In this document: in pieces, positions 1 to 31,244 of the stretch
Position numbering within the stretch: position 1 is the first letter of the stretch
Layout of the letters: the number at the start of each line of letters is the position of its first letter
IMG/VR virus record: IMGVR_UViG_3300025889_000582
Span: 1 to 31,244 of that record
Length of the DNA stretch: 31,244 nt
Reading direction: 5' to 3' (one strand)
From: a virus
Translations under genes and position numbers: made by a program
Notes under the pieces: generated by a model
What the model was told of the DNA's origin: nothing
Seen by the model: only the letters and a program-made list of their open reading frames with translations
Databases searched by the model: none

Positions 1-13
1 CTCGCGAATTACC
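1..13. repeat. Left copy of 13-bp terminal direct repeat
   Basis: The first 13 bases (CTCGCGAATTACC) recur at 31231-31243. The next base differs (C at 14, A at 31244). A 13-mer shared exactly at both contig ends is unlikely by chance. It fits a circular assembly with a small end error, or short terminal or cohesive ends. Confidence 0.8.
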
Positions 14-30
14 CATGAAACAAATTGCTA

Positions 31-64
31 GGAAGGACCCGCTGCCAGCCCCGTAGGGCCTTTC
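31..64. other. Imperfect hairpin near the left end
   Basis: Bases 31-40 pair with 56-64 (GGAAGG, a bulged A, CCC against GGGCCTTTC) around a 15-nt loop. It lies just past the stop of the small secreted-protein gene on the minus strand. There is no clear T-run on either side, so it is at best a weak terminator or a packaging-region structure. Confidence 0.3.
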
Positions 65-72
65 TGAGACGT

Positions 73-240
73 TTATTCGCATGACGGGCTTCGATTGTCA
101 TAGTCTGGATGAAAGCCGTGACAGACGTTGTGCGTGTATCTGTCGGCCTGCGCAATTTCATCTTGATAGTCGGCATCTCCGACGAAAGCCAGCGCAGTGA
201 TTACAAATATCGATAGCAGGATCTTGGTTAATCTGTTCAT
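73..240 (-). CDS. Small secreted or membrane-anchored protein, 55 aa
   Basis: The ORF starts at the second of two adjacent ATGs. An AAGGAG sits 6 nt upstream of that one but only 3 nt from the first ATG (243), which favours 240. The protein starts MNRLTK, followed by a hydrophobic stretch (ILLSIFVITALAFV, residues 7-20) that looks like a signal peptide or single anchor. A short polar domain with two Cys (C40, C54) follows. It is the first gene after the near-consensus promoter at 264-293 and the last before the contig end. Small Cys-containing periplasmic proteins are common in phages, some of them lysis-related. I do not recognise a family and infer only export. Confidence 0.7.
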   Translation of the reverse strand: MNRLTKILLSIFVITALAFVGDADYQDEIAQADRYTHNVCHGFHPDYDNRSPSCE

Positions 241-263
241 CATTTGCTCCTTATGATGTCACG

Positions 264-293
264 ATTATCGTTTACTTTTAGTCATGGTGTCAA
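264..293 (-). promoter_or_regulatory. Sigma70-like promoter, near consensus
   Basis: On the minus strand, TTGACA (293-288, 6/6 match) is followed by an 18-bp spacer and GATAAT (269-264, 5/6). The start site would be near 257, giving a short leader with AAGGAG and the ATG at 240. It begins 1 bp after the stop of the Z-like gene and reads toward the contig end. On a circular molecule that leads into the methyltransferase and terminase genes, so it may be the main late promoter. Confidence 0.7.
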
Positions 294-968
294 CTATCTC
301 TTCTTGTCCGCGATAGCTGCTTGCAGATTCTTTCTAAACTTTTTGGCGAACCCATCATCTCTACTAAAGACATAACTAGAAACGAATGACCCGAACGGGA
401 ACAGTGGCTTATAAGTCGCATCCTTCTCGAATGCTACGACCATGCGGATCTTCTGGCCACCCTTCTTAGTCTTTCTTCCGTAACGCTCCCAGATCCCTTC
501 ATCTCTACCCCTGGAACCTTTCGGGACACCTTTGAAGAACTTAGCCTTATCTAGCAGCATCTCATCTATCGCGCCTTTCTTAAAGTTTCCGAAAGCATCG
601 AGATATCTTTTAGAATGCTTGGTTGCTACTCGTAGCGCACGCTTAGTGGGAAATCTAGTACCGCCAGCGACCATGAATTTCATGAAGTCAGCATTAGTCT
701 CATCCCAGAAAACTTCAGCCGTAAGGTCTCGTTTGGTTGATTTCTTATAAAAGAAGTTTTTTTGCGTGAACTTGGTAGCACCTGTCCCTGATTTCTTCTT
801 GAAGACGTTGGTTGTTTCCTTGCCTACAACGCCTGTTCCGCGCTTCTTGACTAACTCAAAGGCCAGTTGATTTAAGGTCTTGGATGTTGCGAACGGAATC
901 TGTTTCTTCTCTATTTTAGAAAGATTCTTCGTTGCTTCTTTGATGTCATGCTTAACACTGATCTTCAT
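294..968 (-). CDS. Minor tail protein Z-like (GpZ family)
   Basis: This 224-aa basic protein has an N-terminal segment (KKQIPFATSKTLNQLAFEL, about residues 22-40) and later TKRDLTAEVF (about 78-87) and GGTRFPTKRAL (about 102-112). These resemble the prophage minor tail protein Z family, which helps complete or join tails. The start ATG has GAGG upstream. It overlaps the preceding ORF (952-1215) by 17 nt. It is oddly placed at the end of the small-gene block rather than among the tail genes at 17.5-23 kb, although on a circle it lies close upstream of the packaging genes. Family assignment is from remembered motifs. Confidence 0.6.
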   Translation of the reverse strand: MKISVKHDIKEATKNLSKIEKKQIPFATSKTLNQLAFELVKKRGTGVVGKETTNVFKKKSGTGATKFTQKNFFYKKSTKRDLTAEVFWDETNADFMKFMVAGGTRFPTKRALRVATKHSKRYLDAFGNFKKGAIDEMLLDKAKFFKGVPKGSRGRDEGIWERYGRKTKKGGQKIRMVVAFEKDATYKPLFPFGSFVSSYVFSRDDGFAKKFRKNLQAAIADKKR

Positions 969-1215
969 TTACAGCCTCGCATATATCTTCAATGATCGAA
1001 TGCTTTATCAGATCGTGGTAGCCAAGCTGATTGATAAGATGGATCTGATCGAAAGACTTCTCGCCTTCTTGGATTAACTTCCACTCGACGAAACCTTCTT
1101 CTTCGACCTGGGCTAGTCCTTCAATGAATGTTATTTCGTTCCGTTCCGCTTTCTTCCACAACTCGTATAAAGCTTCCGCTAATCTGTTGGGATGCAGCTT
1201 GGTTACGTTTGTCAT
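952..1215 (-). CDS. Hypothetical protein, 87 aa
   Basis: The ATG at 1215 follows a GTGGG-type ribosome site. The protein is acidic and soluble, starts MTNVTKLHPNRLAEALYEL, and has a likely helical N-terminal half followed by more charged sequence and a C-terminal Cys. No family is recognised. It overlaps the membrane protein upstream (1121-1345) by 95 nt in another frame and the Z-like gene downstream by 17 nt, typical of a tightly coupled phage operon. It could act in gene control or DNA metabolism, but nothing in the sequence shows this. Confidence 0.6.
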   Translation of the reverse strand: MTNVTKLHPNRLAEALYELWKKAERNEITFIEGLAQVEEEGFVEWKLIQEGEKSFDQIHLINQLGYHDLIKHSIIEDICEAVNEDQC

Positions 1216-1345
1216 AAGCCCACCACATCTCGATTGATTTTTTGGCGAACCAATAGGTCAAAATGACCAATGGCAAAGACATAATGAACAGGATTGAAAA
1301 TACCAGGAACCCGTTGATTGATCCTATTAGATAGAGTTTATTCAT
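1121..1345 (-). CDS. Small membrane protein, 74 aa
   Basis: I start it at the ATG at 1345 (MNKLYLIGS) rather than the GTG at 1375, because the ATG overlaps the stop of the upstream zinc-ribbon gene (ATGAATAA), which suggests coupling. Residues about 5-32 (IGSINGFLVFSILFIMSLPLVI, given in part) form one long or two short membrane segments. A charged C-terminus after KKSIEMWW follows. The last 95 nt overlap the next gene in a different frame, so the C-terminal third is less certain. No family is recognised. Confidence 0.5.
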   Translation of the reverse strand: MNKLYLIGSINGFLVFSILFIMSLPLVILTYWFAKKSIEMWWAYDKRNQAASQQISGSFIRVVEESGTERNNIH

Positions 1346-1505
1346 TGGGATAGACCAGATCAACGCACCAATCACATTTTGTGCAAGATGCCTGCGGTGG
1401 CGATTCGTGCTTAATTATGTCACTTTCGCAAACAGGACAGACAGGCTCGAACGTATCAAAGAACTTGTCCCAGAAGGGCATATCATCAGGGTAGTTACTC
1501 GCCAT
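1338..1505 (-). CDS. Small zinc-ribbon-like protein, 55 aa
   Basis: The ORF runs from ATG 1505 to TAA 1338-1340. It has CPVC (residues 23-26) and CTKCDWC (41-47), which together look like a four-Cys zinc ribbon plus one extra Cys. Such small zinc proteins often bind nucleic acid or protein partners, but the target is unknown. It overlaps the upstream gene by 11 nt and the downstream membrane gene by 8 nt, so it is almost certainly translated as part of the operon. Confidence 0.65.
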   Translation of the reverse strand: MASNYPDDMPFWDKFFDTFEPVCPVCESDIIKHESPPQASCTKCDWCVDLVYPNE

Positions 1506-1737
1506 AATCCAACCCATCCGTTAGTCCTTGCTTCAGCGCTTTAATGATTCCTTTAGCGTTAGCCTCAAACTGTAACAGATCAAGCCTCAGATCTACATCC
1601 TTTTTCCAATTACGCTGACCGTATTCGATGCCACACTTCATCTTGATTTGCTTCAAGACGTTATTAGTGGTGTTTGAATAAACGACTCTTTCAAGCTCTT
1701 CGTTTGGCTTGCGATAGATTCCCCTGACTATTTTCAC
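1495..1737 (-). CDS. Hypothetical basic protein, 80 aa
   Basis: The start is GTG 1737, inside a GTGA overlap with the stop of the upstream 52-aa gene, which indicates translational coupling. The protein is lysine- and arginine-rich (MKIVRGIYRKPNEELERVV at the N-terminus) and mostly helical in appearance, with a mid region containing KMKCGIEYGQRNWKKDVDLRL. No family is recognised. Its place downstream of helicase and primase-finger genes makes a small DNA-metabolism or takeover protein plausible, but this is only inferred from neighbours. Confidence 0.6.
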   Translation of the reverse strand: MKIVRGIYRKPNEELERVVYSNTTNNVLKQIKMKCGIEYGQRNWKKDVDLRLDLLQFEANAKGIIKALKQGLTDGLDYGE

Positions 1738-1892
1738 TTTTCTTTATCCTGTAACTCGTTTAGAAGTTTAAGAATTGACCGGATCATCTGGCGATCACAT
1801 TCATCGACCTGCGTGTTGTCGTAATGATCCATGACTTTAACTAATGTCATCCACGCCAATAGCATATCGTTTCTAGTTGGTTTCATACTCAT
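1734..1892 (-). CDS. Hypothetical protein, 52 aa
   Basis: The ORF starts MSMKPTRNDMLLAWMTLVKV and ends RSILKLLNELQDKEK. AGGAG lies 10 nt upstream of the ATG at 1892, and AGGGG lies 6 nt upstream of a second in-frame ATG at 1886, so either may be used. The stop overlaps the GTG of the next gene. It looks like a short two-helix soluble protein. The 61 bp upstream (to 1953) contain the short inverted repeat TAAAC-6 nt-GTTTA and a TATAGT, but no good -35 was seen. Confidence 0.6.
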   Translation of the reverse strand: MSMKPTRNDMLLAWMTLVKVMDHYDNTQVDECDRQMIRSILKLLNELQDKEK

Positions 1893-1953
1893 CCCCTGTT
1901 TTCTCCTACTATAAACGTTTTTGTTTACTATGGGATAGACCGTTTTGGAATAA

Positions 1954-2331
1954 CTAAGATGCTTTTAATAACTTGACTCGTTCCTTGGCTAGTCGGTATC
2001 TCTTCAAGTCATTGTAGGTAATCCTTGTCCCTTTGCGTTTTTCGTTCTCGAATATCTCTATGAAGAACAGATCTTCTTCTGCCTTCTCAATCACGGCTCG
2101 TGGGATTTCGTTCTTCTTGGGATCGCGGAAAAGCAAACTAGGGGATAGCCGCAGGGCTTTCATGACTTCTATCCCGTTTGCTTGACATCCGAAGCAGTGC
2201 ATTAATACCCGATCATCTTGCTCGGTTATTGACAGGCTTGGGTTCTTATCTGGATGCGCTGGACAAATTGCCCAGAGTTTATTTGCTTTTTTTGTAACTC
2301 CGTTCAGGTGTGGCAAGATGTCAGCTAACAC
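1954..2331 (-). CDS. Stand-alone CHC2-type primase zinc-binding domain protein
   Basis: This 125-aa protein carries CPAH (C23, H26) and HCFGC (C46, C49) in the spacing of the DnaG CHC2 zinc finger, with the typical PSLSI between them. DnaG-type primases follow this finger with a TOPRIM catalytic core, and here the protein ends with about 75 residues of charged helix (RITYNDLKRYRLAKERVKLL). Start is GTG 2331 with AAGGA upstream, and it overlaps the helicase stop by 11 nt. It probably recognises template sequence and works with the neighbouring helicase or a host primase. The finger assignment is firm; the role is inferred. Confidence 0.8.
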   Translation of the reverse strand: MLADILPHLNGVTKKANKLWAICPAHPDKNPSLSITEQDDRVLMHCFGCQANGIEVMKALRLSPSLLFRDPKKNEIPRAVIEKAEEDLFFIEIFENEKRKGTRITYNDLKRYRLAKERVKLLKAS

Positions 2332-3772
2332 TTTTGATCCTTTTTATCTGTAGATGTGTGATGTGATTCTTCACCTCATCTGAGATGTGAATCGTCGCCT
2401 GTGGTGTCACCGCATTAGGCCAGACCCCGAACTTACTTTTGTAGGCATGGGATACCCATCCAGGCTTATAGCCTTTCTTCCTGGCGTAAAAATGGAATTC
2501 ACCTAACCATCTGGCTTTGTCTTCTTTCGAGAAGTCGCGATTATTTTTCTTCAGTTCTTTGAGAATCTGACTATCTGACTTCAAGACTTGCTTTGGCGGT
2601 CTTTCGTAACCACAGACACACTTTACAACGAAATGCTGGAAACATTGTGGACACAACGATAATTCTGATTCTTTTTTCTCTTTAGTCAGTTCACGTTCGT
2701 TGTAGGTCTTGTCCCCAGCGTCGAGACTTTCTGGAACAATCGACTCAGGGAAGCCGTGTCTCAAGACATTACCTGCATGGTCTAGGTAGATCGCGTGGGT
2801 CTTATTGGGATGGAGTCGCATGATCCTGCCTGCTCGCTGGATATAAGAAATCAGGCTTTTAGTAGGCTTTAGATCGATTAACGTCTGGACTTTTGGCGCG
2901 TCATATCCCGTGTTAAGTAATTGCGAACAACTCAACACTTGGAAGTCGCCTTCATCATGACTTTCGTAAATTATTCTTCTTTCTTCATCGTCCATGTAGC
3001 CGTCGATGTGTTCTGCTGAGATTCCCGCTTTTCGGAACATTTCCACCAGTTTTTTCGACGTTTTAATTGATGGACTGAATGCAATCGTCTGGCCTTGACC
3101 GAACCTTTTGAAATTTTCAATGATGTCACCTACCAGCTTTTGATCTTCTTCAGTGGCTTTCGCCAAAGACATTGGATCATAGTCCGACCCGCCTGTGGAA
3201 AGTCTTTTTGTTTTCACACCATTTAAATTGACATGACTTCCACCGAAATACTTAACAGGACATAAGTAGTCCTTATCAAGAAGCTGTTCAGTGGTAATCG
3301 GAACGACCAGATCTTGATAGTGCTTGCCCAATCCTTTCGCATAAGGTGTAGCGCTTAACCCGATAAAGATGACTTTAGAGTTCTTCTCCATCAATTCGGT
3401 TAAATGCTTATAGTGCGTATGGCATTCATCCACGATGGCAACGTGAAAGATCGGCTGGTAACGTCTTCTCGCTAAAGTCTGAACTGATGCTATCTGTATG
3501 TCTGCATTGGGATCTGTTCGCCAGTGATCACCTTGCATGACCCCGACCTTTAGCCCTGCCCTGTCGAATTCTTCAAGAGCCTGCTGGACTAGCTTGATTC
3601 TGTCGCAAATGAAGATGCCCTTCTTGCCATTCTTGGCAGTGTTCTTCAGGATCTCCATTGCTACCCGTGTCTTCCCGAAGCTACACGGTGCAGCCAAGAT
3701 GATTCTTTTATTGCCCTTCTTGATTGAATGCCTTAATTGGTTGATTGCTTGTTCTTGATGTGGCCTAAGCAT
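2321..3772 (-). CDS. SF2 DEAD/DEAH-box DNA helicase
   Basis: This 483-aa protein has an ordered set of superfamily-2 motifs: PHQEQAI (Q-like, residues 4-10), Walker A variant APCSFGKT (28-35), DECH box (near 115), SATP (near 140), and a C-terminal helicase domain ending with QRAGRIMR (near 310). A four-Cys zinc motif (CPQC and CVCG) follows near residues 375-395. It resembles the phage/RadD-like helicases used in replication or recombination. The ATG at 3772 overlaps the upstream nuclease-like gene by 8 nt, and the stop overlaps the CHC2 gene, so the three are co-translated. Confidence 0.9.
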   Translation of the reverse strand: MLRPHQEQAINQLRHSIKKGNKRIILAAPCSFGKTRVAMEILKNTAKNGKKGIFICDRIKLVQQALEEFDRAGLKVGVMQGDHWRTDPNADIQIASVQTLARRRYQPIFHVAIVDECHTHYKHLTELMEKNSKVIFIGLSATPYAKGLGKHYQDLVVPITTEQLLDKDYLCPVKYFGGSHVNLNGVKTKRLSTGGSDYDPMSLAKATEEDQKLVGDIIENFKRFGQGQTIAFSPSIKTSKKLVEMFRKAGISAEHIDGYMDDEERRIIYESHDEGDFQVLSCSQLLNTGYDAPKVQTLIDLKPTKSLISYIQRAGRIMRLHPNKTHAIYLDHAGNVLRHGFPESIVPESLDAGDKTYNERELTKEKKESELSLCPQCFQHFVVKCVCGYERPPKQVLKSDSQILKELKKNNRDFSKEDKARWLGEFHFYARKKGYKPGWVSHAYKSKFGVWPNAVTPQATIHISDEVKNHITHLQIKRIKSVS

Positions 3773-4232
3773 CTAGCCAATCTTCCATTGCCATGAGTTG
3801 ATATTGCTCCATGATATAAGCCTTCCCTTTTCCTAAGTCGCCTATGTTTTCTTGCCTAAAGACTTCATCAGCATGGACTACGCCCCTGATCGTGAATTCA
3901 GGCATTTCCCCAGTGACCAAGATATACCAATCAGCAGTTCTGCCCTGGTAATCAGGAACCAGCAACTTGCCATAAGGATATTTGGTGCTTTTAACATTAA
4001 TCGTTTGTCCCCTATAAGTTAAGTCTTCATGATCTGATTTATCCTTCAGATCTGGGTAAACGTTTAGATATTTCGCAACCGCCATTTCAGCGGCGAATCC
4101 ATTCACTAAATTTGTATGAGCATCACCTGATCTGGTGAATTTATTCCAACTGACTTGTGGGCCGTAGGTTGATTTACCTTCGGCAATCATGTGCGCTATT
4201 TCTACTTCAGCATCAGTCAAAATGATCTTCAT
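3765..4232 (-). CDS. Putative PD-(D/E)XK-type nuclease
   Basis: This 155-aa protein has a conserved Glu in GFAAEMAVAKYL (about residues 45-56), an acidic DHEDL stretch (about 67-71), and INVKSTKY (about 78-85). The E...D...(x)VK order matches the core of restriction-endonuclease-like folds found in many phage hypothetical proteins. It is the first gene after the 462-bp gap, with AGGGTG 6 nt before the ATG, and it overlaps the helicase start. A role in DNA processing beside the helicase is likely. The fold call is by motif reading and should be treated as tentative. Confidence 0.55.
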   Translation of the reverse strand: MKIILTDAEVEIAHMIAEGKSTYGPQVSWNKFTRSGDAHTNLVNGFAAEMAVAKYLNVYPDLKDKSDHEDLTYRGQTINVKSTKYPYGKLLVPDYQGRTADWYILVTGEMPEFTIRGVVHADEVFRQENIGDLGKGKAYIMEQYQLMAMEDWLDA

Positions 4233-4534
4233 GTATCACCCTGTATTTTGGGCATAGCTCCACTTTTTCCCTGTTGCAAGAGACAGGCGTATCATTCGCT
4301 AGATGACTTAGCCCATGCGTCTCTAGATCCTAAGATCCGGTACTCATGTGGTTTCCCTTTCCTAGTAGGACGCAACTCCTACCATACCCCGCTCGGGGCC
4401 TGCTGCAATTCAAGGACGTGAGTCGGGTCAAGTGGTCAGACCTACAACATGCTCACGGATTATCGCTATGTTCGTATCTAGTGTTGCCACTACTTGCTGG
4501 CACGATTAAGCCAGACGAAACGAGCGACGGAGAT

Positions 4535-4572
4535 GACCAGTTGTGACCAGTTGCAACTAGTCGCAATTGGTC
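4535..4572. repeat. 38-bp palindrome built from four 9-mers
   Basis: Two direct copies of GACCAGTTG (4535-4543 and 4545-4553) are followed at once by two inverted copies with one mismatch each, CAACTAGTC (4554-4562) and CAATTGGTC (4564-4572). The spacing is symmetrical (1 bp, 0, 1 bp). The arms are 19 bp with three mismatches and no loop. It ends exactly where the -35 of the plus-strand promoter-like sequence begins. It looks like a binding site for a dimeric or tetrameric protein, or an iteron cluster. Confidence 0.8.
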
Positions 4573-4601
4573 TTGAAGGCAGTTTGAAAAGGTGGGATAA
4601 T
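4573..4601 (+). promoter_or_regulatory. Plus-strand sigma70-like promoter beside the palindrome
   Basis: TTGAAG (4573-4578, 4/6) is followed by a 17-bp spacer and GATAAT (4596-4601, 5/6), with TGG just before the -10 as in extended -10 promoters. Start would be near 4608. It points against all genes and would make an RNA antisense to the DUF3310 gene. The palindrome directly upstream suggests regulated use. Confidence 0.5.
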
Positions 4602-4604
4602 TAC

Positions 4605-4682
4605 AGCCGTGTCGGTTTGTGCACGGTTGTCTTTCCTACCTTACCCAAATCGGCCTTCAGGGGTTGGCAGCCCCGCCGACAC
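4605..4682 (+). ncRNA. Possible small structured plus-strand RNA
   Basis: A transcript from the promoter above would begin with GTGTCGG (4609-4615), which is fully complementary to CCGACAC (4676-4682). Inside this lie GGGG-7 nt-CCCC (4660-4674), the TCGGC/GCCGA stem (4650-4679) and the CCGTG/CACGG stem (4607-4626). Several of these helices exclude each other, which could allow switching. No terminator was seen downstream, so the 3' end is unknown. Confidence 0.3.
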
Positions 4683-4694
4683 ATTCAATATACT

Positions 4695-5024
4695 CTAGTC
4701 TATCTCTTGAATCAACCGTTCCAAATACCATTTAGCCTTTTCAAGATCCTGCTTGGGATTTTGCTTGTACTTATGTCGGTGAATGTACTTTAAGACATTC
4801 CCTTCTAAGTATCCCTTAAACCCTGGACCAAGCTGCTGCTTGATGTAATCAATCGCTTCAATACCACCCTTGTTATAGTGCGGTGGCTTATTGATCAGGT
4901 TCCAGTCCTTCTCGTTGGCGCTGTCGATACCTTTTGATTTGCTGATAGACTGTGCTTCGGTCCCAAATTTTACCATTCCGTTTCGCCAAGCCTCTTCGGT
5001 TGAGTTCATCTCGTATTTTTCCAC
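4695..5024 (-). CDS. DUF3310 family protein
   Basis: The C-terminal half has the family's characteristic NKPPHYNKGGIEAIDYI (about residues 45-61), followed by GYLEGNVLKYIHRHKYK and DLEKAKWYLERLI. These small phage proteins are sometimes called nucleotide-kinase-like, but their activity is not established. The first about 45 residues precede the domain and are less certain. GTG 5024 has AGGGG upstream at good spacing; ATG 5009 or ATG 4976 are alternatives. The N-terminal part overlaps the HNH gene by up to 137 nt in another frame. It is the last gene before the noncoding gap. Confidence 0.85.
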   Translation of the reverse strand: MEKYEMNSTEEAWRNGMVKFGTEAQSISKSKGIDSANEKDWNLINKPPHYNKGGIEAIDYIKQQLGPGFKGYLEGNVLKYIHRHKYKQNPKQDLEKAKWYLERLIQEID

Positions 5025-5346
5025 CGCTTTTCCCCTGGTAGTGTAAATTGATAATTAATTTGACTACTTTGTATTCCGCTGGATTCTTCTTTAATTTTCC
5101 GTTCTCTAGATCATAGCCAAAAGGCGGCGAACCATGATGCAAACCTTTCTTCCTACGTTTAGCCAGACCCTTTTTGACCAATGCGCTTGAGTCGATGAAG
5201 CTCCGATTATGAACCTTACCGTGGCAGTCAGCACACAAATTAACGGTAGTCGTTCCACCCAAAGACTTGGGAACAACGTGATGTGCATGAACTGCTCGCT
5301 CGCCGCAATCAAAACAGCTTTCCTTTGAGTTGTTTAATTTCGGCAT
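4888..5346 (-). CDS. HNH endonuclease fused to serine-recombinase DNA-binding domain
   Basis: Residues 1-50 hold an HNH nuclease with structural zinc pairs: CFDC (11-14), HAHHVVPKSLGG (20-31), LCADCH (38-42 region) and a following His. Residues about 73-141 match the Recombinase domain of large serine recombinases (PF07508): PPFGYDLENGKL, a VVKLIINLHYQGKS helix, IRDELNRRGL, and GKIWDRSTVYQQIKR. The catalytic resolvase domain is absent. The natural reading is a free-standing nuclease, possibly homing or recombination-related, that uses the recombinase module for DNA binding. It overlaps NinG upstream by 38 nt and DUF3310 downstream. Confidence 0.8.
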   Translation of the reverse strand: MPKLNNSKESCFDCGERAVHAHHVVPKSLGGTTTVNLCADCHGKVHNRSFIDSSALVKKGLAKRRKKGLHHGSPPFGYDLENGKLKKNPAEYKVVKLIINLHYQGKSGGKIRDELNRRGLAKRNGKIWDRSTVYQQIKRYRQRQREGLEPDQ

Positions 5347-5719
5347 TAAACTCTTCGATCATTTCCCTATAATCGGCGGCATAGAGTTTATGCGGTTTGT
5401 TTGCCGTATCCAACATGAAATCAACGTACGCTTTTCCGTACGCTTCAATCATAAAGACAGTGTAATTCTGCGCTGCGAGTCCATGTTTCATGCCGTATAA
5501 ATTACAGCCAGGGCATTGAAGGTGAACATTGTCAGGATTGAACGCATGGAACGAACTTTTACCTTTAGGGATGAAGTGACCACCATGCATCTTTGTGTAG
5601 TGACCGACTTTTCCACAGGTCACGCAAGCCCCGAAGCCATGATCGTCACATTCTTCCAGTCTTCTCTTTAACTGGAAAAGTCTTAGGGCTTTAGATCGCA
5701 GCGTTTCTGGCACGAGCAA
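5309..5719 (-). CDS. ninG: NinG/Rap-like recombination endonuclease
   Basis: This 136-aa protein has CVTCG (about 32-36), MHGGHFIPKG (about 45-54), NVHLQCPGCN (about 64-73) and a helical C-terminus. This is the zinc/HNH-like pattern of lambda NinG (Rap), a structure-specific endonuclease acting on recombination intermediates such as D-loops and Holliday junctions. The start codon is not ATG: TTG 5719 or GTG 5713 both fit. It overlaps NinB by 23-29 nt. NinB followed by NinG, together with ERF and an exonuclease, makes a complete recombination set. Confidence 0.8.
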   Translation of the reverse strand: MLVPETLRSKALRLFQLKRRLEECDDHGFGACVTCGKVGHYTKMHGGHFIPKGKSSFHAFNPDNVHLQCPGCNLYGMKHGLAAQNYTVFMIEAYGKAYVDFMLDTANKPHKLYAADYREMIEEFNAEIKQLKGKLF

Positions 5720-6128
5720 ATTCCGAATTCTTGGGGTTGGTCAAAGTAACCCCGTGATCTAGTCCCCAATGAAAAACCTGCTCCATAAATTGATGCATTT
5801 CGCCTTTACTCAAACTCGACGTAGATCTGAGTTGATGCTTGATCTCCGTCTTACCGATAAAGACATCTTCCGTTCCAAGAAACTCGTTCTTCATCAGTAG
5901 TTTCATTTTCTCTGGCGTGATGTCGATCTTGCTTGAGAAGTGATCTGCCATCTCACCGCACCACATATGAAATAAAGCATTCTGACTCAGGCTTCTAGTC
6001 GCAGAATACGGCTCAACCTTCCAGGCTATCGGTCTTGAGTAATCCCAGTCATCAAGAAATTTCTTGAAGAACTTCAAGACTTGATCAATATCCTTCCGAT
6101 TACGAATCATCCAGAATACGCCGTTCAT
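5691..6128 (-). CDS. ninB: NinB-like recombination protein
   Basis: This 145-aa protein contains RSLSQNALFHMWCGEMADHF (about residues 46-65), the best-known signature of NinB, and a conserved C-terminal helix region. Lambda NinB (Orf) binds single-stranded DNA and supports the recombinase-loading step in Red-type recombination. The ATG at 6128 overlaps the stop of a possible tiny upstream ORF (ATGA). The gene is followed by NinG, as in lambdoid phages. Confidence 0.85.
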   Translation of the reverse strand: MNGVFWMIRNRKDIDQVLKFFKKFLDDWDYSRPIAWKVEPYSATRSLSQNALFHMWCGEMADHFSSKIDITPEKMKLLMKNEFLGTEDVFIGKTEIKHQLRSTSSLSKGEMHQFMEQVFHWGLDHGVTLTNPKNSEFARARNAAI

Positions 6129-6226
6129 CTTCGTTTAACCTCTTCAATCACGTCTTCGACAAACCACTTCACTTCTAACCAAAGCCTTTTTAAACCTTTA
6201 ATTAATTGATCTTTCCAAGAAATCAA
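6125..6226 (-). CDS. Possible 33-aa leader peptide coupled to NinB
   Basis: An open frame from TTG 6226 to TGA 6125-6127 would encode a helical, charged peptide containing KDQLIKGLKRLWLEVKW and ending VIEEVKRR. Its stop overlaps the NinB ATG (ATGA), which suggests coupling. It has no ATG and no clear ribosome site, and its first 29 nt overlap the HTH gene. A shorter GTG start would leave only 15 residues. It may be real or may simply be the bridge between two genes. Confidence 0.3.
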   Translation of the reverse strand: MISWKDQLIKGLKRLWLEVKWFVEDVIEEVKRR

Positions 6227-6419
6227 AGACTTCAACGTCGAGACCATGACAGACTTTAATAACCAACGATATTTTTGCATCCTTCCTGCCCCGCCAGTGA
6301 TTTATTTGTTGTCGATGAACATTGAGCCGACGGGCTAGTTCAGAAGAACTAACCCTTTGCTCATCCTGCATTTCCTTCAGAGCTTTGCCGAAATCAAAAC
6401 GGTAGGTCATCACCGTCAT
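6198..6419 (-). CDS. Small HTH (XRE/Cro-like) DNA-binding protein
   Basis: The protein has up to 73 aa. Residues about 24-45 (SSSELARRLNVHRQQINHWRGR in part) form a Cro/CI-type helix-turn-helix, with the remaining helix at KISLVIKVCHGL. Starts at 6419 or, leaving out three residues, at ATG 6410 (MTYRFDFG) are both possible. It overlaps the upstream gene's stop by 26 nt. As the only recognisable regulator in the window it is the best candidate to bind the inverted repeats at 7907-7940 or 4535-4572. That link is inferred. Confidence 0.8.
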   Translation of the reverse strand: MTVMTYRFDFGKALKEMQDEQRVSSSELARRLNVHRQQINHWRGRKDAKISLVIKVCHGLDVEVFDFLERSIN

Positions 6420-6621
6420 CCTTTTTATATGGATCTGAGATCTTACCAGTCATCACTGGCTGGTTCCCAGATGCGTCATCGCGTTTCCACAAGGCAATAT
6501 CTAAAGTTTCACCTTCCTTGATATCCCTATGAGCAACGACCTTACCCGTTACGACTGGCTGCTTATCGCCGCCTTTGTCGTTCTTCCACAGGCTTACTTT
6601 TCCCCGATTGTCATATTGCAT
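6394..6621 (-). CDS. Small repeat protein with SSB-like acidic tail
   Basis: This 75-aa protein has two copies of a about 20-residue unit: VSLWKND...QPVVTGKV (about 9-28) and IALWKRD...QPVMTGKI (about 42-61), identical at roughly half the positions. It ends DDGDDLPF, which closely resembles the C-terminal tip of single-stranded DNA-binding proteins that recruits partner enzymes. LWKN...P...G units also occur in DUF736-like phage proteins. Placed between the exonuclease and HTH/NinB genes, it could be a small ssDNA-binding or partner-recruiting protein. That role is inferred. Start ATG 6621 lies 1 bp after the exonuclease stop. Confidence 0.7.
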   Translation of the reverse strand: MQYDNRGKVSLWKNDKGGDKQPVVTGKVVAHRDIKEGETLDIALWKRDDASGNQPVMTGKISDPYKKDDGDDLPF

Positions 6622-6622
6622 T

Positions 6623-7231
6623 TTAGACTCCTATGAGTTGAAAGTTAGTTTCTAGATCTTCAAGTAGTTTCTCAATCGCCGCTTGAAGACCAGCGATATA
6701 CTTATCATCCCGTTGAACTTTCATGATCAAATTAGGAAGATCTGGATGGTAAGACATAAACCAATAGTCTGGTAAATCCATGATCCACATAGTCCCCTGG
6801 ACTTGGGCATAATACTCTGGTGGCATGATTCCTTCTTTGTGGTAATCAATAAGATACTTCACCTGAGTCGTATGCATCGGACATTTAATCTCTAGCCCGA
6901 TATCACCGACTAACCGATCAGGACTGCAACCGATAGCTTCCTTGTCATCGGTTACAAACCCGATTTCTCGGCAGGGTAAATCTGTCTGAAAACTAAACAC
7001 ATCAGCCGCTTGGGGTTCTAGTTCACGGCCACGTTTCATGTGGAAAGTATCAAAGCCTTCAAACCGTTTCATTGATAGTCTTTCGGCTAAAAGCTCGTGC
7101 ATATACTTCTCAGCACTAGCTGACGGCTTACCTGTACCCGTGACGCAATCTTTGAACCTACTTGCTGAAGGCTTGCCCAGGCGGAGCCTGAACCACTCAG
7201 GCGTCCCTTGTTCCACGTTGTGGATCTTCAT
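6623..7231 (-). CDS. YqaJ-like viral exonuclease (recombinase partner)
   Basis: This 202-aa protein has the YqaJ/lambda-Exo order: GTPEWFRLRLGKPSAS (9-24), RGRELEP (67-73), CSPDRLVGDIGLEIKCP (102-118) with D105, E114 and K116 as the PD-(D/E)XK metal site, and YYAQVQGTMWI (near 141). Such enzymes resect double-strand ends 5' to 3' for the annealing protein next door. The ATG overlaps the stop of the 28-aa ORF (ATGA) and has no clear ribosome site of its own, so it is probably translated by coupling. Confidence 0.9.
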   Translation of the reverse strand: MKIHNVEQGTPEWFRLRLGKPSASRFKDCVTGTGKPSASAEKYMHELLAERLSMKRFEGFDTFHMKRGRELEPQAADVFSFQTDLPCREIGFVTDDKEAIGCSPDRLVGDIGLEIKCPMHTTQVKYLIDYHKEGIMPPEYYAQVQGTMWIMDLPDYWFMSYHPDLPNLIMKVQRDDKYIAGLQAAIEKLLEDLETNFQLIGV

Positions 7232-7314
7232 CGATACATTCGCTGGAAGTCAGGCTTACGGATGAAGTCTTTCGCTTCAATGAAAAATCCCCAGTCTGAG
7301 AACCTTCTTCTCAT
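7228..7314 (-). CDS. 28-aa microprotein between ERF and exonuclease
   Basis: The ORF (MRRRFSDWGFFIEAKDFIRK, then eight more residues) starts at ATG 7314 inside an ATGA overlap with the ERF stop and ends in an ATGA overlap with the exonuclease start. AGGGGG sits 5-6 nt upstream of its ATG. The double overlap and the missing ribosome site on the exonuclease argue that it is translated. Whether the arginine-rich, aromatic peptide has a function or only carries ribosomes to the next gene is unknown. Confidence 0.6.
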   Translation of the reverse strand: MRRRFSDWGFFIEAKDFIRKPDFQRMYR

Positions 7315-7898
7315 TTCTGCCCCCTTTTCTTCTGCTGAAGTTGACTCACTGCCTTGTCGTATTGACTGTCCGTAAGGTTTTCAATCTTCTCAACGCCATA
7401 GACTTTGAGAAACGCTTGACGATTAGACTTAGTAGAGTCTAGTAACGCATCGATGTGCGCTACTTTCTTCTCTGAGATGTTCTCAATACCAATAGAGTTA
7501 TCCGTAAGTGTCTGAGCATCATTGTCATCTTCAGCATTGATGCCCCACATCGCTTGAGCTTGGTATCTACGGATGTAGGTAGAGATAATCCCGATATCCT
7601 GGGGAACGTTCTTCACGTTATCGGACAACGGAACCATCGCACTACAGCGGATCCACTGACCAGAACCGTGGGATATCTGAGACTGTACCGTTACCCGTTC
7701 ATCGATCATATCCACCGACTGGATGAAACTTAATCCATGGGATGATGCGACTGGACGGATGGCGTTAAGAACTGACGTTAGATCAGCGTATTCGTTTTTG
7801 AAGAACGTATTCTTCGTGTTCTTGGCTGGATTCTTGATCTCAGCCTGAGCCTTCGCCATTGCAGCGAATAGCTCGTTGACTTGTTCTGATTGTTGCAT
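7311..7898 (-). CDS. erf: ERF-family single-strand annealing protein
   Basis: From ATG 7898 the protein is 195 aa. It carries the ERF core: FKNEYADLTSVLNAIRPVASSHGLSFIQ in part (about 33-60), QWIRCSAMVPL, and DIGIISTYIRRYQAQAMWGI in part, where the conserved arginine-tyrosine block is clear. ERF proteins anneal complementary strands in phage recombination. I prefer 7898 over ATG 7925 because AGGAG lies 7 nt upstream of it and because the promoter -10 at 7929-7934 would start RNA too close to 7925. The C-terminus is basic (QQKKRGQK). The gene heads the recombination operon. Confidence 0.9.
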   Translation of the reverse strand: MQQSEQVNELFAAMAKAQAEIKNPAKNTKNTFFKNEYADLTSVLNAIRPVASSHGLSFIQSVDMIDERVTVQSQISHGSGQWIRCSAMVPLSDNVKNVPQDIGIISTYIRRYQAQAMWGINAEDDNDAQTLTDNSIGIENISEKKVAHIDALLDSTKSNRQAFLKVYGVEKIENLTDSQYDKAVSQLQQKKRGQK

Positions 7899-7906
7899 TT
7901 CATTGC

Positions 7907-7940
7907 TCCTGTTAATAAATGCCATGACATTGTAACAGGA
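7907..7940. promoter_or_regulatory. Candidate operator: inverted repeat around the ERF promoter
   Basis: TCCTGTTA (7907-7914) and TAACAGGA (7933-7940) form an exact inverted repeat with an 18-bp centre. Including flanks, 10 of 13 bases match. It covers the -10 and start region of the minus-strand promoter. One arm is also part of the ribosome-binding region of ERF. Confidence 0.45.
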
Positions 7941-7956
7941 ATGATTAACATTGCAA
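7929..7956 (-). promoter_or_regulatory. Promoter of the recombination operon
   Basis: On the minus strand TTGCAA (7956-7951, 4/6) is followed by a 16-bp spacer and TACAAT (7934-7929, 5/6). The start site would be near 7922, giving a leader of about 24 nt to ATG 7898. It lies in the gap between the lysozyme stop and ERF, where a new operon would be expected to start. Confidence 0.55.
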
Positions 7957-7966
7957 CTATGAAATA

Positions 7967-7975
7967 TGATATATT
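7967..7975 (+). promoter_or_regulatory. Possible plus-strand extended -10 promoter
   Basis: TGATATATT reads as an extended -10 element (TG, one base, TATATT with 5/6 matches) without a well-spaced -35. Start would be near 7982. It faces away from the ERF promoter and runs directly into the plus-strand terminator at 7990-8033. Confidence 0.3.
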
Positions 7976-7989
7976 GCCTGGATTGCTCC

Positions 7990-8033
7990 AGGCCCCTTTC
8001 GGTATCCTTCCCCTAGCCGATCGGGGCCTTTTT
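7990..8033 (+). terminator. Rho-independent terminator reading on the plus strand
   Basis: AGGCCCC (7990-7996) pairs with GGGGCCT (8023-8029). A 2x2 internal loop and TCGG (7999-8002) with CCGA (8017-8020) extend the stem, and five Ts end at 8033. No T-run follows the stem on the minus strand. All supported protein genes are on the minus strand, so this ends a plus-strand RNA. A competing hairpin GCCTGG-6 nt-CCAGGC (7976-7993) shares four bases with it. The 3' end overlaps the last codons of the lysozyme gene. Confidence 0.6.
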
Positions 8034-8447
8034 ATATTCGCCACTTCTGATCATCTCGCAGATCTCAATAGCCCTGTTGCCTACTTGTTTAGCCCACTTG
8101 GAGTCATAGAACTCATCAGCGGCAAGATCGAAATTGCTTGTAGACATAGCTAGATTGGCTTTCTGGAAAAGCATCAACCTGGGAAGACCGATGTTGAAAC
8201 AAATATCAATAATCGCGTGTTGTCTTGCTTCGTTCAAAGTGTTGAACCAAGGGAAGATTTGAAGCTCTTTTATGCATCGGATGATGTCGTTGTCTAGCAA
8301 GAAATCAACTTCATCATCGCTTAAACCTAGACCGCCATCTTGATCAATGTTCCTTCCGACACCGACGGTGATTTTCCCTGCTGAACATTTATACGCATGA
8401 GACTTAACGCCTTCATGACGTTTCAGCATTTCCCTGAGTTTTTCCAT
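8013..8447 (-). CDS. T4-type lysozyme endolysin (GH24)
   Basis: The start is ATG 8447, with AAGGA 5 nt upstream and 1 nt after the holin stop; the longer TTG frame is not needed. The 144-aa enzyme shows RHEG (catalytic Glu12) and YKCSAGKITVGVGRN (19-33) with the conserved Thr27. The position of T4 Asp20 is Cys21. That Cys is common in a natural branch of phage lysozymes, and a D20C change in T4 lysozyme is reported to stay active. It cleaves peptidoglycan at lysis. No signal peptide is seen, so it should depend on the holin for release. Confidence 0.9.
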   Translation of the reverse strand: MEKLREMLKRHEGVKSHAYKCSAGKITVGVGRNIDQDGGLGLSDDEVDFLLDNDIIRCIKELQIFPWFNTLNEARQHAIIDICFNIGLPRLMLFQKANLAMSTSNFDLAADEFYDSKWAKQVGNRAIEICEMIRSGEYKKAPIG

Positions 8448-8448
8448 G

Positions 8449-8919
8449 TCAATCCTTATGACTCGCGCCAAAATAAAAACTTATTATTGATGAAACAATG
8501 CCACCTAAATAGCCCAAGACAAGACTGACAATCGTGTCTGAATTTTGGTCCGGCGGCATGATAGTAACCATCCCGATATACCCACCAAAAAAGATCACGC
8601 ACATGATCGCAATAGCTTTTGGAGTCCAATCTTTTCCCATCGTTTGGCGCGCGTGTTGGATGTCTTGAGTTTCGAGCGCGAAGACATCGACTTCCAATTC
8701 CTTCATCCTGGTTTGAAACTGGATCTCGGCCTTCTTAACTTCAGCTATTTGTTCAGGCGTGGCAGTCTGTAGGGCCTTCTCGATAGACTTTGGCTCAGGG
8801 CTGCATCCTAGTACCTTAGCAATCGTTTCTGCCGCCATGCCCCCTACAGGGCCTCCTAGAGCGGCTCCAATCGTAGGCGCAAGACCACCGATTAAGTTTT
8901 TGATTCCATCTAGTTTCAT
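8449..8919 (-). CDS. 3TM-type holin (GTA holin-like)
   Basis: From ATG 8919 (MKLDGIKNLIGG) the protein has 156 aa; the TTG at 8931 is rejected because an ATG sits right after the upstream stop. A Gly/Ala-rich hydrophobic N-terminus (GGLAPTIGAALGGPVGGMAA) is followed by a charged helix with EIQFQTRMKELEVDVFALE and then two C-terminal membrane segments (AIAIMCVIFFGGYIGMVTIM and VSLVLGYLGGIVSSIISFYF). This matches the 3TM holin family seen in phages and gene transfer agents. It lies directly before the lysozyme, as expected for a lysis pair. Confidence 0.8.
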   Translation of the reverse strand: MKLDGIKNLIGGLAPTIGAALGGPVGGMAAETIAKVLGCSPEPKSIEKALQTATPEQIAEVKKAEIQFQTRMKELEVDVFALETQDIQHARQTMGKDWTPKAIAIMCVIFFGGYIGMVTIMPPDQNSDTIVSLVLGYLGGIVSSIISFYFGASHKD

Positions 8920-8921
8920 AG

Positions 8922-9119
8922 TTAATCCCAAAATTTAACGTTGTCTTTCACCATCTTAGGCTCGCACCAGGCAGTAATCTTATATTGACCATTATCGGAC
9001 GAACCTTTTTCTAGCGCACCTGCGAAGAAGTTACATCGATTCACATTGCGGAAGTACATCATTTCGGTATCCCGCATCTCACCGTTGACCATAATCATTA
9101 ACATAAATGCCATGATCAT
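8922..9119 (-). CDS. Small membrane-anchored protein with three Cys or fewer, 65 aa
   Basis: ATG 9119 overlaps the stop of the upstream gene (ATGA). Residues 1-11 (MIMAFMLMIMV) are strongly hydrophobic but short for a full membrane span. The rest is polar with C29 (NRCNFFAGAL) and C52 (AWCEPKMV). The form recalls small phage lysis accessory proteins with an exported Cys domain. I see no lipobox, so an outer-membrane spanin cannot be claimed. Its place between a coiled-coil membrane protein and the holin supports a lysis or envelope role by context only. Confidence 0.55.
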   Translation of the reverse strand: MIMAFMLMIMVNGEMRDTEMMYFRNVNRCNFFAGALEKGSSDNGQYKITAWCEPKMVKDNVKFWD

Positions 9120-9574
9120 CTCATTCGCACCCAGAGATATAAAGCGCCTAGTAAAAGAACCATGAATGAGATCCCAGAGAACAGAATGGTTCCTAGTAAT
9201 TTCATGGTCTTGCGGAACTCTTTGCGCTTGGCTCTTAGTTTAGCGACTTCTTTCTCATGAGCAAGCCGTGACTCTTCCATCCTTTGTTTGATGGATCGGT
9301 AGAGATCACCTTGTCCTTGAAGCAGGCATATATCTTGCAGTTGTCGGTCAAAGTTAGCCAGTTGCCGCGTGACAGACTCCATCTGAAGCGCCTCTTTGTA
9401 CGACATCACACCAGCGCCTTTCTTCTCAGCTTCTTGGGCTTTCTCAGTAGCCTCTGCCCATCTACCTACCACAGCAGAAAGATCGCCTGCGTGACCCGCT
9501 GACTCTTTCAGGGAACTGATGGCAGAATTAACTGCCTGGACTGCTGCGATTGCTGCGCTGATTTCTGCGATCAT
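9116..9574 (-). CDS. Coiled-coil protein with C-terminal membrane anchor, 152 aa
   Basis: The first about 40 residues are Ala-rich helix (MIAEISAAIAAVQAVNSAI). A long charged helix follows (about 45-125), including RSIKQRMEESRLAHEKEVAKL, with heptad-like spacing. One membrane segment (about 128-148, GTILFSGISFMVLLLGALYLW in part) ends the protein. A GAGGTGAAGT ribosome site precedes the ATG. The layout is reversed relative to an inner-membrane spanin, whose anchor is N-terminal. It sits in the lysis/membrane cluster. Function is not established. Confidence 0.65.
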   Translation of the reverse strand: MIAEISAAIAAVQAVNSAISSLKESAGHAGDLSAVVGRWAEATEKAQEAEKKGAGVMSYKEALQMESVTRQLANFDRQLQDICLLQGQGDLYRSIKQRMEESRLAHEKEVAKLRAKRKEFRKTMKLLGTILFSGISFMVLLLGALYLWVRMR

Positions 9575-9600
9575 ACTTCACCTCAGAAACCAGCGTTAAA

Positions 9601-9792
9601 TCATTCGCTAGCTTCTAACTCTGAATTGATCGTGTTTACATAAGCCTGAAAGACTGTTTGTAACTCACTGATCTGAAGATTCAATGAACGAATCTGATTG
9701 TTGATTTCTTGCATCCTGCCTACTTTTAATTTGATTTCGTCTGAAAGATCATCAATCTCGAATTCACGATCATCGATTTTCAAAGTTGGCAT
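9601..9792 (-). CDS. DUF6447-like small coiled-coil protein, 63 aa
   Basis: I start at ATG 9792 (MPTLKIDDREFEIDDLSDEI) because AAGGAG is 6 nt upstream and the start overlaps the previous stop as TAATG. The longer frame to 9831 would overlap the upstream gene. A short beta-like N-terminus with IDDREFEIDDLSDE is followed by a helix with LNLQISELQTVFQAYVNTI. This matches my recollection of DUF6447, a family of unknown function seen in aquatic phages and bacteria near tail and lysis genes. Confidence 0.7.
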   Translation of the reverse strand: MPTLKIDDREFEIDDLSDEIKLKVGRMQEINNQIRSLNLQISELQTVFQAYVNTINSELEASE

Positions 9793-9953
9793 TATTTGCT
9801 CCTTAATTTTTGAACGGTGTCTGATTCCCATATTCTAATGGATAACCAGATGATAGTAAAAAGTGCGGCAACGTCAGGAAGCCAGCCAGCTAGAGTTGCG
9901 ACGCCACCAGATACTGCGATTGCGTCTGTTATCGCCTTTGCTTCTTCCTGCAC
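9792..9953 (-). CDS. Small holin-like membrane protein, 53 aa
   Basis: GTG 9953 has AAGGA 7 nt upstream and fits better than the TTG at 10004, which would overlap the previous gene by 41 nt. The protein reads QEEAKAITDAIAVSGG near its start, then two hydrophobic stretches (VATLAGWLPDVAALFTIIWL in part), then a basic/polar end (ESDTVQKLRSK). A short acidic N-terminus, membrane centre and charged C-terminus fit class II holin-like proteins. It is coupled to the next gene by TAATG. A true holin role is not proven, because a 3TM holin lies downstream. Confidence 0.65.
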   Translation of the reverse strand: MQEEAKAITDAIAVSGGVATLAGWLPDVAALFTIIWLSIRIWESDTVQKLRSK

Positions 9954-9963
9954 GATGGATTCC

Positions 9964-10125
9964 TTACTTCTTAGCGTGACCAATGTTGACCGCAAGTAGA
10001 TCAACGAATTGCTTGAGCTTAGCTACGATCTTGTCGTCCTTGTCCGTAGGTGTCATTGCGCTAACTACTGATGCTAAGGTTACTGTTGCTGTAAGCCAGT
10101 TAAAGATTTCCCATACGATTTCCAT
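9964..10125 (-). CDS. Small single-TM protein, 53 aa
   Basis: ATG 10125 overlaps the stop of the upstream gene as TAATG. One membrane segment occurs at residues about 5-24 (WEIFNWLTATVTLASVVSAM), followed by the polar tail TPTDKDDKIVAKLKQF and then VDLLAVNIGHAKK. Short phage proteins with this TM-TPTxxDD pattern are frequent around lysis genes. It is a second holin-like or holin-regulator candidate in the cluster, by context. Confidence 0.6.
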   Translation of the reverse strand: MEIVWEIFNWLTATVTLASVVSAMTPTDKDDKIVAKLKQFVDLLAVNIGHAKK

Positions 10126-10424
10126 TACCAAGGCACTCCATTAGCCTGAGTTGGGTTCTTGTCAGATTCAATCTTAGCTGCCAGAGATGCTTCAATAGCG
10201 TCCTTGTCTACACCGTTGTCCCAGCACCACTGTAAGACTTCAGCTTCCGTGAGGCTGTCATAAGCCACGAAGGAAGGATCTGAAGGGTCTGGTGAAAACC
10301 CACAAGTGCCGTAGGATGATGCAGAGTAGTCTCCGTCTACGTCAGTAGCTCGCCAGTGTGCAACAGTTACGCCACCGTCAGCAAGAGTTCTTTCAAGTGT
10401 TGAGATTGTCCATGTTGTTGCCAT
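10125..10424 (-). CDS. DUF7936-like protein, 99 aa
   Basis: The protein starts MATTWTISTLERTLADGGVT and continues with AHWRATDVDGDYSASSYGT, an AYDSLTEAEVLQW motif, and the ending NPTQANGVPW. This set matches a small family found beside tail-fibre genes in aquatic phages (I recall it as DUF7936). Function is unknown; a virion or fibre-associated role is possible. The ATG overlaps the fibre stop as TAATG, with AAGGAG upstream. Confidence 0.7.
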   Translation of the reverse strand: MATTWTISTLERTLADGGVTVAHWRATDVDGDYSASSYGTCGFSPDPSDPSFVAYDSLTEAEVLQWCWDNGVDKDAIEASLAAKIESDKNPTQANGVPW

Positions 10425-12469
10425 TAGTTAGCTCCTTCTAGTTGTGCGATACGTGCAGTTAGTGATTCAATTAGGTCTTGTTGTTCTTGGATGGCTTTAA
10501 TTAAAATAAATGTAAAGTCAGAGCCTTTTAGATTTTTTCTTACACCAGCACCTTCAAGTTCATGCTCTACAATTAAATGCGGAAAAATTTGTTCTACTTC
10601 TTGAGCAATCAAACCAATGTTCTTGTCTTCGGTGTCTTCTTGATTGTTCCAGTGATAATCAACGACACGAAGATTTTTAAGATCGTCAAGATACCCATCT
10701 CTAGTAGTTACAATGTTTTTCTTTTGGCGTTCATCTGAAGTGAAAGACGAAGAACCATCGCCATAAAGATAATAAGAAGCAACACCTTGAGTAGTAGATT
10801 TTAAGTGATAACAATTAGTGTTGTTTGCCGTTGAAGGTAAACTTGTACCTAAAGCCTGTACTCCGCTTGTGCCAGAATTTGGGTTGTTGAAAAAACCAGC
10901 AGGCGTTGATGTAGAAGAATGTTCAACACAAAATCTTCCAGCGGAGCTCGGCGTCCCAACCAACAAGTTGCCAGAGCTATCAAACCTAGCGGCTTCGGAA
11001 TTGCCAGTAAAGAAACGCATCACGTTGCTGCCAGTCATGGCGATAAACGTGTCTGTATCATCTGTACCTACGAAATTGTCAGCCATTGCGTTGCCTGACA
11101 GGTAGAGGTCTTTGAATCGGTAAGAGCTGTATCCAATATCTATTGCCGCATCCCGTCCAGCATTGGTGGATGCGTTGTGTGGAAAAATTGCATCAACGCC
11201 ATCATGAAACATGATTGCAGTATCGCCATTTCCTATATATAAGTCGGAATTACTTGTTTCACTACCAATACTACCGACTGTGGTGCCGTCTTTCTGTAGC
11301 GAAACAATAGTGCCGTCGTTTGTTTCTCTGTTGAAAATAGCGGCTTCGTCTCCTGAGCGCGAAGCACGAACGTAACCACTAGTGCCTATATCAACACCGC
11401 CTGTTCCATTTAAGGAGATATGCCCAACCAACAAGTTGCCGCTTGCATCCAGCGTCATTGCTTGAGCCCACGATATTGTAGAGTCCGCAGCACCCGATAT
11501 CGTGTTGTACCATTTATGCACGCCAAACGATTGTTCGTATAAAGATGCAGCGTTTGCGTTCAACCTTTTCCAATCTGCATTAAAGTAACTTTGACCGCCC
11601 ACATAGAAATAATCAGAACTTTGCGAGCCTACCCAGCCGCCTTTAACCACAAGCGATTTGAATGTTGTATCCCAAACAGGTGTAGTGTTTGATAGCCTGA
11701 CTTGCCCCTGCGCGTCAATGCGCATGGCTTCTGTGGCATCTCTAAAGAAGGTCAATGCACCGCTTGTATTTTGTATGCTGTGTTGGGTTGTTCCATTACT
11801 TAAATAAAATATTGGTGTTCCGCCACTTACATAAGAACGAACTGCACCATTGACATCTAGTTTAGTTCCTGGAGATGCGTGTCCAATCCCGACGTTGCCC
11901 TGAGCAATGTAGTTATCACCACCATCTGTATCGAATTGCAGTTGAACATTGCCTGAAGAATCATAGCCTCTAATAAGACCATCATCAGAAGCGTCTGTTT
12001 GCACTACTAAACCACCACCTGCTCCGCTGTTTGCTCTAAGCGTTGCAAGAACTTGCTGAGTCCCAGAAGGAGAAACAGTCAAACCGTCGCTAACCAAAGT
12101 ACCCGTTACGTCGATGCCTGTGGAAGTGGTGGCTAGTTTGGCTGAATCATCGTGATAAAGGGTAACAGCGCCATCAGCAACAGCGGTTATCATGTATTCG
12201 CCAGTATACTTATGTATTTCTACAGCATCATTACCACGTAAAATAAGTTTGCCTGTTCCTGCGTCATCAATGCGACTATGACTACCATCATGATAAATCT
12301 GTAGGTCTTGAGAATTCCCCAGGCGAATCTTCTCGTTATCACCGAGATCGATCTGATCAACGTTAATCGTATCAGCCTGGACTTTGACATTACCGCCAGA
12401 ACGGACTGCAATAAGATAGTCCGTCGGTAGTAATGATCCACCATCTGAAAGCTCTGAAATCTTAGACAT
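10424..12469 (-). CDS. Tail fibre with C-terminal S74 intramolecular chaperone
   Basis: This 681-aa protein has a short N-terminal attachment region (MSKISELSDGGSLLPTDYLI), a long central part with repeated SGNLLVG-type blocks and many Gly/Ser/Asn (beta-rich shaft and receptor parts), and a C-terminal peptidase S74 domain. S578 begins SDERQKKNI; K583 at +5 forms the Ser-Lys dyad, and NIGLIAQEVEQIFP follows. In this family the chaperone trimerises the fibre and then cuts itself off before the Ser. The last about 104 residues should therefore be absent from virions. AGAGGTGACTT precedes the ATG. Confidence 0.85.
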   Translation of the reverse strand: MSKISELSDGGSLLPTDYLIAVRSGGNVKVQADTINVDQIDLGDNEKIRLGNSQDLQIYHDGSHSRIDDAGTGKLILRGNDAVEIHKYTGEYMITAVADGAVTLYHDDSAKLATTSTGIDVTGTLVSDGLTVSPSGTQQVLATLRANSGAGGGLVVQTDASDDGLIRGYDSSGNVQLQFDTDGGDNYIAQGNVGIGHASPGTKLDVNGAVRSYVSGGTPIFYLSNGTTQHSIQNTSGALTFFRDATEAMRIDAQGQVRLSNTTPVWDTTFKSLVVKGGWVGSQSSDYFYVGGQSYFNADWKRLNANAASLYEQSFGVHKWYNTISGAADSTISWAQAMTLDASGNLLVGHISLNGTGGVDIGTSGYVRASRSGDEAAIFNRETNDGTIVSLQKDGTTVGSIGSETSNSDLYIGNGDTAIMFHDGVDAIFPHNASTNAGRDAAIDIGYSSYRFKDLYLSGNAMADNFVGTDDTDTFIAMTGSNVMRFFTGNSEAARFDSSGNLLVGTPSSAGRFCVEHSSTSTPAGFFNNPNSGTSGVQALGTSLPSTANNTNCYHLKSTTQGVASYYLYGDGSSSFTSDERQKKNIVTTRDGYLDDLKNLRVVDYHWNNQEDTEDKNIGLIAQEVEQIFPHLIVEHELEGAGVRKNLKGSDFTFILIKAIQEQQDLIESLTARIAQLEGAN

Positions 12470-12489
12470 AAGTCACCTCTGGTTGTATT

Positions 12490-12852
12490 TTAAGGCATTA
12501 CAGGCCAATCTTCATCATTCAGATTGGGCCAATTTGCATGATTTGGTAAGTCTCTTAGCTCTTGTCTATACGCTTGATATTCTAGCTTTTTCTCTTCTGA
12601 TAACGGGCTATCTGAAACCTGAGTCCAATCAGTATCCGATAATCGCTGATTCCTGGTTAATCTTGGTTGATCTGTGACATCTACAACTTCAACCGATATT
12701 TGTATTGGGATGCCATCTTGAATTTGATATTCATCTGGCGAATACCATCCTTCAACATATCCTTCGCCTTCATTGATTCTTTGATCAATGTTTTGAGTAA
12801 ATACATTAGACGTAATTTTCCCAGATGAAAGATTATACTTTGTGAACCTCAT
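12490..12852 (-). CDS. Tail assembly chaperone-like protein (Phage_tail_APC type)
   Basis: This 120-aa protein ends with the pattern RNQRLSDTDWTQVSDSPLS, then KLEYQAYRQELRDLP and NDEDWPVMP. The RxxxLxxTDWTQ...YRQxLRDLP...WP set is typical of a phage chaperone family found next to tail-fibre genes. The N-terminal half binds an unknown partner. It sits between the J-like protein (ATGA overlap) and the S74 fibre, so it probably helps assemble or attach the fibre. Confidence 0.75.
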   Translation of the reverse strand: MRFTKYNLSSGKITSNVFTQNIDQRINEGEGYVEGWYSPDEYQIQDGIPIQISVEVVDVTDQPRLTRNQRLSDTDWTQVSDSPLSEEKKLEYQAYRQELRDLPNHANWPNLNDEDWPVMP

Positions 12853-15800
12853 CGCTTTAACTCCAAAGCTCTAAGATATGGGAATCTTCCATAAACATTA
12901 TAAGAAGGAACACGGCCTATCTGCATGATATAAGTATGCGTTCCAGCGGCTGGCTGATCTAAGTATGAAACGCCTAACTGTAATCCAAGATTTTTATCCA
13001 TATATGGGTTATAAGTATAATAAATTAACGTATATGTGGCTCCAGTTTTGCGCCAAAGCCAAAGCTGAACTGCTGTGTAGGTGTTGGTGTAATACGTTGA
13101 AGCAGCAAATTCAAACGAAGCAAATAAATCAATAGGACCACCTTCAGTGACGATTGTTACTGATGCTTCGTCCGTGGATGAATTATATGTTGGATTATTT
13201 GCTGCATTTATTGTTGTTGCTGTAGTTGAACTATTGAAATCAACCTCAATCCCAGAGACAGCATTTAGCGCGATTTGATTTGTATCAACGCCGCCACCCG
13301 CGATGATCAGTTGCCCGCCAGATGTATCTAACGTTACGCCATCGATATTTATTCTATCAGCAGATATGGTTCCTGTCGTAATTAATGAACCAGAAATAAC
13401 CACATTTGTTCCCATGTATATGTTCCCGCTAGTAACGGAAAAAGGAACGATAGGCGTGTCTGAAGTAGATAATGGGTCAACGACAGAAAACTTATCAGCA
13501 ATGACTACAAATTCACTTGTAGGTGTACCTGTTGCAGATGTGGACGCTAGACCGAATCCAGCTATCCGATCATTATTATCAATCTTGACCGTATACTGGG
13601 CTTCCAGGCCATTAATAGATGTAGCCTGGGTGCTGATTGATGTCGTGTTGCTCCCAACCGTGGTTGATAGGCTCGTAAGACTGCTAGAAATGCTAGTAAT
13701 AGATCCTTCTGCCGAAGTGACTCGTGTATCTATCCCGCTAATCGCCGTGGCATTTCCAGAAATATCCGTTTCTGCTGATGTCAAATCAGATTGCAGCGTG
13801 GTTATATCTGCTGCTTGAGAAGTAATTGATCCTTCTGCGCTTGTAACTCTAGTCGTTAAGCTGCTCAGAGCCGTTGAATTAGTAGATATATTGCCTTCAG
13901 CGGTCGTTAGATCGGATTGAAGTGTGGTCACATCAGCGGATATGCTGGTAATAGATCCTTCTGCGCTAGTAACTCTAGTGTCCAAAGAACTTACCGCCGT
14001 TGAATTAGACGATATGTTACTGTTTGCAGTTGTTAATCCAGATTGAAGTGTGGTTATATCGCTAGACTGAGATGTGATAGTCCCTTCAGCGGATGTAACA
14101 CGAGTATCTAATGCGCTTATTGCCGATGAATTCGTTGTAACGCCTGATTGGGCAGTAGTTAAACCGCTTTCCAAATTAGTGATAGATGTGGACTGAGAAG
14201 TAATTGTTCCTTCTGCGCTGGTAACCCTGGTATCCAATGAGCTAACGGCAGAAGCATTTGCTGCTACGGTTAATTCTGCAAGATCTAAATCGCTTTGAAG
14301 TGCTGTAATAGAACTAGACTGAGACGTTATCGTACCTTCCGCAGTCGTTACCCTTGTAGTTAGTGAACTAAGACCTGTTGCAGTAGCATCAACCCCAGTA
14401 GTCGGATCATTGACCGTAGATTCTAAAGCCGTGATCTGGCTTGATTGACTCGTGATGTTATCTTCACTTGCAGTCGTTCTAACGTCTAAGGCTTGAACCG
14501 CTGCGGAAGATCCTGATACGAAGTCTGTAAGCTCTTCTAATTCGACATCAACATCACCTTCAGTCGTAAGTAAATTAGCTGATTCATCCGCTACCTTGGT
14601 TCTGTAATTAACATCTTGAGTAAATGATGCATCTAACGTGGTTACTGCTGATGAATTGCTGTCAATATCATTCTCAGCGGTTGTTACCCTTGTAGTTAGT
14701 GCGCTAAGCCCCGAAGCTGTCGCAGCCACACCTGTAGAGGCGTCATTAACTGTTGATTCTAATGCAGTGATATCGGATGCATTAGTGGTGATGTTCCCTT
14801 CAGCCGTAGTGACTCGGGTAGTTAGGCCGCTGATACCAGTCGCATTTGTGGTGATGTTCCCTTCTGCTGTCGTTAAATCAGACTGAAGCGTAGTAATGTC
14901 TGAAGTGTGCGAAGTGATCGTTCCTTCAGCCGCAGTTACTCTAGTAGTAAGGCTAGAAAGACCAGATGCGTTCGCTGCAACACCCGTTGATGCATCGTTT
15001 ACTGTATTCTCAAGGGCTGTGACATCACTTGATATGCTTGTTACCGTACCATTCAAAGATGTGACAGTTGTATCTAAAGCAGATATCGCAGACGCATTTG
15101 TCGTTACATTAGAATTAGTCGTACTTAACGAAGACTGAAGACTCGTAATTGCTGATGCATTCTGGGCAATCTCGCCATCCTTCAATGATACCCATTGAGT
15201 GCTATCCCAGTAGTATGGATGATTGTTATCATCTGAGTCATACCATCTTGAGAAATCAGGGATCGGATCTGGAATACCGCCAACGCCAGCAACAGGTGCT
15301 GATGTTTGAATGTAGATATCGCTAACGCCAGTCGTTAGATCTACAACGACATCTTGAAGACTAGATAAGCTGTTTGAAACAGACGTGATCGATGAATTCA
15401 GAATCGCATTCTGATCACTGACGTAGATCGCAACATCGCCTAGATTCTGAATGTCTACATCCGCGCCCGTTTCTAAATCTAAGACATCGCCTGCTTCGGT
15501 TTCGACCAAAAGAATATCTTGAGCAAGGATAGAGTTAAGAACATCACTTTGGCCTAATACCGTAGTTCCATCGGTGTCATATAAATCAGTTCCGACAGTC
15601 GCCCCAACGGTGGCATTATCTTCTGGCGCATTGGTAGAACCAGAGACATCAGACCACTCTACTCTTCCGACTGTGGCGAAGACTGTGGTATTAGGATCAG
15701 CGTTTGGTTCTAGGTTGGATCTAGCTTCGGCTGATGTGCCTTGATATTTTATAGCCCTAACCCAGTAGTAACGGGTATCGCCAGGACTTACTGCATCAAT

Positions 15801-17534
15801 ACCGTTAGCGAAGTCATGAACAAACTGAGTCCCGTCTGTTTCACCAATCTTGACCGCTGATGAAAAGTTACCATTCGGTGACGCGTAGACATAGATAGAT
15901 TCGTAGTCTTTATTGTTGGGCGGATTAACCCAATCCAATTCAACGTTCTTCAGACCAGCGGTGGCGCTTAGACCAGATGGGCTAGGGACTCCACGGAATC
16001 CAGGCGTAATGTCACCAGTAGCCGTGATTGTAGAATAGTCTCCGACAGCAGGATCTGCATAAGACGTGGAAGAATCTTCGCGTAATGTAAGATTGACCCC
16101 ACCTTCTTCACTGAAGGTCCATCCTAGACACTGAAAGACTTTGTTAGACCAGCTTAGTTCATCGATAGAAACCTGAACCCTGTCTCCGACAGCAACACGC
16201 ATCGCTGATAAATTCGCAGGGAAGGTTACGACTTTTTGCTGATCGGAAAGCTGGATTAACTTGTTTGAAATCCGCTGCGCCATGTAGGACGAATTCGTCA
16301 TATTTAGCGCAATTTCTTTGTCTAATACTTCACCATTGTCTCTAGTGACAGCATCCGCTAGTTGAACTTCAGGAAATTCAGTTGACTTGTAGTTTTGACT
16401 AGGATCAATGAAGACCCCTTTGATCGTGTTGAATCGATCACCACGTTCCAAAGACGTTTTAATCGATAATCCAGATATCAGATCATCTTCGTTCAGGCTT
16501 ATAGCTGGTGCTTCGTAGATCCCAGCACGCATGACGTACTTTCCATTCACATAGGAAAGCATCCCGTTCATTGAACTTAACAGCTTGTTGATGTTCGTTC
16601 TATGGGAATCAGTACCGAACAGAACACCGTTACAGGTAAACCTAGACTGAGAACCGCCAGGAACCGAAACGGAAACATCGCAACCGTTCGCAGCAGTGAC
16701 TACCGCAGGCCAATCAATCTTAGACGCTGCGATGCCCATGCCATAATCGGAATTTATTAAGTAGTCAACCAAGCATAACGCTGGGTTATCGCCGTAGGCT
16801 ATATAGCTTGCGTTAGTGATGCCTTGCCCGTAAGTAGAAACAGCAGCATATTCTAGTCGTGGATCATACAGCTTCTTCCCTTGAACCAGAGCCTTGATGT
16901 TTTGTGGCGTATATTTATCCCAAGTCTCTTGAGAATCTTCGTCTAACGTCCATTTGGTGACGATATAGGCGATTCCCTTGCCTTGGTGGGCAGATGTCCA
17001 TCCTGTGAAAGCTGCAACAAGATCACTATCTGCTGCCTGTGTAGATGTTCCTAGATACTTGTTGATCTTAACGATCGTTTTTGAATTCTTCGGCCCAAAG
17101 ATCCCAGAGCCTGTAACGTTACCGCCTGAACTAGAACCACCGCCAATTTCAGAATCAGGAATAACAACATCATCAAAATGCATATCAGTGATGTCATTGA
17201 CTTCATGGCCTGCTAAGGCGATGGCGTAATAGAGATCTTTGTTATCGGTATTAGCCGTACCTACGAAGGCAATAGGCCCAGAAACAAGAGTCTGGCCATA
17301 GATGATCTTATAAGGTTCGGTAGTAGACTTAACGGTGGCTTGACGTGATCGATCAGTATCGATCTTGGGCATTTCTACTTCAAAAAGATCCATGACCTTT
17401 TTAGCAGCAAACGTGCCTGCTACAAGCAATGCTCCACCAAGAGCTAAAGCCGCACCATAGCTAATAGACGCACCAACTAAAGCTGCTGCTGTATATCCTA
17501 CTGTGGCTAATACAAATGGAATTACTTGAGGCAT
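12849..17534 (-). CDS. J-like tail tip/host specificity protein
   Basis: I start at ATG 17534 (MPQVIPFVLATVGYTAAAL) rather than TTG 17543. The 1561-aa protein has a hydrophobic Gly/Ala-rich segment at residues about 8-45, a TipJ-type region beginning TTEPYKIIYGQTLVSGPIAFV in part (from about 70), the hub-like part to about 515, a fibronectin-III-like domain (about 520-630, LDWVNPPNN...YYWVRAIKYQG), a coiled-coil array (about 790-1300), and a DUF1983-like block (YTVKIDNNDRIAGFGLAS, about 1310-1330). A short C-terminal domain (to LRALELKR) follows. It forms the tail tip that contacts the host. Confidence 0.9.
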   Translation of the reverse strand: MPQVIPFVLATVGYTAAALVGASISYGAALALGGALLVAGTFAAKKVMDLFEVEMPKIDTDRSRQATVKSTTEPYKIIYGQTLVSGPIAFVGTANTDNKDLYYAIALAGHEVNDITDMHFDDVVIPDSEIGGGSSSGGNVTGSGIFGPKNSKTIVKINKYLGTSTQAADSDLVAAFTGWTSAHQGKGIAYIVTKWTLDEDSQETWDKYTPQNIKALVQGKKLYDPRLEYAAVSTYGQGITNASYIAYGDNPALCLVDYLINSDYGMGIAASKIDWPAVVTAANGCDVSVSVPGGSQSRFTCNGVLFGTDSHRTNINKLLSSMNGMLSYVNGKYVMRAGIYEAPAISLNEDDLISGLSIKTSLERGDRFNTIKGVFIDPSQNYKSTEFPEVQLADAVTRDNGEVLDKEIALNMTNSSYMAQRISNKLIQLSDQQKVVTFPANLSAMRVAVGDRVQVSIDELSWSNKVFQCLGWTFSEEGGVNLTLREDSSTSYADPAVGDYSTITATGDITPGFRGVPSPSGLSATAGLKNVELDWVNPPNNKDYESIYVYASPNGNFSSAVKIGETDGTQFVHDFANGIDAVSPGDTRYYWVRAIKYQGTSAEARSNLEPNADPNTTVFATVGRVEWSDVSGSTNAPEDNATVGATVGTDLYDTDGTTVLGQSDVLNSILAQDILLVETEAGDVLDLETGADVDIQNLGDVAIYVSDQNAILNSSITSVSNSLSSLQDVVVDLTTGVSDIYIQTSAPVAGVGGIPDPIPDFSRWYDSDDNNHPYYWDSTQWVSLKDGEIAQNASAITSLQSSLSTTNSNVTTNASAISALDTTVTSLNGTVTSISSDVTALENTVNDASTGVAANASGLSSLTTRVTAAEGTITSHTSDITTLQSDLTTAEGNITTNATGISGLTTRVTTAEGNITTNASDITALESTVNDASTGVAATASGLSALTTRVTTAENDIDSNSSAVTTLDASFTQDVNYRTKVADESANLLTTEGDVDVELEELTDFVSGSSAAVQALDVRTTASEDNITSQSSQITALESTVNDPTTGVDATATGLSSLTTRVTTAEGTITSQSSSITALQSDLDLAELTVAANASAVSSLDTRVTSAEGTITSQSTSITNLESGLTTAQSGVTTNSSAISALDTRVTSAEGTITSQSSDITTLQSGLTTANSNISSNSTAVSSLDTRVTSAEGSITSISADVTTLQSDLTTAEGNISTNSTALSSLTTRVTSAEGSITSQAADITTLQSDLTSAETDISGNATAISGIDTRVTSAEGSITSISSSLTSLSTTVGSNTTSISTQATSINGLEAQYTVKIDNNDRIAGFGLASTSATGTPTSEFVVIADKFSVVDPLSTSDTPIVPFSVTSGNIYMGTNVVISGSLITTGTISADRINIDGVTLDTSGGQLIIAGGGVDTNQIALNAVSGIEVDFNSSTTATTINAANNPTYNSSTDEASVTIVTEGGPIDLFASFEFAASTYYTNTYTAVQLWLWRKTGATYTLIYYTYNPYMDKNLGLQLGVSYLDQPAAGTHTYIMQIGRVPSYNVYGRFPYLRALELKR
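13600..15160 (-). repeat. Coiled-coil repeat array inside the J-like gene
   Basis: About a dozen degenerate units of roughly 42 residues (126 nt) occur, built on patterns such as LTTRVTTAEG / ITSQSS / ITTLQSDL and ISALDTRVTSAEG. Hydrophobic positions follow heptad spacing, as in a trimeric coiled coil with Ser/Thr/Asn-rich surface. One unit region (near 14470-14640) is interrupted by a different stretch, TKVADESANLLTTEGDVDVE. DNA copies have drifted, so this is protein-level duplication rather than a fresh tandem repeat. Confidence 0.85.
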
Positions 17535-17908
17535 ATATTCCAACCTGATGCGATATGTTCTTCAGGGATTCTAATCATTCCCTTGTGAACTAAACAGACT
17601 GCCGTATTGCCTAATTTAACGCCCATCACTTGGCCTTGAGGCGTTTTGACAATCACAGGGCATCCATCCTTTAAAGATTTTATATCTTCCGTAGGCGTCC
17701 CTAAAACGCTTGCAGCAGTGTCTTCCAGATCACCAAAGTCCTTGATAATAGACTCAGCATCTGTCTCAGAATTATAGTGGAAATCGGCTAGATAGTCTTT
17801 TCCTGTAAGCTCTTTAACTATAAAACCTGCGAACTGACAGCAATCAACCGAACCGTAATCAAAGTCTTTTCTTTCCCACTTATTCAGGGCTTGTAGGACT
17901 TGAATCAT
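17522..17908 (-). CDS. NlpC/P60-like tail protein (DUF6950-like)
   Basis: This 128-aa protein has DYGSVDCCQFAGFIV (about 18-32), where the Cys pair follows the usual NlpC/P60 nucleophile pattern (D-C-x-x-F), and a downstream block GCPVIVKTPQGQVMGVKL, then CLVHKGMIRIP, with the His (about 108) as possible catalytic partner. Tail-tip K-like proteins of this type are thought to cut or bind peptidoglycan during infection. It lies between the hub-like gene and J, the position of lambda K. The overlap with J is 13 nt and with the upstream gene ATGA. Confidence 0.7.
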   Translation of the reverse strand: MIQVLQALNKWERKDFDYGSVDCCQFAGFIVKELTGKDYLADFHYNSETDAESIIKDFGDLEDTAASVLGTPTEDIKSLKDGCPVIVKTPQGQVMGVKLGNTAVCLVHKGMIRIPEEHIASGWNICLK

Positions 17909-18531
17909 GCCATTTCGCGGCGTTCTTTGATGTCGCCTGGGGTCTGCGGGTTATCTACTGGCCCATTATTAGAAGCACCCCACTTGATCTTAGCGCCTTC
18001 AACTTTGTGAATATGACTAAAGAACAAATCGCCAGAATATCTCTGCTGTTGGTTGGCATTGGTATACATCAGGTTTTTAGACTTATCAAACCGTGATAGC
18101 TCAGACTCAGCTATAAGCTGGATAGCATCACCACCATCTGCCCCGACGGTAAGATTCATCTGATCCATAAACCCAGCCCAAACCTGGATAGGCGTATCAA
18201 TTAAGGTATCGTCTGAATCTAAGACACCAAGGTAAACAGTCACTGGATGCATGAAGTAATCTTCCGTCAACGCAGCGCCTGATATCGTGGCATCTAAACC
18301 GGATAGCGTAAGAGTAATGGCATAAGGGCTAACATCAACGCCTTCTTCTACTTTAGAAATAGAACCTAAGTCTCCGACACCTAGCCAGTTTTGTGAATCC
18401 CAAGTATAAGTTCCAAGCCCGTTATGAACGTAGAGCGTCCCAGACGGAAACTCCAGCTTGGCGAACATGACCAGATTAACATTCTGGGCCTGAAGCGCTG
18501 TATTAACTGCTGTAGAAAAGCCCCTAGTCAT
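17905..18531 (-). CDS. Minor tail / hub protein (DUF2163-like)
   Basis: This 208-aa protein starts TRGFSTAVNTALQAQNVNLV and continues with AKLEFPSGTLYVHNGLGTYTW, VDVSPYAITLTLSGLDATI and a block with VWAGFMDQMNLTV. This order is typical of the DUF2163-like hub proteins that hold the place of lambda L between the distal-tail and NlpC-like proteins. The C-terminal part (SELSRFDKSKNLMYTNANQQ) is also common in this group. ATG 18531 overlaps the upstream stop. Confidence 0.75.
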   Translation of the reverse strand: MTRGFSTAVNTALQAQNVNLVMFAKLEFPSGTLYVHNGLGTYTWDSQNWLGVGDLGSISKVEEGVDVSPYAITLTLSGLDATISGAALTEDYFMHPVTVYLGVLDSDDTLIDTPIQVWAGFMDQMNLTVGADGGDAIQLIAESELSRFDKSKNLMYTNANQQQRYSGDLFFSHIHKVEGAKIKWGASNNGPVDNPQTPGDIKERREMA

Positions 18532-19148
18532 GCTAGAACATCTTCTATTGCTTCTATTTTGAAGTTAGATACTCGACCTGGGCGCGTATCCCATGACGCA
18601 GTAGACGTAACGATCATCACCGCTAAAGGCGTGACAAAGTTGATAGGATCGTTATCATCCGGTGATTGTCTCAATGGTGGTGCAATAGGAATCGTGATTT
18701 CACCGATTCCGCTGGTAGAACAATCAGCCGTGACGATGTGAAACTCGTTATTAAACGCCACATAATCACCAGCTTTGAAATAGTTCGTATTGCTTAAATC
18801 AGCACCATCAGCAATCACGCTAGAACCAGTCTGGCTTGCGCCTTTAACCTTCAGGTTTGTAACAGAATCACCGCTAGGCGCATTACCTGATCGGTTATAT
18901 CCGTAATCAGTGAAATACATCCTATGGACTTGCCCATCTAGCTTAGCCAGGAATGCTTGCATCTTGGCCCTGTCGGAACCAGTCAGATTATTAAACGTCG
19001 CGGTGGTCTTCCAATACGAACCTTTCCTAGTCGTTGTCTGAATGGCATTGGTCAGCGGAGACTGAAACATCTTGGTATTCGTTACCAGTTCCCAGGTCTG
19101 AGTAGTCGGAGTTACACCGACATCTGTGGCGAATGTATAAGTTGTCAT
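18528..19148 (-). CDS. Distal-tail (M-like) minor tail protein
   Basis: This 206-aa beta-rich protein starts MTTYTFATDVGVTPTTQTW and has FQSPLTNAIQTTTRKGSYWK, a block MQAFLAKLDGQVHRMYFTDY, and the ending TRPGRVSNFKIEAIEDVLA. Proteins of this form follow the tape measure in lambda-like tails and build the junction between tube and tip. The assignment rests on order, length and general sequence feel rather than on a catalytic motif. It is coupled to the tape measure by ATGA. Confidence 0.65.
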   Translation of the reverse strand: MTTYTFATDVGVTPTTQTWELVTNTKMFQSPLTNAIQTTTRKGSYWKTTATFNNLTGSDRAKMQAFLAKLDGQVHRMYFTDYGYNRSGNAPSGDSVTNLKVKGASQTGSSVIADGADLSNTNYFKAGDYVAFNNEFHIVTADCSTSGIGEITIPIAPPLRQSPDDNDPINFVTPLAVMIVTSTASWDTRPGRVSNFKIEAIEDVLA

Positions 19149-21004
19149 GCGAACCGCCTTCTACGCATCAAGTCTTGCACAGTAGCGATAGTCTGTTGTG
19201 ACGTTACTTGCATGGCTTGCTGGATCTTGATATCTACTTCTGGGCCTGCGCCTCTAGCATCTACGTTATTAATGATAGTGATACCTTGACCGCCTTTTGT
19301 ATGATCAACAACCGTTTCGTTCGGATGGAGCATAGCAGGGAATCCACCCTTGCCATCCATACCGCCAGCCCTAGCACCAAACCCAGTGAAACCACCACCT
19401 TCGAATGACTGAGCTTTGATCTGGGCTACTTGCGCCAAACCAGCGGCTACCTGCGCCCCTGCCATGATGAAACTTAGCGGCGGTGGATAGCTAGATAATG
19501 CAAGAGTAGCGCCCTGGTAGGTTTGCATGATCGCTTGTGCAATCTGAAATGCCTTATTAAGTTGAAAGAGCTTTTTATTATTACTTGCTACGCCTGCGAA
19601 CTGACTGCCTAATTCACCAAGAACGTGGGCAGTCTGAGCCGTAGTTGATTTCATCATGAATTCGTCGTATTTCTTTTGACCTTTGATCTTTTGCTCTTGG
19701 AAGAAACTCATTTTTTCAACGACTTTCTTTCCTTTCTTATCTTCTTCATCTTCCATGCCGCCAGTGACACCAGCAATTTGCTCTGCTGTCCTTCTGACGC
19801 TTGCTTGTATTTCTTCAAATCTAGTTAAAAGAGCATCTCCAGGCGGCGGGTTTGTTAGAAGATTAGCCAACTCGACCTGCGTAGCTTGGAGTGCTGCTTT
19901 CGTTTCTTCAAAGGATTCTGCGAATTCGTTTTTTTCAGCGACAAGCGTTCCGTTCCGATATGCCTCAGTCAGACGATCAATTTCTCGTCTAGCGTCAATC
20001 GCGCCGATTTCGCCTTTATGCATCTGCAATTCGACAGCTTGAATCTGTTTTTTTAATTCATTGACGTTAGATCGATCAAGAATGCCTGCAACCGTGTTTT
20101 CGATTTCCTTATAAAATAGAAGGACTTCTAATCCCATCGCTTTGACAGTGACGAACGCTGTCTTGATTGAATTGATTGCATTGAGAACGTTTGCGAAACT
20201 ATTCACAACAGCGTTTGCGACTCGTTGACCTATTGTTCCGAAGTCTTCTGAATCTAACGCTGACTGTCTGAAGCCGTTAGCTATCCCATAGATGATTGGT
20301 GAAAATGCAGTCGCAAGCTGATTGCCTAACCCAGTGAATACTGCCTTGGCGCGAGTAACTTCATCATTCGCCATCTCAATTTGAGCCGCATCGACTCGAG
20401 ATACTGCAAGCCCTAACTTCTGAGATTCTTCGGCCATTTGTCGAAGACCATCAGCACCAAGACCTAGCGTGTTGACCAATGCAACACCTTCAGAATCAAA
20501 TAGCTTCATGGCCAATCTGACACGATCAGACTGGGATTCAACGCCACCCATAGCTTCAGCAATCTTTTCCATTTGCTGATCTAGTGGTAGTTTTTGTAGT
20601 TTTTGCGCGTTTAAACCAAGCTCTATCAATGCGCCTTTGGCTTCGCCTGTTCCATTAGCAGCTTCAGCGACTCGTCTTACAAGTCTCTGCATTGCCATGT
20701 CAAGCGTTGATGTTGATACGCCTGTTATTTCAGCAGCATGACGTAAACCAGAAAGGGCCTCAGTCGTTGCTCCGATTTTGTCTGCTGTTTTTGCGAGATT
20801 GTCGATAGATTCCATCGACATTTTGGTTAGTGCTGCGGTGGCCGCTGTGCCGACAGTAGCGAATGCGATGCCTATTTTTGCGACCTTGATAGACGTTTGA
20901 GCCGCGACACTGCCTATAGATGAAAGACCTTTAGAAGCCTTGCCAAAGACCCTAGAAAACTGGTCTTCTGCGCTTATTGGAATTCTAACGGGATTTGCTG
21001 CCAC
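19145..21004 (-). CDS. Tape measure protein
   Basis: This 619-aa protein starts at GTG 21004 with GAGGTG 8 nt upstream. It shows the usual N-terminal SAEDQFSRVFGKASKGLSSI, a TMP core with KTADKIGATTEALSGLRHAA, long helical stretches, hydrophobic segments around residues 495-535 (LALSSYPPPLSFIMAGAQVA in part), and a glycine-rich C-terminus with HPNETVVDH. It sets tail length. At about 0.15 nm per residue the tail would be roughly 90 nm, shorter than lambda's. Its first 20 nt overlap the T extension of the tail chaperone. Confidence 0.9.
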   Translation of the reverse strand: MAANPVRIPISAEDQFSRVFGKASKGLSSIGSVAAQTSIKVAKIGIAFATVGTAATAALTKMSMESIDNLAKTADKIGATTEALSGLRHAAEITGVSTSTLDMAMQRLVRRVAEAANGTGEAKGALIELGLNAQKLQKLPLDQQMEKIAEAMGGVESQSDRVRLAMKLFDSEGVALVNTLGLGADGLRQMAEESQKLGLAVSRVDAAQIEMANDEVTRAKAVFTGLGNQLATAFSPIIYGIANGFRQSALDSEDFGTIGQRVANAVVNSFANVLNAINSIKTAFVTVKAMGLEVLLFYKEIENTVAGILDRSNVNELKKQIQAVELQMHKGEIGAIDARREIDRLTEAYRNGTLVAEKNEFAESFEETKAALQATQVELANLLTNPPPGDALLTRFEEIQASVRRTAEQIAGVTGGMEDEEDKKGKKVVEKMSFFQEQKIKGQKKYDEFMMKSTTAQTAHVLGELGSQFAGVASNNKKLFQLNKAFQIAQAIMQTYQGATLALSSYPPPLSFIMAGAQVAAGLAQVAQIKAQSFEGGGFTGFGARAGGMDGKGGFPAMLHPNETVVDHTKGGQGITIINNVDARGAGPEVDIKIQQAMQVTSQQTIATVQDLMRRRRFA

Positions 21005-21134
21005 TTTCTTTCACCTCAAAGTAAGACACCCAGCCTTGAAATTCGATCAAACCCATTTCCATAATTTCATCAACAGTCTTATGAAGATGTTCCGCTAACT
21101 GGTAGCAGAAGAATAGGGCTTGATCGTTTTTCAG
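20985..21134 (-). CDS. T extension of the tail chaperone (made by -1 frameshift)
   Basis: In the -1 frame after the slippery site, 49 codons run from CTG (21134) to TAG (20985-20987). The peptide starts LKNDQALFFCYQLAEHLHKTVDEI in two parts: LKNDQALFFCYQLAEH and LHKTVDEIMEMGLIEFQGW. This resembles the conserved T domain (QLA.HL..TV.E....L..EF..W) of GpGT-type chaperones. It has no start codon of its own. The expected fusion is 161 aa. It overlaps the tape-measure start by 20 nt. Confidence 0.75.
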   Translation of the reverse strand: MKNDQALFFCYQLAEHLHKTVDEIMEMGLIEFQGWVSYFEVKESGSKSR

Positions 21135-21469
21135 TTTCCCGATATGTCTTCCGCTTTGGGCTGCATTTCAGCGATTTCGCCAGCAACCCTAATTAACACG
21201 TCAGGATCGACCGAACGAAGGATCTCAACCATCTCCAACTTCTTGAAGCATGGTTCACCATTCTCATGCACTAGATAATAGATCAGCGTCAATGCCAATC
21301 CTTCATCCATCTTATCGCCAGTCAATTTAGACTGAATTTCCATCTTCTTTTTGACGGAAATCTGTGGCCGTACAAAATAACGACCACCCCATTCTGGAAT
21401 ATCTAGCGGCTTCGGTTCTTGAGCTAAAACGTCCTGATAATGTTGCTTCGCTTTTTCAAGGATGCTCAT
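21131..21469 (-). CDS. Tail assembly chaperone G-like protein
   Basis: This 112-aa protein has no transmembrane parts and starts MSILEKAKQHYQDVLAQEPK. It has a central PEWGGRYFVRPQISVKKKME and an acidic/helical C-terminus (VDPDVLIRVAGEIAEMQPKA). Position between tail tube and tape measure is that of lambda G. The last two sense codons, GGA AAC, lie inside the GGGAAAC slip site, and TGA follows at once. Most ribosomes should stop here; a fraction should continue as GT. Both forms are expected to coat the tape measure during tail assembly. Confidence 0.85.
   Translation of the reverse strand: MSILEKAKQHYQDVLAQEPKPLDIPEWGGRYFVRPQISVKKKMEIQSKLTGDKMDEGLALTLIYYLVHENGEPCFKKLEMVEILRSVDPDVLIRVAGEIAEMQPKAEDISGN
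21134..21140 (-). promoter_or_regulatory. Programmed -1 frameshift site GGGAAAC
   Basis: On the minus strand the heptamer G GGA AAC is in register with the G frame (X XXY YYZ) and is followed directly by TGA. Lambda uses GGGAAAG at the same place. A slip back by one base leads into CTG AAA AAC of the T frame. Confidence 0.8.
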
Positions 21470-21861
21470 TATGAAACAGTGCTAGCTGTTAATGCACCAG
21501 AACCTTGTAGCGTGATTGATGCTTCAACCATACCGTCAAACGACGCTGATCGACTTACGCCTGTAACGATAGCCGTTCCAGTGTAATAGGTATCACCAGT
21601 AGTAGCGCCTTCAGGATAGAAGCCAATCGTTACGCTAGATCCAACGGTTAATGCACCTTGCCCGTTAGTATCAGTTTCGTCCCAGTACACATCAGCAGAG
21701 CCAGTGAATGACGTAAGCGTTGAGATAAAAGTTCTCGCCGTGTCAGTCATTACTGTATCTTCAACAGTGTCGCCAGTTTCTTCGATGGAAAAAGATCGCA
21801 ATTCGGCAACCGTATTAGCGCCGACTTTGACGATACCATCACGTCCAATATGTGTTGCCAT
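21469..21861 (-). CDS. Major tail (tube) protein
   Basis: This 130-aa beta-rich protein starts MATHIGRDGIVKVGANTVAE and has FSIEETGDTVEDTVMTDTAR, a block TSFTGSADVYWDETDTNGQG, and later GTAIVTGVSRSASFDGMVEA. This is the common form of small tail-tube proteins, with a GSADVYWD-type core and a G-x-A-x-V-T-G-V strand. It precedes the chaperone gene, as expected. ATG 21861 overlaps the stop of the 51-aa gene as TAATG. Confidence 0.8.
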   Translation of the reverse strand: MATHIGRDGIVKVGANTVAELRSFSIEETGDTVEDTVMTDTARTFISTLTSFTGSADVYWDETDTNGQGALTVGSSVTIGFYPEGATTGDTYYTGTAIVTGVSRSASFDGMVEASITLQGSGALTASTVS

Positions 21862-22016
21862 TATTCAACCTCTTCTTGTTCAGTCTTCTCTTCTTTCTTA
21901 AGCGCTGCTTTGGGCTTTGCCTTAGAAACTTCTTTCCATCCCAGGTTGATCATTGATTCAACTTTGGACGGATGTGGAACTACTTTAGTTTTCCCATCAG
22001 GGCTTACTAATTCCAT
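21861..22016 (-). CDS. Small head/tail-module protein, 51 aa
   Basis: The ORF starts at ATG 22016 with AGGTGAATC upstream and ends in TAATG with the tube gene. The peptide reads MELVSPDGKTKVVPHPSKVE, then SMINLGWKEV, then a Lys/Glu-rich tail. Short proteins with a "G-K-x-x-V-x-x-x-x-x-K-V-x-x-x-I-x-x-G-W" core are frequent in phage head-tail modules. No function is known to me. Confidence 0.65.
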   Translation of the reverse strand: MELVSPDGKTKVVPHPSKVESMINLGWKEVSKAKPKAALKKEEKTEQEEVE

Positions 22017-22023
22017 GATTCAC

Positions 22024-22470
22024 CTATAACGCCGCATCAGGCGCATTAGTTGCTGTTCTGTATTGTACGACATAATTCATCGTAACTACACCAATAGGTT
22101 GATCACCATCGCCATTATATTCAATCTCAGTCGATGATAAGAAACTATTCTTAGCCAGCCCATTGATAGTTTGATCGCCAGCCATTGCGGTTTCTACTTC
22201 TTTGCAAATATCGTCAATCTTATCGTCGAATTCAGTGATGCTTTTAACATATCCTTCGACAGTGATATTCAGAATTCTATTTAAAGTCCCAACAGAACCC
22301 ATGACATCTATTTCTGAATCTTCAGACGTTGAGTAAATCAACAGCCCTGGAAGATTGCCTGAAGCCATCGGATAGACACGAGACTGATAAACGTTGCTTC
22401 CGGTTGTAGCCAATCCTGTTACGTTCGTAGCAATTCTTTCGCGGATCTGTTGTCTGATATGATCAGCCAT
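22024..22470 (-). CDS. Tail terminator / tail completion (U-like) protein
   Basis: This 148-aa protein starts MADHIRQQIRERIATNVTGL, with YPMASGNLPGLLIYSTSEDS, a block NRILNITVEGYVKSITEFDD, and the end VVTMNYVVQYRTATNAPDAA. The "LPG-L-I-Y" and "L-x-I-x-V-E-x-Y" parts with length about 150 fit the U-like tail terminators. It caps the tail tube and joins it to the head. It lies between the head-tail connector and tube genes. It is coupled upstream by TAATG. Confidence 0.7.
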   Translation of the reverse strand: MADHIRQQIRERIATNVTGLATTGSNVYQSRVYPMASGNLPGLLIYSTSEDSEIDVMGSVGTLNRILNITVEGYVKSITEFDDKIDDICKEVETAMAGDQTINGLAKNSFLSSTEIEYNGDGDQPIGVVTMNYVVQYRTATNAPDAAL

Positions 22471-22817
22471 TATTGTAATTCCAGAATCAGCGCGACAATG
22501 CCAGTATTATCAGGCTGGACATTAACTACCTTATAAGTCGTTGCAGCCCTGATGACATTATCATCTAAATCAGTAATCGCAGCGAACGCTAACGAATCTC
22601 CAAATGAAGCATTGCGAAGATCTTTTGCCTTCCCATAAACAATCGGCTGATCACTGTTCACACCGACTGTTCCACCATCTATTTCAAGATATTCACGATC
22701 AAGAATGACTTTGATAGATACAGCAGAGCCACCGCTAGGCGTATAGGTGCAAGCTACACCATGCCCATAATCGGAGTCGAAGTATCCATCAAAATCATTA
22801 TCGAATTCTAAGGCCAT
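22470..22817 (-). CDS. Head-tail connector (FII-like)
   Basis: This 115-aa protein starts MALEFDNDFDGYFDSDYGHG and has CTYTPSGGSAVSIKVILDRE followed by SDQPIVYGKAKDL and a final TTYKVVNVQPDNTGIVALIL. The form (short N-terminal acidic segment, then a small beta barrel with "Y-K-V" and "P-D-x-T-G") fits FII-type head-tail joining proteins. It follows the capsid and precedes the tail terminator, the standard place. Start ATG lies directly before the upstream TAG stop. Confidence 0.7.
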   Translation of the reverse strand: MALEFDNDFDGYFDSDYGHGVACTYTPSGGSAVSIKVILDREYLEIDGGTVGVNSDQPIVYGKAKDLRNASFGDSLAFAAITDLDDNVIRAATTYKVVNVQPDNTGIVALILELQ

Positions 22818-22997
22818 CTATCGAGTTACCAATGATTCTACTTTCTTGGTTTTCTTTGGCTCTTTTTCTACTTTGAATTCTACGGCATGACCTGAACTGA
22901 TGAACTGTCTAGCTTCAGCAGATGACACTAGAACAACATCGCCTTCCTTTCTAGGAACGCCGTGAATATGACAAGGAACTTTTACAACAATTTCCAT
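22818..22997 (-). CDS. Small head-module protein, 59 aa
   Basis: I start at ATG 22997 (MEIVVKVPCHIHGVPRKEGD) because GAGG lies 6 nt upstream; the ATG at 23009 has no ribosome site. The core has EGDVVLVSSAEARQFISSGH and the end is basic (KKTKKVESLVTR). It is reminiscent of short phage head proteins of unknown role placed after the major capsid gene. No function is proposed. Confidence 0.65.
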   Translation of the reverse strand: MEIVVKVPCHIHGVPRKEGDVVLVSSAEARQFISSGHAVEFKVEKEPKKTKKVESLVTR

Positions 22998-23015
22998 AAT
23001 AAACCTCATAAGTTA

Positions 23016-23033
23016 GGGGAGCCGAAGCTCCCC
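23016..23033 (-). promoter_or_regulatory. cUUCGg hairpin after the capsid gene
   Basis: Minus-strand RNA forms GGGGAGC-UUCG-GCUCCCC, a perfect 7-bp stem with the very stable C(UUCG)G tetraloop. There is no U-run after it, so it is not a standard terminator. It sits 14 nt past the capsid stop and 18 nt before the next start, where it could protect the capsid mRNA or partly reduce downstream transcription. Confidence 0.7.
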
Positions 23034-23047
23034 GCCCTTATTAGCTA

Positions 23048-24334
23048 TTAGCTAGCTACGATGTCCTTAATTACCGCGAAAGATTCGGGATAACGAAGAG
23101 CAACGTCCATGTCTTGGAAGAACGCCAATCGGGTTCCACCAGAAGTAGACAGGCTAGCTTGATCGACTACAACGTCAACGCCGCTATAGAACCCAAGCAT
23201 GATCTGGCTGAAATCGCCGTAGATCAATGCTGAAAGGTTCGTTCCCGTGCCTTTTGACAGGTCAGAAGGAACAAGCGTTGATGAAGCTACTCGCGTGCCG
23301 AGAACAGTTCCATCAGGATCCATGATGAAGTTACCTTCAACACCAGATGCTTGCTTGGATACAGTTCGCAGTGCAGCGATAACCTTGGGGTTGGTCAAGA
23401 AAGCAGTGTCGTTGATGATTGCATTATCAACTTCTACTTCTTTGATCATATCAACAACTTTAGCGTAAGTTACTGCGCCACCATTAGTGCCGATTGCAAC
23501 TACGTTAGTGCTGCCGTTGCCGATGATACCCGTAGGCTCGTTAGAACCGCCGCCTTCGATAGCAACTTCGTCAATCTTTCGTGCGAAAGTATTAACGATG
23601 TCGTTACGGAGAAGCTGTTCAACGCTGGGATCGCTCTGCATCATAAGCTTGCGCGAAACATCAACATATGCGGCCAGAGTCTTTGGCGACATCACGACTT
23701 GACTGAATACTGCTGCGCCTTCAGACGGTGCTGAACCTTCAGCAACGAATGCTGAGTTGCTTACAGAAGTAGCCAGTTTCGGGATAGATACATCGCCTTT
23801 CAGACCTTGCATTACCCTTGCGCCAAGCTGCGTGATAGCCAGTCGAGCATAAAGTGCTTCAACGAACTGATCAGCCATGTGATCGGTAGAAACAAGATAA
23901 CCACCTTGGCTATCTGTTCCAACAGTTTGATCACGCTTGCCCCAGTTGATGTTGGCAGGAACATAGAAGCCACGAGCTTCTTTGCCAGCACGTCGAGCAA
24001 TCTCGTCTGAGATTTCACGCTCATAACCAGCGTCACGCCAATCGTTAGAGACTTGAGCCTTGATAGCGCGAAGCAGGCTGTATTGACGCTGTTCCTTCGG
24101 AGCAATGTCTACAACAGCAGCAGGCGTTTCAAGCGGCTTGTCATTACGGATAGCTTCGAGCAATTCGCCACGGAATTGTTCTACGCTTACACCGCGTTCT
24201 ACAGCTTTGTCAGCGAGTTCACGCTGATTGTGATGCTTTCCAAGTGCAATGATTTCAGCGGCTGAACGGAACGCAGCAGCCTTAGCTTCTTCACCAACTT
24301 GGCGAACATCGACTGAGTTTTCTTCAACAGTCAT
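23048..24334 (-). CDS. Major capsid protein from an internal start (nested, in frame)
   Basis: Within the fusion, ATG 24334 (Met416, MTVEENSVDVRQVGEEAKAA) is preceded by AAAGAGGTG and a 6-nt spacer, one of the best ribosome sites in the window. It falls exactly between the protease and the capsid delta region. The product would be 428 aa, the normal size of an HK97-type capsid precursor: N-terminal helical delta part to about residue 110, then the shell domain. This would supply free capsid protein in excess of the fusion. Confidence 0.75.
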   Translation of the reverse strand: MTVEENSVDVRQVGEEAKAAAFRSAAEIIALGKHHNQRELADKAVERGVSVEQFRGELLEAIRNDKPLETPAAVVDIAPKEQRQYSLLRAIKAQVSNDWRDAGYEREISDEIARRAGKEARGFYVPANINWGKRDQTVGTDSQGGYLVSTDHMADQFVEALYARLAITQLGARVMQGLKGDVSIPKLATSVSNSAFVAEGSAPSEGAAVFSQVVMSPKTLAAYVDVSRKLMMQSDPSVEQLLRNDIVNTFARKIDEVAIEGGGSNEPTGIIGNGSTNVVAIGTNGGAVTYAKVVDMIKEVEVDNAIINDTAFLTNPKVIAALRTVSKQASGVEGNFIMDPDGTVLGTRVASSTLVPSDLSKGTGTNLSALIYGDFSQIMLGFYSGVDVVVDQASLSTSGGTRLAFFQDMDVALRYPESFAVIKDIVAS

Positions 24335-25579
24335 TGGGATCACCTCTTTATTGGGTTGAGTTTTTGATCGGCCTACACCGACGAACTTAGAAGAATCAGC
24401 AGGGATTGAAACAATGGAAGCCTCCATTGGAGTCCAACTAGCCCTGAAGTATTCTTTGCCATTGTCGCCTTTGGCTCGAACCATTCGATTGATGCTATAA
24501 CCGACACTAATGTTTTGCTTAATGCCTGCTTTCACATCTTCAAAAACCTCTTGAGCTAAGGCAGATTTTCCAAATTCCACCAAAGCAACGGTTCGCCGCT
24601 GCTTCTCGTCAAGGTAAAATTCACGCACTACGCCAATCTGTTCATTCATATCATGATTGTTCAGCAGCGGTGCGCGACCCGAAGACATAAACTCCATGTC
24701 TATATCTTCAGGATTATGGCTTAAAACTTCTAAGCCAAATTCTCGTTCTACTGGCGTTTCGCTTGAAACACCAATACGGACGATTCTTTTATCTTCGTCG
24801 ATGAATCCACGATCTAATTGAATAGACCGATAAACGATTTCTTCAGCCGAAAACCGACCTTCGATATCGTCTTTCATCGCGTCGTAATCTTCATCGCGTT
24901 CTTCAGATGATTCTTCTACGACTTCTTCAACATCCATGTGATGCTTCTCGAATTCGATTACGAATGAATCTTCTGTTTCTTCAACATTAATGATATGTCT
25001 TTCCATATCTTTAGACTCTATTGCAGGTTCAAATTTAATAGGCTTGAAATCATGCTCATCAAGCCATTGTTTAGCTTCTGCCACGGAATATCTATCAGCG
25101 TCAAAACGGATAGATTGTAATTCCGACTTTCCTTCTTTAATCCCTAAGATTATATCAATTCCTTCGCCTAATTCATTAGTTAATCTTCGGAATTCATCGT
25201 ATTTAGCAGGATCTTCTATTCTGGCTGCGTGTTCATTCGGATAGGGTCTTTGTTCTGCCCTATCGTCTTTGAGGCTTTCAACGATCTTCTTAGACCAGCT
25301 AAAGCCTGGATCACCGCCCCACAAGGCCCAGGCAATCCTGCCGTTAGATGGATAACCATCTTCTCCTGCATCAAATCCTTGGCCTTTCTTATCGACTTCA
25401 TGCCTAGAAAAGAACGAATACATTCTTTTCACAGTATCTTCCGAAAGGTTCTTGTTATTTACAATGTCCCTGGCTCTGGCAATGCCGACTTCAGTTCCAC
25501 CACGGCCAAACTCAGAACGCCAATCAAGGCCCTTCTGGGCTTCTTCAACCATTCCTTGAGTTGGCTTATAACTCGCCAT
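23048..25579 (-). CDS. Fusion: accessory modules, prohead protease and major capsid protein
   Basis: This 843-aa protein has four parts. Residues 1-105 hold a conserved phage module (GLDWRSEFGRGGTEVGIARA, later PSNGRIAWALWGGDPG). Residues about 150-210 hold a second module (LQSIRFDADRYSVAEAKQWL). Residues about 245-405 are an S78/U35-type prohead protease with His309 (LLNNHD) and Ser358 (QNISVGY). Residues 416-843 are an HK97-type delta region and capsid protein (SVSNSAFVAEGSAPSEGA; ending PESFAVIKDIVAS). Two stops in a row (TAA TAG) end it. Protease and capsid are usually separate genes. Self-cleavage is expected near residue 500-530 (inferred). Confidence 0.9.
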   Translation of the reverse strand: MASYKPTQGMVEEAQKGLDWRSEFGRGGTEVGIARARDIVNNKNLSEDTVKRMYSFFSRHEVDKKGQGFDAGEDGYPSNGRIAWALWGGDPGFSWSKKIVESLKDDRAEQRPYPNEHAARIEDPAKYDEFRRLTNELGEGIDIILGIKEGKSELQSIRFDADRYSVAEAKQWLDEHDFKPIKFEPAIESKDMERHIINVEETEDSFVIEFEKHHMDVEEVVEESSEERDEDYDAMKDDIEGRFSAEEIVYRSIQLDRGFIDEDKRIVRIGVSSETPVEREFGLEVLSHNPEDIDMEFMSSGRAPLLNNHDMNEQIGVVREFYLDEKQRRTVALVEFGKSALAQEVFEDVKAGIKQNISVGYSINRMVRAKGDNGKEYFRASWTPMEASIVSIPADSSKFVGVGRSKTQPNKEVIPMTVEENSVDVRQVGEEAKAAAFRSAAEIIALGKHHNQRELADKAVERGVSVEQFRGELLEAIRNDKPLETPAAVVDIAPKEQRQYSLLRAIKAQVSNDWRDAGYEREISDEIARRAGKEARGFYVPANINWGKRDQTVGTDSQGGYLVSTDHMADQFVEALYARLAITQLGARVMQGLKGDVSIPKLATSVSNSAFVAEGSAPSEGAAVFSQVVMSPKTLAAYVDVSRKLMMQSDPSVEQLLRNDIVNTFARKIDEVAIEGGGSNEPTGIIGNGSTNVVAIGTNGGAVTYAKVVDMIKEVEVDNAIINDTAFLTNPKVIAALRTVSKQASGVEGNFIMDPDGTVLGTRVASSTLVPSDLSKGTGTNLSALIYGDFSQIMLGFYSGVDVVVDQASLSTSGGTRLAFFQDMDVALRYPESFAVIKDIVAS
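24341..24349 (-). promoter_or_regulatory. Internal ribosome-binding site for the capsid protein
   Basis: AAAGAGGTG on the minus strand, 6 nt upstream of ATG 24334, inside the coding sequence of the protease-capsid fusion. The encoded residues there (KEVIP) are part of a linker with no fold constraint visible, so the site seems selected for initiation. Confidence 0.7.
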
Positions 25580-27038
25580 CTTCCGTACCTTGCACGTCAG
25601 GCTCTACTGGTGCTTTGATGCCAAATGGCTGGAATGCGGTCTTGATTCCGTATTGTTCAGCAAGCCGTTCTTCACGTTCATGCTGTTCAAATAGTTCTTC
25701 CACGTCTCTTCCGTAATTGGATTCGATGTCTTGATACGTGACGATGCCATTCTGCAAGCCTTGGATGTTTGCAGCCATTTCTTTCTGCGGATCAACCCAG
25801 CCCCAAGAACGCGGAATAAATGAGACGTTATCAGCAAATTTGTCGTATTTCTGAATCGGTAGATTGATCGCAGATAACATTGCCTTTGATAACCAGTTCA
25901 TGAAGATCGGTTCAATGAAATGCTCGATCATGAACTTCTGAAGCATTCGATATTGATCGCGATCTTCTAGGCTTCCAGCACGTAAGGAAGAATAATTGAC
26001 CGAAGACAAATCATTGGACAGGCTGTGATAGCTGATGTTCAAACCCGAAGCGATACTTCTCAGCATCGCAGTAGAGAACGATTCAAATGCCGTTGTCGGA
26101 TGCGTTGGATCGAATGGAGTAAACGAAACCCCAGCGGGAAGCTGCTCAAATGATCCAGGCTGCGCGTCCATGATCGGCGTGTATTCGTCTTGGACATCAT
26201 CCCCAACATAGCCATCACCAGCAGGTGAAGTGAAGAAACCCATCTTCGCGGAACTGACCCTAGACGCTACCAGTTCGCTTTCATAATAGCCATTCAACAT
26301 CTTGATTGAAGACATTACTGACGCAATGAACGGATAACCCCTGGTCTGTTCTGGTCTTTGCCTGATGAATGCGTGGGTTATATCTTCTGCTGGGACTCGA
26401 ATCGTTTCAGTCTTTTGCGTGTACCCGTAATCATGGGGATGGTCTTTATACATATGATAAGCGACAGGCTGTTTCTTATCATTGACTTCAACGCCCATGA
26501 TGATCCTGTTGCCGTTGGTATAGAATTCGTTCTTGGTATCAACCAGATGATCAGCTTCTAAGAACTGAATCTTGTATCCGAATTCGGAATTAGGATCTCT
26601 AACGTGCCTGATTAAAACTTCACCATCTCTAGCTAGAGCTTCGATGAACATCTTCTGGCAGTCAAGAAACGATAATTGACCATCGACCGTGCAATTACCC
26701 TTCTTCGACCACTTTTTCCATGATCGTTCGATGATCGTGTTGCCGATCACATCCAGGGTCTGATCTTCGTTTCTAGCTTTTACATTGACACGAACGCCGT
26801 TGTGACCTACAACATTGGCGCTGAGTAGATTAAGATAACGCGCAACATACGCATCATTCCGCGATAATTCGCGTGAACGGTTTCGCAGCGTTACCAGTGC
26901 GTGTCTTAATTCCTGATCAGCGCTAGAACTAGAACCGAAAAAGTCGGTAAATAACCGACCTGTCGAAGCGCCTTTGAATGAACGGGCAAATCTAGCGACC
27001 TTCTGCCGTTCCTTTTTCCTAAACGGATTCCACGCCAT
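25566..27038 (-). CDS. Portal protein (lambda B-like)
   Basis: This 490-aa protein begins MAWNPFRKKERQKVARFARS and shows typical portal blocks: RNRSRELSRNDAYVARYLNL (about 49-68), VNVKARNEDQTLD, LDCQKMFIEALARDGEVLIR (about 122-141), EADHLV, GVEVNDKKQPVAYHMY, and near 315-380 the conserved ASGLNISYHSLSNDLSSVNY followed by SSLRAG and QYRMLQ. It forms the dodecameric DNA gateway that docks terminase. The start couples with the upstream gene by TAATG and the end overlaps the capsid fusion by 14 nt. Confidence 0.95.
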   Translation of the reverse strand: MAWNPFRKKERQKVARFARSFKGASTGRLFTDFFGSSSSADQELRHALVTLRNRSRELSRNDAYVARYLNLLSANVVGHNGVRVNVKARNEDQTLDVIGNTIIERSWKKWSKKGNCTVDGQLSFLDCQKMFIEALARDGEVLIRHVRDPNSEFGYKIQFLEADHLVDTKNEFYTNGNRIIMGVEVNDKKQPVAYHMYKDHPHDYGYTQKTETIRVPAEDITHAFIRQRPEQTRGYPFIASVMSSIKMLNGYYESELVASRVSSAKMGFFTSPAGDGYVGDDVQDEYTPIMDAQPGSFEQLPAGVSFTPFDPTHPTTAFESFSTAMLRSIASGLNISYHSLSNDLSSVNYSSLRAGSLEDRDQYRMLQKFMIEHFIEPIFMNWLSKAMLSAINLPIQKYDKFADNVSFIPRSWGWVDPQKEMAANIQGLQNGIVTYQDIESNYGRDVEELFEQHEREERLAEQYGIKTAFQPFGIKAPVEPDVQGTEDGEL

Positions 27039-27622
27039 TAGAATCTGACTCCGATCATGTTTCCTGTGGACTTCTTATTCTTGATTCTAGCCTTCTGAAG
27101 CTCACGATTATATTCAGCTTTGTAGTAATCACGAAACTGTAGAAGTTCCGTTACGGACATTCTTGAAAGGCTTCTTCCAGCGATGCTGAATGAACTCTGG
27201 TCTATTGTTGCTCTATTCTGGATGACTGCTTCAATCGCATCTAATGCTTTCTTCGCGTGACTTCGCTGATCTGCGTTAGTGTCTGCATAATTATCAACGA
27301 CAAGTGTGATACCATTATCAACAGCGACTCGTTGTGAATCAGACGTTCGCGTGATGAATGCATACCATTTATAAGTGGTTGCGTTATAAGAAGCAGTGGT
27401 TGTAGATGGAACTTCTACAATATATGCATCAGTGGTTTCTGACGCAGTGATAGTAAATTGATTGCTTGCGCCGCCACCATCAACGAATTCATACGTTAAG
27501 GCATATGTGCTTGTGGGATAATCGGAAACTAAATCAGTCCGCTTCCAGACCCAACGATCACCTTTGACAAGCGTTTCTGGTTCTTGCAGCGGATAATTAT
27601 CCCGATCAAAAAGATTAGCCAT
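27038..27622 (-). CDS. Head protein with gpW-like C-terminal domain
   Basis: This 194-aa protein has a beta-rich N-terminal half (GDRWVWKRTDLVSDYPTSTY, then TYKWYAFITRTSDSQRVAVD), resembling a phage head-fibre or baseplate-type sandwich. Its C-terminal helix pair (about 115-180) contains SFSIAGRSLSRMSVTELLQF and RDYYKAEYNRELQKA, in the style of gpW/head-completion proteins. Lambda W also sits between terminase and portal genes, but it is only 68 aa, so this looks like W with an added N-terminal domain. The call rests on context and the C-terminal pattern. Confidence 0.55.
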   Translation of the reverse strand: MANLFDRDNYPLQEPETLVKGDRWVWKRTDLVSDYPTSTYALTYEFVDGGGASNQFTITASETTDAYIVEVPSTTTASYNATTYKWYAFITRTSDSQRVAVDNGITLVVDNYADTNADQRSHAKKALDAIEAVIQNRATIDQSSFSIAGRSLSRMSVTELLQFRDYYKAEYNRELQKARIKNKKSTGNMIGVRF

Positions 27623-27623
27623 T

Positions 27624-29465
27624 TCACCGCCATGCGTTTACATAATTAGACCTTGGCCTTTGAATTATCTGTCGTTGGATAACAGGTCTTTCAGGCTCAG
27701 GCTCTTCTATTTTTTCAGGTTTTATCCTAATGTCAATTTTATCAGCGATTGTGTTGACATTCGTGTTGATTATAGCATAGGCCGCTAGTGCATATACATA
27801 GCAATCTAACGCTTCATTCCTTGCGCGAATCTTCTGAAAAACCCGTCTTTTATAACCCCTGACGAACTTAGTTACAATCTTTTCTGCTGTAAGTTGTCTG
27901 AAATACTCATCATTCAATGTGTCTGAAAAGTGAATATATCCAGACCCTTCTTCTTGGATTCTTAGACGTGCGAATAATAAATCTTTTGCGGTATCTACTC
28001 CAACAGGGAAAAGTCTGCATTTGACGATGTTATTTCTCGATGGCTTGCCTGCGATTGGCTTGCCTTCGCCTGCAATACCTTTGATTGCGAAGACTCGTTT
28101 GGCGAAATTCTTATGAGCATACTGATAAACGGTATTCGTAAAGTGACCGCCTGAATCGATTGCTGTGGCCCTTACCCCTAATGTTCGACCATCTTCAGCC
28201 TCGAAAGTTCTGGCAAGCTGCGAATCCAATGCAGTCCATAATTGTGGCGTTGAAGGATCGCCGTAAAGAATCTGATGTTCTAAGACCCATGATTCTTCAT
28301 CTCGGCCAATGCCGATAAAACTTAACTCGATTCGATCATCTTGAACGTCTGCGCCGACTACGATAAGAACAACACCTTCAGGGACTTCATTGAAGTGTTC
28401 CTTGCGTTCTATCAGATTGAATTCGTCGATAGACTCACCTTCGTCTTCCCAAGACTCGCCCCAGTAAGTATTGCAAAAAACCTTTAGCTGTTCAGGATTC
28501 TTCTTAACTGATAAGAATTCTCTGACTCCATCACTTAATGGTGTCCAAGGCGAATAAAGCCCTGATATCTTGAATCCTGCTATTCCGTTGAATTCTTTAC
28601 CAGCGACCCACTGACCGTTTCTTACGGACCATCGACGATCAGCATCAGACCATAGACATCCGCATTCATCACATAAATAACCAGCCGTCTCAGGATCGTC
28701 ATCCTGCCATCTGACATTGGCCCATTTCAAAACCTGTTGATGATCGCAGTGTTTACAAGGCACATAGTATTCACGCATATCAGACTTTTCATAAGCGTCT
28801 TCGATCCTAGAGACGCCTTTGATCGTCGGAGTAGAAACCGCGATGATCTTGCGATTCCAGAACGTAGACGTTCGCTTCCTGGCTAGCGCAAGTGGATCAC
28901 CTTCGCTTCCTGCTGACGCTGGGAATCTATCGACTTCATCGGCTAGAACGACTCGAATAGGACGCGAAGCTAACCCAGCAGGACTGTTAGCCCCGACCAG
29001 ACTAAGACTGCCGCCAGGGAAGATCTTGTGAAGTGTCGTATTGTTAGAATCTCTAGCCCGTGGATCTTTGACCTTACCCTGAAGAACAGGCGTAGCACGT
29101 AAAAGGCCGTTAGCGATCCTGTCTTTAGAAAAGGCTTGAGCCATAGACTCTGTAGGCTGAAGCATCAGGATGGGGCAAGGATCGTGATCGATGTGAAACC
29201 CTATGATATTTAGAAGGGCTTCAGACTTACCCAACTGAGCGCCAGCCATCACAACGACTTCTTTGATCTTTGGATCTGAGCAAGCATCCATAATGCCGCG
29301 TTGGTATTCGGCCCTGCTGGTATACCATTGCCCAGCTTCTGAACTCGTTTGGCTATCTAGCTTTCTGCAAGTATCTGCCCAAGAGCTAACCGTTAGCTTC
29401 GGCGGTGGGTTCAGAATCTCCATTCCATTCAAAAGAATCCTTCTGGCTTTCGATATGCTTTCCAT
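27624..29465 (-). CDS. terL: Large terminase subunit (GpA family)
   Basis: This 613-aa protein has the GpA entry motif PPKLTVSSWAD (about 21-31), ATPase Walker A-like GAQLGKSE (75-82), Walker B RVVLADEVDRFP (about 168-179), a Cys-rich insertion (CKHCDHQQ and CDECGC), and a C-terminal nuclease region (DVQDDRIEL, ATAIDSGGHFTNTVYQYA). It packages DNA into the prohead and cuts it. ATG 29465 overlaps the small subunit by 80 nt. ATG 29423, with AAGGA upstream, is an alternative that would keep the whole conserved part. Confidence 0.95.
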   Translation of the reverse strand: MESISKARRILLNGMEILNPPPKLTVSSWADTCRKLDSQTSSEAGQWYTSRAEYQRGIMDACSDPKIKEVVVMAGAQLGKSEALLNIIGFHIDHDPCPILMLQPTESMAQAFSKDRIANGLLRATPVLQGKVKDPRARDSNNTTLHKIFPGGSLSLVGANSPAGLASRPIRVVLADEVDRFPASAGSEGDPLALARKRTSTFWNRKIIAVSTPTIKGVSRIEDAYEKSDMREYYVPCKHCDHQQVLKWANVRWQDDDPETAGYLCDECGCLWSDADRRWSVRNGQWVAGKEFNGIAGFKISGLYSPWTPLSDGVREFLSVKKNPEQLKVFCNTYWGESWEDEGESIDEFNLIERKEHFNEVPEGVVLIVVGADVQDDRIELSFIGIGRDEESWVLEHQILYGDPSTPQLWTALDSQLARTFEAEDGRTLGVRATAIDSGGHFTNTVYQYAHKNFAKRVFAIKGIAGEGKPIAGKPSRNNIVKCRLFPVGVDTAKDLLFARLRIQEEGSGYIHFSDTLNDEYFRQLTAEKIVTKFVRGYKRRVFQKIRARNEALDCYVYALAAYAIINTNVNTIADKIDIRIKPEKIEEPEPERPVIQRQIIQRPRSNYVNAWR

Positions 29466-29925
29466 AACTTATAAGCTCCAACAATGCCTCATCAACTAGC
29501 GCCTGAAGAATATCCATTATTGTTCCCGTATCAGATTCGTCCCTAATAAGCGGGGCTGCCTTAGAAGGAATTGATATAAGTTTAGACTTCATATCTATAA
29601 GAATCGATTCCCATTCCTTAGCTACTTGCTCCGTCGGAACTAAAATCTCATTTAAATGGTCTAGTTCAATTTGTGCTTTATCTGCTTGGATTTTAACTAA
29701 TCGGGATTTTTCTAGTTGAAAATCTACGGGCGCTGATGGATTGCCAGCCATTCTTTCTTGCAGATATCTGATATATCCTTGGACTGCTGGCGCTAACTCG
29801 TATCTATTACGCTCAGTCTTCGGGATAACCCCTTCTTTGACAAGCTGCTGGACCCTTCGTTCAGTTAAAAGCAACAACCTTGCAATAGTCGCAACTGGGT
29901 ATGTGGGCGCTCCAGCTTCACTCAT
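29386..29925 (-). CDS. terS: Small terminase subunit (Nu1-like)
   Basis: This 179-aa protein is nearly the length of lambda Nu1 (181). Its N-terminus has a winged-helix pattern, TYPVATIARLLLLTERRVQQ (8-27), with LVKEGVIPKTERNRYEL following, as in Nu1 DNA-recognition domains. A long helix (KIQADKAQIELDHLNEILVP) follows for assembly and a C-terminal part contacts the large subunit. It binds the packaging site. ATG 29925 overlaps the methyltransferase stop by 8 nt. Confidence 0.85.
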   Translation of the reverse strand: MSEAGAPTYPVATIARLLLLTERRVQQLVKEGVIPKTERNRYELAPAVQGYIRYLQERMAGNPSAPVDFQLEKSRLVKIQADKAQIELDHLNEILVPTEQVAKEWESILIDMKSKLISIPSKAAPLIRDESDTGTIMDILQALVDEALLELISYGKHIESQKDSFEWNGDSEPTAEANG

Positions 29926-31183
29926 TTGATTTCTTCAGATCGTTGAATTTTCTACCATCTTCGTGAATAGCTTCTTTGCCAGTGAAGTCCTGCCATCGAT
30001 TAACGATCACGTCGCAGTATTTCGGATCAAGTTCCATCATATAGCAATCGCGTCCTGTCTTTTCACAGGCAATAGCGGTTGTGCCGCTGCCGCCGAATGG
30101 GTCAAAAACAATTCCCGTATTTTTAGCCACAATTTCTATTCCGCGTTGCGGCAACTCAACGGGAAAGCAAGCCTTGTGGTTTTCAGTCTGCGATCCTGTA
30201 TTGTTGACTTGCCAAAAATTGCTTGTCACCTCCTTTACAGCCACGGGTTGCTTGTTTGTTGAAAAAACATAAATAGGTTCCCAATCTCGCATGAGCGATC
30301 CCTTAAAAGGGATAGTGCTGCTTTTTTTCCAGCATATCTGTTCAACAAGATAAGACAGCCTTCCTGATATTTGTTGGATATACTCAAATCGAGACTTGGC
30401 GTTATAACTGACATTCCAAAAGATGAAACCATCTGTGAAAGCAAAGCACATTTCCAAAACGGAAGCCGCGAAATCCACATATTTTTGAGATGGTAGATTA
30501 TCGGAATATCCATCCGCATAGAGTTTGACGCTTTTTTTCTTATTGAAAATGTCGCCCTGCCCAGCTTTTGCGTCTGCGTTGTAGGGTGGGGATGTAAACA
30601 CCATGTCAGCCTTCCGTTTATCCATTAGCCGATCCACTGCATCAATGCTCGTACTATCCCCGCACATCAATCTATGATTTCCCAGAATCCAGATATCGCC
30701 TTCAACTGTGACAGGATCTTCAGGTACTTCAGGAACCTGATCTTCGTCAACTAAACCGTTTACTTGCTCTGGTAGCAATAGATTCTTCAGCTCGTCATCG
30801 CTGAATCCAGTTAGGCTGAGATCAAAATCATTCTCTTCAAGATTGCCTAGTTCTAGCCTTAAAAGTTCATCATCCCATCCAGCATTAAGCGCCAGCTTGT
30901 TATCTGCAATGATGTACGCTTTCTTTTGATTATCTGTCAGATGATCCAGGCGCAAACAAGGGACTTCGGTTAGCCCTAACTTCATAGCCGCTTGGACTCT
31001 GCCATGACCAGCGATGATCATATTATCAGCGTCGATCAAAACAGGATTTGTGAACCCGAATTCTTTGATGCTAGCAGCCACCTGATTTACTTGATCTGGC
31101 GAATGAGTCCTGCTGTTATTGACGTAAGGGATCAGCGCCTCGACTGACACGCTTTCTAGGTTTTGTGTTTTCTTTTTTGTCAT
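29918..31183 (-). CDS. ParB-domain DNA methyltransferase (class beta)
   Basis: This 421-aa protein has a ParB/sulfiredoxin-like domain at residues about 10-135: VEALIPYVNNSRTHSPDQV, then IIAGHGRVQAAMKLGLTEVP (56-75) and IIADNKLAL. Motif IV TSPPYN (197-202) and motif I DPFGGSGTTAIACE (361-374) follow, so the order IV before I marks class beta. SPPY is most often N4-cytosine but also occurs in some N6-adenine enzymes. No cognate endonuclease lies nearby. It probably protects phage DNA or modifies the packaging region. No good ribosome site precedes ATG 31183. Confidence 0.9.
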   Translation of the reverse strand: MTKKKTQNLESVSVEALIPYVNNSRTHSPDQVNQVAASIKEFGFTNPVLIDADNMIIAGHGRVQAAMKLGLTEVPCLRLDHLTDNQKKAYIIADNKLALNAGWDDELLRLELGNLEENDFDLSLTGFSDDELKNLLLPEQVNGLVDEDQVPEVPEDPVTVEGDIWILGNHRLMCGDSTSIDAVDRLMDKRKADMVFTSPPYNADAKAGQGDIFNKKKSVKLYADGYSDNLPSQKYVDFAASVLEMCFAFTDGFIFWNVSYNAKSRFEYIQQISGRLSYLVEQICWKKSSTIPFKGSLMRDWEPIYVFSTNKQPVAVKEVTSNFWQVNNTGSQTENHKACFPVELPQRGIEIVAKNTGIVFDPFGGSGTTAIACEKTGRDCYMMELDPKYCDVIVNRWQDFTGKEAIHEDGRKFNDLKKSNE

Positions 31184-31244
31184 AGTAACCGAAACGAATG
31201 ATTATTTTCTGTCGCTAGGCGAACGCCGCGCTCGCGAATTACCA
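31184..31244. other. Right-end intergenic segment with short palindromes
   Basis: The segment contains TCGC-TAG-GCGA (31212-31222), GGCG-AA-CGCC (31218-31227) and CGCG-CT-CGCG (31228-31237), partly overlapping. The terminal repeat follows at 31231-31243. On a circle this lies about 130 bp from the small secreted gene and upstream of the methyltransferase and terminase genes, where a cos or pac site is expected in lambda-like phages. A site cannot be assigned from sequence alone. Confidence 0.4.
31231..31243. repeat. Right copy of 13-bp terminal direct repeat
   Basis: Identical to bases 1-13. The following final base differs from base 14. See the left copy. Confidence 0.8.

Follow-up and report, generated by a model that had tools for sequence, protein, structure and literature searches.

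The window, the whole stretch of 31,244 nucleotides that was analyzed, belongs to a marine phage and carries on its minus strand a gene in which prohead protease, delta domain and major capsid protein form one reading frame. The features of the locus, all on the minus strand, are these.

23048..25579, minus: protease-delta-capsid fusion gene, 843 aa, 93.1 kDa; uninterrupted ORF with an ATG start; phrog_617
25577..25579, minus: fusion start codon, with a weaker Shine-Dalgarno (SD; -3.9); overlaps the end of the portal gene
25265..25579, minus: N-terminal helical domain, residues 1-105; phrog_2859, E 3e-26; pLDDT mostly 84-95
25004..25006, minus: Met192, where relatives have a second putative nested start; its SD in the window is weak (-2.4)
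24368..24802, minus: HK97-type prohead protease domain, residues 260-404; TIGR01543, E 2e-8, with fold matches and invariant residues
24338..24350, minus: putative internal Shine-Dalgarno, TAAAGAGGTGATC; -7.1 kcal/mol, the best among the in-frame ATGs of the gene
24332..24334, minus: putative internal start ATG (Met416), in a predicted disordered linker; kept in relatives
23048..24334, minus: predicted nested capsid precursor gene, in frame from Met416, 428 aa, 45.7 kDa
23933..24334, minus: delta/scaffold domain, residues 416-549, helical in the AlphaFold model and placed before the HK97 core
23051..23932, minus: predicted mature capsid protein, residues 550-843 (294 residues, ~30.7 kDa); PF05065 at 559-838; cleavage point predicted

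The window protein matches phrog_617 across both protease and capsid (E 9e-127; residues 258-840 against positions 19-624 of a 626-position profile). Its capsid part scores 125.1 bits with PF05065 (cut-off 24.2) and 122 bits with TIGR01554, the HK97-fold major capsid protein (cut-off 27.5), and the closest solved structure is 8gta, the capsid of the R4C virion (fold match E 1e-18). The protease part scored below the cut-off of TIGR01543, the HK97 prohead protease/peptidase S78 (34.5 bits against 59, E 2e-8), a Pfam search of the protein gave no protease domain match, and its score with NF045541, the prohead protease/MCP fusion, was 138.4 bits against a cut-off of 525. Because Foldseek on the whole fusion returned the capsid part only, we folded the protease separately. 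The AlphaFold model of that domain alone has a pLDDT of 87, and its top fold matches include herpesvirus assemblin and T4 gp21, with probabilities of 0.90-1.00 and E-values of only 5e-3 to 3e-2. His309 and Ser358, which are invariant across 52 sequences, are candidate catalytic residues. We conclude that the window protease is a diverged relative of the HK97 prohead protease (TIGR01543/peptidase S78) and works like it. In the predicted structure, residues 405-424, which include Met416, are disordered (pLDDT < 50), residues 425-545 are helical, and residues 547-570, the cleavage region, are again disordered. The N-terminal domain of ~105 aa (phrog_2859) has no assigned function; relatives L038, L044 and L046 have longer or other extensions, and in L030-L033 it is missing.

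The sequence-only reading had proposed that this single frame of 843 codons contains a Shine-Dalgarno, a 6 nt spacer and an ATG at Met416 (base 24334), and the DNA reads exactly so. At the domain border the minus strand is CCCAATAAAGAGGTGATCCCA-ATG; this ATG is codon 416, and its A is base 24334. AAAGAGGTG is followed by the six bases ATCCCA and then by the ATG. TAAAGAGGTGATC-CCA-ATG is a near-perfect fit to the 16S anti-Shine-Dalgarno, and, as read off the sequence, 12 of the 13 positions of TAAAGAGGTGATC equal the canonical TAAGGAGGTGATC, to which the 16S rRNA tail is complementary over its full length. The duplex energy at Met416 is -7.1 kcal/mol, compared with +1.0 to -3.9 for the remaining in-frame ATGs of the gene and -3.9 for the fusion start. 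SDs of the GAGGT(GA) style also lie ahead of window genes 9116-9574, 10424-12469, 19145-21004 and 21469-21861. The predicted 428-aa product had been called a capsid precursor of normal length, and it does match the free-standing precursors of split-gene phages, which are ~397-439 aa long and have their own SD just past the protease stop; a search with PHROG 10 for further fusions gave mostly split genes and served as a length comparison only. Synonymous randomization of the window gene alone did not make the internal SD significant (p = 0.14). Because the SD could therefore be there by chance, the case depends on its conservation across relatives.

To survey those relatives, viral contigs were scanned with the window protein as query (74 loci), a second, wider scan of viral sequences gave 80 loci, and annotated phage records were added; the main set comprises 96 non-redundant fusions, and a stricter set 66. 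An in-frame ATG lies within 65 codons past the protease anchor, in the protease-delta linker, in 95 of the 96, and the sole exception, L124, has a GTG there with an SD of -7.2. By chance, an ATG would be expected in ~63% of 45-codon linkers; it was observed in 65 of 66. The site proposed from the window is indeed conserved among homologues: an SD of -4.3 kcal/mol or better combined with an ATG occurs in 81 of 96 junction windows and in 132 of 604 control windows (22%) from the same genes. With a threshold of -5.5 kcal/mol the counts are 73 of 96 against 79 of 604, and in the stricter set, at -4.3, they are 53 of 66 against 98 of 417. Expressed per ATG, an SD precedes 74% of junction ATGs, 21% of in-frame ATGs overall and 19% of out-of-frame ATGs. 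The nested frame has a median length of 438 aa among the relatives, close to the window's own. Close homologues that keep the fusion and lack an internal site, which would speak against the proposal, were essentially absent: every near relative with a readable border is an unbroken fusion with Met and SD there, even as the linker peptide differs. The internal site also occurs in distant fusions from gamma-, alpha- and epsilonproteobacterial phages, and the survey extends to cyanobacterial phages. In E. coli phage Bas97 the internal SD and start read gagggcattaga-ATG. Separately, a Helicobacter prophage (L097) whose fusion is very distant, at 22% identity, has a near-perfect AAAGGAGGCGAGT-ATG at residue 174, at the same border. 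In CRP-823 (L078, 1486-4414) the annotation divides the fusion into two 'major capsid' genes, as the result of a frameshift in the N-terminal region and not at the protease-capsid border.

We then looked at the shape of the signal, picking one ATG per gene blind to the SD. Mean affinity for the anti-SD forms a single sharp peak at -17 to -12 from the ATG, where as many as 69% of genes share a single offset; beyond the peak's flanks, within 60 nt, the share is about 0-18%. In 94% of the genes, the 60 nt surrounding the junction ATG show less structure than the remaining sequence (mean z +1.86). The AGG of the SD usually spans two codons, and this allows selection on the ribosome site to be told apart from conservation of the peptide: where Lys, Glu or Gln stands before a codon starting with G at the SD, the codon is xAG in 58 of 71 instances, whereas codon use in these genes predicts 32.5 (z 7.1), and in genes below 50% GC in 21 of 25, against 5.8 expected (z 7.4), while the encoded residues vary (K/E/Q, then V/D/E/G/A) and the core nucleotides persist. 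A per-gene synonymous test over the family reached significance only in combination (Fisher p 3e-6), the xAG|G test being the sharper of the two; in the sharpest tests, the pooled relatives are not entirely independent of each other. As judged from these patterns, selection acts on the SD nucleotides of the internal site, and an internal translation start in the window's fusion gene is very likely real.

There are exceptions. The Synechococcus phages S-CBS3 and S-LBS1, and the similar contigs L168 and L176, have retained the ATG but lack an SD before it (loci L081, L083, L168 and L176, all cyanophage or cyanophage-like). In the two Synechococcus phage records a few other genes were checked, about half of which likewise have a weak SD or none, and SD-independent starts are therefore plausible there. 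The SD of the junction ATG is also weak or missing in Murka, MQ-4, L113, L129, L141, L156 and L163, which include a few proteobacterial fusions.

The virion of R4C bears on the fate of the fusion. Its gene product has 629 aa, and the capsid chain in 8gta is modeled for residues 362-629 only, the C-terminal 268 (PMC10276861), implying that the ordered shell of R4C contains nothing of the protease and delta part. Neither protease nor cleavage is mentioned in the paper on this virion (PMC10276861). The start of the 8gta chain aligns with window residue 559, and a conserved Arg just ahead of this ordered start suggests cleavage after KR549 in the window protein. The window capsid would then be cut after Lys548-Arg549 (KR|D).

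Nested products have precedents in other capsid systems. The herpesvirus UL26/UL26.5 pair consists of a protease-scaffold and an abundant nested in-frame scaffold made from an internal promoter. The window shares with it the nested in-frame pair and a related protease fold, but UL26.5, besides having its own promoter, is scaffold only, whereas the nested product of the window includes the shell protein. The lambda C protease is of the ClpP-like/S49 type, in contrast to the HK97-type protease of the window. In lambda C/Nu3 a scaffold is nested in frame within the protease gene (Shaw and Murialdo 1980, as cited in PMC8508860). As in lambda, two in-frame products of the window, a long one with the protease and a shorter one, would have a common C-terminus, the shared part carrying the protease into the prohead, and the conserved same-frame internal ribosome site lies at the domain border. 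In lambda, however, Nu3 is scaffold only and the shell protein E has a separate gene, whereas the nested frame of the window takes in the capsid domain up to the stop codon and would encode scaffold plus shell protein. HK97 gp4/gp5 share with the window the HK97-type protease, the delta domain and the capsid fold, but they are separate genes, and the protease enters as a free protein. Gifsy-2 reportedly has a tripartite protease-scaffold-capsid gene. It and MD8 resemble the window in joining all three parts in one gene, but their protease is ClpP-like, whereas the N-terminal protease of the window is of the HK97 type. For the tripartite gene of Pseudomonas phage MD8 a nested start is not described (PMC8508860). 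Protease-capsid fusions as such are already known (phrog_617, NF045541); the entries NF045541 and PHROG 617 have the same domain order as the window, and neither mentions a nested start. In the open-access literature we found such fusions described and no nested capsid start within one, which, given that scope, is weak evidence of absence.

These observations lead us to a model that we consider likely to be correct: the conserved internal start yields a capsid precursor beside the fusion, and the protease is dosed by co-assembly. Ribosomes starting at base 25579 would make the 843-aa protease-delta-capsid fusion, and ribosomes starting at the internal SD and ATG 24334 would make, probably in excess, the delta-capsid precursor of 428 aa; both products would end, in frame, at the same C-terminus. 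Because their delta and capsid domains are identical, they would be able to co-assemble into one prohead lattice, into whose interior the minority fusion subunits would carry a fixed number of proteases. Once the prohead has assembled, the protease would cut off the delta domains (predicted to occur after Lys548-Arg549), and its own tether too, leaving a shell of identical ~30-kDa capsid chains. The conserved start, its SD, the unstructured context and the selection on SD nucleotides support this model at the level of sequence; product ratio, co-assembly, protease dosing and cleavage point are what we infer. Two points lend protease dosing some help: a rough estimate of volumes, given below, by which a fusion-only shell would come close to filling the prohead or exceed it, and an internal SD that in the window is stronger than that of the fusion. 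Of 20 annotated phages, however, only 12 show this difference, so that a minor share for the fusion does not follow in general from SD strength alone; translational coupling to the portal gene, and structure, will matter as further factors in the ratio. Since nearly all relatives, from very different bacteria, keep the site, the nested start is probably how such phages, the marine phage of the window and its relatives, load a limited amount of protease per shell.

Could all the capsid instead come from the 843-aa fusion, with the protease cut off each subunit and the internal site idle? Proteolysis alone could produce the C-terminal 268 residues seen in the R4C virion, and tripartite fusions have been described without a nested start in MD8 and, reportedly, in Gifsy-2. 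Such a scheme, however, leaves the conserved ATG and SD, and the synonymous selection on the SD, unexplained, and it faces a problem of space. The inner radius of an HK97-like prohead was taken as 19-22 nm, and as 20 nm for single estimates. On rough volumes, 415 fusion subunits of the window type would occupy ~94% of the cavity at 20 nm (70-109% at 19-22 nm). A fusion-only shell of the 1043-codon relative L046 would come to 127% at 20 nm and that of the longest relative to 95-148% at 19-22 nm; delta domains alone would fill 17-26%, and the shortest fusion members, fusion-only, 44-69%. Shells so near or over capacity are physically unlikely, the shortest members excepted, and we regard a polyprotein as the only source of capsid as unlikely.

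Two further explanations would keep the SD without giving it a present role in initiation, and both seem to us very improbable. The SD could be the decaying start of an old capsid gene that recently fused with the protease gene by loss of a stop, and split relatives do carry a capsid start with an SD just past the protease stop; yet no split gene was found among close or moderately distant relatives, and the site persists in very divergent fusions, under selection at the nucleotide level while the linker changes. Equally far-fetched in our view is that the SD merely slows elongating ribosomes, so that the protease folds first. Its location exactly in the predicted disordered linker between folded domains would suit such pausing, which, however, requires neither an ATG nor a set spacing; the near-universal ATG, the GTG of the one exception and the narrow SD-ATG spacing all point to initiation. 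Finally, the nested protein may be made as we propose and the fusion targeted for another purpose, such as portal-proximal placement or delivery of N-terminal cargo, rather than protease dosing. The N-terminal part does differ in size and identity between relatives, but it is the protease domain, with its invariant His and Ser, that is always there, and the N-terminal domain that is not; we give this variant little weight and favor dosing of the protease by co-assembly.

In many phages, annotation lists a fusion of this kind as one 'major capsid protein', and this leaves unexplained several hundred subunits with equally many proteases. A conserved nested start would answer how the shell avoids one protease per subunit, and would make protease dose a directly testable outcome of two ribosome sites. 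It would also bring the shell protein itself under the logic of lambda C/Nu3 and herpesvirus UL26/UL26.5. If so, annotation across the family gives the main capsid precursor a start and length that are incorrect or incomplete, including in the isolates R4C, RcRhea, VP882 and E. coli phage Bas97.

Additional nested starts may exist. In the ClpP-type, MD8-like fusions (L197, which is MD8 gp5, at residue 220, and L248-L277), an in-frame ATG with a GAGGA-type SD is conserved at the protease-scaffold border in each of the 15 aligned genes; it lies ~457-476 codons ahead of the stop, and the site lacks structure in every one of them (z 1.1 to 2.9). A synonymous test on these fusions was not significant, and the border peptide is conserved too, which makes the evidence weaker there; genes of the MD8 type hold a candidate nested start. 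We suggest, tentatively and as somewhat doubtful, that nested initiation is a general rule of all protease-capsid fusion phages, perhaps with separate origins in the HK97-type and ClpP-type groups. Some relatives would then make three products (N-domain fusion, protease fusion and capsid), and the ratio of starts would set both protease and N-terminal cargo per shell. Many relatives have a conserved Met with a strong SD at the border between N-terminal domain and protease (L013, L014, L017, L019, L027, L035, L050 and L079), the energies being -8.9 in L013, -7.2 in L017 and -9.2 in L050. In L033, which lacks the N-terminal domain, an SD-led ATG (-5.9) lies exactly at the Met192 position and is the apparent start of the gene.
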